Of a stretch of 43,754 bases of DNA, positions 1 through 43,754 are shown one piece after another. This DNA comes from a virus. Both the position numbers and the translations under genes were made by a program. Every line of letters starts with the position of its first letter. Position 1 is the first letter of the stretch. The notes beneath the pieces are model-generated. The model saw only the letters and a list, made by a program, of their open reading frames with translations, did not search any database and was not told the DNA's origin. The DNA is taken from IMG/VR virus record IMGVR_UViG_3300025674_004051, positions 1 to 43,754 of that record; one strand, written 5' to 3'.

Positions 1-2
1 CT

Positions 3-509
3 GGAACCCAACTTAAATTAGGCACGATTGCCGGAAATCGTTATATGCCAGATGCAGATTTCCAAACCGTGATGTCAGATGCAACCCACATCACATTCAT
101 CTTTGTTGACACCACTGGAGGCACTCACAATATAACACCAAGTGCAAGAACCTTTGCCGAAGCAGATTCAAAGGGTGCAGTTGTATTCACAAAAGATGCA
201 ATCTGCACCACACCAAATGTGAAAACCTTTACCACAACTGGTCTACAACAATTTCAGCTACCATCTGCGAACAATGTATCACAGATTTGGCATAATGAAG
301 ATACTGGATCTGATCTTACAGGAGCGGATTTCTCTTACTTTGGTATTCCGGCCGGTGAGGGAAAGGTTGTTCACGAGAGCCAGAGTTCCGTGGGGTTCAA
401 TCAAGTTTCTAATCAAGGCGGTACAGTAGTTGGTTCATCAAGAGAATATACTGCCGCCACTATGCAGATTTGGGTCACGAACTCAGGCGTTGCTCCGGTG
501 CTATCATGA
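3..509 (+). CDS. Virion structural protein, 5' end cut off by window
   Basis: The frame is open from the window edge (168 residues visible, beginning GTQLKLGTIAG) to TGA at 507-509, so the true start lies upstream; the in-frame ATG at 45 is internal and should not be used as the start. The visible part is rich in Thr, Ser, Gly and aromatic residues with no charged helices, as in beta-rich virion proteins. It precedes another beta-rich protein of the same style, and both sit ahead of capsid-type genes. No catalytic motif is seen. Structural role is inferred from composition and position. Confidence 0.6.
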   Translation, partial: GTQLKLGTIAGNRYMPDADFQTVMSDATHITFIFVDTTGGTHNITPSARTFAEADSKGAVVFTKDAICTTPNVKTFTTTGLQQFQLPSANNVSQIWHNEDTGSDLTGADFSYFGIPAGEGKVVHESQSSVGFNQVSNQGGTVVGSSREYTAATMQIWVTNSGVAPVLS

Positions 510-580
510 TGCTATCATTCGCAGACACATTAACAGAACAAAATCACGCAAAAACAAACCACAGATACGCGGAGGGATAA
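506..580 (+). CDS. 24-residue peptide with capsid-targeting-like motif
   Basis: This tiny frame starts in the ATGA overlap with the preceding stop and ends at TAA directly before the next ATG, so it is exactly fitted between two genes. It reads MMLSFADTLTEQ followed by a polar tail. The N-terminus (L-S-F-A-D-T-L-T-E-Q) matches the F-x-x-x-(L/I)-x-E pattern seen at the start of several neighbours (1267, 2915, 6382, 17685). It contains little beyond the motif. Its sequence carries GGAGG (570-574) which also serves as the ribosome binding site of the next gene, so it could be only a translational coupler. Confidence 0.45.
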   Translation: MMLSFADTLTEQNHAKTNHRYAEG

Positions 581-1267
581 ATGGGCGCGTCAAGATTTTT
601 AAATAACGAAGGTATTTGGATCGCTCGAGGCGAAGTCACAAATACATCTCACATCAATAAGTTTGGTTTCACTGGTACAGATGTCAACGGTACTGCGACA
701 GTGTACGATGCGAATGGAACTACAGCATTGTATCCTTATCCTGCGGATGATGTTGTGTCGATTACGTCTTCCGCAAACTCTGGAGCCGCAGTAGAAATTC
801 AGGGTCTTGATGCAAATTATAATCTCGTGACTGAGAACATCAACATTGGTTCTACAGGATCGGTCACATTCTCTCGTGTATTTCGTGCACGAATGATTGA
901 TACTCTGAACACTGCCAATGTGGTGATCAATGTTGGAGGTAACCTTGCCGCAACGATTCTCGCAAATAACGGTCAGACACTCATGGCTGTATACACGGTT
1001 CCTGCCGATAAGACTGCATACCTTGTCAAGTTTCAGGGAAGTATGGACAAGTCAAATGCATCGGTAAAGTTCAAGTTGTTCTCAAGACCATCGGGTGGTA
1101 CATTTAACCTCAAGGGTCAGTGGGGAACTCAGGGTGGTAACTCAGTCAACTACGACTATCCAGTGCCGTTAGAGTTTACAGAAAAGACTGATATTAAAAT
1201 TGATGTCACGACGGGTGCCGCAGTAGGTTGTGGTGCAATCTTTGATCTGGTATTGGTAGACAAGTAA
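581..1267 (+). CDS. Virion structural protein
   Basis: A 228-residue protein starting at ATG 581 behind a strong GGAGG. It is dominated by alternating hydrophobic and Thr/Ser/Asn/Gly residues, giving a predicted all-beta fold: motifs such as FTGTDVNGTATVYDANG and IFDLVLVDK at the end look like strands of a virion decoration or tail-associated protein. No enzyme motif, signal peptide or membrane segment is visible. It follows a partial protein of similar composition and ends with a 1-bp overlap (TAATG) with the ligase-like gene. The product is assigned by composition and context only. Confidence 0.6.
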   Translation: MGASRFLNNEGIWIARGEVTNTSHINKFGFTGTDVNGTATVYDANGTTALYPYPADDVVSITSSANSGAAVEIQGLDANYNLVTENINIGSTGSVTFSRVFRARMIDTLNTANVVINVGGNLAATILANNGQTLMAVYTVPADKTAYLVKFQGSMDKSNASVKFKLFSRPSGGTFNLKGQWGTQGGNSVNYDYPVPLEFTEKTDIKIDVTTGAAVGCGAIFDLVLVDK

Positions 1268-2487
1268 TGGAATTCCTAGACTTCATCACAGAACAGAAGA
1301 ACACTCATATGACCCATATTGAGGATAAGGTTCTCTATGGCGGTGTGAACGGTACACGACAGGCCATCAATGCACTACGTGAGTTGCGTAACATGTTGGC
1401 GGGTAAGAAAGAGGCCGGAGTCTCCGTGAAGTGGGATGGTGCGCCTGCGATCTTTGCAGGTATCGATCCCCGTGATGGAGAGTTCTTTGTTGCCAAGAAA
1501 GGTATCTTCAACAAGAACCCCAAGGTCTACAAGACTGCCTCAGAAGTAGATGCAGACACGTCGGGTGACCTTGCAATGAAACTCAAGGACGCTCTTAGGT
1601 ATCTACCAGATCTTGGAATCAAAGGTGTCATACAGGGCGACTTCTTGTTTGGTCGCGGTGATCTAGGAACTAAGACAATCGATGGACAGACCTATACCAC
1701 ATTCCATCCCAACACAATCGTCTATGCGATACCCAAGGGACAAGATGCGGAAGTCAAGTCTGCAAAGATCGGTATCGTATGGCACACTACTTACACGGGT
1801 CGATCGTTTGAAACCATGAAGGCATCATACGGTGTGAACGTTTCAGGCCTGAAGAAATCCAAGAACGTGTGGTCTCAGGATGCCATGTTACGTGACGTTC
1901 GAGGCGCTACCATGTCATCAAGAGAAACGGAGAATGTCAATGCAATTCTTTCAGAAATTGGAACATTATTTAACGCTATATCTGGATCTACTTTACGTGA
2001 ACTCGAGCAGAACCAATCCTTGGCTCAGCATATCGAACAGTTCAACAACACCTACGTGCGAAAGGGACAACGAATCAAAGACCCCAAGCAACACGCTCGT
2101 AGACTGATCACTTGGATCAAGTCTAAGTATCTAAAAGAAATATCCGCACGAAAAACTCCAAAGGGTAAACAGGGGCAACGTGATAAGATGAATGCGCTGT
2201 TGGATTTTTTCAGTACGAAGAATCTACAAAATCTAGAAAAAATGTTTCATTTACAAAAATTAATCGTAGATGCAAAATTAATTCTTATAAATAATCTTAA
2301 CAAGATCGGTTCTCTTGAAACTTTTGTGAAGACTAGCAAGGGATACAAGACAACTGGTCAAGAAGGTTATGTAGCAATTGACACGCTAGGTGGTGACGCG
2401 GTGAAACTGGTTGATCGTATGGAGTTTTCCTACAACAACTTTTCACCCGATATTTTGAAGGGATGGCAGAAACCAAGTAGGAGATAG
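1267..2487 (+). CDS. Ligase-like nucleotidyltransferase with N-terminal tag
   Basis: A 406-residue protein. It begins MEFLDFITEQ, like a capsid-targeting peptide. Around residues 55-60 it has V-K-W-D-G-A-P-A, matching motif I (K-x-D-G) of the covalent nucleotidyltransferase (DNA/RNA ligase) superfamily; F-F-V-A-K-K-G follows near 75, G-D-F-L-F near 125 fits motif III, and near the C-terminus E-G-Y-V then K-L-V-D-R near 370-390 fit motifs IV and V. About 170 mostly helical residues are inserted between motifs III and IV. I recall similar proteins as a domain of unknown function in marine T4-like phages. Ligase activity is inferred from motifs; the substrate is unknown. It overlaps its upstream gene by 1 bp. 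Confidence 0.55.
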   Translation: MEFLDFITEQKNTHMTHIEDKVLYGGVNGTRQAINALRELRNMLAGKKEAGVSVKWDGAPAIFAGIDPRDGEFFVAKKGIFNKNPKVYKTASEVDADTSGDLAMKLKDALRYLPDLGIKGVIQGDFLFGRGDLGTKTIDGQTYTTFHPNTIVYAIPKGQDAEVKSAKIGIVWHTTYTGRSFETMKASYGVNVSGLKKSKNVWSQDAMLRDVRGATMSSRETENVNAILSEIGTLFNAISGSTLRELEQNQSLAQHIEQFNNTYVRKGQRIKDPKQHARRLITWIKSKYLKEISARKTPKGKQGQRDKMNALLDFFSTKNLQNLEKMFHLQKLIVDAKLILINNLNKIGSLETFVKTSKGYKTTGQEGYVAIDTLGGDAVKLVDRMEFSYNNFSPDILKGWQKPSRR

Positions 2488-2490
2488 GAC

Positions 2491-2910
2491 GTGGCACAAC
2501 CACTTTCTTTTAAAGATTTTATAGCAGTAGATTACACACAGACAGGAGACGATCTTCTTGCGTATCAGGCGCACAAGAGGCATCGTGGTACTATCGGTGA
2601 GGCAATCTCTCTTCAAGGCCGTCGTGCACTCTCTCGTGCAATGAAACGACGCAAAAACCAACTCGCATTGGCACGCCGTCGCAATCGACAGAAGACTGCT
2701 GGACAGAGTCGTTTACAGACTCGATCTACCCGTCAAGCGCGTAACCAACTATTCAAAAGATTCTCTGGTGGCAAATCAAGAGGATCACTCACTCCCACCC
2801 GTCGTGCTGGTATCGAAAAGAAGGTTCAATCCATGCAAGGTCGTATCAAGGCCATTGCACGTAAGATCCTACCGGATGTCCGTAAAGCTGATAAATCGCG
2901 AAGAGGGTAA
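2491..2910 (+). CDS. Basic Arg-rich protein, possible internal virion protein
   Basis: A 139-residue protein starting with GTG at 2491 behind TAGGAGATAG. The N-terminus reads MAQPLSFKDFIAVDY, related to the tag motif of neighbours but with V-D where others have E. The rest is extremely basic (runs such as RRRNRQK, RSTRQAR, KRRKNQ) with few hydrophobic residues after residue 45. Such a charge fits binding to packaged DNA or another acidic partner. It resembles basic proteins near capsid genes of marine T4-like phages. No enzymatic motif is seen. Confidence 0.55.
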   Translation: MAQPLSFKDFIAVDYTQTGDDLLAYQAHKRHRGTIGEAISLQGRRALSRAMKRRKNQLALARRRNRQKTAGQSRLQTRSTRQARNQLFKRFSGGKSRGSLTPTRRAGIEKKVQSMQGRIKAIARKILPDVRKADKSRRG

Positions 2911-2914
2911 TCGA

Positions 2915-4417
2915 TTGAGTAACGTACCAACTTTTAAACGATATCTGGTTGAGGAGACTAAAGAAGTCTTCTTCACCTTTGGTCGTATGAATCCCCCTAC
3001 GATAGGCCATGGCAAGTTAATGAATGTCATGTCCACCAAGGCGGGATCGAACGCATACAAGGTCTACTTGTCTCAGTCGCAAGACGCACGTAAGAACCCC
3101 TTGACCTACGATCAGAAAATCAAGCACGCTCGTAAAATGTTTCCAAAACATGCTAGATCAATTATCAAGGACAAGAAACTACGTAATGTCTTTGAGGTTG
3201 CATCGTCACTCTACGATCAAGGATTCAATCGAGTCACAATGGTTGTGGGTGCAGATCGTATTACAGAGTTTAAAACCCTTTTAGAAAAGTACAACGGTGT
3301 TAAAGGCCGTCACGGTTTCTATAACTTTGAGAAGATTAACATCGTCTCTGCTGGTGACCGTGATCCAGATTCTGAAGGCGTAGAAGGCATGTCTGCATCG
3401 AAACAACGTGAGAATGCATCCAAGAATGATTTCACAACATTCTCACAAGGTGTGCCCCGAACAATGTCCAATCCAGACACCAAGAAGTTGTTCAATGACG
3501 TGCGTAGAGGAATGGGTCTCAAAGAGACAAAAGAATTCAAGAACAAAGTATCATTGGAGTCAGTTGGTGAAGTACGTGAAAGATATATTGAAGGAGATCT
3601 TTTCAATGAAGGAGATCGGGTCAGAACAAAAGCTGGCCGTACAGGGAGCATTCATCGCCTTGGGAGCAATTACGTTATCGTTGCTCTGGATGAGGGCCGT
3701 ATTTCTCGCCATTGGTTAGAAGATGTAGAACTTGTCGAAGACACAATGGACGACATCAAGAGATTCTTCTCACGTCATAAAGACAGGGCGAAGTACGAGA
3801 AGGCAGTACGTCTCTTTTTGGACATGCGTCGTAAACAGCCTGGTCAGTCCAACAAATTGTTGCACAAGGTCGCACAGATGACGAACCTTGACATCCGCAC
3901 CATCGATAAGACGCTACGTGACATGGTCAAGATGGGTGCAATGCCAAAACATCTACTCAACTATCCTTCATTACAACGTGAGGGTGCACTGACCGCAGAA
4001 CGTGATCACAAACCCGCACCTGAGTGGGGTACGCCTGCGTCGACTAAGAAAGCGAAAAAGATGACTCCCAACGAGGCAAAGGCCGCAGACGAAGTTGACA
4101 ATGCACGAAAGGTTATTGATCGTGAACAGGAAAGAGACAAAGAAAAGTTTACCTCAATGATCAAACGTGCACGTCTTGCTCGCGCTCGACGTAAGAACCG
4201 TGAAGACGATGTCACAACAGAAGCATGTGGTGACAAGATGAATGGTGTCAAGTTCAATCCAAAAGATATGGCAACGTTTCGAAAAAGAAACACTGAGGGT
4301 GCGAAGAACCCCGTTGCAAAGAACATGAACAAGTTTAACAAACCCGCAACGCACAAGGATAAAAAGAAAGATGCGAAGCGTGGATACCAGAAACACAAGG
4401 GTAATTTAGATGGCTAG
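2915..4417 (+). CDS. Cytidylyltransferase-like protein with N-terminal tag
   Basis: I choose TTG 2915 (AGAGGGTAAT just upstream); an ATG at 2876 lacks a ribosome site, and longer versions run deep into the previous gene. The 500-residue product starts SNVPTFKRYLVEE, a tag-like peptide, followed by F-F-T-F-G-R-M-N-P-P-T-I-G-H, the T/H-x-G-H signature of the nucleotidyltransferase alpha/beta-phosphodiesterase superfamily (NMN or phosphopantetheine adenylyltransferases), V-G-A-D-R near 110, and G-M-S-A-S-K near 160 as the second (S/T-A-S) signature. A small beta module follows near 225-290 (GDRVRTKAGRTGSIH, KOW-like), then basic helical segments rich in Lys/Arg. The substrate cannot be told; NAD or CoA related or a modified sugar are all possible. 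Confidence 0.55.
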   Translation: MSNVPTFKRYLVEETKEVFFTFGRMNPPTIGHGKLMNVMSTKAGSNAYKVYLSQSQDARKNPLTYDQKIKHARKMFPKHARSIIKDKKLRNVFEVASSLYDQGFNRVTMVVGADRITEFKTLLEKYNGVKGRHGFYNFEKINIVSAGDRDPDSEGVEGMSASKQRENASKNDFTTFSQGVPRTMSNPDTKKLFNDVRRGMGLKETKEFKNKVSLESVGEVRERYIEGDLFNEGDRVRTKAGRTGSIHRLGSNYVIVALDEGRISRHWLEDVELVEDTMDDIKRFFSRHKDRAKYEKAVRLFLDMRRKQPGQSNKLLHKVAQMTNLDIRTIDKTLRDMVKMGAMPKHLLNYPSLQREGALTAERDHKPAPEWGTPASTKKAKKMTPNEAKAADEVDNARKVIDREQERDKEKFTSMIKRARLARARRKNREDDVTTEACGDKMNGVKFNPKDMATFRKRNTEGAKNPVAKNMNKFNKPATHKDKKKDAKRGYQKHKGNLDG

Positions 4418-6215
4418 GGATTACAAGAAAGAATATGCCAACTATCACTCGCGCCCCGATCAGATTAAGAGACGTGCCGCTCGTAATGCGGCACGTCGTG
4501 CAATGAGTGGTCGGAAAGAACTGACTGACGAAAAAGATGTGCATCACAAGGATAACAACCCGATGAACAACGACAAGTCCAATCTGTCGATTGTCACCAA
4601 ACACTACAACCGTCGTGAACCACGACTCCGCGTAGAAGATCTGCGTAAGTGGTTCGGTAAGGGCAAGAAAGGTGATTGGGTTCGAGTCGGCACCGATGGT
4701 GAGATCAAAGGTGATTGTGCACGAGAACCGGGCGAAGGTAAACCCAAGTGTATGCCTCGTTCAAAGGCACATTCAATGGACAAGAAGGATCGTGCATCTT
4801 CAGCACGACGTAAGAGAAGAGCAGATCCAAGTGTGGATAGGCCTGGGACTGGGAACAAACCCATCATGGTAAAGACTGACAAAAAGGAATCAGTGATGCA
4901 CGAAGACGTTAACATGAAAAATGTCGACAAGCTCAAGGCCGCTGCAAGAGACTTTGGTAAAAACAGAGACATAAACTCCAAGTCAATCGAAGATGCATTG
5001 ATGACGATTGTGCAGTCAATGAGGGTTTTGGACAAAAGCACTTCTGGACGAGCTGATGTCAAACACGAAAAAATTATTAGTAAACAAATAGTTCGAATCA
5101 ATAACATCATCAACAAAACTAATTATGGCAAAACGGGTCAATCAGAAGAAGGTAAAGAGATAGTAAAAATTCTCAACAAACACAAACTCAATGGCCCAAG
5201 AGGGTTCCACAAAGTAATTTACGAAGGGGTAGAAATGAACGAAGCGTCGAAGGTTCCCGCAGGGATGAAATTCATTGCTTCCTATGTTTACAAGGATGCG
5301 AATGGTAAAGATCACACTCACCGTCATCTCCGCAAAGGCACTAAGATGACTGACCCTGTTGTTGTTTACATTGACGATAAAGAATGGAAGACTTTTCAAT
5401 CATTTACCAAGGCAAAGCAAGCTGCCATCAGTCACATCAAGAGTATGAAAGAGTCAGTAGAAATGAACGATGATGGTTGGGTTGTAGTTGGAAAGGGTAG
5501 AAAGCCCGTTCGGTTTTTGAAGAATCCCAAAAATAATAAAGCACCTCGCAACTGGCAAAAATCTTCTGACGAAACAGAAGTAATACGAGTGAGTAAAGCC
5601 AAGCAGATGGGTATAATTAAGAAAGAGTCAGTCGATCTCGAAGAAGAGAACAAGATCTTCTTTGTAAAGGTAGGTGACGGTCGTGATTCTATGACTGTCA
5701 AAACCAAGGCAAGAAACAGTCGTGAAGCATTGAAGAAGATGCGATCTGAACATCCAAAATCTAGGGTTTCATTAGACATTAATCAGAAACAAGGTCAACC
5801 TGCTGGTGCACTTGAATCAGTCGATCTCGAAGAGAAGAATGTACCAACAAACCCCGCACTTTGGGCGAAGATGAAGGCACAAGCAAAAGCAAAATTCGAT
5901 GTCTATCCCTCAGCATACGCAAACGGATGGGCTGCAAAGAAATACAAGGCCGCCGGTGGTGGTTGGAAAACTACTAAGGAGAGTACGGAAATGAAATCAT
6001 TCTGGGACATTCGTGAGTCCGTTGAAATGAACGAAGAGTTTGTAGTCAAGTACGCAAAGAACAAGCGCGGACCAATCTACCAGACTAAGTTTAAGACCCA
6101 ACCAGAAGCTGAGAAGTTCCTCGCTCAGAAGAGAAAGGAAGGTATGAACGGTATCGTCTCTAAGGCAGGTAAACCTGTTTCTATGCAGAAGATGAAAGAC
6201 TTGCAGAAGTCATGA
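4410..6215 (+). CDS. HNH-like modular repeat protein (possible polyprotein)
   Basis: A 601-residue basic protein overlapping the previous gene by 8 bp. Residues about 40-75 contain D-V-H-H-K-D-N-N-P-M-N-N and N-L-S-I-V-T-K-H-Y-N, an HNH endonuclease-like signature. Residues about 75-155 hold a basic Gly/Cys/Pro module (W-V-R-V-G-T-D-G-E-I-K-G then C-M-P-R-S-K-A) that I recall as a small domain of unknown function in phages. After that, short modules of about 60-110 residues are separated by near-identical linkers: ESVMHED, EGVEMNE, ESVEMND, ESVDLEE, ESVDLEE, and MKSFWDIRE-SVEMNEE. The last modules include N-P-A-L-W-A-K-M-K-A-Q-A-K. The linkers end in Glu like prohead-protease sites, so cleavage into separate peptides is inferred. 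Confidence 0.55.
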   Translation: MARDYKKEYANYHSRPDQIKRRAARNAARRAMSGRKELTDEKDVHHKDNNPMNNDKSNLSIVTKHYNRREPRLRVEDLRKWFGKGKKGDWVRVGTDGEIKGDCAREPGEGKPKCMPRSKAHSMDKKDRASSARRKRRADPSVDRPGTGNKPIMVKTDKKESVMHEDVNMKNVDKLKAAARDFGKNRDINSKSIEDALMTIVQSMRVLDKSTSGRADVKHEKIISKQIVRINNIINKTNYGKTGQSEEGKEIVKILNKHKLNGPRGFHKVIYEGVEMNEASKVPAGMKFIASYVYKDANGKDHTHRHLRKGTKMTDPVVVYIDDKEWKTFQSFTKAKQAAISHIKSMKESVEMNDDGWVVVGKGRKPVRFLKNPKNNKAPRNWQKSSDETEVIRVSKAKQMGIIKKESVDLEEENKIFFVKVGDGRDSMTVKTKARNSREALKKMRSEHPKSRVSLDINQKQGQPAGALESVDLEEKNVPTNPALWAKMKAQAKAKFDVYPSAYANGWAAKKYKAAGGGWKTTKESTEMKSFWDIRESVEMNEEFVVKYAKNKRGPIYQTKFKTQPEAEKFLAQKRKEGMNGIVSKAGKPVSMQKMKDLQKS

Positions 6216-6367
6216 AAACCTTTCGAGACATTCGAGAAAAGAAACTCACACCTGCTGAGTTGAAGAAGAGAGAGAAGATCGCAAAGGCAATCGAACGGGA
6301 CAATCCGGATTATCCAATGGCAAAGAAGATGGCCATTGCGACTGCGACTGCAAAGAAATCCGCATAA
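6212..6367 (+). CDS. Small basic tagged protein (51 aa)
   Basis: Starts in the ATGA overlap with the modular repeat gene. It reads MKTFRDIREKKLTPAE, the same type of start as MKSFWDIRE inside the preceding protein, then a Lys/Ala-rich helical stretch: K-R-E-K-I-A-K-A-I-E-R-D-N-P and M-A-K-K-M-A-I-A-T-A-T-A-K-K. I recall this last segment from many marine phage proteins, often fused to others. It may be one free-standing module of the preceding polyprotein. No enzymatic motif is present; a packaged peptide role is inferred. Confidence 0.55.
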   Translation: MKTFRDIREKKLTPAELKKREKIAKAIERDNPDYPMAKKMAIATATAKKSA

Positions 6368-6368
6368 G

Positions 6369-6376
6369 TATAAATA
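6369..6376 (+). promoter_or_regulatory. T4-type late promoter element TATAAATA
   Basis: Exact match to the T4 late -10 element TATAAATA. The following ATG (6382) is only 5 bp downstream, so a transcript started at the usual distance would be nearly leaderless for that gene, or would serve the gene after it. An exact 8-mer also occurs by chance at a rate of about one or two per window of this composition. Confidence 0.35.
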
Positions 6377-6381
6377 AACCT

Positions 6382-6651
6382 ATGAAAAGTTTTAAACAAC
6401 ATTGCAACGAAGCGACTTATCAGGGGAAGAAAGTTCCTCTGAACAAACCCATGCCAGGCGATGTGAAGAAGTCTAAAGTTTATGTTGATCCTGACGGGGA
6501 TGGAAAAGCAAAGAAAGTGAACTTTGGTGATAAAAATATGACGATCAAGAAGAGTAATCCTGCTCGTCGTAAATCATTCAGGGCGAGACACAACTGCGAC
6601 AATCCTGGCCCCAAGGACAAAGCACGCTATTGGTCGTGTAAGGCATGGTAA
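6382..6651 (+). CDS. Conserved phage protein with N-terminal tag and DxDGDG loop
   Basis: An 89-residue protein. It begins MKSFKQHCNEATYQG, where F-K-Q-H-C-N-E then A closely fits the T4 prohead-protease rule (cleavage after Glu, small residue next). Residues about 36-50 read V-D-P-D-G-D-G-K-A-K-K, an acidic EF-hand-like loop. The C-terminus has R-A-R-H-N-C-D-N-P-G-P-K and ends Y-W-S-C-K-A-W, with two Cys that could pair or bind metal. I recall this family as widespread and strongly conserved in marine T4-like phages, function unknown. It sits behind a TATAAATA element. Confidence 0.6.
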   Translation: MKSFKQHCNEATYQGKKVPLNKPMPGDVKKSKVYVDPDGDGKAKKVNFGDKNMTIKKSNPARRKSFRARHNCDNPGPKDKARYWSCKAW

Positions 6652-6947
6652 CTAATATGGACATAGACAACAGGCTCGAACGTATCGAGAGTAAAGTTGA
6701 TAAGATTACAGACGCAGTTCACGAGTTAACTACGTACACTGCAGTTATGGAAAATAGAACTAAGGATTTGGAAGTTCGTCGTCAAGAGTCATATGACCGA
6801 CAGAACAAGTTCTCAGAGAAACTTGACCATGTGCATGATTGTATGCATGATGTCAAGTCAAAAACAGAATTATCCCATAAGTTGATATGGGGTGTTGGTA
6901 GTGTGCTTTTGGTTGCACTTGTCAACGAATTTGTTAATTTCATCTAA
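6645..6947 (+). CDS. Coiled-coil protein with C-terminal membrane anchor
   Basis: A 100-residue protein overlapping the previous stop by 7 bp; ATG 6657 is an alternative start. Residues 5-75 are a heptad-rich helix (R-L-E-R-I-E-S-K-V-D-K-I-T-D) and the last 20 residues (L-I-W-G-V-G-S-V-L-L-V-A-L-V-N-E) form one membrane segment. This layout resembles small phage lysis accessory or hemolysin XhlA-type proteins, but no family signature is clear. A membrane-tethered coiled coil is what the sequence shows. Confidence 0.6.
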   Translation: MVTNMDIDNRLERIESKVDKITDAVHELTTYTAVMENRTKDLEVRRQESYDRQNKFSEKLDHVHDCMHDVKSKTELSHKLIWGVGSVLLVALVNEFVNFI

Positions 6948-6958
6948 TACGGAGAATA

Positions 6959-7741
6959 ATGATGAACAACGATTTTTATAAGAACATTGCAGACGCACTG
7001 CAACAAATGGATGAGAAGAAAAAACTCGATCCAGTTGGTAAGGCCGATGCGGACATTGATAACGATGGAGATGTAGACTCTTCAGATGAGTATCTGCACA
7101 AGCGTCGTAAGGCAATCAAAAAAGATATGGCCAAAGAATCCGCAGATGAGATGGACGAATGTCCTGAGTGCGGTGGTTCAACTGAGAATCACGAACCAGA
7201 CTGTTCTCGTGCAGAATCTTCTAAGAAGAAGAAGTTAGAAGACGATCTCGATTCTAAGTCTGTCGGTAAGGCACTCAAACATGATTGTGCATCACACGTA
7301 ACTTCAGAACAGTGGGGTTATGGTGAGTGTATTTCAGGTCAGCACACACTCGAAGAACAAGAAGACGGTACTGCGATTGTGACTCACTATGACGTGATGT
7401 TCGAACATGGTATCGAAGAAAATGTGGCAGTTGAGGACTTGACGATTCTCCGCGAAAAGTCTCACATCCACGCTTCTAAGAAGAAAGTTGCAGAAGCAAA
7501 GCAACCTGATCAGTCTGGTGCAAAGAAAGAAAAGGCAATGGACAAGTTCAAGGGTGCTGGTGCAAAGAAGATGGCAACCGACAACAACGTTGAGAACCCC
7601 AAGCACGCAGAGATTACTCCCGAAGAAGAAGGTCATGATGATGCATCAAAGGCCGGTCGAGTAACAAAGCAGGCACCTTCTCGTGGTAACGACAATCTTG
7701 GAAACGGGGATAAGAAGCCCGTTAAATCTGGAGGTAAGTAA
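6959..7741 (+). CDS. EF-hand-like virion-associated protein, possible prohead core
   Basis: 260 residues starting at ATG 6959 behind a GGAGAA ribosome site. Residues about 22-45 read L-D-P-V-G-K-A-D-A-D-I-D-N-D-G-D-V-D-S-S-D, a dockerin/EF-hand-like calcium loop that I recall in many structural proteins of marine T4-like phages. Next is a C-P-E-C-G-G then H-E-P-D-C cluster (possible zinc site near 70-85) and a central domain of about 70 residues (D-C-A-S-H-V ... T-H-Y-D-V-M-F-E-H-G-I-E). The C-terminal 90 residues are Lys/Glu/Ala-rich and low complexity, as in scaffold proteins. A prohead core or internal head role is inferred. Confidence 0.55.
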   Translation: MMNNDFYKNIADALQQMDEKKKLDPVGKADADIDNDGDVDSSDEYLHKRRKAIKKDMAKESADEMDECPECGGSTENHEPDCSRAESSKKKKLEDDLDSKSVGKALKHDCASHVTSEQWGYGECISGQHTLEEQEDGTAIVTHYDVMFEHGIEENVAVEDLTILREKSHIHASKKKVAEAKQPDQSGAKKEKAMDKFKGAGAKKMATDNNVENPKHAEITPEEEGHDDASKAGRVTKQAPSRGNDNLGNGDKKPVKSGGK

Positions 7742-8037
7742 TGGCATATCTAGGCCCCAAGGGATCTATCCCTACACATCGTGGTTGGGTTCACCCCAAG
7801 AGTGGTGAACTACTCAAGCGTCAGAAGTTAACTTCTGAGTTCATTGCAGAGTGGCACGGTCACACCACACCCGCTCCTGCTCCCGCACCAGAACCCGTAA
7901 TGCAGACTCTTCACGAAGCACCAGTTGTTGAACGTGAAGTGACTGAGTCAGAAGTTCAGTGGCATGCTCCTGAAGAGACTGACGAAGTTGAGAGTGCACC
8001 GTCCCATGATACTCCCGCTTGGTGGAGTCGGTCGTAA
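7741..8037 (+). CDS. Pro/Glu-rich small protein
   Basis: 98 residues, overlapping the previous gene by 1 bp (TAATG). The N-terminal 40 residues look folded (Y-L-G-P-K-G-S-I-P-T-H-R-G-W-V-H-P), with S-E-F-I-A-E-W near residue 32 that resembles the tag motif. The rest is a disordered acidic tail starting with an Ala-Pro repeat (TPAPAPAPEP) and ending P-A-W-W-S-R-S. I do not recognise the family. It lies between two EF-hand-like proteins and may be part of the same virion module. Confidence 0.5.
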   Translation: MAYLGPKGSIPTHRGWVHPKSGELLKRQKLTSEFIAEWHGHTTPAPAPAPEPVMQTLHEAPVVEREVTESEVQWHAPEETDEVESAPSHDTPAWWSRS

Positions 8038-8046
8038 GATCTTCTC

Positions 8047-8373
8047 ATGGGTGAAGAATTAGAAAAAAAAGGATACCACCCAGCTGACGTTAACGGAGAC
8101 GGTCATGTCAGTGAAGAAGAGTCACGCATGTATCTGGAATTCAAACGTAAAGAACTTGAAGACCAAGATGCAATGCGTGACGCACAACGTTCTATGGCAT
8201 GGTTCGCCATGTGGGGAATGTTGATATATCCAGTAATGGTGGTAGCCGCCAACGTAGCAAATCTAGAGGATGCTGCGAGAATACTAGGTGACATGGCGGG
8301 TGTTTATTTCATCGCTGTCGCAGGTATTGTCGCGGCTTTCTTTGGTGCCCAAGCGTGGTCTGGTAAGAAGTAA
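8047..8373 (+). CDS. EF-hand membrane protein, two membrane segments
   Basis: 108 residues. An EF-hand loop is seen at about 13-25 (A-D-V-N-G-D-G-H-V-S-E-E-E), with acidic ligands at the expected positions. After a charged helix (E-F-K-R-K-E-L-E) come two hydrophobic segments, about 55-75 (W-F-A-M-W-G-M-L-I-Y-P-V-M-V-V) and 82-104 (V-Y-F-I-A-V-A-G-I-V-A-A-F-F-G). I recall this arrangement in marine T4-like phages. It could be a holin-like or calcium-sensing inner-membrane protein; lysis function is not shown. Confidence 0.55.
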   Translation: MGEELEKKGYHPADVNGDGHVSEEESRMYLEFKRKELEDQDAMRDAQRSMAWFAMWGMLIYPVMVVAANVANLEDAARILGDMAGVYFIAVAGIVAAFFGAQAWSGKK

Positions 8374-8405
8374 GAACTAGATCACACTTTTATATTAAGT
8401 AATCA

Positions 8406-8431
8406 CGCGATAATATCTAAATAATAACGCG
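8406..8431. promoter_or_regulatory. Imperfect inverted repeat in the 8374-8474 gap
   Basis: The gap between the EF-hand membrane gene and the exported protein gene is about 100 bp and AT-rich. It contains CGCGATAATAT, CTAA and ATAATAACGCG; the arms pair at 9 of 11 positions. CTAAATAA inside it resembles a degenerate T4 late promoter element. It could be a weak terminator, a promoter or an operator; the sequence alone does not decide. Confidence 0.3.
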
Positions 8432-8474
8432 ACGTAACCCTTTCATAATAAATTTAAACTATTAGGATGATAAA

Positions 8475-9176
8475 ATGAAATATTTTATTGCCCTCGTTAT
8501 GGTTTTGTTTATTAACTCTGCGAATGCTCAGACTGAAACTATACCTGAAGTGCCTGATAATGTCCCAGTGACTAATCCGGTTGAAGAACCAGTTTCCCCT
8601 GACAACGATCAGAACGGCGATCTGAACAGCAACACACAAAATTCGAATAATAATAACCAGAGCACGACAAACATCGGTGCGGGTGCTGGTGCGCCTACGC
8701 CTGTGAATACTGCCATTGCCCCATCACTCATGTCAAGTGGAAGTGACTCGTGCCTACAGAGTAGGTCTGCGGGTGCACAACTGATTGACATCGGTATATC
8801 GGGTGGACAGTACAAACAGGATCAAGAGTGTAACCGGCGACGGGATGCTAAGGTCTTCAAGGATCTTGGTATGACCGTAGCTGCCGTGAGTCGTATGTGC
8901 CAGAATAATGATAACTGGCAGGCAATGTTTTTGTCGGGGACACCTTGTCCCATCCTTGTCAATGGCCGTATGGTCTTTGGTAAGAACGCGGTGTTGGTAA
9001 TGAAGACCAACCCAGACGTTTATATTCCTGATTATAGCACAAGACCAAACTTTTACAACACTATCTTAGGAATAGGAGTTTCAAAAAATGAAACTAAACA
9101 AGACACTGATAGCATTAGCATTAGTGAGCGTTTCCGGACAAACTTTAGCGGAAGCTCAAAGTTGGACAACAATTGA
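8475..9176 (+). CDS. Exported protein with Asn-rich linker
   Basis: 233 residues with a clear signal peptide (MKYFIALVMVLFINSANA, cut before Q). Residues about 20-75 form a Pro/Asn/Gln-rich linker (N-S-N-N-N-N-Q-S). The mature domain, about 85-205, contains four Cys (S-C-L, E-C-N, M-C-Q, P-C-P) that could form disulfides in the periplasm. Its last 30 codons overlap the start of the next gene in another frame. I do not recognise the family. An envelope or lysis-stage function is possible because holin-type genes are nearby. Confidence 0.6.
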   Translation: MKYFIALVMVLFINSANAQTETIPEVPDNVPVTNPVEEPVSPDNDQNGDLNSNTQNSNNNNQSTTNIGAGAGAPTPVNTAIAPSLMSSGSDSCLQSRSAGAQLIDIGISGGQYKQDQECNRRRDAKVFKDLGMTVAAVSRMCQNNDNWQAMFLSGTPCPILVNGRMVFGKNAVLVMKTNPDVYIPDYSTRPNFYNTILGIGVSKNETKQDTDSISISERFRTNFSGSSKLDNN

Positions 9177-9957
9177 TAATCTAGTAAATGCGAGTGGCAA
9201 TATTGTCACAACTTTTGACGGTGGCATCAAGGCCATCTCAGGAACATTGGAGTATGCTCACCAAGGTGGGATCATGCAAGATGGATCATTGTATCAACAT
9301 CACATGAAACAAGATGATGTCGATGCATACAACTTGGCAGTCATGGATGCTTCGGTTGACAATTACTCGTTGACTGCGGCAGAGTATCTTGCAGAACAGG
9401 CAACACAAGCACAAGGCAATCTCGATGCAGCAGTTGATCAGTATGTGAATGCCGCAAGTATCTTTATCGAGGCAACTCGTATTTCAGATATGGCACAGAC
9501 TGCACAAGAAACAGGTGATGCAAACCAAGCGCAGGCAGTTCAAAACTATATTAACGACAACAATGTTTTGATAACAACTGCAGATGTGACTGAATACAAC
9601 GATGCACTGGATACCGTGGAACTCGCTGCAGAGACATGGGCAACCATCGAAGCAGTCTACCAGAACGGTGAGGCGGTTGCGGGATTACAGGCACAGGCAG
9701 ATCAGTTAGGGTTTGACTTTGCAAACGCAGACGATCTGTTCCTTGATCGTTACAGTGAAATGACTCAGTCTGCGGCGATTATTTTTAATCATAACGCAAT
9801 GGACGCTGCTATGATATTTGTGGATGTTCAATCTAACCTCAAGACCATCGAAGAGATGAACATGGCAGGTGAACAGGGTGGTTTCTATACTACTGGCCCA
9901 ACTCAGAACCCATGTTTCTTTGACATGGAATCACCTGAGTGTACAACTGCACCATGA
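9088..9957 (+). CDS. Exported helical protein
   Basis: 289 residues with a signal peptide (M-K-L-N-K-T-L-I-A-L-A-L-V-S-V-S-G-Q-T-L-A, probable cut after A-E-A or L-A). The start ATG 9088 follows AGGAATAGGAG and overlaps the preceding gene by 89 bp. The mature protein is acidic and helical, rich in Ala, Gln and Asp (A-T-Q-A-Q-G-N-L-D-A-A-V-D-Q), with a C-terminal C-F-F-D-M-E-S-P-E-C pair. No catalytic motif is recognised. The pair of exported genes suggests they work together in the periplasm. Confidence 0.6.
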   Translation: MKLNKTLIALALVSVSGQTLAEAQSWTTIDNLVNASGNIVTTFDGGIKAISGTLEYAHQGGIMQDGSLYQHHMKQDDVDAYNLAVMDASVDNYSLTAAEYLAEQATQAQGNLDAAVDQYVNAASIFIEATRISDMAQTAQETGDANQAQAVQNYINDNNVLITTADVTEYNDALDTVELAAETWATIEAVYQNGEAVAGLQAQADQLGFDFANADDLFLDRYSEMTQSAAIIFNHNAMDAAMIFVDVQSNLKTIEEMNMAGEQGGFYTTGPTQNPCFFDMESPECTTAP

Positions 9958-10142
9958 AACTAACACTCATCATGCGTGACGGCATCATCTGGAATGTAGA
10001 AGTTTCAGATGATGTCAAATACAAAGAGATCCTTGACGGAAAGATAGAGTTCTTGCCGGTCATCAAGGATGGTGTACATCAACTAGTCAATAAAGCAATG
10101 ATCTTGGCAATACAAGAAAAGGATGGACATTATGTCACTTGA
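9954..10142 (+). CDS. Small protein, 62 aa
   Basis: Starts at ATG 9954 in an ATGA overlap with the previous gene. The product is a compact alpha/beta-type protein (M-R-D-G-I-I-W-N-V-E-V-S-D-D-V, then K-I-E-F-L-P-V-I-K). No known motif is visible. Translational coupling to the exported-protein gene is likely from the overlap. Confidence 0.5.
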   Translation: MKLTLIMRDGIIWNVEVSDDVKYKEILDGKIEFLPVIKDGVHQLVNKAMILAIQEKDGHYVT

Positions 10143-10674
10143 AGAAATGGAATTGAACGTGGGGGGAACCTCGTTTAAGGGTGTCTGGATAGCGGTGATC
10201 TTCTCATTCGCATCAACACTTGGAGGTGGCATCTGGGCCACCTCTGAGTTCTTCTCACGACTCGAAGCACTGGAAGAAAGTGTGGTGGAGTCTCAGAACA
10301 ATACAAAGACCGTCGAACAACGGTTCGATGATCTACGGACATCGTGGACGGATGACAAGAAGACCATGTCATCTGACATCAAGGTTGCACAACAACAGAT
10401 CCAAGATGCGGGTATCGATCAGTTGCAGGGCAAACTGGCCGAACTGGGTACCAACCTCGCCACGATCATGAATCGTCAACAAGAGTTGTTGGATTTAGCG
10501 GACGATGTAACTAACCTAGATAAGAGTGTGAATGACATGCAGAACACTGTACAACGTGCAGAAATGATCACACAAGAGGCACAAAAGTTGCAGTCCACGA
10601 TAAATAGACATGGACAAGAGATTGATAAATTATGGGAGGGCTTGGATTTCCTAAGTAATCCCTACGGGAACTAA
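10132..10674 (+). CDS. Membrane-anchored coiled-coil protein
   Basis: 180 residues from ATG 10132, which has AAGGA about 8 bp upstream; ATG 10123 is possible but too close to that site. One membrane segment lies near residues 15-37 (G-V-W-I-A-V-I-F-S-F-A-S-T-L-G-G-G-I-W-A), followed by a long coiled coil (R-L-E-A-L-E-E-S-V-V-E, L-D-K-S-V-N-D-M-Q-N-T-V). The topology resembles inner-membrane spanins, but no partner outer-membrane lipoprotein is evident. It overlaps the previous gene by 11 bp. Confidence 0.55.
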   Translation: MSLEEMELNVGGTSFKGVWIAVIFSFASTLGGGIWATSEFFSRLEALEESVVESQNNTKTVEQRFDDLRTSWTDDKKTMSSDIKVAQQQIQDAGIDQLQGKLAELGTNLATIMNRQQELLDLADDVTNLDKSVNDMQNTVQRAEMITQEAQKLQSTINRHGQEIDKLWEGLDFLSNPYGN

Positions 10675-11046
10675 ATGAAACTATTCGATGAATTAGATGA
10701 TAAAAATTTTGAGTTATATGCCATTAGGAGTTACTACAATCCGACATGCATAGATCCCGATGAATTCTATGAGGATCTAAAACGTTTCAAATACGTAAAG
10801 AGGTTGATCACCCGATACAAGGATAACGGGAACCCGCCAGTAAATTTGTTACTAAACCACTTAGTCATTATCTTCAATGTGTTCGGCATCGAAGCCGGAC
10901 TCAAGATGTTGGAACACAAGATTCCACTCATCGAAGATTGGGAGATAATAAAACCGTTCCTCATCTATCTCAAGATTATTGAAAATACTAAATATGTAAG
11001 TGTCCCTATGGACAATCGCATAGTTGAAGAACTGAGGAAAGTATAG
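10675..11046 (+). CDS. Conserved T4-like phage protein
   Basis: 123 residues beginning directly after the previous TAA. The protein contains F-E-L-Y-A-I-R-S-Y-Y-N-P near the start, a D-L-K-R-F-K-Y-V-K-R-L-I-T-R-Y helix and L-L-L-N-H-L-V-I-I-F-N-V-F-G-I-E-A. I recall this small helical family in marine T4-like myoviruses, paired with the next gene; its function is unknown to me. The preserved gene order supports a real, conserved function in this phage type. Confidence 0.6.
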   Translation: MKLFDELDDKNFELYAIRSYYNPTCIDPDEFYEDLKRFKYVKRLITRYKDNGNPPVNLLLNHLVIIFNVFGIEAGLKMLEHKIPLIEDWEIIKPFLIYLKIIENTKYVSVPMDNRIVEELRKV

Positions 11047-11634
11047 ATGTCATTAGCGAACCGCGCAGGTGATTTATATTACACGTTTCGATTTTTGAAA
11101 ATGTTAACCACACCCTTTAATGAGACAGATGCCTTTAAGTTGGGCATCATCGATGAAAAGGGACAGCGCATCAAATCTAAACAGGTCAAGACCAGTGAAG
11201 AGAAAGATGCATATACAACGTTCCATCGTCTCGTGTTTAATATCAAGAAGTTGTTAGAGAGGTTGCCTGGCGGTGGAAGTCGTCTCGCATCATATGCCGC
11301 AGGCCTATTCCTGATCAAAGAAAAGTACGGACTATCAGACAACTCCATTAATAAGATCTTAGATAAGTCTGGTTTGGAAACACTCGACTTCATTTCAGAA
11401 CAATCTGGATGGTACATCCTAGAGGACAAAGAACTTGCACAGGGTGTATATAAACTACGAGAAGACAAGTTAGAAACTCTACAGTGTCAAGATGTAGCTC
11501 GTGCAGGGGATACCATTCGAGTCAAAGAAGGGTGTATGCCAATCGGTAATCTATTCGGTCTGGATATCTACATGGTCGAACATATAAATAGCAGACAGTC
11601 TTTATACGTAACCGTTGGAGAGATCTACCGATGA
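11047..11634 (+). CDS. Conserved T4-like phage protein, partner of previous gene
   Basis: 195 residues, starting right after the previous TAG. Typical stretches are L-Y-Y-T-F-R-F-L-K-M-L-T-T-P-F near 10, E-E-K-D-A-Y-T-T-F-H-R-L-V-F-N-I-K and G-G-G-S-R-L-A-S-Y-A-A-G-L-F-L-I. I recall the same family after the 10675-type gene in marine T4-like phages, often close to structural genes. The C-terminal third is beta-like (Q-D-V-A-R-A-G-D-T-I-R-V-K-E-G). Function unknown; no catalytic motif. Confidence 0.6.
   Translation: MSLANRAGDLYYTFRFLKMLTTPFNETDAFKLGIIDEKGQRIKSKQVKTSEEKDAYTTFHRLVFNIKKLLERLPGGGSRLASYAAGLFLIKEKYGLSDNSINKILDKSGLETLDFISEQSGWYILEDKELAQGVYKLREDKLETLQCQDVARAGDTIRVKEGCMPIGNLFGLDIYMVEHINSRQSLYVTVGEIYR
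11583..11590 (+). promoter_or_regulatory. T4-type late promoter element TATAAATA
   Basis: Exact TATAAATA, 40 bp before the start of the tagged 56-aa gene at 11631 and inside the end of the previous gene. Distance and position suit a late promoter for the 11631 and holin genes. Chance occurrence cannot be excluded. Confidence 0.35.
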
Positions 11635-11801
11635 AAGATTTTAAAACTTATGTGGAAGATGCCATGGCCGGAGTAACTACTGCGGCGGATGCAGGTATCC
11701 CCCACGACACCAAGGACATGGGTCCAAAGAAAAAGAAACACAAAGTGTTAACTCGAAGTTATATAGAAATAGCGGGCAAAAGAAAGCGCGTAGTACGATA
11801 A
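11631..11801 (+). CDS. Small tagged basic protein (56 aa)
   Basis: Starts in an ATGA overlap. It reads MKDFKTYVEDAMAG, close to the F-x-x-(Y/F)-(I/L/V)-x-E start of T4 internal proteins. The rest is a short acidic/neutral stretch (A-G-I-P-H-D-T-K-D-M-G) and a basic end (G-P-K-K-K-K-H-K, G-K-R-K-R-V-V-R). Size, charge and motif fit a small internal head protein; this is inference. Confidence 0.5.
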   Translation: MKDFKTYVEDAMAGVTTAADAGIPHDTKDMGPKKKKHKVLTRSYIEIAGKRKRVVR

Positions 11802-11814
11802 TAGGAGATAGATT

Positions 11815-12285
11815 ATGTTGAGCGGACTGTTGGGTTCCCTCGTGGGTTTTGGCGGAAGTGTCGTCCCCGCGATCACAGATTATTTTGGAAAGAAACAAGA
11901 TCAGAAGTTTGAACTCTCAAAGATGGAAAAACGCGCTGAGTTAATGCAAGCGGGTTACACTCAAGAACTAGAAATGTTTGAACGACAGGCGAGTGACAAA
12001 GAACACGAACGTCTGATTCAACACGACATTTCAATCAATCAGGGTACCGGAATCATTGCAGGGTTGCAAAAATCCGTTCGTCCGGTCATAACCTATAGTT
12101 TTTTCGCATTGTTTGCAACGGTAGAAGTCACACTTCTCATGGAAGCAATCAAAATGGAGATGCCACTCAATGAGGCATTAGCTGTTCTTTGGGATGATGA
12201 CACGAAGGCTATCTGGGCCGCGATAGTGTCTTTCTGGTTTGGTTCTCGTGCAATAGAGAAATCACGTTCACGTTTGTCCAAATAA
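11815..12285 (+). CDS. Holin-like membrane protein (GTA-holin 3TM type)
   Basis: 156 residues behind an AGGAGATAG site. The order of parts fits the three-membrane-segment holin family of gene transfer agents and phages: an N-terminal hydrophobic stretch (L-L-G-S-L-V-G-F-G-G-S-V-V-P), a charged helix (F-E-L-S-K-M-E-K-R-A-E-L-M-Q), then R-P-V-I-T-Y-S-F-F-A-L-F-A-T-V-E-V and a last segment ending A-I-V-S-F-W-F-G-S-R-A. The lysozyme at 21080 lacks a signal peptide, so it needs such a protein. Family assignment is from memory of the R-P-x-I-T-Y and F-W-F-G-S-R patterns. Confidence 0.6.
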   Translation: MLSGLLGSLVGFGGSVVPAITDYFGKKQDQKFELSKMEKRAELMQAGYTQELEMFERQASDKEHERLIQHDISINQGTGIIAGLQKSVRPVITYSFFALFATVEVTLLMEAIKMEMPLNEALAVLWDDDTKAIWAAIVSFWFGSRAIEKSRSRLSK

Positions 12286-12288
12286 GTA

Positions 12289-12317
12289 TTGATTAATACC
12301 ACTACATGTGGTATACT
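12289..12317 (+). promoter_or_regulatory. Sigma70-type promoter of the nrd genes, with palindrome
   Basis: TTGATT (12289-12294), 17-bp spacer, TATACT (12312-12317), 29 bp before ATG 12346. A perfect inverted repeat, ATACCAC-TACAT-GTGGTAT (12296-12314), fills the spacer and overlaps the -10 box, a classic place for an operator. It does not match the NrdR box as I remember it. Confidence 0.65.
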
Positions 12318-12345
12318 TTCATCTCATCAACACAAGGTAACAATA

Positions 12346-14316
12346 ATGTCAGTGAAAATTGATAAGTCCCGTGACGCTCTATTAAAAGACTATGCAGTTG
12401 GGATGTTAAAAGATTTCTATCTCAATGATTATGAAGACTCCCCCCAAGAAGGTTACCGTCGTGCCGCGACTGCATGGTCTAACGGCGACGAAGAACTCGC
12501 ACAAAGGTTGTACGACTATGTCTCAAAGAAATGGTTCATGTTCGCCTCGCCCGTCCTTAGTAACGCACCGAACGGTCATGGAAAGGGCAAGGGGATGCCG
12601 ATCTCGTGCTTTCTTACGTATGTCCCTGATACTCTTGAGGGCCTTATTGATCATACTTCTGAGTTGCGCTGGCTTAGCGTTTATGGTGGTGGCGTCGGTG
12701 GTCACTGGAGTGATGTTCGCACAGTTTCCGATGTTGCTCCAGGCCCTATCCCATTCCTTCATACTGTAGACGCAGACATGATTGCCTATCGTCAAGGTAG
12801 GACACGTAAAGGATCATATGCGGCGTACATGGATGTGTCGCACCCCGACATCATCGAGTTCTTGAACATGCGTATTCCCACGGGTGACGTGCAACGCAAA
12901 GCACTCAACCTACACAACGCAATCAACATCACCGATGAGTTCATGCAGTGTGTCAAATACGGCGACTTCTTTGATTTGCGTGACCCCAAAGATGGATCAG
13001 TCAAAGACTCTGTTGATGCACGAAAACTATGGGAAAGAATTATTGAGGTGAGGTTCCGTACAGGTGAACCCTACCTAAACTTTATTGACACAGCGAACAA
13101 TGCGTTACCTCAACCTCTCAAGGATCTGGGCCTACGCATCAACGGTTCTAATCTGTGCAATGAAATCCACCTACCCACGAGTGCGGAACGTACTGCGGTT
13201 TGTTGCCTTTCGTCTCTAAACTTGGAGTATTATGATGAATGGAAGGATACAACTATTGTCGGGGATCTTATTAGGATGCTTGATAACGTATTGCAGTACT
13301 TCATTGACAACGCACCTGACACAGTCTCCCGAGCAAAGTTCAGTGCAGAACGAGAACGGTCAATTGGTTTGGGAGCAATGGGTTTCCATTCCCTCTTACA
13401 AAAACACGGAGTTGCTTGGGAGTCTGACAAAGCAAGGGAAATCAACAGTGTTGTGTTCAGCCAAATCAATAGGGACGCAGTTGCAGAATCCGAACGCCTT
13501 GCCGAAGAACGAGGAGAGTATCCCGATGGCGTGGGTTCAGGTCGGAGAAACTCGCATCTTCTTGCTATTGCCCCCAACGCTTCATCCGGTGTTATACTGT
13601 CTACGTCCCCAAGCATCGAACCCTCAAAAGCGAATGCCTACACCCACCGAACAAGAGCAGGTAGCTTCCTCGTAAAGAATCCCTACCTTGAAGACTTGCT
13701 AGAAGAGAAGGGTGAGAACAACGAGAGTACATGGACATCGATCATTACCAACAAGGGTTCGGTACAACATCTACCGTTCCTCAACGAAGGTGAGAAGGCC
13801 ATATTCAAGACTGCACAAGAACTTGATCAGATGTGGTTGGTCACTCATTCCGCAGACCGTCAACCCTATATCTGTCAAGGTCAGTCGGTCAATCTGTTCT
13901 TCCCTGCTGGCGCACAGAAGTCATATGTGAACAAGGTGCATCTTGCTGCGTGGTCGAAAGGTCTCAAGGGTCTATACTATCTCCGTACCGAAGCAAAGTC
14001 TCGTGCGGAGAACGTGAGTGAGAAGGTCGAACGAGTTGCGTTACAGGATGATCAACGTAGCATAGTTTATTCTAAAAAGAATTGTCCTTTCTGTGCCATG
14101 GCCATGGAAGAACTCAAGTTGCGTGGCATACCTTTTGACAAGGTTGATCTCGAAGAAATTGGCAAAACTGCCGCAGAAGTAACAGGTCGAAAGGTAAATA
14201 CAGTACCACAAATTTATATTGAAGGTGAGTATGTGGGTGGTTATGATGACCTAATGGCAAAACTAAACAATACTCATGTCGAAGAATCCGAAGAATGCAG
14301 GGCTTGCGAGGGGTAA
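12346..14316 (+). CDS. nrdA: Ribonucleotide reductase large subunit with glutaredoxin domain
   Basis: I use ATG 12346 (AAGGTAACAATA upstream); the TTG at 12289 is part of the promoter. The 656-residue protein carries class I motifs: M-P-I-S-C (substrate-site Cys), N-L-C-N-E (the N-x-C-x-E radical site), a second Cys in A-V-C-C-L-S-S, A-P-N-A-S-S-G, and Y-Y in G-L-Y-Y-L-R-T for radical transfer. There is no N-terminal ATP-cone, so allosteric activity control is probably absent. Residues about 572-640 are a glutaredoxin domain with C580-P-F-C583 and T-V-P-Q-I-Y-I. The C-terminal Cys pair (C651-R-A-C654) comes after it. The glutaredoxin part likely reduces the C-terminal Cys arm. Confidence 0.92.
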   Translation: MSVKIDKSRDALLKDYAVGMLKDFYLNDYEDSPQEGYRRAATAWSNGDEELAQRLYDYVSKKWFMFASPVLSNAPNGHGKGKGMPISCFLTYVPDTLEGLIDHTSELRWLSVYGGGVGGHWSDVRTVSDVAPGPIPFLHTVDADMIAYRQGRTRKGSYAAYMDVSHPDIIEFLNMRIPTGDVQRKALNLHNAINITDEFMQCVKYGDFFDLRDPKDGSVKDSVDARKLWERIIEVRFRTGEPYLNFIDTANNALPQPLKDLGLRINGSNLCNEIHLPTSAERTAVCCLSSLNLEYYDEWKDTTIVGDLIRMLDNVLQYFIDNAPDTVSRAKFSAERERSIGLGAMGFHSLLQKHGVAWESDKAREINSVVFSQINRDAVAESERLAEERGEYPDGVGSGRRNSHLLAIAPNASSGVILSTSPSIEPSKANAYTHRTRAGSFLVKNPYLEDLLEEKGENNESTWTSIITNKGSVQHLPFLNEGEKAIFKTAQELDQMWLVTHSADRQPYICQGQSVNLFFPAGAQKSYVNKVHLAAWSKGLKGLYYLRTEAKSRAENVSEKVERVALQDDQRSIVYSKKNCPFCAMAMEELKLRGIPFDKVDLEEIGKTAAEVTGRKVNTVPQIYIEGEYVGGYDDLMAKLNNTHVEESEECRACEG

Positions 14317-16074
14317 ATGGAAAGACCAGAAGGTTTTAATAACGATTGGGGTAAACGTAGAGAACTCAAACCAATCGTTGGAATGTATGAAGGTCATGAT
14401 TCGAGTATAGTTTTCTATCTACCGAAGACGGATGATTGGGTCATCTACGAACTAGAGAAAGTGACCGGAATAAAACATTTCTCTATGTCACGGGGATTCA
14501 AAAATTTATTTGAGAATGGACCATACACGGTAGCTGGGCCCTCAAACACCCCCAACAATGTAACCCAGGCCGTAAAAAAGTGTCTAGTCAATCTCAAGAA
14601 AGATTTCGGTATTGAGAATGATTTCCTTGTATTTCATGTGATGCCTATTCATGCATCAAGAAATGATAAAGAGGTGCAATTCGGAAATCAGGGATTTGAT
14701 TACACAGTGTTAAACTGTCCTAGTTATCATCGAGCTCGGATGAATCACCATGAAGGTCATACATGGGGAGCATACATGACTTGCCCTTGGTCATCTGCGG
14801 CAATATTGTCTTGGGATGCAGGTGGTGACAGTACCACGATGATGTTCAGTAAGATCAAAGATGGTTACATACAAAAACGAACAGAGTATCCGATTGCTCG
14901 TGTTAGTTATATGTGGCAGATGCTTGGAATGATGATGGAAATCATTGTCAAAACTAAAAACGCATTAGACTATGCGGGTAAGATGATGGGACTTTCTGCA
15001 TACGGTAAGGTACATGCAGAGAAAGCCAAGGAGATGATGCCTGAGATTAAACGGTTGATGACCACACAGAGGATGAAACAACACGCAAGACAGTACTCTA
15101 AAGATTTGTGTGCTCTTCACTTCCCGTATTTTAAAGAGACTGGTACCTTGAACGATGAAGATTCTGCGATCCTTTGTTATGCGATTCAGAAGACAACCGA
15201 AGAAATTGTTATTGAAATGATACGAGATGAGTTCCTTGACGACATACACGAGATGGACAGTCAGTTAATCATCACCGGCGGTACTGCAATGAACATCCTT
15301 GCAAACGAGGCCATTAAGGAAGCATTTCCCGACATAAAGGTATTTGTTCCTTGCAATCCGAGCGACGATGGTATATCATGTGGCTTACTTGAACGAGAAA
15401 AGGATTTCTTAATATGGGATGAGTTTCTAGATCGTATGATACGGGGTTGGGACTTTAAATACAAAGGACCATATCTCATGGATCACCACCATATCGATGT
15501 ATGGCGGCATGAACGTGGTGCAAATGAAACGAGTATGAAAGAAGTTGCTTCGTTATTAAAACAAGGTAAGATCATTGGTTTTCTGAATGGTCGAAGCGAA
15601 GTGGGACCAAGATCATTAGGCAATCGTTCTATTCTGTGTGACCCGTCACAACCGAATATGAAAGACACATTGAATGCTAAGGTGAAATTTCGTGAGTGGT
15701 TTCGGCCGTTTGCACCGATGTGTAAACTAGAAGATGCTGATACATACTTCGATTCCCGTGATTATGAGTTCATGGATGCGATGCAGTTTGGTATAAAAGT
15801 AAAACCAGAATGGCAAGACCATCTAACGGAGATTACACACGAGGACGGCACGGCTAGATTACAGGTCGTCACTCCCGAATCAAATCCAGTAGTTTACGAA
15901 TTACTTGATGAGTTTGGAGGAGTGTTACTCAATACATCTTTTAATGTTCAGGGCAAACCTATACTTAACACTATAGGTGAAGCAATGCTTATTTTAGACA
16001 AAACAGAATTAGACTATGTGGTGATTGTACATAAAGATACAGGCATTCCATATCTATTCAAACCAAGAAATTAA
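14317..16074 (+). CDS. Carbamoyltransferase, NodU/CmcH-type
   Basis: 585 residues, starting immediately after the nrdA stop. The N-terminal half has the Kae1/actin-like features of this family: M-Y-E-G-H-D-S-S near 24, H-H-E-G-H near 145 (metal-type His), S-W-D-A-G-G-D near 165, T-G-G-T-A-M-N near 325. The C-terminal domain has the hallmark G-R-S-E-V-G-P-R-S-L-G-N-R-S-I and F-R-E-W-F-R-P-F-A-P. Such enzymes use carbamoyl phosphate and ATP to carbamoylate a hydroxyl of a sugar or antibiotic. Placement between nrdA and nrdB hints at a nucleotide substrate, but a glycan substrate (cluster at 21.7-37.6 kb) is equally possible. Confidence 0.85.
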   Translation: MERPEGFNNDWGKRRELKPIVGMYEGHDSSIVFYLPKTDDWVIYELEKVTGIKHFSMSRGFKNLFENGPYTVAGPSNTPNNVTQAVKKCLVNLKKDFGIENDFLVFHVMPIHASRNDKEVQFGNQGFDYTVLNCPSYHRARMNHHEGHTWGAYMTCPWSSAAILSWDAGGDSTTMMFSKIKDGYIQKRTEYPIARVSYMWQMLGMMMEIIVKTKNALDYAGKMMGLSAYGKVHAEKAKEMMPEIKRLMTTQRMKQHARQYSKDLCALHFPYFKETGTLNDEDSAILCYAIQKTTEEIVIEMIRDEFLDDIHEMDSQLIITGGTAMNILANEAIKEAFPDIKVFVPCNPSDDGISCGLLEREKDFLIWDEFLDRMIRGWDFKYKGPYLMDHHHIDVWRHERGANETSMKEVASLLKQGKIIGFLNGRSEVGPRSLGNRSILCDPSQPNMKDTLNAKVKFREWFRPFAPMCKLEDADTYFDSRDYEFMDAMQFGIKVKPEWQDHLTEITHEDGTARLQVVTPESNPVVYELLDEFGGVLLNTSFNVQGKPILNTIGEAMLILDKTELDYVVIVHKDTGIPYLFKPRN

Positions 16075-16083
16075 GGAGACATA

Positions 16084-17043
16084 GTGTCACTGCTAGATTT
16101 TTCACAAACATATAAACCATTCCAATACCCTTGGGCTGTTGAACTTTCTAAGAAACATGAAGAGGTTCATTGGATCGAAGATGAGGCGGAGTTAAGTGAA
16201 GATGTTCAAGACTGGAAAACCAAACTCACCGGAGACGAAAAAGAATTCATCACACAAGTGTTGCGGTTGTTTACTCAATCGGACGTTCAGGTGGGTGAAA
16301 ACTATCACGAACTTCTCATCCCCAAATTCAAGAACAACGAAGTGCGTAATATGCTTAGTTCGTTCGCCGGCCGAGAGGCAGTACATCAACGAGCGTATGC
16401 ACTTCTCAATGACACGCTCGGTCTTCCGGATGAAGAATACCACATGTTCATGGAAATTACCGAAATGGCTAACAAGGTTGATTTCATGAAGGAAGGCGAC
16501 ACATCTACGCATACAGGTCTGGCCCTTGCACTGGCACAGTCTGTATTCAACGAGGGCATGTCTTTGTTCAGTTCCTTTGTCATGTTACTCAATTTTCAAC
16601 GCTTCGGTAAGATGAAGGGCATGGGTACTATCGTCGAGTGGTCTATCCGTGACGAAACCTTACACGTACAGGGCAACGCAAAGTTGTTCCGTACATTCTG
16701 TGAAGAACATCCCCGCATTGTCAATGATGAACTCAAGAGTAAGATATATACAATGGCAAAGAATGCAGTAGAACTCGAAGACAAGTTTATTAATCTGGCA
16801 TTCAAGGGGAATGAAGTTGAAGGGCTCACAAAGGAAGAAGTACGACGTTATATTCGTCATATTGCTGACCGTCGTCTTCTTCAACTTGGTCTACGAACCA
16901 AGTTCCGACAGAAAGACAACCCCTTACCGTGGCTTGATTGGGTTCTCAACGGCGCATCCCACGATAACTTCTTCGAGAAAAGAGTAACAGAATACTCCGT
17001 AGTCGGTATGGAAGGCGATTGGGGGTGGAACGAGGTAGCATGA
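16084..17043 (+). CDS. nrdB: Ribonucleotide reductase small subunit
   Basis: 319 residues, GTG start at 16084 behind TAAGGAGA. All di-iron ligands and the radical Tyr are readable: D67 in T-Q-S-D, E98-x-x-H101 in R-E-A-V-H, Y105 four residues after the His, E157 in F-N-E-G, and E191-x-x-H194 in R-D-E-T-L-H. This is the standard Tyr-radical class I pattern. The C-terminus (G-D-W-G-W-N-E-V-A) would dock to NrdA. Separated from nrdA by the carbamoyltransferase gene, but on the same strand and likely the same transcript. Confidence 0.93.
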   Translation: MSLLDFSQTYKPFQYPWAVELSKKHEEVHWIEDEAELSEDVQDWKTKLTGDEKEFITQVLRLFTQSDVQVGENYHELLIPKFKNNEVRNMLSSFAGREAVHQRAYALLNDTLGLPDEEYHMFMEITEMANKVDFMKEGDTSTHTGLALALAQSVFNEGMSLFSSFVMLLNFQRFGKMKGMGTIVEWSIRDETLHVQGNAKLFRTFCEEHPRIVNDELKSKIYTMAKNAVELEDKFINLAFKGNEVEGLTKEEVRRYIRHIADRRLLQLGLRTKFRQKDNPLPWLDWVLNGASHDNFFEKRVTEYSVVGMEGDWGWNEVA

Positions 17044-17193
17044 ATGTATGTAGAACCCGAAGAATACGAATACGATCTATCGTGTGACGTATGTGAAAGT
17101 GAATTAACACTAGTTGTAAAAGACGGTAACGCAGAGTTACCAACGCACTGTCCCATGTGCGGTACCCCACAAGAAGGTGGGGAATGGGGATGA
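17044..17193 (+). CDS. Small zinc-ribbon-like protein (49 aa)
   Basis: Starts right after the nrdB stop and overlaps the next gene by 4 bp. It contains C-D-V-C near residue 14 and C-P-M-C near 36, an obvious two-knuckle zinc-binding pattern, between acidic ends. Small zinc ribbons of this size are common in T4-like phages. The function is unknown; the AAGAAGGTGGGGA at its end provides the ribosome site of the following gene. Confidence 0.6.
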   Translation: MYVEPEEYEYDLSCDVCESELTLVVKDGNAELPTHCPMCGTPQEGGEWG

Positions 17194-17657
17194 CAGATTC
17201 CGATTGGTACGGAAGAGCCATAGACCCCCAGCCCACTACAGAGTGGGTCTGGGCCGGTCGCCCCTTTGATCCTGACGACGAATACCTAAAAGACTATGTC
17301 GGGTTTGTTTACCTCATAACAGAACGTGATACTGGCAAAATGTATGTCGGTAAAAAGAACTTCTGGTCAACTCGAAAACTCCCACCCCTCAAAGGAAAGA
17401 AACGTAAGAGAATTGTCACTAAGCAATCCGACTGGCGTGACTACGTTGGGTCAAATGAGGCTCTCAAACTCCTTGTCGAAGAGAAGGGCCTTGGACAGTA
17501 CGAAAGACGTATCCTCAAACTATGTAAGAGTAAGGGTGAGTTGTCCTACGCAGAATTAGAAGAACAAATCAAGAGACGGGTGTTGTTTGATGATAAATAT
17601 TATAATGGTATTATACAGGTAAGAATCTCATCTCGACATCTTGGAATTAATAAATAA
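17190..17657 (+). CDS. GIY-YIG-type endonuclease
   Basis: 155 residues from ATG 17190 (ATGA overlap; an upstream in-frame ATG at 17157 would cover much of the zinc-ribbon gene). G-F-V-Y-L-I-T then K-M-Y-V-G-K-K-N-F-W matches the GIY-YIG core (here F-V-Y and Y-V-G). R-K-R-I-V-T-K-Q-S-D-W-R-D-Y-V-G-S-N follows, and a C-terminal F-D-D-K-Y-Y-N-G. I recall this family in marine T4-like phages as a Seg-like endonuclease. It could be a free-standing homing enzyme near nrdB or a DNA-processing nuclease. Confidence 0.7.
   Translation: MTDSDWYGRAIDPQPTTEWVWAGRPFDPDDEYLKDYVGFVYLITERDTGKMYVGKKNFWSTRKLPPLKGKKRKRIVTKQSDWRDYVGSNEALKLLVEEKGLGQYERRILKLCKSKGELSYAELEEQIKRRVLFDDKYYNGIIQVRISSRHLGINK
17649..17656 (+). 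promoter_or_regulatory. Near-match to T4 late promoter element
   Basis: AATAAATA (one mismatch to TATAAATA) in the end of the GIY-YIG gene, 28 bp before the start of the tagged kinase gene. The distance is right for a late promoter of a virion-packaged protein, but one mismatch makes this weak. Confidence 0.25.
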
Positions 17658-17684
17658 CTCTATACATTTAATTGAGGTCTGACA

Positions 17685-18383
17685 GTGTTACGGTTCGAAC
17701 AATTTCTAAATGAGGGTGTCGATGACCCCGCAATCTTCAAGGCAGTATTCCTTGCAGGTGGGCCTGGTTCTGGTAAGTCATTCATCGTGGGTAGGACGGG
17801 TCTCCCATCATTGGGTTATAAGGTCATCAACTCAGACACTGCATTTGAGTTCTTACTCAATAAAAACAACATACCCATGACACCGGACGGTATTTTCTCG
17901 CCCAAGGGACAAGAGGTTCGGGGAAGAGCAAAGAAACTGACCAACATAAAACAACATCGTCTCATGGTTGGTCGTCTTGGTCTGGTTATTGATGGTACAG
18001 GCAAAGACATTGCTAAAATAAAAACCGCAAGAAAGAATCTTGAAATAGCAGGTTACGATACCGCCATGATCTTTGTCAACACAGATGAACAAACTGCACT
18101 GAAGCGTAACCGTATGCGAGCAAGAACCCTTCCTGACGATCAAGTCTCCAAGATGTGGAAAACGATTCAAAACAACATCGGTGAGTTCCAGACGATCTTT
18201 GGCAAAGAGAACATGTTGATCGTAGACAACAGTGAAGGCAAGGATTACGTCAAAGAGACACAACGGGCGTACAAAGACATTCGAAAGTTTACGACTTCAC
18301 CGATCAAGAACACTAAACACAAAAAGTATCTGGATCGTATGGTCATGCAAAAGAAACGTGACATGGATGCGATGCGTAAATAA
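17685..18383 (+). CDS. P-loop kinase (zeta-toxin/PNK-like) with N-terminal tag
   Basis: 232 residues, GTG start at 17685 with TGAGG upstream. The N-terminus MLRFEQFLNEGVDD fits the T4 rule for prohead cleavage (L-x-E before G). Walker A is G-G-P-G-S-G-K-S at 25-32, then N-S-D near 50 (zeta-toxin-like Asp), V-I-D-G-T-G near 105 as Walker B-like strand, and a lid with R-N-R-M-R-A-R. This pattern fits polynucleotide or small-molecule kinases of the zeta-toxin/AAA_33 group. The C-terminus is basic. A packaged 5'-kinase is an inference; the substrate is unknown. Confidence 0.65.
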   Translation: MLRFEQFLNEGVDDPAIFKAVFLAGGPGSGKSFIVGRTGLPSLGYKVINSDTAFEFLLNKNNIPMTPDGIFSPKGQEVRGRAKKLTNIKQHRLMVGRLGLVIDGTGKDIAKIKTARKNLEIAGYDTAMIFVNTDEQTALKRNRMRARTLPDDQVSKMWKTIQNNIGEFQTIFGKENMLIVDNSEGKDYVKETQRAYKDIRKFTTSPIKNTKHKKYLDRMVMQKKRDMDAMRK

Positions 18384-18386
18384 CAC

Positions 18387-18415
18387 TTGACAACCCGACT
18401 ACATATGTGTATAAT
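18387..18415 (+). promoter_or_regulatory. Consensus sigma70 promoter
   Basis: TTGACA (18387-18392), 17-bp spacer, TATAAT (18410-18415); both boxes are perfect. It lies in the gap after the kinase gene and drives the gene at 18442 and perhaps the row to PhoH. The spacer holds ACATATGT, a palindrome, just before the -10 box. Confidence 0.85.
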
Positions 18416-18441
18416 GAGCTACAACGCGATAAGGAAATATT

Positions 18442-18870
18442 ATGGCATTTAAGAACACCCTAGATGTATATGAAATTCTAGAAAAGGCAGCCAAGAAACG
18501 TGCCAAGAAAGATAAGATTGCAATACTGCAGCAGCATTCAAAGGTATGGGCCTTGAGAGATATTCTGCAAGGCACTTTATCAGAAAGTATCCAGTGGAAC
18601 CTTCCAGCTGGCAGAGTCCCTTACACTCCAGCAGATGAGTCATCACATCCCGCTTCACTCCATAAAGAGCATCTGAAGTTTAAATACTTCGTTAAAGGTC
18701 TCAGAGAGAGTTCGCGTCTTCCCGCAGTCAAACGAGAAAAACTATTTATCGACATGTGTGAGTCGGTACATCCGCGTGATGCGGAGTTACTTGTGGCTAT
18801 GATAAACAAAGAACCACCAAAAGGATTGAGCAAACAATTAGTTAAGGAGGCATTTCCAGATCTTTTGTAA
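18442..18870 (+). CDS. Conserved T4-like phage protein (DUF6433-like)
   Basis: 142 residues, ATG 18442 behind AAGGAAATAT. It has the features of a small conserved family of marine T4-like phages: W-A-L-R-D-I-L-Q-G-T-L near 33, I-Q-W-N-L-P-A-G near 50, L-K-F-K-Y-F-V-K-G-L and V-H-P-R-D-A-E-L-L near 105. The DUF name is from memory. Function unknown; the strong promoter just upstream suggests early, high expression. Confidence 0.6.
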   Translation: MAFKNTLDVYEILEKAAKKRAKKDKIAILQQHSKVWALRDILQGTLSESIQWNLPAGRVPYTPADESSHPASLHKEHLKFKYFVKGLRESSRLPAVKREKLFIDMCESVHPRDAELLVAMINKEPPKGLSKQLVKEAFPDLL

Positions 18871-18904
18871 TGATGATTCCCGTCAATTAAAATAAGGAGA
18901 GTAC

Positions 18905-19075
18905 ATGGTTCAAACGAATCAGTTAGAAAGACTTAGAAAAGACTCGCAAGAGTTGGGACATTATATACATAAACTAAACAAACGGGGGAAAGCAGATATT
19001 GCACACAAAGTTGCTAAACGACAATTGTTTTTAGAAACTGCAATATCGCAAGCAGAAACTCGACTAAGGGGGTGA
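18905..19075 (+). CDS. Small helical protein (56 aa)
   Basis: ATG 18905 with AAGGAGAG upstream, ending TGA 19073. A basic, all-helical product (Q-L-E-R-L-R-K-D-S-Q-E-L-G-H, A-K-R-Q-L-F-L-E-T-A), probably coiled coil. A rho-independent terminator follows 16 bp after its stop, which marks it as the end of the 18442 transcription unit. The family is not recognised. Confidence 0.6.
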   Translation: MVQTNQLERLRKDSQELGHYIHKLNKRGKADIAHKVAKRQLFLETAISQAETRLRG

Positions 19076-19090
19076 TCCTTATCTGGAACT

Positions 19091-19115
19091 GGCCCTCTAG
19101 ATTGAGGGCCTTTTT
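19091..19115 (+). terminator. Rho-independent terminator
   Basis: Perfect stem GGCCCTC / GAGGGCC with loop TAGATT, followed by TTTTTCATTT. Closes the unit of the two genes from the consensus promoter at 18387; the downstream FmdB-like and phoH genes would need read-through or another promoter. Confidence 0.85.
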
Positions 19116-19135
19116 CATTTACTGGAATTACATTT

Positions 19136-19414
19136 ATGCCAACATATGATTTAAAGAACACAGAGACAGGGGAAGTAAAAGAGTTCCTGATCTCTATCTC
19201 CAAGAAAGAAGAGATGGTCGAATCTGGAGAGTGGACTCAAGTCCATACAGGCGTACCAGATCTAGTATCCCACACAGGCTCAGTTCTGAGCAAGACATCC
19301 GGAGATTGGAAAAATAAACTCGATCAGATTAAGAAACAGGCCGGCGGTAATTCGGGTCTGTCTGCAGAGAAAAAACGTAAGTACGGTTTCGTTGACAACT
19401 CGATACATAACTAG
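19136..19414 (+). CDS. FmdB-like small protein lacking Cys
   Basis: 92 residues starting M-P-T-Y-D-L-K-N-T-E-T-G-E, the opening of FmdB/zinc-ribbon-type proteins, but the Cys residues of that ribbon are absent. S-I-S-K-K-E-E-M-V-E-S-G-E-W follows; the C-terminal part is W-K-N-K-L-D-Q-I-K-K then K-Y-G-F-V-D-N. Related proteins precede other genes in marine T4-like phages. It ends directly before the phoH start (TAGATG). Confidence 0.6.
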   Translation: MPTYDLKNTETGEVKEFLISISKKEEMVESGEWTQVHTGVPDLVSHTGSVLSKTSGDWKNKLDQIKKQAGGNSGLSAEKKRKYGFVDNSIHN

Positions 19415-20110
19415 ATGAAAACAAAACAACAACAAGCCGAATCGATGGCAATTCGCATCGAGAATCTTCGTACTATCGAGCCCGTCACCGAATCACAAAA
19501 AGACGCATGGTCATCATGGCGCGAGGGAGATAACCTCGCCATGGTCGGTACTGCGGGTACAGGTAAGACATTCCTTGCACTCTATCTTGCACTCGAAGAA
19601 GTCATGGACAAGTCAACACCGTATGAGTCGATACGTATCATTCGTAGTGCAGTACCTACACGAGAGGTTGGGTTTCTGCCAGGAACCATTGAAGAGAAAC
19701 TTGATGCATTCACTGGACCCTATCGTGCAGCTACCGCAGATCTCTTTGAAGATGATCGTGCATACGATAAGTTAGTCCACAACAAATACATACAGTTTGA
19801 ATCCACCTCGTATATTCGTGGTGTGACATTTGACCACAGTATTGTTATTGTAGATGAGATGCAGAACCTCAACTTTCATGAACTAGATTCTGTTATCACA
19901 CGAATAGGACATTGTTCTAAAATCATTTTCTGTGGGGATTACAAGCAGTCAGATTTTAAACAGACCGGAGAGAAGAACGGTATCAACACGTTCCTTGAGA
20001 TCCTTGAACAACTCAAACATTTCTCCGTGGTAGAATTCTCTTGGGAAGACATTGTCCGTAGTGGCCTTGTGAGAGACTACATAATGACTAAAGAGTGGAT
20101 GGGTCTTTGA
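19415..20110 (+). CDS. phoH: PhoH-like P-loop ATPase
   Basis: 231 residues. Walker A is G-T-A-G-T-G-K-T at 45-52; the PhoH signature R-S-A-V-P-T-R-E-V-G-F-L-P-G near 90 and Walker B I-V-I-V-D-E-M-Q-N near 145 follow, then F-C-G-D-Y-K-Q-S-D as sensor-like segment. PhoH-type proteins are widespread in marine phages; their role is not settled (RNA helicase/NTPase activity has been proposed). The gene starts right after the previous stop codon. It is a clean full-length member with no odd features. Confidence 0.92.
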   Translation: MKTKQQQAESMAIRIENLRTIEPVTESQKDAWSSWREGDNLAMVGTAGTGKTFLALYLALEEVMDKSTPYESIRIIRSAVPTREVGFLPGTIEEKLDAFTGPYRAATADLFEDDRAYDKLVHNKYIQFESTSYIRGVTFDHSIVIVDEMQNLNFHELDSVITRIGHCSKIIFCGDYKQSDFKQTGEKNGINTFLEILEQLKHFSVVEFSWEDIVRSGLVRDYIMTKEWMGL

Positions 20111-20111
20111 T

Positions 20112-20831
20112 ATGCAAAAAACAAATTCAATTCAAGATTTTCTTAGACTAGATCCTTCGATCCCCATCGATGGCACCTTCGTTGATGCGGGTGCTGCGAG
20201 AGGTGCGTTTACTCACAGGGCATTAGAACAACCTTATAGGAAAATAGTCGCATTCGAACCTCATCCATCATTCTATGGTAAACTCTGGAATGAATTTTTT
20301 AACGTTCCTAGATTTCAGGTATTCAATAAAGCACTTAGTTCTCAGGCCGGATATGTCGATATGAACATCTGTAAGAGTGGAGTTGGAGGTGAATTATCTT
20401 CCCTTGAAGTAACTCCACCGTCACCTTATAGAGTAGTTAACACAGAGTGTGTGACCTTAGACAGTTATGGTATCGATGATCTTAACTTTATAAAGATGGA
20501 CGTGGAAGGTCACGAACTCGAAGCACTAAAGGGTGCAGAACAAACTCTACTAAACAATTCACCCATGATCAAACTAGAGATGAGTAAACACCAACAAGAG
20601 ACGTTTGACTATCTACGTGAGTTAGGGTATAGAGTTGTTGGTCATGTCATAAGACGTGATGTTATACCATTGAATGATGAAGTTGAAGTAGTTGGGAATG
20701 GATGGAAGTGCGGTAATTATACATACAGTCGAGAACGATATGCTCGAGAATGGTCTCGACCAGCGTTCGCAGACTGGCCACGAGATCTTAATCCCTTCTG
20801 GGGTGATTTCATTTTCACAAAGGAAAAGTAA
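20112..20831 (+). CDS. FkbM-family methyltransferase
   Basis: 239 residues. The SAM-binding strand and loop read T-F-V-D-A-G-A-A-R-G-A-F-T near 23, A-F-E-P-H-P near 52 is motif II, and F-I-K-M-D-V-E-G-H-E-L-E-A-L near 125 is the FkbM hallmark. FkbM enzymes O-methylate sugars or polyketides; with the sugar cluster starting at 21682, a glycan substrate is likely. The C-terminal 60 residues (W-S-R-P-A-F-A-D-W-P-R) extend past the common core. Confidence 0.85.
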   Translation: MQKTNSIQDFLRLDPSIPIDGTFVDAGAARGAFTHRALEQPYRKIVAFEPHPSFYGKLWNEFFNVPRFQVFNKALSSQAGYVDMNICKSGVGGELSSLEVTPPSPYRVVNTECVTLDSYGIDDLNFIKMDVEGHELEALKGAEQTLLNNSPMIKLEMSKHQQETFDYLRELGYRVVGHVIRRDVIPLNDEVEVVGNGWKCGNYTYSRERYAREWSRPAFADWPRDLNPFWGDFIFTKEK

Positions 20832-20832
20832 A

Positions 20833-21075
20833 ATGTCAGACTTATTCGATTTTGGTTTTACTGCGGTAACAGAAGACGAACTTGATGTGGTTCGTGATAC
20901 ACAGTCGCAGGTAGAAACCACAACAGATACACTAGATAAACTGTACAATGCGATTACACCGTTATTGAACAATCTAAAGGCCAACCCTGAAAAGGATTAC
21001 ATTTACTGGCCTAACCGATTAGAGAAGGTAGAACAGTTTGAAGATCATTTGCAATCTATTTACAAGGGGTCGTAG
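20833..21075 (+). CDS. Conserved T4-like phage protein (80 aa)
   Basis: The start ATG 20833 follows the previous stop by 1 bp and has AAGGAAAAGTAA upstream; an earlier in-frame ATG (20692) lies inside the methyltransferase gene and is rejected. It reads M-S-D-L-F-D-F-G-F-T-A-V-T-E-D-E-L and ends with P-E-K-D-Y-I-Y-W-P-N-R-L-E-K-V-E-Q-F. I recall this short acidic helical family as conserved in T4-like marine phages, function unknown. Confidence 0.65.
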   Translation: MSDLFDFGFTAVTEDELDVVRDTQSQVETTTDTLDKLYNAITPLLNNLKANPEKDYIYWPNRLEKVEQFEDHLQSIYKGS

Positions 21076-21079
21076 ACCA

Positions 21080-21526
21080 ATGAACCGTGAAGCAGTATTC
21101 GAACAACTTAAAATTGACGAGGGAGTAGTCAATGAAATTTATTTGGACCATCTTGGGTACCCGACCTTCGGAGTGGGACATCTCGTGCTTGAGCGAGATC
21201 CAGAACACGGACAACCAGTCGGAACACCCGTCAGCGAAGAACGAGTACGCGAATGTTTTGAAAGCGATCTCGACTTGGCTATAAGTGAGTGCGTTGCGCT
21301 CTATGGTGTGGATGTGTGGGAAGGTTTCCCCGATGAGGTACAACAGATCCTTGTGAACATGATGTTCAACATGGGTCGAACTCGACTATCTAAATTCAAG
21401 AAAATGAACGCTCACGTAATTTGTGGTGAGTGGACATCTGCGGCTGTTGAAGGTCGTGATTCTTTATGGTATCGTCAAGTGACGAACCGTGCAGAACGTT
21501 TAATGGAGAGAATGGAGAATATTTAA
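21080..21526 (+). CDS. e: T4-type lysozyme (endolysin)
   Basis: 148 residues from ATG 21080. The active site of T4 lysozyme is reproduced with exact spacing: Glu14 (D-E-G), Asp23 (Y-L-D), Thr29 (Y-P-T-F-G-V-G-H), equal to T4 E11/D20/T26. M-M-F-N-M-G near 100 and the C-terminal helix also fit. It hydrolyses the peptidoglycan glycan chain. There is no signal peptide, so release depends on a holin, perhaps the one at 11815. Length is close to T4 lysozyme (164). Confidence 0.9.
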   Translation: MNREAVFEQLKIDEGVVNEIYLDHLGYPTFGVGHLVLERDPEHGQPVGTPVSEERVRECFESDLDLAISECVALYGVDVWEGFPDEVQQILVNMMFNMGRTRLSKFKKMNAHVICGEWTSAAVEGRDSLWYRQVTNRAERLMERMENI

Positions 21527-21529
21527 ATC

Positions 21530-21685
21530 ATGGCGAAGTATAGCCGATTTGATCCTCGTAATAAAAAGAAAGGTCGTCACAAAAATCAATATCTGGGTCG
21601 TACACCGAAACCCGTACACCGTGAACCAGATGCCGATGACAAAAACTTACAACAATACTATGAGGCTTTCAGAGTAAGTAAATGA
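21530..21685 (+). CDS. Small basic conserved protein (51 aa)
   Basis: ATG 21530 to TGA 21683, overlapping the next gene by 4 bp. The sequence M-A-K-Y-S-R-F-D-P-R-N-K-K-K-G-R-H-K is strongly basic, followed by an acidic end (D-A-D-D-K-N-L-Q-Q-Y-Y). I recall the F-D-P-R-N-K-K start from marine T4-like phages. Function unknown. Confidence 0.6.
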   Translation: MAKYSRFDPRNKKKGRHKNQYLGRTPKPVHREPDADDKNLQQYYEAFRVSK

Positions 21686-22536
21686 CCAATTGGTTCCGCG
21701 AACCAATCTCCAATCAACCGATATTCGTTAACGATTCTTATGAGATTGATTGGCGCGGAACGTTAGGAGTTGGTGACATTCTGTATGGTTTGAATTGTGC
21801 ACACCAACTTGCACATCTGCACAACCATCACATCCGTATGAACGTGTTCTGGAAACACGATGCAGACTTTCTGTATCACTATGAAGATCCAGAAACGATC
21901 ATCGAACGCACCCAATACTTACACAACATGTACCACCGTCAATCGGATGTTACCCTCAACCATATATTCAATTCTACGGATGATGACATTGAGAAAAAAC
22001 GATGGCGGGGGTTTGGCCACAAGAGAGACCCACAACGAGTTCTGTCGTTTCATCACTGGATGTTTCGAAAAGAATTGTGGACTACGGGTCGTCCCAAGAA
22101 GGTGGTGTTTTGGAGACCCACATTCAATCGTGAGATACCATCGGGTGGTAAGAAGTGGAAGATGACATTCTCTGTCAAAGAGTGGGAACGCATTATCCAC
22201 TTTCTGGAACTCAAGGGATACGAACTGGTTGAACTGACATATCGTACACCCATAAGTGAGGCCTTCTATCATATACGTACATCCAATTTCTGTATCTTCT
22301 ATGACGGTATGTGGCAATACATCGCACGTAATCTTGGGAAACCAGTGATTACCTTGGGGGGTAGTTCTATATGCAAGGTGCATAGTCCACAAGGTGTTTA
22401 CTTTGCACGTCCACACGATGAGGATAATGATTTTTGGGATTACCTATATAATTTACCAAAGAACGAATCGCATCTAGAGAGTCGTGCGAACCGATACAAA
22501 ACCAAATTATGGGAATCGTTAAATGTTTCAGATTGA
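21682..22536 (+). CDS. Glycosyltransferase-like protein (GT-B style)
   Basis: 284 residues, first gene of the long sugar cluster, ATGA overlap. G-V-G-D-I-L-Y-G-L-N-C-A-H-Q-L near 30 resembles the first nucleotide-fold loop of GT9-like heptosyltransferases; V-V-F-W-R-P-T-F-N-R-E near 147 starts a second fold, and F-C-I-F-Y-D-G-M-W-Q-Y-I-A-R-N-L-G-K-P near 210 resembles a donor-sugar site. No complete family signature is seen. Assignment rests on these two-fold features and on its neighbours; other functions are possible. Confidence 0.45.
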   Translation: MTNWFREPISNQPIFVNDSYEIDWRGTLGVGDILYGLNCAHQLAHLHNHHIRMNVFWKHDADFLYHYEDPETIIERTQYLHNMYHRQSDVTLNHIFNSTDDDIEKKRWRGFGHKRDPQRVLSFHHWMFRKELWTTGRPKKVVFWRPTFNREIPSGGKKWKMTFSVKEWERIIHFLELKGYELVELTYRTPISEAFYHIRTSNFCIFYDGMWQYIARNLGKPVITLGGSSICKVHSPQGVYFARPHDEDNDFWDYLYNLPKNESHLESRANRYKTKLWESLNVSD

Positions 22537-23491
22537 CCGTGCAGTGATAGAAGTCAATGGGGGTTGCAACTACTCGTGTTCGATGTGTCCGCAGGACATG
22601 CGTACCGGAGGACGACACAAGGGTTTCCTCAAGAAGATGTCTCTCGAAGAGTTTGAGTCTAATGTCGCAGACTGTGCAAAACACGGCCTGAGAGTCGTGA
22701 ACCTTGACGGTTCCGGAGAGGCAACACTGAACCGTGATCTACCCAAGTACATCGAGATTGTCAAGAAGTACAATGCAAAGGCATTCATCTTCTCGAACGG
22801 TCACAACATGCACGGTCAGTACATGCGAGACTGTGTCGATGCAGGACTAGACTTCTATCGATTCTCGTGGATTGGTTCTGATCCTGTAAAGTATGATGAG
22901 TGGATGTACAATCGTATTGGTGGTGACTATGGATCAACATGGGACAAAGTCGAAGCCATGCAAAAGTATGTTGAAGAGACTGGTAGTGAATGTACAGTTG
23001 CAACCTATCATCTCATGACTGAAACAGAAGAAGATGCATTCAATAAGGAACTCGCTGCATACCAGAACATCGTCAACACATTGGGTGTTAAGACAGAAAT
23101 CTGGAAGATGCACAACTGGTCGGGAGTCTATGATCCCGTCAAAGAAAGAGAAGGAGCAAAGAAAACTTGTGGAAGACCTTTCAGTCCAGATCTGGTTATT
23201 CGGGCTGGCGGCTTGGATGGGAAGCGTGGTGCTGTTCATCCCTGTTGTCAAGTTCTTGGAAGAGATGAGGAGGGAATCCTCGGCTACACTAGCGAAAACA
23301 CCGTGGAAGAAATCTGGTTCGGTGAAGAGTACGAGAAACTCAGAGATCAACACACACGGGGAGACTATCCGTCATTCTGTGTTGACTGCGACTTCCTTGT
23401 CGATGATCCGGAAGTTTTAGTCTGGACAAACCACGGTCGTGATCTACACCACATGCACGGTACCGAATTCGATCTGGAAGATTACAGATGA
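22523..23491 (+). CDS. Radical SAM enzyme with SPASM-like C-terminus
   Basis: 322 residues; overlaps the previous gene by 14 bp. The radical-SAM cluster motif C-x3-C-x2-C is C-N-Y-S-C-S-M-C at 15-22; G-S-G-E-A-T-L near 72 is the SAM-binding GGE-type motif and I-F-S-N-G near 95 follows. C-terminal Cys residues (T-C-G-R-P-F, H-P-C-C-Q-V, F-C-V-D-C-D) fit a SPASM or twitch auxiliary [4Fe-4S] site. Such enzymes modify peptides or sugars (for example deoxygenation or epimerisation by radical chemistry). The substrate is unknown; the cluster suggests a sugar nucleotide. Confidence 0.85.
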   Translation: MFQIDRAVIEVNGGCNYSCSMCPQDMRTGGRHKGFLKKMSLEEFESNVADCAKHGLRVVNLDGSGEATLNRDLPKYIEIVKKYNAKAFIFSNGHNMHGQYMRDCVDAGLDFYRFSWIGSDPVKYDEWMYNRIGGDYGSTWDKVEAMQKYVEETGSECTVATYHLMTETEEDAFNKELAAYQNIVNTLGVKTEIWKMHNWSGVYDPVKEREGAKKTCGRPFSPDLVIRAGGLDGKRGAVHPCCQVLGRDEEGILGYTSENTVEEIWFGEEYEKLRDQHTRGDYPSFCVDCDFLVDDPEVLVWTNHGRDLHHMHGTEFDLEDYR

Positions 23492-24048
23492 AACCCGAAG
23501 TCTGGATGATACAGATACGAGACAATCCAGTCTCGATGTATTATCGTGGCCGCGTCGAAGAGTCTTGGAAAGACTATGATCTCAAATTCTATGACGCAGT
23601 AACTCCCAAGGATTTCGAAAACGAAAACTTCAATCACTTCTTGAACTTCGGAAAGAAACGTGGTACAATAGACTTCTCTCTAACTGAAAAAGCAGTATGG
23701 TACAGTCACGTCAATCTATGGGTGAAGGCCAGACGCAAACCAATTTTAATTATAGAACACGATGCGTTACTGGTGGAACCGATTGACTCAGATTGGTTTG
23801 AGAATGATATGGTATGTTTTGGTCATACAGGTAAACGTAAAGTATTACTACCCGGCCTTGCATATTACTTAACACCCGATCTTGCAAAGAGAATGGTCAA
23901 CGATGTAAAGAATATAAGTAAGATCACATGGAATTCAGATGGCACGATTAATGAGTACTGTAGAAGGTATGGAGAAATGGAATCGAGTCATGTAATGCAG
24001 GTGAACAATAGATCACTTGGAACCACAATAGAGCATCCTAAATCATGA
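23488..24048 (+). CDS. Glycosyltransferase, GT25-like (copy 1)
   Basis: 186 residues, ATGA overlap. The protein has F-Y-D-A-V-T-P-K-D-F near 31, A-V-W-Y-S-H-V-N-L-W near 68 and P-I-L-I-I-E-H-D-A-L-L-V near 85, the GT25 pattern where E-H-D-A replaces the usual E-D-D; then G-L-A-Y-Y-L-T-P-D-L-A-K-R-M. It is a paralogue of the proteins at 34070 and 35517, which share D/K-A-V-T-P and E-H-D-A. GT25 enzymes transfer galactose or similar sugars to LPS or protein. Confidence 0.65.
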   Translation: MKPEVWMIQIRDNPVSMYYRGRVEESWKDYDLKFYDAVTPKDFENENFNHFLNFGKKRGTIDFSLTEKAVWYSHVNLWVKARRKPILIIEHDALLVEPIDSDWFENDMVCFGHTGKRKVLLPGLAYYLTPDLAKRMVNDVKNISKITWNSDGTINEYCRRYGEMESSHVMQVNNRSLGTTIEHPKS

Positions 24049-24842
24049 GAAGATTAATTTATCAAGTCTGTCTGGGAAAGGCAAAGAACTCAGCATTGTA
24101 TAGGCATTGTATAGGCAGTGTCGGAGAATACTGCAAGAGACACGACATAGAACACATGGTTCAGTCGCGACCACTTCTGAACATCACACCCGATCCCTTC
24201 ATGTCTAATCGTAGTAAAGACGCCACTGCCAAACACGGTGGTTTCCTACCTATCTACGAGAAAGAGAACGCATTCAACCACCTTGACGACTATGATCAGA
24301 TTGCAATCATCGATGCAGATATTTTTATTCGTGAGGACGCACCAAACATCTTTGATGAGATGGAAGATGATAAGGCCTTTGGTGCGGTGTGTGAACGTGA
24401 GATGCCGATCAATGAGAAGTACAAAGGCAAGATTACCAACTACTCCATGATGCAGTATCAGTCGTTACACAATACAAAGATAGGTATCGACTTCAAACCA
24501 AATAACCTTGGATTTGAGTTCTTCAACATGGGCATGATTGTTCTAAATTGTGGGAAGTTTAAACCATACCTAAAAGGACAAACCGCAGAAGAGTTTATCA
24601 AACGCGGAGAGTTCATGGACTTTGTGAACGGCCGAGGGGCATTTAAGTGGAGTACCGATCAGACTCTACTTAATTGGTTCATAAAGAAGTATCGAGTTCC
24701 TGTACAACACATGGACTCGAAGTGGAATGGACTGTATACTGCAAATACTAAAATCAATGAATGTCACTTTGTGCATTTCTTCTTAAAAGATTTGTTACCA
24801 GATCAGGGTGAGAACGTTGCGGAGTTGATGCGTCTAATATGA
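24045..24842 (+). CDS. Glycosyltransferase-like protein with D-A-D motif
   Basis: 265 residues, ATGA overlap. I-A-I-I-D-A-D-I-F-I near 87 is a GT-A-fold D-x-D metal motif and F-F-N-M-G-M-I-V-L-N near 163 resembles the GT8 family segment; S-T-D-Q-T-L-L-N-W near 203 also fits. It opens R-R-L-I-Y-Q-V, like the paralogue at 32707 (N-L-I-Y-Q-Y) and more remotely 31102. Its 5' part contains an exact 11-bp tandem repeat (24093-24114). The transferred sugar cannot be told. Confidence 0.6.
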   Translation: MRRLIYQVCLGKAKNSALYRHCIGSVGEYCKRHDIEHMVQSRPLLNITPDPFMSNRSKDATAKHGGFLPIYEKENAFNHLDDYDQIAIIDADIFIREDAPNIFDEMEDDKAFGAVCEREMPINEKYKGKITNYSMMQYQSLHNTKIGIDFKPNNLGFEFFNMGMIVLNCGKFKPYLKGQTAEEFIKRGEFMDFVNGRGAFKWSTDQTLLNWFIKKYRVPVQHMDSKWNGLYTANTKINECHFVHFFLKDLLPDQGENVAELMRLI

Positions 24843-25945
24843 ACTATGAAGAAAAGACACAACTATACGCAACATGGGGGGATAAGTATTTACAACACAC
24901 CGACGTGTTATACTCAATTCAATATGAGGATACGTTTAAACCCATAAACATTCAATTATGTCTGTGTGAAATTTGTGATAGTGATTGTCCATTCTGTTCA
25001 GTGGCCGCACGACCACTCAAGAGTTATATCCCGTGGGAAAAACTAACCAAGATGTTAGTTGATTTTAAAGAAATGGGTGCAAAGGCATTAGAGATTACGG
25101 GTGGTGGTAATCCACTACTTTATCGTGACCGTGAAACAAAGAAAGACATCAACGATGTTATTCGATTTGCGGGTGAGTTGGGTTATGATATCGGCATTAT
25201 CACCAATACTGAAAAGTTGGAACGTCACCTAAACCCCGAAATCTATGACTATATTAATTGGATTCGTATTTCTTTGATCAAGTTAGATGAGGGTAAAGAT
25301 CCTGAAGATTATGATTTTGGTTCATTCCCAACCGAACGCCTTGCACTTAGTTACATCATATATGATGGCACTGGTGATGAACCCGACATATTATCTCGTA
25401 CAGGTAAAGTCTACGAAGGTACAACACCGGAGACTATTGAACGAATTGTCAAATTAGTAGAACTGAATCCGGCCGTGAAGTTTGTTCGCACTGGAGGGAA
25501 TTGTCTTGATGAAGGTTATCAACTTTCAGTGTATGAGAAATATAAAGACATTATTCAGAAACTAGACAGGTTCGATAAGTTCTTTATCAAAACATCATAC
25601 GATCATTCTGACGCATACGATAAGGGATGTTACGTAGGCCTGACCCGCCCATATATTGCACCCCATCCCGAAGGTGGGGATTATCAAGTCTATATCTGCA
25701 CAAGTCATGTATTGGAGAGTCGCACATATGACCTAGATTATTCTTTGGGAAGTATTGACAATGTCAAAGAAATATGGGATAATTGTAATCTGAGTTACGC
25801 TAAAACTGGCGTGCCTTATGAACTCCGTGGTGCAGGGAATGGTGGTTGGGGAGATGCATGTAACACATGTTTCTATTACAACAACAACAAACTGTTACAT
25901 ACGGTTGCCCAAACAATGGATATTGATGATCGGAACTTTGCATGA
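24839..25945 (+). CDS. Radical SAM enzyme with C-terminal Cys cluster
   Basis: 368 residues. The cluster motif C-x3-C-x2-C reads C-D-S-D-C-P-F-C near 47-54, preceded by another Cys (C-L-C-E-I). L-E-I-T-G-G-G-N-P-L near 85 is the SAM-binding strand and I-I-T-N-T near 118 follows. The C-terminal part has Y-V-Y-I-C-T-S-H-type and D-A-C-N-T-C-F-Y Cys residues, fitting a SPASM-like auxiliary cluster. This is the second radical SAM in the sugar cluster and is not closely similar to the first. Substrate unknown. Confidence 0.8.
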   Translation: MNYEEKTQLYATWGDKYLQHTDVLYSIQYEDTFKPINIQLCLCEICDSDCPFCSVAARPLKSYIPWEKLTKMLVDFKEMGAKALEITGGGNPLLYRDRETKKDINDVIRFAGELGYDIGIITNTEKLERHLNPEIYDYINWIRISLIKLDEGKDPEDYDFGSFPTERLALSYIIYDGTGDEPDILSRTGKVYEGTTPETIERIVKLVELNPAVKFVRTGGNCLDEGYQLSVYEKYKDIIQKLDRFDKFFIKTSYDHSDAYDKGCYVGLTRPYIAPHPEGGDYQVYICTSHVLESRTYDLDYSLGSIDNVKEIWDNCNLSYAKTGVPYELRGAGNGGWGDACNTCFYYNNNKLLHTVAQTMDIDDRNFA

Positions 25946-26520
25946 CAGAATATGATGAGAGTTATTATACAACAGGCAATTATGAAGACTACCTAGACCG
26001 CAGACCGGAGTTCGATGAACTTGCTGCAGAGTTGTACAGTCTATTATCGAGTCTAGACCATATGGAAGGCCCAATCCTTGACTTTGGGTGTGCGACTGGC
26101 ATGTTGCTTGATGCATTTCAAGATCTAGGTATCGAAGGTGAGGGTGTGGAGATTTCCGAATGGGCCCGACAAGAGGCACAAGAGAAAGGTCACACGGTAC
26201 ATGAAGAGTTGTCAGATAATCATCACTACCCAGTGACGTTTGCACTTGACGTACTTGAACACATGGAAGAAGATGAACTCGATGAGTTCCTTTACAATCT
26301 CACCACAGACGTTCTGGTATTTCGTGTTCCCACAGTTTTGGATGGAGAAGAAGATTACTATATCGAAGAGGCACGACTCGATCCAACACACAAGATCCGT
26401 TGGACAGAGGAAGAGTGGAGGTATGAAATCGAACAACACTGTTACTTTGTTATACCCTTGATGTTACCCAACATCTATTGTGCAGATGGAGCCTATTGTG
26501 GTCTTGCGTTTAAGTTATGA
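25942..26520 (+). CDS. Class I SAM-dependent methyltransferase
   Basis: 192 residues, ATGA overlap on both sides. I-L-D-F-G-C-A-T-G-M-L-L near 45 is motif I, G-V-E-I-S near 67 motif II and F-A-L-D-V-L-E-H-M-E near 95 motif IV. The opening (Y-D-E-S-Y-Y-T-T-G-N-Y-E-D-Y-L) is typical of sugar or small-molecule methyltransferases found in polysaccharide clusters. The acceptor is likely a sugar made by the neighbouring genes. Confidence 0.8.
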   Translation: MTEYDESYYTTGNYEDYLDRRPEFDELAAELYSLLSSLDHMEGPILDFGCATGMLLDAFQDLGIEGEGVEISEWARQEAQEKGHTVHEELSDNHHYPVTFALDVLEHMEEDELDEFLYNLTTDVLVFRVPTVLDGEEDYYIEEARLDPTHKIRWTEEEWRYEIEQHCYFVIPLMLPNIYCADGAYCGLAFKL

Positions 26521-27320
26521 TACACCCCAGTGCGATTATAGAGTGTGAAGTTTTTGAGTTAGGGGAAAACTGTTACATCGGCCCCAACTGCAAGATCACA
26601 TGTAAAGAATTCAGGGCAGGAGATTATCTCTGGATGCCCGCAAATGTGGAGATAGGACGTGGAGGTTGTAATGGCCCTAACAGTATTGTTCATATTGGCA
26701 ATTCTGTTGGTATCTTTGAAGGCACTGTCATTAATCCTTCAGATCGGATCACGATTGGCGATTGTGTTGGTATCGGCGCTGATTGTCTTTTATGGACTCA
26801 CGGCGCTTGGTGTGACCCTCTTGATGGTTTTCCCTTCTCTTTTGCCCCTGTTACCATAGGGAGTAACGTCTGGTTACCCGCAAGGTCAATCATGTTACCA
26901 GGCTCCAGTATTGGTGACAACTGCGTGATTGGCACTGGTTCAATCATCACAAAGGATATTCCATCTGGATCACTCGCAATGGGTTCTCCGTGTAAGGTAG
27001 TCAAAGAAAATGAATACCCTAAGAAGTTGTCTCTGGATGAGAAAGACGAAATACTTAAAGATATTGTCAAACGATGGAATGCACAATTATCACACAAAGG
27101 TGAGTCTATGGTACAGTGTAGTGTATACCATGGCGTTATTTGTATTCGAAAAAACACATGGATTGACTGTATTGATTATCGCATAGTGGGTCAACAGGAT
27201 AACATCACCGAAGACCTTCGTGACTTCCTACGTCGGCATGGTATACGCATATATAACGGACAACCCTTTAAATCATTGAGCCCTAGTTATGAATCTAGTA
27301 TTGAGTCCCCACCCCGATGA
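26517..27320 (+). CDS. Hexapeptide-repeat acyltransferase
   Basis: 267 residues, ATGA overlap. Residues 1-165 show left-handed beta-helix hexads (I-G-P-N-C-K, I-G-N-S-V-G, I-G-D-C-V-G, I-G-D-N-C-V, I-G-T-G-S-I) and the end motif S-L-A-M-G-S-P-C-K-V-V. Sugar O- or N-acetyltransferases of this type use acetyl-CoA; a W-T-H-G near 97 may hold the catalytic His. About 90 extra residues follow (F-L-R-R-H-G-I-R-I-Y) with no known motif. It overlaps the next gene by 32 bp. Confidence 0.8.
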   Translation: MIHPSAIIECEVFELGENCYIGPNCKITCKEFRAGDYLWMPANVEIGRGGCNGPNSIVHIGNSVGIFEGTVINPSDRITIGDCVGIGADCLLWTHGAWCDPLDGFPFSFAPVTIGSNVWLPARSIMLPGSSIGDNCVIGTGSIITKDIPSGSLAMGSPCKVVKENEYPKKLSLDEKDEILKDIVKRWNAQLSHKGESMVQCSVYHGVICIRKNTWIDCIDYRIVGQQDNITEDLRDFLRRHGIRIYNGQPFKSLSPSYESSIESPPR

Positions 27321-27882
27321 TGCAGAATACTCTGTCTCAGGCACAATTCTAAAGAGTACAGACGAATGGAAGATTGCCACCCTTTCTGCGGGTGGTGATA
27401 ATGATGACACGGCCGGAAGTTCACGTCTCGTTGAGAGTGAAAGTTTTTGGTCTCTCTATCCCGTAGAACATGTTGGTATAGACTACAAGACCATTGATGA
27501 GATGCGAGATCACGAACTGGTCTCTTTGATCGATGATCTTGTGGTGGGTGTCGATACGATCTATGTTCCCCCATTAGAAGATAATCACTTTGAACACCGA
27601 AAGATCAGTGGTGCCGCTCGTGCTGCGACACGAGGAAAGGCCATCACCCTGATTGAATATCACACGCCATCAACAAAGTCCGTATGGAACCCCAACCTGT
27701 TTGTTGATGTTACAGACTATTATGAAATCAAAAGAAAACGCATCTACGAATGTTTTGAATCACAACGAGACAGATTTTATTTCTCTGAAAAGAACATCGA
27801 GATTTTCCATGAGGATTATTTCTGTCGTTTACGTGGTCTAGATAAGGTAGAGAAATTCAGAGTGGAGTACCAATTCAAGTGA
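27289..27882 (+). CDS. PIG-L-type deacetylase
   Basis: 197 residues. The zinc-site motif S-P-H-P-D-D-A-E at 6-13 is the LmbE/PIG-L signature, and P-P-L-E-D-N-H-F-E-H-R-K near 98 gives the remaining His ligands. These enzymes remove N-acetyl groups from GlcNAc-type sugars. Following an acyltransferase, this allows deacetylation and re-acylation of an amino sugar. The start ATG overlaps the acyltransferase gene by 32 bp in another frame. Confidence 0.85.
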   Translation: MNLVLSPHPDDAEYSVSGTILKSTDEWKIATLSAGGDNDDTAGSSRLVESESFWSLYPVEHVGIDYKTIDEMRDHELVSLIDDLVVGVDTIYVPPLEDNHFEHRKISGAARAATRGKAITLIEYHTPSTKSVWNPNLFVDVTDYYEIKRKRIYECFESQRDRFYFSEKNIEIFHEDYFCRLRGLDKVEKFRVEYQFK

Positions 27883-28343
27883 AAATTATAAGTCACCGTG
27901 GTAACACACACGGGCCCAATGCAATGACAGAGAACCATCCGATGCAGATCGATAAGGTTATTGGAATGGGGTATGATGTGGAGATCGATCTATGGGGTGG
28001 AGACGGACTTTGGTTAGGACATGACGAACCACAATACCCAACGACAAAGGAGTGGTTGACGGATCGTTCTCGCAATCTGTGGATTCACTGTAAGAACATC
28101 GAAGCGATGGCTTGGTTGCGTCAGTATGCACCTCATCTACATTACTTCTGGCATCAAGAAGATGACTACACGTTGACATCACACGGTTGGTGTTGGGCAT
28201 ATCCAAACAAACCCGTACCGAAATCGAATCCCGAATCGTATTATAGTCTACGTTCGGTGTGTGTTATGCCTGAGATATACAACTCCGATGCGAGTAACTT
28301 CCAAGCAATATGTACTGATTATGTTAAAACTTATACTGTTTGA
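27879..28343 (+). CDS. Glycerophosphodiesterase-like protein
   Basis: 154 residues, GTG start in a GTGA overlap. It opens I-I-S-H-R-G-N-T-H-G-P-N and has E-N-H-P then Y-D-V-E-I-D-L-W near 33 and L-G-H-D-E-P-Q-Y near 46, the metal/catalytic order of the GDPD family (H-R-G, E-x-D, H-D). It is shorter than full GDPD enzymes (usually about 240 or more), so it could be a minimal version or act on a sugar phosphodiester. It overlaps the next gene by 23 bp. Confidence 0.65.
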   Translation: MKIISHRGNTHGPNAMTENHPMQIDKVIGMGYDVEIDLWGGDGLWLGHDEPQYPTTKEWLTDRSRNLWIHCKNIEAMAWLRQYAPHLHYFWHQEDDYTLTSHGWCWAYPNKPVPKSNPESYYSLRSVCVMPEIYNSDASNFQAICTDYVKTYTV

Positions 28344-29670
28344 TCTCGATGGGGTTCTTGTTGACGCAAAGGACATACACTACCAAGCATTGAATCGTGC
28401 TTTGGGTAAACACTTTGCCATCACGCCCGACGAACATCGCAACCTATATGACGGTCGTAAGACTCGCGAGAAGTTGGAGATGTTGACTGCGACCAAGAAG
28501 TTGCCAGTCGAACTACACGATGAGATCTTTGATAAGAAACAGGCCATCACTGTACAGATGATGCACGAGTTACCGATCAACACATGTGCACTTGAACTAT
28601 TTCAGAAACTAGAAGAGTCTGGATACACGATTGGTGTGTGTTCAAATAGTATTCGTCGCACCGTTCTGACGGCATTATCTAAGAGTGGACTCATCGAATA
28701 CTGTTCAGTGATCCTATCCAATGAAGATGTCAAGAACTCAAAACCCCATCCAGAAATCTACTGGAAAGCAATGTCGATGATGGGTTGTCTTCCTGAAGAA
28801 ACCATGATCATCGAAGACTCTCCCCCAGGCCTTCTTGCAGCTGCACGTTCTCGCGCATCCTACATACGAGTGGTTAGTCCAGAACAAGTGACTGTAGATA
28901 ATCTACTAAACCGAATACAGGAGTCAAAAACTACAATGGTCAAGAAATGGAAAGATGAGAGACTGAATGTTCTCATCCCAATGGCGGGTGCGGGATCACG
29001 ATTCGCACAAGCGGGATACACCTTCCCCAAACCCCTGATTGATGTCAACGGTAAACCAATGATTCAAGTTGTTGTTGAGAATCTTGGTCTCGATGCCAAC
29101 TACATCTTTGTTGTGCAGAAGGAACACAAGGAACGTTTTCATCTAGAAAACATGTTACCTCTCATTGCACCCAATTGTAAGATCGTAGAAGTTGATGGGA
29201 TCACTGAAGGTGCAGCTTGTACTGCACTTCTCGCAAAGGAATACATCGACAATGATGCACCATTGTTCTTTGCAAACTCTGATCAGTACGTTGAGTGGGA
29301 ACCTCTTCAGTTCATGTACGACATGCAAGAGACGGAGGCCGATGGAGGTATCGTCACATTCAAGGCGACACATCCCAAGTGGTCATTTGCAAGGGTCAAT
29401 GACTTTGGGGTTGTCACGGAGGTTGCAGAAAAGAATCCTATCAGTGATAATGCAACCGTAGGTTACTACTATTGGAAACATGGTTCAGACTTTGTTAAGT
29501 ACGCAGAACAGATGATCGAGAAAGATGTTCGAGTGAATGGAGAGTTCTATGTGTGTCCCGTATTCAATGAGGCCATTGGGGACAACAAAGAGATACGAAC
29601 CCACACTGCAAAGGCAATGTGGGGATTGGGAACACCGGAAGATCTGGAATACTTCCTCAAGGAGAAATAA
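28321..29670 (+). CDS. HAD phosphatase fused to sugar nucleotidyltransferase
   Basis: 449 residues from ATG 28321; the earlier in-frame start at 28261 lies within the previous gene. Residues 1-205 are a HAD hydrolase of the beta-phosphoglucomutase type: F-D-L-D-G-V-L (nucleophile D8, D10), C-S-N-S near 104, K-P-H-P near 141, I-I-E-D-S-P-P-G near 160. Residues about 215-449 are a nucleotidyltransferase: P-M-A-G-A-G-S-R-F, F-P-K-P-L-I near 235, A-N-S-D-Q near 320. The two activities would dephosphorylate or isomerise a sugar phosphate and activate a sugar with NTP in one chain. Confidence 0.85.
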   Translation: MLKLILFDLDGVLVDAKDIHYQALNRALGKHFAITPDEHRNLYDGRKTREKLEMLTATKKLPVELHDEIFDKKQAITVQMMHELPINTCALELFQKLEESGYTIGVCSNSIRRTVLTALSKSGLIEYCSVILSNEDVKNSKPHPEIYWKAMSMMGCLPEETMIIEDSPPGLLAAARSRASYIRVVSPEQVTVDNLLNRIQESKTTMVKKWKDERLNVLIPMAGAGSRFAQAGYTFPKPLIDVNGKPMIQVVVENLGLDANYIFVVQKEHKERFHLENMLPLIAPNCKIVEVDGITEGAACTALLAKEYIDNDAPLFFANSDQYVEWEPLQFMYDMQETEADGGIVTFKATHPKWSFARVNDFGVVTEVAEKNPISDNATVGYYYWKHGSDFVKYAEQMIEKDVRVNGEFYVCPVFNEAIGDNKEIRTHTAKAMWGLGTPEDLEYFLKEK

Positions 29671-30362
29671 TGTCACAACGTAATTATCTAGAGATGCAAA
29701 AGAAACAGTACGAGAGTGCGTCTGGTCGATGGTCATGGGCCGCTCGGGATTGGGTTGTCGGACAATACGACAAACAAAACGAGTGGAAAGATTATGACAC
29801 CCATCTGTTCCCCGAAGGTGTTGGTGGTCTTGCACTGGAGTACGGTTGTGGACCAGCAAGGAACCTAGTTCGTTATCGCAAAAGATTCGATCGGATTGAT
29901 GGTACTGATATCGCAAAGGGAAACATTCTCAAAGCAAAAGATAATCTGGAACGTCAAGGAATAGATCTACCAAGACTAGAAGTCTGTGACGGAAAGTCGA
30001 TCCCCTTTGAAGATGACTACTATGATGTGGTGTTCAGTGTGATTTGTATGCAACACATATGCAGTTACAGTATTCGGGACAGTATCATAAGAGACACTTA
30101 TCGTGTGTTGAAAGAGGGTGGTCACTATTGTTTCCAGATGGGTTATGGTGGCAAACTGGAAGGCCATCCTTGGTATGAGTATCGAGAAGATCGTCATGAT
30201 GTCAAGGGCACAAATGGTAAACACGATGTGTCTATCACCGATGAAAACGAAGTGATTGATCATCTGAGCGAGATTGGATTTACGAACATCAACATCTCAA
30301 TTCGTGATGCGATTACAGGCGACAATCACAAGAATTGGATATGGGTACAGTGTCAGAAATAA
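29670..30362 (+). CDS. Class I SAM-dependent methyltransferase
   Basis: 230 residues from ATG 29670 (1-bp overlap TAATG; GGAG upstream; an earlier in-frame ATG 29619 lies in the fusion gene). L-E-Y-G-C-G-P-A-R-N-L near 54 is motif I, G-T-D-I near 74 motif II and Y-Y-D-V-V-F-S-V near 110 motif IV, with V-L-K-E-G-G-H-Y-C-F-Q near 145 typical of Methyltransf_11. A second O- or N-methyltransferase in the cluster. Confidence 0.8.
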   Translation: MSQRNYLEMQKKQYESASGRWSWAARDWVVGQYDKQNEWKDYDTHLFPEGVGGLALEYGCGPARNLVRYRKRFDRIDGTDIAKGNILKAKDNLERQGIDLPRLEVCDGKSIPFEDDYYDVVFSVICMQHICSYSIRDSIIRDTYRVLKEGGHYCFQMGYGGKLEGHPWYEYREDRHDVKGTNGKHDVSITDENEVIDHLSEIGFTNINISIRDAITGDNHKNWIWVQCQK

Positions 30363-31105
30363 AAGTTGCAGTAGTCGTCACAGGCCTTGTTCGTGCAAAG
30401 AACTTGATGGGTGATGTGCGAAGGTACAATGCCATACAGAAAGAACGGTTTCCCAACTGCGACTTCTTCTACACGACGTGGGAGGATCAACGACCGATAT
30501 TCGAAAAGAACTTTCCTAATGAAAAGTGTTTCTATTACCCTCAACCGGAGAACGCATATCATCCGTATCTGGACGTAAAACCCGAACACTACAATGAGAT
30601 CACTGAGTTGTATGGCCCTCGTGTTACATGGGCTGAAGGATTGGATCACACTAGAAAAATTTGGACATCGCATCACGCAAAACAGATTCTCAACTACGCC
30701 TATATGTGTCGTGATATGCCACAAGATTACGATGTGCACATTAGAATACGGTTCGACAGTGTTATCAATAAGTTCCACCAATTTGACAAATACATAAAGA
30801 ATGCGTATAATGAAGGTACTGTACATGGATTCGCGGTTACTCGTAAAAATGCATTCAACGAGTTCTACGAGTCGTCTACACCGAAACACAGATATTATAT
30901 GTTAGATCAGTGTATCATACATCGCAGGGATGTGTTTGATACGCAGGCTGCAATCGATGCATTCAACGAGAAACGACTTCTTGCGGCAGAGTGGGGATGG
31001 TATCAGGCCCTCAGTCATCCGCATGGAGGCAATCACAAGAATCATCATGGTTTTATTAATATGGACGGAGATGTGTTACCTATGTTTATGATGGAGCATA
31101 CGTGA
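30341..31105 (+). CDS. Glycosyltransferase-like protein, paralogue of the one at 34768
   Basis: 254 residues if ATG 30341 is used; GTG 30350 is a competing start and neither has a strong ribosome site. The opening V-A-V-V-V-T-G-L-V-R, the central V-H-I-R-I-R-F-D-S and the later L-L-A-A-E-W-G-W-Y-Q match the protein at 34768 (V-A-V-A-V-G-G-Q-L-R, V-V-R-T-R-F-D-S, L-L-A-A-E-F-G-W-W-Q). R-x-R-F-D-S could be a D-x-x/D-S nucleotide-sugar site. I do not know a family name; a glycosyltransferase role is inferred from context. Confidence 0.5.
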   Translation: MGTVSEIKVAVVVTGLVRAKNLMGDVRRYNAIQKERFPNCDFFYTTWEDQRPIFEKNFPNEKCFYYPQPENAYHPYLDVKPEHYNEITELYGPRVTWAEGLDHTRKIWTSHHAKQILNYAYMCRDMPQDYDVHIRIRFDSVINKFHQFDKYIKNAYNEGTVHGFAVTRKNAFNEFYESSTPKHRYYMLDQCIIHRRDVFDTQAAIDAFNEKRLLAAEWGWYQALSHPHGGNHKNHHGFINMDGDVLPMFMMEHT

Positions 31106-31782
31106 AAAAACTAATACTACAACACTGGACCGGCCCGTTGGGGGAACTAGAAATACTCTCGAAGGCAAACATAGAAGAGTATGCAAAGTTCTGTGACGCA
31201 GACTACCACTTGATAAAGGGTAACGTGTTTAGGCCTCATCTATCAACACCATGTCAAAAGATGATAATGCTTGATCCCATGTTTGATGAGTATGACATGG
31301 TCGTGATGATGGATATCGACATGTTTACTCGTAAGGGTAACACCATGAACATCTTCAATGATGACACGGGGATTGGCCGTCACTACGGTATTCAACCCCA
31401 TCTACGAAGAAACCTTTTCAATCGTTTCCCCCTGTTGGGTGATCCACGATATCCTTACTGGGGTGGGTCAATCTATCGTCTGTCTCTCGAAGTTCGTAAA
31501 CGTCTACGCATTCACATGAACGATTATGAGATGGATCATTTTAATAACAATTATGAAGACGAAGGTATCATGCATCGTCTCGCAGTCAAGGCAAAGATGT
31601 CAGAAGAGGGTGCGTATCTAGATGATGACAAGTGGAATCGTTCATCGTTTGAAGAGAACGTAGAGGACGGATATATAATTCACGTAAGGAAGAAAATGAA
31701 GAACACACCAGGCCGTCCTTCTCCTAAACAGGATAAGATTCTCAACTATCGGAACTTGGTTGATAAAGGAATAATAGAATGA
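31102..31782 (+). CDS. Glycosyltransferase-like protein with D-I-D motif
   Basis: 226 residues, GTG start in a GTGA overlap. M-V-V-M-M-D-I-D-M-F near 71 is the GT-A D-x-D motif; L-I-L-Q-H-W-T-G-P-L-G-E-L-E opens the protein and W-G-G-S-I-Y-R-L-S near 128 is an acceptor-loop candidate. It is related in layout to 24045, 32707 and 36167. The transferred sugar is unknown. Confidence 0.6.
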   Translation: MKKLILQHWTGPLGELEILSKANIEEYAKFCDADYHLIKGNVFRPHLSTPCQKMIMLDPMFDEYDMVVMMDIDMFTRKGNTMNIFNDDTGIGRHYGIQPHLRRNLFNRFPLLGDPRYPYWGGSIYRLSLEVRKRLRIHMNDYEMDHFNNNYEDEGIMHRLAVKAKMSEEGAYLDDDKWNRSSFEENVEDGYIIHVRKKMKNTPGRPSPKQDKILNYRNLVDKGIIE

Positions 31783-32717
31783 AGATTATGATTACCGGCA
31801 TTGCCGGTTTTATTGGATACCACACTGCCATTCGTCTTAATGAGTTGGGTCATGAGGTGTGTGGATTTGACAACATGAATAGTTACTATGATCCTCAACT
31901 CAAGTGGGAACGTGCAAGGCAACTAAAAGAACATGACATAGATTTCCGAACGGGTGATCTAAACAACCCCGAACGTATGTATGAACTGGTTGGTTCATTT
32001 AAACCTGATCTTTGCATACACCTCGCCGCCATGGCCGGTGTGCGTTACTCGATGGATCATGCAGACGAATACATTCGAGTCAATGCATTGGGAACATTGC
32101 ATCTGATTAATGCACTTGAAGCCTCCAAAATTCAGAACGTCATCTATGCATCTACTTCGTGTGTCATGCACGGTAACGAACTCCCTTGGGGTGAACCCGA
32201 ATACCTGTATCCTCAGATCAATCCGTATGGTTATACCAAGGCAATCACAGAGTCACAGTTTCATATCTCCAAGATTCCAAACGCAGTGGGTCTACGGTTC
32301 TTCACGGTGTATGGCCCGTGGGGTCGACCAGACATGGCACTCTTTGATTTCACCAAGAACATTCTTGCAGGTAACCCGATTACTCTGTTCAACTATGGTG
32401 ACATGAAGAGAGACTTTACCTATGTCGATGACATTGTGCAGGGTATTGAGTGTGTAATCAATAATATGACACCTCGTGATATGTACTCTATTGGCCGTGG
32501 TGAAGTAGTGGAACTACAACGTTTCGTTGATGCGATTCAGAAGTCTTTGGGTGTTGATGCCATCATCGAGTATGGACCCAAACACCCCGCAGACGCAAAA
32601 GAGACTGCGAGTGACACCACGAAGTTACAACGTATTGGGTATGCACCAAAGACATCGATCGAAGAGGGTGTGGATAATTTTGTGAAATGGTATCTGGAGT
32701 TTTATCATGGGAAGTAA
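31779..32717 (+). CDS. NAD-dependent nucleotide-sugar epimerase
   Basis: 312 residues, ATGA overlap. G-I-A-G-F-I-G at 7-13 is the NAD-binding G-x-x-G-x-x-G; D-L-C-I-H-L-A-A-M-A-G-V-R-Y-S near 72 and S-T-S-C-V-M-H-G near 124 give the catalytic Ser, and N-P-Y-G-Y-T-K near 148 the Y-x-x-x-K pair. V-Y-G-P-W-G-R-P-D-M-A-L near 178 is typical of UDP-glucuronate 4-epimerases. The C-terminal part (K-R-D-F-T-Y-V-D-D-I) also fits. It probably makes UDP-galacturonate or a similar hexose. Confidence 0.88.
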   Translation: MKIMITGIAGFIGYHTAIRLNELGHEVCGFDNMNSYYDPQLKWERARQLKEHDIDFRTGDLNNPERMYELVGSFKPDLCIHLAAMAGVRYSMDHADEYIRVNALGTLHLINALEASKIQNVIYASTSCVMHGNELPWGEPEYLYPQINPYGYTKAITESQFHISKIPNAVGLRFFTVYGPWGRPDMALFDFTKNILAGNPITLFNYGDMKRDFTYVDDIVQGIECVINNMTPRDMYSIGRGEVVELQRFVDAIQKSLGVDAIIEYGPKHPADAKETASDTTKLQRIGYAPKTSIEEGVDNFVKWYLEFYHGK

Positions 32718-33561
32718 GAATCTGATCTACCAATACTGGGACGGTAACGTAAGACCCAGCGCACAGTATGGATCAGACTGCATGAAGGCCTACGCAGAGA
32801 AGATCGGCGCAGACTATCTGTTTGATCGCAATGCAGGGTTTGGTCAGTCGCATAATCTTGGTCGAGTGTCACCCTACTACGGATGTTTCAAACCCGTGTT
32901 TGACGATGCGATCATTGATCAATACGACAAGGTCATGTTCTGTGACACTGACATCTTCCCATTAGAGAACTGTGATGAGAATATCTTTGACACCTTTACG
33001 GGTGAGTTAGGTATGGCCACAGAACCTCTCCAACCTGAGTATCGATATGATCAGAAGTTAAGTAAGCAGTGTAACGAGGGAACAGAGAATCGGTGGGCGA
33101 AGTTAGTCACAGACAAGTATGATTGTGAGTTACCCAAAGACGAAGTAGGACGATACAAGGTGTACAACTCCGGAGTTGTTCTTTATTCGAAAGAGGGTCT
33201 ACGTAAGTGTCGTGAACAGTTTCAACCGTTTGGCGATTACGTCTTGATGTGCGAAAGTGACAATGTGATTCGGGGTAAGGTATATGGAACAGACCAAGGG
33301 TATCTACATGCCATGGCCACGTCAATGGATATCGACTTTGTTGAGTTAGACAACGAATGGAATCGATATATCACATGGTGTCCCTATGATGCGCCGGGTG
33401 GTTTCCAACGTCGTGCGGTAGATCCTCGTACAGAGAACACCAAGTTTGTGCACATCCAGATGCGAGGTGCAGACAACCAATCCAATGAATGGCATTGGAC
33501 AATTGCAAACAAACCAAAAGAGGAATGGATGCAGATGAACAACGGGGTCTTTATCATATGA
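32707..33561 (+). CDS. Glycosyltransferase-like protein with D-T-D motif
   Basis: 284 residues; ATG 32707 overlaps the epimerase stop by 11 bp. K-V-M-F-C-D-T-D-I-F-P near 77 is the GT-A metal site and K-V-Y-N-S-G-V-V-L-Y near 155 the GT8-type acceptor segment; G-T-D-Q-G-Y near 198 follows. It opens N-L-I-Y-Q-Y-W-D-G-N, clearly related to the protein at 24045. Sugar specificity is unknown. Confidence 0.6.
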   Translation: MGSKNLIYQYWDGNVRPSAQYGSDCMKAYAEKIGADYLFDRNAGFGQSHNLGRVSPYYGCFKPVFDDAIIDQYDKVMFCDTDIFPLENCDENIFDTFTGELGMATEPLQPEYRYDQKLSKQCNEGTENRWAKLVTDKYDCELPKDEVGRYKVYNSGVVLYSKEGLRKCREQFQPFGDYVLMCESDNVIRGKVYGTDQGYLHAMATSMDIDFVELDNEWNRYITWCPYDAPGGFQRRAVDPRTENTKFVHIQMRGADNQSNEWHWTIANKPKEEWMQMNNGVFII

Positions 33562-34073
33562 GAATCTACTGTCTAGGGATGTCGCGAACAGGGACAACAA
33601 CGTTTACGGATTACCTTGCAAACTATGGCTTAAATGTGATACACTATCCTTCACAGATGCAATTGATGGGTGGTGCTGGGGATGGTGCATCTGACATTCC
33701 CGTCATACCTGTATACAAGGATCTCGATAAAATGTTTCGGGATGCGAAGTTTGTATACCTGACTCGTGAGAATTGGGTTGATGCAGTCGAACCTTACTTT
33801 CTACGTAAGACCGGCCGCAACTACGGAAGTGCAACGACGGTGTTACGTGAACAGGTATATGGTTCTGTACTATGGGATCGACAAAAGTATGGTGACGCAT
33901 ACAAACGTCACGATTATGATGTTCGAGAATACTTCATGGGTCGTGATAACTTTTTGGAAATGGATCTTGTCGGGGGTGAGTCTCCGCAACGTCTAAATGA
34001 TTTTTTGGGATTACCAGATTGGGGATTGGATTTTCCTAAATCTAATTCGCGAGAGAAGACTTGGAACAAATGA
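33558..34073 (+). CDS. Sulfotransferase-like protein
   Basis: 171 residues from ATG 33558 (ATGA overlap). C-L-G-M-S-R-T-G-T-T-T-F-T near 5-17 is the PAPS 5'-phosphate-binding loop (x-x-R-T-G-T-T) and F-V-Y-L-T-R-E-N-W-V-D-A near 65 is the 3'-phosphate segment. The protein is shorter than most sulfotransferases (usually 230-300), but both signature loops are present. Sulfation of a glycan is the likely role; it needs host PAPS. Confidence 0.7.
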   Translation: MRIYCLGMSRTGTTTFTDYLANYGLNVIHYPSQMQLMGGAGDGASDIPVIPVYKDLDKMFRDAKFVYLTRENWVDAVEPYFLRKTGRNYGSATTVLREQVYGSVLWDRQKYGDAYKRHDYDVREYFMGRDNFLEMDLVGGESPQRLNDFLGLPDWGLDFPKSNSREKTWNK

Positions 34074-34768
34074 AAGCATACGTTATAACATTGACTGACG
34101 ACAACGATTCGATACAGGGTGCAAGAACACTGGTTGAATCTGCCAAGAAGCATGAGAACACATTTAATATCCACACGTTCGATGCTGTGACACCCGAACA
34201 AGTAGACACGTTGATGAAACACTGGGATCTGCGGTGGAACTGGCCATGGGATACGGGTGATATCGACTTGCAGTCCGGTATCTTCAAACAGGCGTATCTA
34301 ACCTCAAACAAGAATCGACGCATTGCATGTTTTCTTTCTCATTACAAACTATGGCAAGAATGTGCATCCACAAACCAATCCTTGATGATCTTTGAACACG
34401 ACGCAATCATTCTCAAAAAGATGTTGTGGGAGAAGTTGGAAGACTGTGGATTTCAGGTCATAGGATTGAATGATCCCCGACGTGCCACACGTAAGTCTGA
34501 AGTATATCATGAAGCCGTACAGAAACAGGATGGGTTCTGTGTTGCAGCCCCGAAGATCGACTTAGATAACATTGCTCAGGGTCTCGCCGGAAACTCTGCA
34601 TACTACATCAAACCCGAAGGTGCAAAGAAACTAATCGAACTTGTTGATGAGTATGGGGCATGGCCTAATGATGCAATCATGTGTCGTCAACTAATGCCTA
34701 GACGTTTGGGACAGGTCAAGAATTACATGACCACTATCCAACGAATGGTTTCAACGACGACGAACTAA
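34070..34768 (+). CDS. Glycosyltransferase, GT25-like (copy 2)
   Basis: 232 residues from ATG 34070 (ATGA overlap; the TTG at 34061 is rejected). It opens M-K-A-Y-V-I-T-L-T-D-D, followed by F-D-A-V-T-P-E near 41, A-C-F-L-S-H-Y-K-L-W-Q near 89 and L-M-I-F-E-H-D-A-I near 105, which is the GT25 core. G-N-S-A-Y-Y-I-K-P-E-G-A-K-K near 177 is the second conserved block. It is the most complete of the three GT25-like proteins. Confidence 0.7.
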   Translation: MKAYVITLTDDNDSIQGARTLVESAKKHENTFNIHTFDAVTPEQVDTLMKHWDLRWNWPWDTGDIDLQSGIFKQAYLTSNKNRRIACFLSHYKLWQECASTNQSLMIFEHDAIILKKMLWEKLEDCGFQVIGLNDPRRATRKSEVYHEAVQKQDGFCVAAPKIDLDNIAQGLAGNSAYYIKPEGAKKLIELVDEYGAWPNDAIMCRQLMPRRLGQVKNYMTTIQRMVSTTTN

Positions 34769-35520
34769 TGCGAGTTGCGGTTGCAGTGGGTGGTCAACTC
34801 CGCATGTCAGATGATATGTTGAGATTGACATATGATCTATGGAGAGATGCATTCCCAACCGCAGATATAATCCTTGCTGTGTGGTCTCAAGACTATGCAG
34901 AACGATCTGAGATAGTTGATTCCTTTGATGCTAAGGTAGAGATTATTGAAGAGTATGACATTCACTACCATCCATACGAAGAGAATCGTGACGTGGTCGA
35001 CACTTGGAACTTCAAGAAGAAATTGTTGTTCCCTAATCCCACGCGACACCTTCATCAAACAAAACAGATTCTTAATCACAACAAGCTGATGAAGAAGTAT
35101 GGTTCGGATTACGATGTGGTTGTTCGAACACGATTCGACTCTATCACAAGTCCGGTACAAAACTTCGAACCTTATCTTCGAGACTGTTATGAGAACGGAA
35201 CTGTCATATCCATACAGGACATGTCTGCTGTCAAGAAAAAGAGAAAGTTCTTTTCGATATATAATCTACACAATCCACGAGCAGATCAGTACATGGTGTT
35301 TGATGGTGGTCTGGTTATACATTCCGTTGATCGATGGAAACCAGATTTAGTGGAACACCTACATAATACCAAGAAGTTACTTGCTGCAGAGTTTGGATGG
35401 TGGCAAGTATTGGTAGGTGATAGAGACGTGGCCTACAAGATATATGATGGTGGTGCACAACTTACAAGGTGTGTCAAGAAGACTGACATACAATTAACCA
35501 AAGAATGGATGAATAAATGA
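34768..35520 (+). CDS. Glycosyltransferase-like protein, paralogue of 30341
   Basis: 250 residues, 1-bp overlap. It shares with the 30341 protein the start (R-V-A-V-A-V-G-G-Q-L-R), H-Q-T-K-Q-I-L-N-H-N, Y-D-V-V-V-R-T-R-F-D-S and L-L-A-A-E-F-G-W-W-Q. The conserved R-x-R-F-D-S and E-x-G-W are candidate active-site residues. The family is not known to me. In both cases the gene is adjacent to a D-x-D or GT25-type glycosyltransferase. Confidence 0.5.
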   Translation: MRVAVAVGGQLRMSDDMLRLTYDLWRDAFPTADIILAVWSQDYAERSEIVDSFDAKVEIIEEYDIHYHPYEENRDVVDTWNFKKKLLFPNPTRHLHQTKQILNHNKLMKKYGSDYDVVVRTRFDSITSPVQNFEPYLRDCYENGTVISIQDMSAVKKKRKFFSIYNLHNPRADQYMVFDGGLVIHSVDRWKPDLVEHLHNTKKLLAAEFGWWQVLVGDRDVAYKIYDGGAQLTRCVKKTDIQLTKEWMNK

Positions 35521-36170
35521 AATCCTTTGTAATTACAATCATGGATATGCCGGAGTCGGTCAAGGCCGCGAAACGATGTATTGCTTCAATGCCTGAGTTC
35601 AATGTGCAGATGTTTAAGGCAGTCACTCCCAAAGACAATCCCGAAAAGATGATGAAACAAAAGGGGATCGACAACTCGTGGTTCCTTGGGTTGGATCAGG
35701 GAAAGTTCTCTCGTATGCATCGGTGTCAGGCCGCATTCTTGTCACACCATACTCTTTGGGAGTGGTGTGCAAACAACAATGAAGAAGTGCAGATCTTCGA
35801 ACACGATGCGGTTCGGGTTGGTAATCTGCCCATGCATATCGAACATCGTGGTACAATAACAATCGGTCAACCAAGTTACGGGGAGTACCACGTACCTCGA
35901 CACATCGGTGTGCAACGATTGATGCACAAACAATACTTTGGGGGTGCACACGCATATAGAATGAAACCCAAGGCAGCTCGTTCTATCATTGCACATGCAC
36001 GGGAGTACGCCTGTGCGACAGATGTGTTTTTGAGAAACGAATTTTTTCCGTGGTTAGAAGAGTACTATCCCTGGCCTGTTATTGTGAAAGACACGTTCTC
36101 AACTATTCAGAATGAAGGTGGGTGTTCGGCAAAACACGGATATGATAAGGAAACGTACAAGTTGTTATGA
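35517..36170 (+). CDS. Glycosyltransferase, GT25-like (copy 3)
   Basis: 217 residues, ATGA overlap. M-K-S-F-V-I-T-I-M-D opens; F-K-A-V-T-P-K near 38, A-A-F-L-S-H-H-T-L-W near 75 and Q-I-F-E-H-D-A near 94 are the shared GT25 blocks, and G-G-A-H-A-Y-R-M-K-P-K-A-A near 141 the second. Compared with copies at 23488 and 34070, all use E-H-D-A where classical GT25 have E-D-D. Sequence divergence among copies suggests different linkages. Confidence 0.7.
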   Translation: MKSFVITIMDMPESVKAAKRCIASMPEFNVQMFKAVTPKDNPEKMMKQKGIDNSWFLGLDQGKFSRMHRCQAAFLSHHTLWEWCANNNEEVQIFEHDAVRVGNLPMHIEHRGTITIGQPSYGEYHVPRHIGVQRLMHKQYFGGAHAYRMKPKAARSIIAHAREYACATDVFLRNEFFPWLEEYYPWPVIVKDTFSTIQNEGGCSAKHGYDKETYKLL

Positions 36171-36856
36171 GTATTACAGTGTGTTGTGTTCTCTGGGGAG
36201 ACAAATTTGGTGTGGAGTATGTACACAATCTCAAGGCCGCGGTATCGAGAAACACTACCGTACCACATGAGTTTGTGTGCCTATCGGATCGCAAGATAGA
36301 AGGTGTGAAGACAAAACTGTTGAAGCCTGGATATACGGGATGGTGGAACAAACTCCAACTGTTTGATGGTGAGATCAAGGGTCGTATCGTCTATCTGGAT
36401 CTAGACACCATCATCACATCCAGTATCGATTGGTTGATGAACTACTCAGGTAACTTTGCTGGCATTGAGGATCTGGGTGTTGCGAATCAACATCAACAAC
36501 ACCTCAAGGGTGTGTTACAGTCCGGTGTGTTGGCGTGGAGAAGTGAAGCAATGGACTACGTCTGGTTTGAGTTTTCTTTCAATAAGAATACCGTTGTGAA
36601 TCAGTTTCGGGGTGACGGTGAGTATCTAAATTCAGTGGTGAAACGTCGAGACCTATTACAACAACTCTACCCCAAGAAAATACAGTCATATAAGTACGAG
36701 GTGTACCCTCAAAGATTAGATAGTACATCGATCATCTGTTTTCATGGACGACCTAGTATCATACAGGCGATGAATGAGTCAGTGACGACACCGATGAGAA
36801 CGTATTGGCCACAAGAGTGGGTGAAGGATTATTGGAATGCCAACGAAAGTAATTAA
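36167..36856 (+). CDS. Glycosyltransferase-like protein with D-L-D motif
   Basis: 229 residues, ATGA overlap. R-I-V-Y-L-D-L-D-T-I-I near 73 is the GT-A D-x-D motif, preceded by W-W-N-K-L-Q-L-F near 60; Q-S-G-V-L-A-W near 119 and C-F-H-G-R-P near 190 complete a GT8-like pattern (the His may bind metal). It opens S-I-T-V-C-C-V-L-W-G-D-K-F-G-V-E-Y. Sugar unknown. It overlaps the next gene by 20 bp. Confidence 0.6.
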   Translation: MSITVCCVLWGDKFGVEYVHNLKAAVSRNTTVPHEFVCLSDRKIEGVKTKLLKPGYTGWWNKLQLFDGEIKGRIVYLDLDTIITSSIDWLMNYSGNFAGIEDLGVANQHQQHLKGVLQSGVLAWRSEAMDYVWFEFSFNKNTVVNQFRGDGEYLNSVVKRRDLLQQLYPKKIQSYKYEVYPQRLDSTSIICFHGRPSIIQAMNESVTTPMRTYWPQEWVKDYWNANESN

Positions 36857-37592
36857 TATTTTAGGTAACGGAGACCGAGCACATTACTGGAACCAACATG
36901 ACCGTAAGGGAATGAATCTTCTGTGTAACATGCCTCCGTTCGATGTAGATCCTAAGACTGTGTTTGGAACAGTCATGGTTGATTTTAAGATGATGATGGC
37001 CTTGACTGAAGGTTCAATCGCACTAAATCAATATCAATGGATTTTGGGTACCCGCCCCCGTATCTGGATGTATGAACGATCTGCATTCCATCTCAAGTAT
37101 GCACCCAATGTGCGGGAGTTCTATACCCACGTTCCTAAGTATGCTGGTAATGCAACCAACTTTAATTGTGGTCACATGGCAACGCACTATGCAGCTGCAC
37201 GTCATAAAGCAGATGAGATCCATATGTTCGGGTTCGACACTTTGTTTGATTTTAACATGAGGAGTTACACCGACGTTGTCTTGTCTAGTGATCGATCACA
37301 AGTCAACAACTATCGACTACTGAACAACTGGAGACCAATCTGGAGAGATATCTTCCGTGAGTTCAAGAACACCAAGTTTGTTTTGCACCACAATCACGAC
37401 AATCTAAAGATCCCTGTACTTGACAATGTTGAAGTAAAGGTGTATGATGAGGGTAAGCTATCAAAAACACAACTGAAAGAGGATGTGTCTGATATTAGTG
37501 ATGGCCGAGGTATGGAAGTGCCAATTGACACTGCACCATTAAATCGTAAACAAAGGCGTGCACAAGAAGCATTGCAACGCAAGGCAAAATAA
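36837..37592 (+). CDS. Sugar-cluster protein of unknown fold, sialyltransferase/DUF115-like
   Basis: 251 residues. I-N-I-L-G-N-G-D-R-A-H-Y-W near 7 resembles the G-N-G-P-S opening of DUF115 and GT42-type sialyltransferases, and H-M-F-G-F-D-T-L-F-D near 133 resembles their later G-x-D block. The last 45 residues are low complexity and basic (L-N-R-K-Q-R-R-A-Q-E-A). This is the last gene of the sugar cluster. Assignment is tentative. Confidence 0.45.
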   Translation: MPTKVINILGNGDRAHYWNQHDRKGMNLLCNMPPFDVDPKTVFGTVMVDFKMMMALTEGSIALNQYQWILGTRPRIWMYERSAFHLKYAPNVREFYTHVPKYAGNATNFNCGHMATHYAAARHKADEIHMFGFDTLFDFNMRSYTDVVLSSDRSQVNNYRLLNNWRPIWRDIFREFKNTKFVLHHNHDNLKIPVLDNVEVKVYDEGKLSKTQLKEDVSDISDGRGMEVPIDTAPLNRKQRRAQEALQRKAK

Positions 37593-37801
37593 TGGTACAA
37601 CGAAAACGACACATCGCCAAGGCGTTCAGTTGGAGAGTAGTTGGTACACTTGACACATTTGTGTTGGGTTGGTTATTCACTGGATCTGCGACCATTGGTG
37701 CAGCGATTGGTGGTGCAGAAGTCATCACCAAAACGTTTTTATATTATTTCCACGAACGTGCGTGGTACAAGTACATTAAGTTTGGATTGAAAGATGTTTG
37801 A
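37592..37801 (+). CDS. DUF2061-like small membrane protein
   Basis: 69 residues, 1-bp overlap. The pattern K-A-F-S-W-R-V-V-G-T-L-D-T-F, followed by two hydrophobic segments and A-E-V-I-T-K-T-F-L-Y-Y-F-H-E-R-A-W, is the layout of the DUF2061 family of two-pass membrane proteins. Function unknown. It overlaps the next gene by 8 bp and links the sugar cluster to the exonuclease gene. Confidence 0.7.
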   Translation: MVQRKRHIAKAFSWRVVGTLDTFVLGWLFTGSATIGAAIGGAEVITKTFLYYFHERAWYKYIKFGLKDV

Positions 37802-38471
37802 ACATGTAGGGATCGATCTGGGTTACGAAGACCTAGAGGCAATCACAACTGACAAGGGTAGACGGTATGTCATGGCAGACGGATCGCACTACCCATCGAT
37901 TACAACCGTTCTATCGATACTGAGTGAAGATGGTATCGCCGCATGGAGAAAGAGAGTTGGACACGAAGAAGCTGACAAGATATCTTACAGAGCATCTCAA
38001 CGAGGAACAGCTGTACACGAAATTATTGAGAGATATATCGACAACAAAGAAGACTATCGTGACGGTTTCATGCCTAACGTTGTTTCTGATTTCTTCTCCA
38101 TCAAACCCATACTGGATTCACGGATTGGAAAGGTGTACGCTCAAGAAGTCCCGCTTTACTCTGACTACCTTGGTGTTGCGGGGAGAGTCGACTGCGTAGC
38201 CGAGTTCGATGGTCAACTGTCCATCATTGACTTTAAGACTAGTCGTCGATTCAAGTCTCGAAATCATGTCACGAACTATTTTCAACAAGAAGCCTTCTAT
38301 GCAATTGCATGGGAAGAGAGAACGGGTATTCCCATTACACAGTTAGTTACACTGATTGTGGTAGATGACGGATCAACGCAAGTATTTGTTGAACACCGTG
38401 ATGACTGGGCCGGAGAGTTGCAGCAAACAATAGAGAAGTATAATGAAAGACAGTATCCAGCAGATTCATGA
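37794..38471 (+). CDS. RecB/Cas4-like exonuclease
   Basis: 225 residues. The nuclease core reads G-T-A-V-H-E-I-I-E near 72 (His of the family), then A-G-R-V-D-C-V near 131 and S-I-I-D-F-K-T-S near 144, i.e. D and D-x-K of the PD-(D/E)xK fold. It resembles the single-strand exonucleases of marine T4-like phages (MGME1/Cas4 type). It likely acts in recombination or DNA degradation. Its last 29 bp overlap the heme oxygenase-like gene. Confidence 0.8.
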   Translation: MFEHVGIDLGYEDLEAITTDKGRRYVMADGSHYPSITTVLSILSEDGIAAWRKRVGHEEADKISYRASQRGTAVHEIIERYIDNKEDYRDGFMPNVVSDFFSIKPILDSRIGKVYAQEVPLYSDYLGVAGRVDCVAEFDGQLSIIDFKTSRRFKSRNHVTNYFQQEAFYAIAWEERTGIPITQLVTLIVVDDGSTQVFVEHRDDWAGELQQTIEKYNERQYPADS

Positions 38472-38952
38472 TGAAGTAGAGAACATGCCGTTCTCTCAAC
38501 GACTCGCGACTGGTGAGTTGACGGATGGACAGATTATTGCATACATGCAGAATCAATACTTTATCTTTCAGTCAATGGAAGGATCGTTGAACGATGTGCC
38601 TCACCAATCACTCCGACGATGTAGAAAGATACGTGAATGTATCTCAGAGATGGGAGAAGAGATTGACGGTAAGTGGATGACAAAGGCCGTTCAGGATTAC
38701 ATCAACTACATTATTGGTGCAGAAGACTATCGTGAGAAGTGGATGTCACACGTCTATCTCAACTATATGGCCATGATGATGGGTGGTTCAATCCTTACAG
38801 AAAAGAATCCAGAAATGACGTGGATGTGGCATTTCGATGACCGTAAAGAATGTATCAAGGCAATCCGTGCAGAAGAAATCGATTGGGATCAAGTGCACGA
38901 AGGGTTTAAGTATCATCGTAGGATGTTAGAGGAACTAAACCATGTGGAATAA
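38443..38952 (+). CDS. Heme oxygenase-like protein
   Basis: 169 residues, shorter than usual HO1 (about 230-240). His9 in I-H-D-E-V-E-N sits where HO has its proximal heme His (H-x-x-x-E-N), G-E-L-T-D-G-Q-I-I-A-Y near 24 matches the next helix, and H-V-Y-L-N-Y-M-A-M-M-M-G-G-S-I-L near 103-118 matches the HO distal helix (Y-x-x-Y-L-G-D-x-S-G-G-Q). The Gly pair is kept but the Asp that organises the O2-bound water network is Met here. HO opens heme to biliverdin, CO and iron using ferredoxin. The overlap with a bilin reductase gene (11 bp) strongly supports the role. Confidence 0.7.
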   Translation: MKDSIQQIHDEVENMPFSQRLATGELTDGQIIAYMQNQYFIFQSMEGSLNDVPHQSLRRCRKIRECISEMGEEIDGKWMTKAVQDYINYIIGAEDYREKWMSHVYLNYMAMMMGGSILTEKNPEMTWMWHFDDRKECIKAIRAEEIDWDQVHEGFKYHRRMLEELNHVE

Positions 38953-39580
38953 TTTTATCGAACTTCAACGTGAACTGACAAGGATCTTCACATACTACTG
39001 TGAGAACCCAACACCAGACCACAACGAAGAACTGGGTCACTACAACTTCTATTGGAAGAATAAGAGGTTGGAACTGGGCCATATCAGTGTAGTCGATAAG
39101 AGAGATTCGCATGGTATTTGGATGATGCACTGTAACGCATATGCTCGTGCACATTATCCTATGCCGATCTACGGGTTCGATGTGGTATGTTCTAAAAAGA
39201 AAGTTACCGGATGTTTCCACGATCTGTCTCCCACGGGTTACAACGATATGATCATGCCTCGCAAGGAGGTGAAACGGGAAAGAACATTACCCGAATGGGC
39301 GGTAGAGATCTTCTCAGAAAACATGTTGGCGGCAGGTAACGTTACTGAAGAAGACGAATGCCTTGAATATGCAATGATGGGTATGGACAGTCTCGAAGCA
39401 TGGTTCCTCAGAAGTGAGGCCTTGAAACCCATTGTCCCCGCAGTGAAGTACATTGGTCGTCGATCAAAGTACTGTCAGAACCAGTTGATGAATCCTCACA
39501 GTTTCAAGGTGATGGAGAATCTTGGGTTTCCGTCTGACTATCTTACTGAGTTTAAGACTTCTAAACAGTTTCCCTTCTAA
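38942..39580 (+). CDS. Ferredoxin-dependent bilin reductase (PcyA/PcyX/PebS family)
   Basis: 212 residues. The core M-M-H-C-N-A-Y-A-R, then P-I-Y-G-F-D-V-V and F-H-D-L-S-P-T-G is the FDBR signature; Asp80 corresponds to catalytic Asp105 of PcyA/PebS, and His63 lies 17 residues before it, the same spacing as PcyA His88/Asp105. Near the C-terminus K-Y-C-Q-N-Q-L-M-N-P-H-S-F-K-V-M matches the family Y-x-x-x-Q-x-x-N-x-x-T/S block. These enzymes reduce biliverdin to phycobilins with electrons from ferredoxin. Which bilin is formed (phycocyanobilin or phycoerythrobilin) cannot be decided here. Related phage enzymes are known from cyanophages (PebS) and uncultured ocean phages (PcyX). Confidence 0.82.
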   Translation: MWNNFIELQRELTRIFTYYCENPTPDHNEELGHYNFYWKNKRLELGHISVVDKRDSHGIWMMHCNAYARAHYPMPIYGFDVVCSKKKVTGCFHDLSPTGYNDMIMPRKEVKRERTLPEWAVEIFSENMLAAGNVTEEDECLEYAMMGMDSLEAWFLRSEALKPIVPAVKYIGRRSKYCQNQLMNPHSFKVMENLGFPSDYLTEFKTSKQFPF

Positions 39581-39581
39581 T

Positions 39582-39601
39582 CGATTTTTCCGATCGTTTT
39601 T
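39582..39601 (+). terminator. Weak terminator candidate after the bilin reductase gene
   Basis: CGAT, a T-rich loop, ATCG, then GTTTTTAAAAAG. The stem is only four base pairs, though T-tracts follow and a new promoter starts 35 bp later, which fits an operon end here. Confidence 0.3.
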
Positions 39602-39635
39602 AAAAAGTTTTACAAATTTTTCCATGAAAAAAGTG

Positions 39636-39664
39636 TTGACGGGCCCGCCAATCCATGAGATAAT
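39636..39664 (+). promoter_or_regulatory. Sigma70-type promoter, shared type with 40447
   Basis: TTGACG (39636-39641), 17-bp spacer, GATAAT (39659-39664) with extended -10 (TGAGATAAT). It shares AAAGTGTTGAC and ATGAGATAAT with the promoter at 40447. Drives the two small genes at 39696 and 39974. Confidence 0.75.
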
Positions 39665-39695
39665 TACTACGTAATTTGAGATGAGGAATTGAGAC

Positions 39696-39971
39696 ATGGC
39701 ACGAATTATCTACCAAACTGAGTACGAAATCGCAGAGATGCAGACTGCGGGTATTGACTTCAACCAAGCCCTTCGAATCATCAAGGGTTTCATGGGTACT
39801 GAAGATACTCTTGACGCTCTTCAAGGTTTTGAGAAGCGTTACGCGAAAGCGGAAGTTGATGCTCTTGAGACTGACGACTACGATTTCGACCACGAGTGGA
39901 GATACGAAGTCTACGCTTACAACCTTCTGGTTGAAGGTTTCGGTAAATTGTTTGCGCCTAAGGAGGCATAA
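39696..39971 (+). CDS. Unknown small early-type protein
   Basis: 91 residues, ATG 39696 with GAGGAATTGAG upstream, first gene behind the 39636 promoter. The product is an acidic helical protein (Y-E-I-A-E-M-Q-T-A-G, L-E-T-D-D-Y-D-F-D-H-E-W). No known domain is recognised. Its promoter and separation from the sugar/bilin unit suggest early expression and a host-takeover role, which is inference. Confidence 0.6.
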   Translation: MARIIYQTEYEIAEMQTAGIDFNQALRIIKGFMGTEDTLDALQGFEKRYAKAEVDALETDDYDFDHEWRYEVYAYNLLVEGFGKLFAPKEA

Positions 39972-39973
39972 TC

Positions 39974-40252
39974 ATGTTGAAGTTTGAAGGTGTTGCGAAG
40001 GTCGGTGAGTTCATCAAGGCGATGGATTTCCGTCCCCGCGAAGGTGTCGAAGATTCGTTTGTGATTGGTAAAGTTCTTCGTCATGCGCCGGCCCGTTGTG
40101 GTTACTACATCGAGTGTCGTTTCGACACCGAAGGTCAACGAGTCGGAGAAGAGGTTTTCGTCCCGTTCGGATTGTCGCCTTTCGCTGAGTGGGACGATCG
40201 TGTTCAGTATGTGAATGACGGTGCGATGCGTATGATTACTACTGGTCGGTAG
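39974..40252 (+). CDS. Unknown small early-type protein
   Basis: 92 residues, ATG 39974, two bases after the previous stop, AAGGAGG upstream. It looks like a compact beta protein (F-V-I-G-K-V-L-R-H-A-P-A-R-C-G-Y-Y-I-E-C-R-F), ending M-R-M-I-T-T-G-R. No family is recognised. It is followed by a possible terminator and the tRNA. Confidence 0.6.
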   Translation: MLKFEGVAKVGEFIKAMDFRPREGVEDSFVIGKVLRHAPARCGYYIECRFDTEGQRVGEEVFVPFGLSPFAEWDDRVQYVNDGAMRMITTGR

Positions 40253-40259
40253 TGTTTAA

Positions 40260-40320
40260 GATGGGGTGGATGCTTGCGAAGATTCCGAATGACAGGTATG
40301 TGGCACCCCCCATCATTTTT
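40260..40320 (+). terminator. Long-loop terminator candidate before the tRNA
   Basis: GATGGGG (40260-40266) can pair with CCCCATC (40308-40314), with ATTTTT after it; the loop is about 40 bases and can form extra structure. It would end the 39636 unit. The tRNA begins right after the T-run. Confidence 0.4.
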
Positions 40321-40397
40321 CGGAGTGTAGCACAGTTTGGTAGTGCACCTGCTTTGGGAGCAGGGGGTCGTTGGTTCGAATCCAGCCACTCCGACCA
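40321..40397 (+). tRNA. tRNA-Pro (anticodon UGG) with encoded CCA
   Basis: A complete 77-base cloverleaf: acceptor CGGAGTG/CACTCCG, D-arm GCAC..GTGC, anticodon stem CCTGC/GCAGG with loop T-TTGGGA (anticodon TGG, reading CCA/CCG/CCN), T-arm with GGTTCGAATCC, and CCA included at 40395-40397. It lies in its own gap between a terminator-like hairpin and the 40447 promoter, so it may be processed from read-through of the 39636 unit. Confidence 0.93.
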
Positions 40398-40446
40398 CTA
40401 TTCACGAGATGAATTATGACTATTCACCAAAAAAATGAGCAAAGTG

Positions 40447-40475
40447 TTGACATTTGTCGCCACCTATGAGATAAT
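40447..40475 (+). promoter_or_regulatory. Consensus-like sigma70 promoter for the structured leader
   Basis: TTGACA (40447-40452), 17-bp spacer, GATAAT (40470-40475), extended -10 TGAGATAAT. Nearly the same as the promoter at 39636 at both boxes and flanks. Transcription should start near 40482, about 147 bp before ATG 40629. Confidence 0.8.
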
Positions 40476-40628
40476 GTCTTTGTTGTTTGGGGAGATCTGG
40501 TCTCCCGACTAGGAACCTTCGGGTTCACTGCTTGCCCTTCTCTCTCTCTCTTCGGGCATCTGGCGTCGGGAATAGGAACTTCGGGTTCACTGCTTCTCCC
40601 CCTCTTTTTTCTCTTTGGAGTTTATATT
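40476..40628 (+). promoter_or_regulatory. Structured leader with repeated UUCG hairpins
   Basis: This gene-free stretch contains, in order: stem GGGAGA/TCTCCC (40490-40506); stem GAACC-TTCG-GGTTC (40513-40526); TGCCC, a CT-rich loop, GGGCA (40533-40558); and a second GAAC-TTCG-GGTTC (40576-40588). The two UUCG hairpins lie in direct repeats of about 23 bases, TAGGAAC(C)TTCGGGTTC plus ACTGCTT, at 40510-40533 and 40573-40595. GGAG at 40617-40620 is the ribosome site of the next gene. It may be a regulatory 5' leader or a separate small RNA. Confidence 0.6.
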
Positions 40629-41123
40629 ATGTCTGACCAATCTATCCGCATTATCTTCGCTACTCAGTATCTTGAGAACTATGGCGCCCATGATTGGGAC
40701 GGTGAGGGTGAGTGCCCTCAGTATTGGAAGCCCAAGGGTGGTGCAACCTATATCGTTGCTTGCACTCCCGAGCAGCTCGCGGATGTCGAGTGGTACAATG
40801 CCGTCGAGAATGGCATTGCCAAGCGCAATGACTACGAGCAGGAGTACATCCTCGATGTCAAGGTGGTCGATGCCATCGACTTCGTGGAGTCTGACTATGT
40901 CGACTTCTGGGAAGCTCCCATCAACGTTCACGTCTCTATCGGTGGCGACTTGTTGATGGAGCAAAACGCTCTCAACTTTGAGAACCAAGTGTGCGGTACT
41001 CGCCGCTGGGTTCAGAATGGCGAAGAGGGTCAGATCGGTACTACGACTTTTCAAGAGTTCGAGCCTGTCACTGTCGAGTGGCGTCTTGAGAAAGAAATGG
41101 AAATGCATGGGATAGCAGTATAA
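40629..41123 (+). CDS. Conserved unknown protein behind structured leader
   Basis: 164 residues. The start S-I-R-I-I-F-A-T-Q-Y-L-E-N-Y-G-A-H-D and Y-W-K-P-K-G-G-A-T-Y-I-V resemble a protein found in other phages and bacteria, name unknown to me. The N-terminal 50 residues look alpha/beta; the rest is acidic (V-V-D-A-I-D-F-V-E-S-D-Y-V-D-F-W-E). Codon choice here is a little richer in GAG/GCC than in neighbouring genes. A strong promoter and long leader point to high, regulated expression. Confidence 0.6.
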   Translation: MSDQSIRIIFATQYLENYGAHDWDGEGECPQYWKPKGGATYIVACTPEQLADVEWYNAVENGIAKRNDYEQEYILDVKVVDAIDFVESDYVDFWEAPINVHVSIGGDLLMEQNALNFENQVCGTRRWVQNGEEGQIGTTTFQEFEPVTVEWRLEKEMEMHGIAV

Positions 41124-41326
41124 TGTTGAATGATTTGAAAGAGATGTTAGAGTCTCATGATTGGTACTATACATACTCAGATGACCAGCGGTATTACAAA
41201 CGCGGTATGGTCGAACGAGATAGAATCAATGCTGAGATTGATAGACTCACTGTCGAAGGTTTCCGGTCTGAGGCCTGTGCGCTGTACAATGAGTTGAAAC
41301 CTGCTGACTTTTTTGAGAAGGAGTAG
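41123..41326 (+). CDS. Unknown small protein (67 aa)
   Basis: 1-bp overlap with the previous gene (TAATG). A helical, charged product (L-K-E-M-L-E-S-H-D-W-Y-Y, R-D-R-I-N-A-E-I-D-R-L). No known motif. It is part of the 40447 transcription unit. Confidence 0.55.
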   Translation: MLNDLKEMLESHDWYYTYSDDQRYYKRGMVERDRINAEIDRLTVEGFRSEACALYNELKPADFFEKE

Positions 41327-41328
41327 TC

Positions 41329-41559
41329 ATGTATCCAAGGCGTAAACTTAAAGAAGGTGAATCGTGGAGTGACTATCTTAGAAAGATAGAGGACGCATAT
41401 TACTCATATCACGGGCAGTATGGTCATACATTGAGCGCTTGTGGTCAGTATAATGCTGACCGAAACACTACTATGTACGAAATTGGTAGAGATGATTGGG
41501 GTGAAATACTCTATGTTCAGAGGAAAGTGGCGTTAGAAAAGGCGAAGGTATCATGGTAA
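41329..41559 (+). CDS. Unknown small protein (76 aa)
   Basis: Starts 2 bp after the previous stop, with AAGGAG upstream. The product is basic to neutral with many Tyr (D-A-Y-Y-S-Y-H-G-Q-Y-G). No known domain. It overlaps the dCMP deaminase gene by 7 bp. Confidence 0.55.
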   Translation: MYPRRKLKEGESWSDYLRKIEDAYYSYHGQYGHTLSACGQYNADRNTTMYEIGRDDWGEILYVQRKVALEKAKVSW

Positions 41560-42023
41560 AAGATAAGTACAAAGAGTACTACATGAACATTGCAATGGAC
41601 ACCGCTCAATTGTCCACAGCGATCAAAAAGAAAGTAGGTGCGGTTGTCGTCAAGGATGATCGCATCATCTCTGTAGGCTACAATGGCACCCCTTCTGGAT
41701 GGGATAATGCTTGTGAGTATTGGGAAGCCTACCCCGAAGTTAAATGGGATGTTGCTGGTGCAGACTTAGACATTTATGGGGAGTATAAAACCAAACCCGA
41801 AGTTCTACACGCAGAGGCGAATGCAATCACCAAACTCGCACGGTCTACTGAGTCTGGAGAGGGTGCAACGTTATTCTGTACAGCGATGCCTTGTATCGAG
41901 TGTGGAAAGTTGATACACCAGACAGGTATAAATACTGTATACTACAGTGAGGATTATGAATCCTCGAAGGGTAGTGGTAAAGACTTTTTAATTAAGTGTG
42001 GTATCAAAGTAGAGAAAATCTAA
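41553..42023 (+). CDS. cd: dCMP deaminase
   Basis: 156 residues. The zinc site is complete: H-A-E-A-N-A-I near 90 (His ligand, catalytic Glu) and M-P-C-I-E-C-G-K near 112 (two Cys). K-K-K-V-G-A-V-V-V-K-D near 26 and Y-N-G-T-P-S-G near 43 are typical of the T4 Cd/ComE group. It converts dCMP to dUMP, feeding dTMP synthesis, and works with the NrdA/NrdB genes at 12-17 kb. A TATAAATA at 41927 lies inside the gene and is probably chance. Confidence 0.9.
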   Translation: MVKDKYKEYYMNIAMDTAQLSTAIKKKVGAVVVKDDRIISVGYNGTPSGWDNACEYWEAYPEVKWDVAGADLDIYGEYKTKPEVLHAEANAITKLARSTESGEGATLFCTAMPCIECGKLIHQTGINTVYYSEDYESSKGSGKDFLIKCGIKVEKI

Positions 42024-42034
42024 GGAGAATTCTC

Positions 42035-42160
42035 ATGGAATGGTTAATTTTAGCGTTAGTAGTAGGCGCAGGTGCGATCTGGTGGAAAGGACGCGAAGCT
42101 CGTCGTTCAGACGGTGCTGGTGGTTCTGGATCAGGTAACGGCGGTAGCGACCTGAAGTAA
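42035..42160 (+). CDS. Small membrane peptide with Gly/Ser tail (41 aa)
   Basis: ATG 42035 behind TAAGGAGAAT. One membrane segment (W-L-I-L-A-L-V-V-G-A-G-A-I-W-W) followed by K-G-R-E-A-R-R and a Gly/Ser/Asn tail (G-A-G-G-S-G-S-G-N-G-G). Positive charges after the segment suggest the tail is cytoplasmic. It overlaps the next small gene by 1 bp. Role unknown; small membrane peptides can act in inhibition of superinfection or lysis control. Confidence 0.55.
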   Translation: MEWLILALVVGAGAIWWKGREARRSDGAGGSGSGNGGSDLK

Positions 42161-42309
42161 TGAACTCCCGTCTGTTATTGAAGTATGTTATCGTAATGCC
42201 CATCGCTTTTGTTTGGGATGTGACTTACATGATCATATCTGGGATTTACGATCTTGCTACATGGATCGATCGTCGGGGTGAAAAATTTCTCGACAAACAT
42301 TTCTCATAA
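42160..42309 (+). CDS. Small membrane-associated peptide (49 aa)
   Basis: 1-bp overlap with the previous gene. A hydrophobic helix (Y-V-I-V-M-P-I-A-F-V-W-D-V-T-Y-M-I-I-S-G-I-Y) followed by a charged end (I-D-R-R-G-E-K-F-L-D-K). No family recognised. With the preceding peptide it forms a pair of tiny membrane proteins. Confidence 0.5.
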   Translation: MNSRLLLKYVIVMPIAFVWDVTYMIISGIYDLATWIDRRGEKFLDKHFS

Positions 42310-42314
42310 AAAAC

Positions 42315-42333
42315 GGGCCCCGCAATGGGGCCT
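42315..42333. terminator. GC-rich hairpin with A-run on its left
   Basis: GGCCCC-GCAAT-GGGGCC (42316-42332). On the + strand no T-run follows directly; on the - strand TTTTTT follows, so it reads as a good terminator for - strand transcription. It may be a weak + strand terminator or a block against antisense transcription. Confidence 0.55.
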
Positions 42334-42337
42334 CATC

Positions 42338-42366
42338 TTGACTTAACAATTTTTTTATTGTACACT
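42338..42366 (+). promoter_or_regulatory. Sigma70-type promoter candidate
   Basis: TTGACT (42338-42343), 17-bp spacer, TACACT (42361-42366), just upstream of ATG 42374. The spacer includes a palindrome ACAAT-TTTTTT-ATTGT. The start site would be near the ATG, so the transcript may be almost leaderless for this gene. Confidence 0.4.
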
Positions 42367-42373
42367 ATACGTT

Positions 42374-42961
42374 ATGAATATCTTTTATCTTGATCCAGAT
42401 CCAATCATTTGTGCAGAACAACACTGTGATGCACATGCCAGTAAAATGTGTGTCGAGTATGCACAGTTACTTTCTACTGCACATCGTGTGGTTGATGGTG
42501 ACTACTACATCGGCCGTACAACCAAGGGGCATCGTATCAAACGATACTTTCACCCCGATGCACTCATGAACCATGAACTGTACAAGGCGTGTCATGTCAA
42601 TCACCCGTCCGCAATCTGGGTTCGTCAGTCTGCCGCAAACTACAATTGGTTGTACGAACTCTGGGCGAACCTTTGCACCGAGTATACATATCGTTACGGC
42701 CGTACACACGAGTCGTGGCGTAAACTGGAGTATCATCTTTTATTGCCGCCTATGCAGATCAGTGACAGTGAGTTCACTCAACCTACACCGGCAATGAAAC
42801 AATATCCGGAATGTATCGTCGAAGGGGATTCGATACAATCCTATCGCAACTTCTATTGGGCAGACAAACGTGAGTTTGCTCGATGGACTAAACGAGACAA
42901 ACCTGAATGGTGGAACGAATATGAACGGGAAGGGAGACAAACCGCGACCATTAGCGGTTGA
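42374..42961 (+). CDS. Conserved unknown phage protein
   Basis: 195 residues. It opens N-I-F-Y-L-D-P-D-P-I-I-C-A-E-Q-H-C-D, continues V-E-Y-A-Q-L-L-S-T-A-H-R-V-V-D-G, and has H-V-N-H-P-S-A-I-W-V-R-Q-S-A-A-N-Y-N-W near 75. I recall this His- and Trp-rich family in marine T4-like phages and some bacteria as a protein of unknown function; the set of conserved His, Cys and Asp could be a metal site. It overlaps the next gene by 41 bp. Confidence 0.6.
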   Translation: MNIFYLDPDPIICAEQHCDAHASKMCVEYAQLLSTAHRVVDGDYYIGRTTKGHRIKRYFHPDALMNHELYKACHVNHPSAIWVRQSAANYNWLYELWANLCTEYTYRYGRTHESWRKLEYHLLLPPMQISDSEFTQPTPAMKQYPECIVEGDSIQSYRNFYWADKREFARWTKRDKPEWWNEYEREGRQTATISG

Positions 42962-43133
42962 TCACAAAACATTCTCCGACAACTGGGATAAGATCTTTGA
43001 GTCAGAGAATCCATTAGAAAGACCTTTCGATATGTGGCGTCACGAGTGTGCGAAAGAACGTGCAACGATGCTAGTAGAGAAAGGTAAGGCCTGTAACTGG
43101 TGCGGATTGTTTGAAGATGGCAGCTCGGATTAA
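42921..43133 (+). CDS. Small Cys-containing protein (70 aa)
   Basis: Start ATG 42921 (M-N-G-K-G-D-K-P-R-P-L-A-V) is preferred; a further upstream ATG (42870) would overlap the previous gene by over 90 bp. K-A-C-N-W-C-G-L-F near the end is a C-x-x-C pair and H-E-C-A-K is upstream, a possible zinc site. Function unknown. Overlaps the next gene by 17 bp. Confidence 0.55.
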   Translation: MNGKGDKPRPLAVDHKTFSDNWDKIFESENPLERPFDMWRHECAKERATMLVEKGKACNWCGLFEDGSSD

Positions 43134-43754
43134 GAAAAAGTTTACTGCAAAGAAGAAAACAACACTGGTACCCGAACCTAAGTGGGATCGTCTACGTAAA
43201 GCAAAAACCGAACAGGATCGGTACAACGCTTTTCTTTCGGTCGAAGATTATGTACACTATGAAGTGACTGATCGTGAATATCTTCATTCGATGAAGAAGT
43301 GGGTTCGAGACCATAGTGGTTGGGAAGTTGATTTGACAACACTACCCGACCCCTATCTTCTTGCGTTTGCGAAACAGGGTTGGAAGTACTTCCAATTGGG
43401 ATATATGCCCGAACGTGTGGCCGAGTCTCTGAGGGACAACCTTCTACCTTTGTATCAACGTGGGGCAGAACTACGTGAAAAGATTTTCACGGAACCCACG
43501 ATGCACCCGTCTGTCGTAGAGTTGGAGTCGGATCACAAACTACACCCCGACAAGGTGAAGACGTGGATCAGTGCATGGAAGGGTAACAAGGACATAGACT
43601 CGAAACGTTATGTGTCGAACATGCAGACCTATTTACGAACAGGTATATGGTTGGATGCATGTTATGGATTGAACCGTGAATACAAGTCAGTGCCTATCTG
43701 TATTGCTGTTGCATACGATCAGGAAGGCTTTGCGAAACGAACGAAGGGTGTCTA
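43117..43754 (+). CDS. Unknown protein, 3' end cut off by window
   Basis: ATG 43117 opens a frame that stays open to the window end (212 residues seen). It starts with a basic stretch (A-A-R-I-K-K-K-F-T-A-K-K-K) followed by a folded region: W-D-R-L-R-K-A-K, then E-D-Y-V-H-Y-E-V-T-D-R-E-Y-L, K-Q-G-W-K-Y-F-Q-L-G-Y-M-P, and later W-I-S-A-W-K-G-N-K-D-I. No enzyme motif is recognised. Several comparable proteins occur in T4-like marine phages, function unknown. Confidence 0.6.
   Translation, partial: MAARIKKKFTAKKKTTLVPEPKWDRLRKAKTEQDRYNAFLSVEDYVHYEVTDREYLHSMKKWVRDHSGWEVDLTTLPDPYLLAFAKQGWKYFQLGYMPERVAESLRDNLLPLYQRGAELREKIFTEPTMHPSVVELESDHKLHPDKVKTWISAWKGNKDIDSKRYVSNMQTYLRTGIWLDACYGLNREYKSVPICIAVAYDQEGFAKRTKGV

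Follow-up and report, generated by a model that had tools for sequence, protein, structure and literature searches.

A 601-aa open reading frame (positions 4,410–6,215, plus strand) from a 43.7-kb fragment of a T4-like phage (43,754 nt, called here the window) consists of small domains separated by recurring acidic linkers, which raises the question of whether its product works as one protein or is cut into many. An initial annotation, made from the letters of the sequence, had proposed that the linkers end like prohead protease sites and that the gene could encode a polyprotein that is processed into internal peptides. The prohead protease of T4, gp21, cleaves after L/I-x-E (PMC9026906), a motif that we widened to [VILMF]xE for our comparisons. 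From the distribution of this motif among related phages, and from the nature of the modules and of the neighboring genes, we consider it likely that this marine T4-like phage uses the gene to make a polyprotein of head-internal cargo, which a gp21-type protease would process. Our literature search, which covered open-access papers but not subscription ones, did not turn up any account of a polyprotein of this kind.

Architecture of the Putative Polyprotein Gene

The open reading frame (ORF) overlaps the stop codon of the ORF upstream, and comprises eight modules of 46–102 aa each and six acidic linkers of the type ESV-x-[ML]-x-E, with modules 1 and 2 directly abutting, without a linker in between. 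All six linkers counted in the initial annotation could be located. The strict pattern E[SG][VT][ED][ML][NE][ED] occurs five times in the polyprotein, but neither 5,000 shuffled versions of the protein nor the 23,268 aa of the other ORFs in the window contain it. All the modules are basic (pI 9.9–10.8, net charge +7 to +11) and all the linkers are acidic (pI 4.1–5.1).

Module 1 (aa 1–74; positions 4,410–4,631, plus strand, as for all the modules and linkers below; net charge +10) is an HNH_3 endonuclease-like domain, confirming its earlier description as HNH-like: when searched alone it matched PF13392 with 26.4 bits (cut-off, 24.8), as well as phrog_4590 (8.6e-13), and it contains the HHKDN...N core and a conserved HHKDNNPMNNDKSNLSIV. 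Module 2 (aa 75–158; 4,632–4,883) belongs to the phrog_23735/phrog_3477 family and is also a module of the cyanophage T4-GC_119 proteins; a DUF6321 label for these residues was dropped, because PF19846 matches a different module of the Sf-CH8 protein. Module 7 (aa 476–521; 5,835–5,972) is a DUF5872 domain (PF19197, 29.5 bits when searched alone, with a cut-off of 27.5; phrog_27331, 2.5e-7). The annotation of the algal virus CpV-BQ1 likewise lists a DUF5872 protein (PMC12085832), and this module may be common to phages and viruses of eukaryotic algae. The other modules did not match any family of known function in Pfam or PHROGs; they are module 3 (aa 169–270; 4,914–5,219), a predicted helical bundle (pLDDT about 60–90), module 4 (aa 279–346; 5,244–5,447), module 5 (aa 355–404; 5,472–5,621), module 6 (aa 413–467; 5,646–5,810), predicted as a small beta-beta-alpha-beta domain (core pLDDT 72–86), and module 8 (aa 543–601; 6,036–6,212).

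The linkers contain candidate cut sites, marked here and below with a slash. Linker 1, KESVMHE/DVN (aa 159–168; 4,884–4,913), could be cut after E165; linker 2, YE/GVEMNE/ (aa 271–278; 5,220–5,243), after E272 and E278; linkers 4, KESVDLEE/ (aa 405–412; 5,622–5,645), and 5, LESVDLEE/ (aa 468–475; 5,811–5,834), after E412 and E475, respectively; and the double linker 6, TKESTEMKSFWDIRESVEMNE (aa 522–542; 5,973–6,035), after E536 and E542. As had been proposed, the linkers resemble prohead protease sites, being of the form hydrophobic-x-E. Linker 3, KESVEMND (aa 347–354; 5,448–5,471), however, ends in Asp (MND) and not in Glu; with Asp at P1, we would expect inefficient cutting of this linker, or use of the alternative MKE348 (MKE/S) close by. 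In T4, an Asp at leader position 10 inhibits the processing of IPIII (PMC9026906). Pfam and PHROGs scans of the whole protein and of single modules revealed no peptidase domain. The N-terminus, MARDYKKEY, is not a capsid-targeting leader, and the only leader-like stretch is internal, at aa 528–536.

Exchange of Modules Among Relatives Takes Place at the Linkers

Relatives carry the modules of the polyprotein in altered order, within other proteins, or as stand-alone genes; the same modules are present in a different number and order in relatives among L002–L016 and in G027, G035, and G036. Module 8, the last one in the window, is found after module 2 in G004, in the middle of the protein in G007 and G008, and, for both G011 and G012, on a gene apart. 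Likewise, module 4 recurs in six relatives (G001, G002, G009, G011, G012, and G027) and module 5 recurs in G036 at a different position. Alignment with relatives, which the initial annotation had called for, revealed that it is at the linkers that modules come and go and change their order; whole additional modules are found between a linker and the module that follows it in other relatives.

Modules are also shared with the flanking genes. The cytidylyltransferase-like ORF immediately upstream (2,915–4,417, plus strand; phrog_395, 1.9e-68) carries a DUF7230 module at its C-terminal end (7.6e-10), and a stretch NNPVAK...KHKG, which matches this module, opens the polyprotein in G006–G008. The 51-aa gene downstream (6,212–6,367, plus strand) had been seen as one detached module, and it indeed consists of a leader, MKTFRDIRE, and a body that forms a module within, or at the end of, longer ORFs in six relatives (L013, L014, L133, L173, L176, and L181). 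A second clade of T4-like contigs encodes HNH-bearing proteins with the same plan and other linkers (GEELEE/GK, ESEVEE/DRDY).

Additionally, there is a copy of the HNH module at L240:6001–6213, in a 121-kb contig that is binned in a Sphingobacteriales MAG and is possibly a phage contig; this is at best a hint about the host.

Putative Protease Sites Accumulate at Module Borders and Are Scarce Within Modules

We examined the starts of homologous segments shared between 130 linked ORFs for the presence of [VILMF]xE within −2 to +9 residues. The motif occurred at 47.3% of the segment starts, vs. 20.9% expected (z 16.5, n = 634), and at 52.5% of the segment ends, vs. 26.8% expected (z 14.4); boundaries were collapsed by identical context but are still related, so that the z values are upper bounds. 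Within the window clade alone, the motif was present at 56.5% of the breaks, vs. 16.7% expected (z 8.9). There was no enrichment at segment starts of [VILMF]xD (z −0.3) or of the corresponding xK (z −3.3) and xA (z −0.6) motifs, non-hydrophobic xE showed a z of +5.3, and control ORFs from the same phages had no border enrichment (21.5%, vs. 21.6% expected; z 0). Additionally, [VILMF]xE directly precedes module 7 in 11 of 11 distinct contexts, and the hydrophobic-x-E is kept where the same module follows differing linkers in relatives.

All eight [VILMF]xE motifs of the polyprotein are in the linkers, with none in the modules, where 4.8 were expected (P 0.005). In 68 distinct segments from the clade there were nine inside modules, vs. 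27.4 expected (z −4.0), with no depletion of xD, xK or non-hydrophobic xE; control proteins gave a z of +2.8. For the second clade, which is more distant, the depletion was weak (z −1.8), using a simple mask that many border sites escaped. The depletion inside modules is the pattern expected if the protein is a protease substrate and its pieces have to remain intact. With a cut-site motif that is enriched at module borders and absent within its modules, the protein has the makeup of a gp21 substrate, and these computations argue for the earlier proposal that it would be cut into internal peptides.

Leaders of Neighboring Genes and Head Genes of Relatives

The window contains no head genes, gp21 included, and the protease and its putative substrate are not on one contig. 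Genes from the gp21 family (PF03420) are present on nine contigs of relatives (G016, G017, G020, G026, G027, G028, G030, G031, and G032); G026 and G027 also bear a copy of module 4, with 78% identity, and G028 a cytidylyltransferase, with 73%. In relatives, position and motif point to TLEE/AAPLN, NLQE/AAPLN, QLIE/TAGN, and FLTE/TGPT as candidate sites of gp23 processing. The closest named relative by the cytidylyltransferase (62% identity) is phage C48C1, filed under Kyanoviridae, whose 156-kb genome has much the same gene order at this locus and carries genes for portal, scaffold and major head proteins, along with an annotated head maturation protease.

Several neighbors of the polyprotein begin with one type of leader, which resembles the capsid-targeting sequences of T4; we take the exact T4 leader to be MKTYQEFIAE. 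These neighbors are the 51-aa gene (MKTFRDIRE), the cytidylyltransferase-like ORF (MSNVPTFKRYLVE/E, from a presumed TTG start), a DUF6267 protein (1,267–2,487, plus strand; PF19782, 3e-103; leader MEFLDFITE/Q) and an 89-aa protein (6,382–6,651, plus strand; phrog_7595, 1.2e-12; leader MKSFKQHCNE/A). In T4 internal proteins, a leader of about 10 residues targets the protein to the head, with targeting depending mainly on residues 4 and 7 and processing on residues 8 and 10 (PMC9026906). The orthologue of the cytidylyltransferase in S-SM2, T4-LIKE GC 190, has the leader MKSFFQFLSE/A and is 41% identical to that from the window over the enzyme domain, and mass spectrometry detected the T4-GC190 group in virions of S-SM1 (PMC3037559). 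The virion data support reading the leader as a sign of head targeting at this locus, but do not extend to the polyprotein.

Other features of the window deserve mention. An AAA_33/zeta-toxin-like kinase (17,685–18,383) begins with MLRFEQFLNE/G, a kind of leader also present on the kinase relatives in G010, G027, and G036, and is a candidate head-packaged enzyme. The sequence TATAAATA, presumably the core of the T4 late promoter, is found at 6,369–6,376, directly before the gene starting at 6,382; the window contains four copies, vs. 1.3 expected, and 6 of 100 shuffles reach four. The ribonucleotide reductase alpha subunit (12,289–14,316) has an apparent C-terminal fusion to a glutaredoxin-like domain (YSKKNCPFCAMA...), as judged from its sequence only.

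A gp21-type protease could also cut the product to a different end, if the fragments were parts of the prohead core or scaffold that, like those from T4 gp22, gp67, and gp68, leave the head after cleavage. The T4 core proteins have multiple gp21 cut sites and are cut into several pieces, most of which exit the head (PMC9026906), and the internal leader of the polyprotein, MKSFWDIRE, is similar to the MKTFQSIRE that begins the ORF at the gp68 position in G028. However, they are not known as an interchangeable domain set, whereas the modules described here vary freely among close relatives, are strongly basic and lack internal sites, and one of them is HNH nuclease-like; the virion-detected T4-GC190 group, moreover, has a leader of this kind. 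A role of the fragments in the core or scaffold is therefore unlikely.

Predicted Structure

The AlphaFold model of the polyprotein has a mean pLDDT of 46.8 and resolves only modules 3 and 6, both of which end at linkers; the linkers are almost wholly in stretches with pLDDT <50. The model from the second clade has a mean pLDDT of 67.0, with 5 of 11 motifs in low-confidence stretches. These models weakly fit a location of the linkers at domain borders. Searches with the polyprotein model using Foldseek and VIA-align matched module 3 to generic helical bundles only, which does not indicate a function. A weak resemblance of module 6 to T7 gp2, an inhibitor of RNA polymerase (phrog_1307, E 0.0087, with the protein from G001; Foldseek hit 4lk0_M, rank 13, E 0.81), did not reappear with module 6 alone or in PDB sequences, and is no more than a lead.

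Acidic linkers lying in low-confidence stretches, in a protein that lacks an N-terminal targeting leader, could also be mere flexible hinges, in which case the modular protein would act inside the cell, undergo ordinary domain recombination, and never be cut. A hinge, however, does not need a fixed hydrophobic-x-Glu, versions with Asp are not enriched, and the motif is absent as a border feature in other proteins of these phages and depleted inside the modules, which makes uncut hinges decidedly improbable.

Linker DNA and a Possible Internal Start in Linker 6

The DNA of the linkers had also been described as similar, and suggestive of duplication or recombination points. The similarity is real, if modest, with a synonymous identity of 0.54 within genomes and 0.51 between genomes, vs. 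0.39 expected from codon usage; linker DNA as the driver of recombination is only weakly supported. Homogenization of the linkers at the DNA level within a genome was not supported.

Linker 6 contains, at positions 5,976–6,017, a Shine-Dalgarno-like AAGGAG (5,976–5,981) and an in-frame ATG (5,991) that opens the capsid-targeting-like sequence MKSFWDIRE/SVEMNE/. The ATG, the leader and an upstream GGA-type site are kept in seven of seven distinct polyproteins with that junction. Either the last part of the polyprotein is also made separately, with a targeting leader, or the internal start is a fossil of gene fusion; a nested gene for the last module inside the ORF is possible. The internal leader may be the sole visible route of the polyprotein into the head, and this is the chief gap in the model.

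This conservation within the ORF, together with a synonymous identity above the codon-usage expectation and with a 51-aa gene in which a single module has a start codon to itself, would agree with linkers that exist mainly at the DNA level, as recombination joints or as fossils of the ribosome-binding sites and start codons of fused leader-bearing small genes, with protease sites as a by-product, but this is scarcely credible in view of the nearly equal identity within and between genomes, of the several linkers (ESVDLEE) that have no start codon, and of the depletion of sites inside modules, which it leaves unexplained.

Comparison With Known Systems and Proposed Mechanism

A polyprotein of head-internal cargo would resemble the T4 internal proteins IPI–IPIII and Alt, which are packaged in the head, processed by gp21 and ejected, and which also constitute a poorly conserved set of small head cargo (PMC9026906). 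They have a short N-terminal leader ending in hydrophobic-x-Glu (PMC9026906), which the polyprotein itself lacks, and are encoded by one gene each, with removal of the leader, whereas here there are many domains per ORF and the sites are in between. The ejection proteins of SPN3US are likewise head cargo, and a gp21-like protease cuts them, in some cases more than once, but their extra cuts are located in propeptides and not between retained domains (PMC10052503).

Polyvalent proteins from phages and conjugative elements contain 2–15 domains per chain, for which co-delivery with the genome and separation by proteolysis were proposed (PMC5512222). The polyprotein likewise presents several disparate domains in one chain (eight modules, two of them above the Pfam cut-off); however, polyvalent proteins commonly have an embedded metallopeptidase, and none was found here, where the sites fit a separate prohead protease. 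Further counterparts are the cyanophage T4-GC_119 proteins (S-BM3, Sf-CH8), which share module 2 and, in S-BM3, also module 7, and which likewise possess hydrophobic-x-Glu joints and internal leaders of the KSFxxFxE type. They differ in having fewer modules and a gene that adjoins the terminase, and are annotated as hypothetical or as DUF6321 only.

From these patterns we infer how the product would reach the head, be cut and kept there, and finally be ejected. Late in infection, the polyprotein would enter the core of the assembling prohead alongside the neighbors with capsid-targeting-like leaders. The gp21-type serine protease of the phage would then cut after hydrophobic-x-Glu in the acidic linkers and free as many as seven or eight small domains, all basic and one of them HNH nuclease-like, which would remain with the packaged DNA and would probably be ejected into the next host. 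Recombination at the linkers could add, drop, or permute modules without harm to processing, the modules being exchangeable there because each would be a self-contained domain between cut sites. A more specific version, which we put forward tentatively, is that the gene is an array of exchangeable cassettes for injected, small, basic anti-host or DNA-binding effectors, cut by the prohead protease, with the linkers as safe joints for swaps from phage to phage and an internal start yielding the last module separately, with a leader.

If a polyprotein of head-internal cargo is indeed encoded here, this would be a phage polyprotein system cut in trans, with a logic like that of RNA viruses, that loads the head from one gene. 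Abundant marine T4-like phages would then contain a large unannotated pool of virion-delivered proteins, for which a leader together with hydrophobic-x-Glu joints that are depleted inside modules would serve as a search rule, and the role of T4-type internal proteins would become testable by module comparison.

Follow-up and report, generated by a model that had tools for sequence, protein, structure and literature searches.

Gene cassettes that pair a heme oxygenase (HO) with a ferredoxin-dependent bilin reductase (FDBR) are on record from phages: HemO-PcyX cassettes in marine phages, the pair of the pelagiphage Mosig, freshwater cassettes, and the active HemO/PcyA pair of CB_2, whose FDBR lacks Asp55 (PMC11480375). 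PcyX is reported from phages but not from cyanophages, and the product of an FDBR is not predictable from its sequence (PMC13193486). The fitness advantage of heme-to-bilin genes to phages was only speculated on in the 2024 cassette paper (PMC11480375). The broad claim of the original prediction, such a pair without photosystem genes in view, is not new, as hemO-pcyX cassettes in non-cyanophages had been published (PMC11480375) and Mosig carries the same adjacent pair. HO-FDBR pairs in non-cyanophages are already known; what appears to be new is a branch in which both proteins are altered and the FDBR carries Ser at an active-site position (Ser-type) that is Asp in PcyX (Asp-type) and Glu in PcyA (Glu-type). 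Neither the Ser-type branch nor the lack of Asp140 in viral HOs is described in the open-licence papers that we read, the text of PMC11480375 among them.

The window, by which we mean the whole stretch of 43,754 nucleotides of viral DNA analyzed here, encodes on its + strand a heme oxygenase-like protein of 169 aa (38443..38952) and an FDBR of 212 aa (38942..39580). The two overlapping ORFs of the original prediction are thus present, with an overlap of 11 bases (38942..38952, +) that recurs in the closest relatives, and the overlap makes translational coupling of HO and FDBR likely. A good match to a Shine-Dalgarno sequence (AGAGGAA; 38928..38934, +), read directly, lies within the HO gene, 7 bases 5′ of the FDBR start. 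The first ORF matches Pfam Heme_oxygenase (PF01126, 34.5 bits, cut-off 23), and its AlphaFold2 model (mean pLDDT 93.6) retrieves the heme oxygenases HmuO, HO-1 and HO-2 in Foldseek; with a proximal His and a distal Gly-Gly as well, it is akin in sequence and fold to the HemO/HO-1 type of heme oxygenases. The second ORF matches Pfam Fe_bilin_red (PF05996, 32.5 bits, cut-off 31), PHROG 7278 'ferredoxin oxidoreductase' (4e-9) and, in a search of PDB sequences, PcyX (5owg, 2.3e-35) ahead of PcyA (4e-9). Its model (mean pLDDT 91.7) has the FDBR fold, with Foldseek matches to PcyA, PcyX, PebA, PebB and PebS (E down to 2.1e-12, TM up to 0.81). The identification of the second gene as an FDBR is therefore borne out by Pfam, PDB and fold, and by a phylogeny in which it falls inside PcyX-type sequences.

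The Asp80/His63 pair named in the original prediction aligns with Asp105/His88 of PcyA, so that the catalytic Asp is present, and Asn184 corresponds to PcyA Asn219 in an alignment that is ungapped around the active site; His47, placed by spacing, corresponds to PcyA His74. Missed in the original prediction was Ser49, which occupies the position of PcyA Glu76 and PcyX Asp55. In our first set, this position is Ser in 13 sequences of one branch and Asp in 120 viral PcyX-type sequences, a few of them from MAG contigs; in a wider search it is Ser in all 34 distinct gene pairs of the branch and Asp in none. The Asp-His pair is kept in every Ser-branch and PcyX-type FDBR of the residue tables.

The Ser-type sequences lie on one side of a branch in a 57-row FDBR tree (support 100/100). 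A 70-row tree, with several long branches and a distant outgroup, took in Glu-type viral FDBRs, acetobacteral PcyA and cyanophage PcyA; in it, 32 Ser-type rows form a single group (100/100), nested within Asp-type (PcyX) sequences and beside marine Asp-type sequences and Mosig (97/85). This nesting suggests that Ser at position 49 is a derived state in a PcyX-like stock. The window FDBR groups with PcyX, also its best PDB match, rather than with PcyA or PebS. PcyX reduces biliverdin to phycoerythrobilin (PEB) in a four-electron reaction, and its Asp is said, in the abstract of a study of the PcyX mechanism, not to be catalytic. Assignment as plain PcyX was rejected for lack of Asp55 in the window and in the other branch pairs, assignment as PcyA for an incomplete Glu76-His88-Asp105 triad, and assignment to PebS or the PebA-PebS lineage by the position of PebS far outside in the tree. 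No bacterial source of the Ser-type FDBR was found among 8 genome loci. The PcyX-like genes of L098-L101 come from MAG contigs that bear the labels Pirellulales, Neomarinimicrobiota, Halobacteroidaceae and Rickettsiales; three of these genes group with viral PcyX in the tree, and by this placement the contigs are probably viral. L102-L105 are acetobacteral PcyA.

We numbered HO residues from a phmmer alignment with human HO-1 (a G139A mutant chain). His9 of the window HO corresponds to the proximal His25 of HO-1 and Gly114-Gly115 to Gly143-Gly144; these are kept, as is Arg142. Phe42, Asn107, Ala110 and Met111 stand in place of Tyr58, Arg136, Gly139 and Asp140, and the distal Tyr58/Arg136/Asp140 network is thus missing. 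The heme oxygenase partner of the original prediction stands on Pfam family, fold and proximal His; the absence of the three canonical distal residues had been overlooked. Among 123 distinct viral HOs, all 13 partners of Ser-type FDBRs carry Phe at the Tyr58 position, Asn at Arg136 and one of the hydrophobic residues Met, Leu, Phe and Trp at Asp140; Tyr58 and Asp140 are present in 110/110 of the others, 88 of which have Arg at Arg136. Over the wider set, Asp140 is found in 0/34 HO partners of Ser-type FDBRs and in 115/115 scorable partners of Asp-type FDBRs, one further such partner (L046) being gapped at Asp140 and left unscored. The 34 Ser-type partners also lack Arg136 and Tyr58 throughout, the latter replaced by Phe except for Met or Leu in three, and in one sub-branch Gly139 has become Ala. 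The equivalents of the proximal His, Gly143-Gly144 and Arg183 are invariant in the first 13 of these sequences.

In human HO-1, D140A turns the enzyme into a peroxidase (PMC5623701), and replacement of G139 does likewise according to the title of a cited study; the window HO carries both changes, with Ala at the G139 position and Met at D140. These points, and the lack of a plant-like His at the Asp140 site, speak against a working oxygenase. The HO-1 of plants, on the other side, has neither this Asp nor this Arg and runs on another network (PMC7948506).

Loss of Asp140 extends beyond the Ser-type branch. In the residue table, viral FDBRs with the PcyA-type Glu adjoin an HO without Asp140 in 53 cases and with Asp in 3, and six such FDBRs that were aligned show the Glu76-His88-Asp105 triad. 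One more Asp140 case (L306:2980-4108) has an HO with Asn at Arg136 and Asp140 kept; it adjoins a Glu-type FDBR and may represent an intermediate. At another locus (L147:3890-5235), tandem FDBR genes, one Asp-type and one Glu-type, lie beside an HO with Asp140. In the tree of HOs, those paired with a Ser-type or a Glu-type FDBR are jointly set apart from the rest by one branch (100/100), but the AU test rejects either group as a clade of its own (p far below 0.001), which implies that partners were exchanged or that the two trees differ. With Ser-type partners split in this way and Asp140-less HOs beside Glu-type FDBRs, we reject an invariable coupling between the change in the reductase and those in the oxygenase. 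The same two observations suggest that loss of Asp140 is older or wider than the change to Ser. Glu-type FDBRs need biliverdin, which argues that the Asp140-less oxygenases beside them still make it; as read from these pairings, loss of Asp140 does not by itself mean a dead oxygenase.

The pair is under purifying selection, with pairwise dN/dS of 0.035-0.118 for HO and 0.039-0.239 for FDBR in pairs with unsaturated synonymous change. HO is present in 16/16 branch records checked (window included), together with FDBR in all. Chance ORFs are ruled out by the Pfam matches, the folds, the dN/dS values and the conserved pairing.

A PD-(D/E)XK exonuclease gene (PHROG 298; 37794..38471, +) overlaps the HO start by 29 bases and, wherever the contig reaches that far, is the immediate 5′ neighbour of HO in the branch loci read. 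A conserved 'GNGD' protein whose function is not assigned (36837..37592, +) is next upstream in several branch loci; in the window, 37592-37801 encodes a small DUF2061 membrane protein (5.4e-23). In one Ser-type sub-branch, a DUF454 (YbaN-like) membrane protein is encoded just 3′ of FDBR (L035:3691-4122, L107:4920-5318, L109:4629-5051), assigned by Pfam for L107 only and by look-alike sequence for L035 and L109. Elsewhere the window encodes the large (NrdA; 12289..14316, +) and small (NrdB; 16084..17043, +) subunits of a class I ribonucleotide reductase, the latter of a diiron enzyme family with an iron demand. A Nol-like carbamoyltransferase gene (14317-16074) adjoins the ribonucleotide reductase genes, and two radical SAM proteins (22523-23491 and 24839-25945), one with a SPASM domain, are encoded in a stretch with many genes for methyltransferases and sugar enzymes.

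The closest complete phage, C48C1, is 156 kb, set against the 43.7 kb fragment that is the window, and Methylophilales phage Melnitz is next; both give the best NrdA matches (80% and 67%), and among phages of known host the nearest are those of Methylophilales. C48C1 has the PD-(D/E)XK exonuclease (62% identity), and hypothetical genes of C48C1 match two small ORFs just 3′ of the window FDBR, but there is no HO after its exonuclease and no FDBR match. Since C48C1 shares the flanking genes without the pair, we infer that HO-FDBR is an accessory pair inserted into a backbone that the two phages have in common. A tRNA-Pro gene was uninformative as a host marker (85-87% to many phages and bacteria). 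The phage is T4-like and aquatic, and its non-cyanobacterial host is probably a proteobacterium.

Taken as a whole, the locus is best explained as a functional heme-to-bilin operon carried by a T4-like phage with a probably proteobacterial, non-cyanobacterial host, a reading to which we give a probability of roughly 0.6. HO and FDBR would be expressed as a translationally coupled operon. HO would bind heme via His9 and open it to biliverdin, CO and Fe2+, with an altered distal water network replacing that of Tyr58, Arg136 and Asp140, and FDBR would then reduce biliverdin with Asp80/His63, presumably using electrons from host ferredoxin. A Fer2 ferredoxin was found in 0/16 branch records (window included, all fragments), with P-SSM2 positive as a control. 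The product would more likely be 15,16-dihydrobiliverdin or phycoerythrobilin than phycocyanobilin, as the Glu76 proton donor is absent. That the phage makes a bilin, as originally predicted, is probable from sequence, with the qualification of Ser49 and the missing distal Asp, Arg and Tyr. The most likely use is either heme breakdown during infection, which would release iron while the reductase drains off biliverdin, or the making of a bilin for signalling; the pair may also serve an antioxidant function.

Alternatively, the pair could serve iron scavenging, with heme breakdown as the point and FDBR removing biliverdin to speed HO turnover while its final regiochemistry is relaxed. That position 49 has lost its Glu/Asp and the Asp80/His63 pair has been retained fits this, PMC11480375 discusses iron supply in connection with cassettes of this kind, and the phage encodes radical SAM proteins and NrdA/NrdB, though the iron-needing class I enzyme is weak support. 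Iron need is generic to phages, however, no heme uptake gene is annotated in the window, and FDBR is strongly constrained, so that we regard scavenging as possible but doubtful. A further reading is a re-tooled pair, in which an oxygenase without the distal Asp/Arg/Tyr and a reductase without the Glu/Asp donor would yield a bilin, or a chemistry of heme degradation, for which PcyA, PcyX and PebS offer no precedent; we offer this only tentatively. It is unlikely that the HO-like protein is no longer an oxygenase and is instead peroxidase-like, heme-carrying or bilin-binding, leaving FDBR to use host biliverdin or another tetrapyrrole: the distal losses across the branch, Ala at Gly139 in a sub-branch and the peroxidase activity of D140A all point that way, but the invariant proximal His, Gly-Gly and Arg183 equivalents, the pairing of Asp140-less HOs with Glu-keeping FDBRs and the working plant enzyme (PMC7948506) argue against it.

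A bilin made as chromophore for a phytochrome-like photoreceptor of the host, through which the phage alters light sensing, seems to us rather improbable. The PcyA and HemO of the CB_2 phage load the phytochrome Cph1 in E. coli (PMC11480375), and FDBR is kept together with HO; yet no photoreceptor is annotated among the window genes scanned, and a Ser49 FDBR should not yield phycocyanobilin if the 18-vinyl step needs Glu76. Antenna phycoerythrobilin for a cyanobacterial host, as from cyanophage PebS, is unlikely in the extreme, in keeping with the original prediction. PcyX makes PEB, T4-like backbones are common to cyanophages, and the best PhoH matches are cyanophages (51%), but psbA was found neither in the 43.7 kb window, a fragment in which no photosystem gene had been in view before, nor in the 15 other branch records (likewise fragments) or C48C1, with P-SSM2 positive as a control, and the closest phages, the Methylophilales hosts and the reported restriction of PcyX to non-cyanophages (PMC13193486) all point elsewhere.

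The Ser-type branch amounts to a natural experiment, with dozens of viral pairs from which Asp140 and Glu/Asp are gone and in which the pair is still together and constrained. It bears on alternative proton routes in the oxygenase, on the residues that set the product of the reductase, and on whether the reductase serves to make pigment or merely to drain biliverdin.

Among known systems, the marine phage cassette of PcyX (EBK42635, PDB 5owg) and HemO shares with the window the HO-FDBR pair, the FDBR fold, the Asp-His pair and the same side of the tree; it differs in Asp55 against Ser49 and, in the PcyX-type viral HOs examined, Asp140 against Met111, and the window FDBR is ~38% identical to PcyX-type sequences. 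The pelagiphage Mosig EXVC030M (HO QOI69018, FDBR QOI69017), whose host Pelagibacter is non-photosynthetic, is likewise T4-like and has an adjacent pair (37% identity in FDBR, 24% in HO), but its FDBR is Asp-type and its HO Asp140-type and, unlike in the window, the pair adjoins neck genes; a ferrochelatase gene lies close by, and the genome includes one for a ferredoxin. The vHemO/vPcyA pair of the CB_2 phage, compared by its published description (PMC11480375), is also a non-cyanophage pair whose FDBR lacks Asp55; it makes phycocyanobilin and comes with valaS, which is absent from the window. Synechocystis PcyA shares the fold (TM 0.73-0.79 to Synechocystis structures) and the equivalents of His88, Asp105, Asn219 and His74, with Glu76 replaced by Ser in the window and ~20% identity in fold alignments. 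Soybean HO-1, a plant enzyme, resembles the window HO in having the HO fold without equivalents of Arg136 and Asp140 (PMC7948506); at the Asp140 site it has His150, where Met111 stands in the window HO alongside Asn107 and His158.
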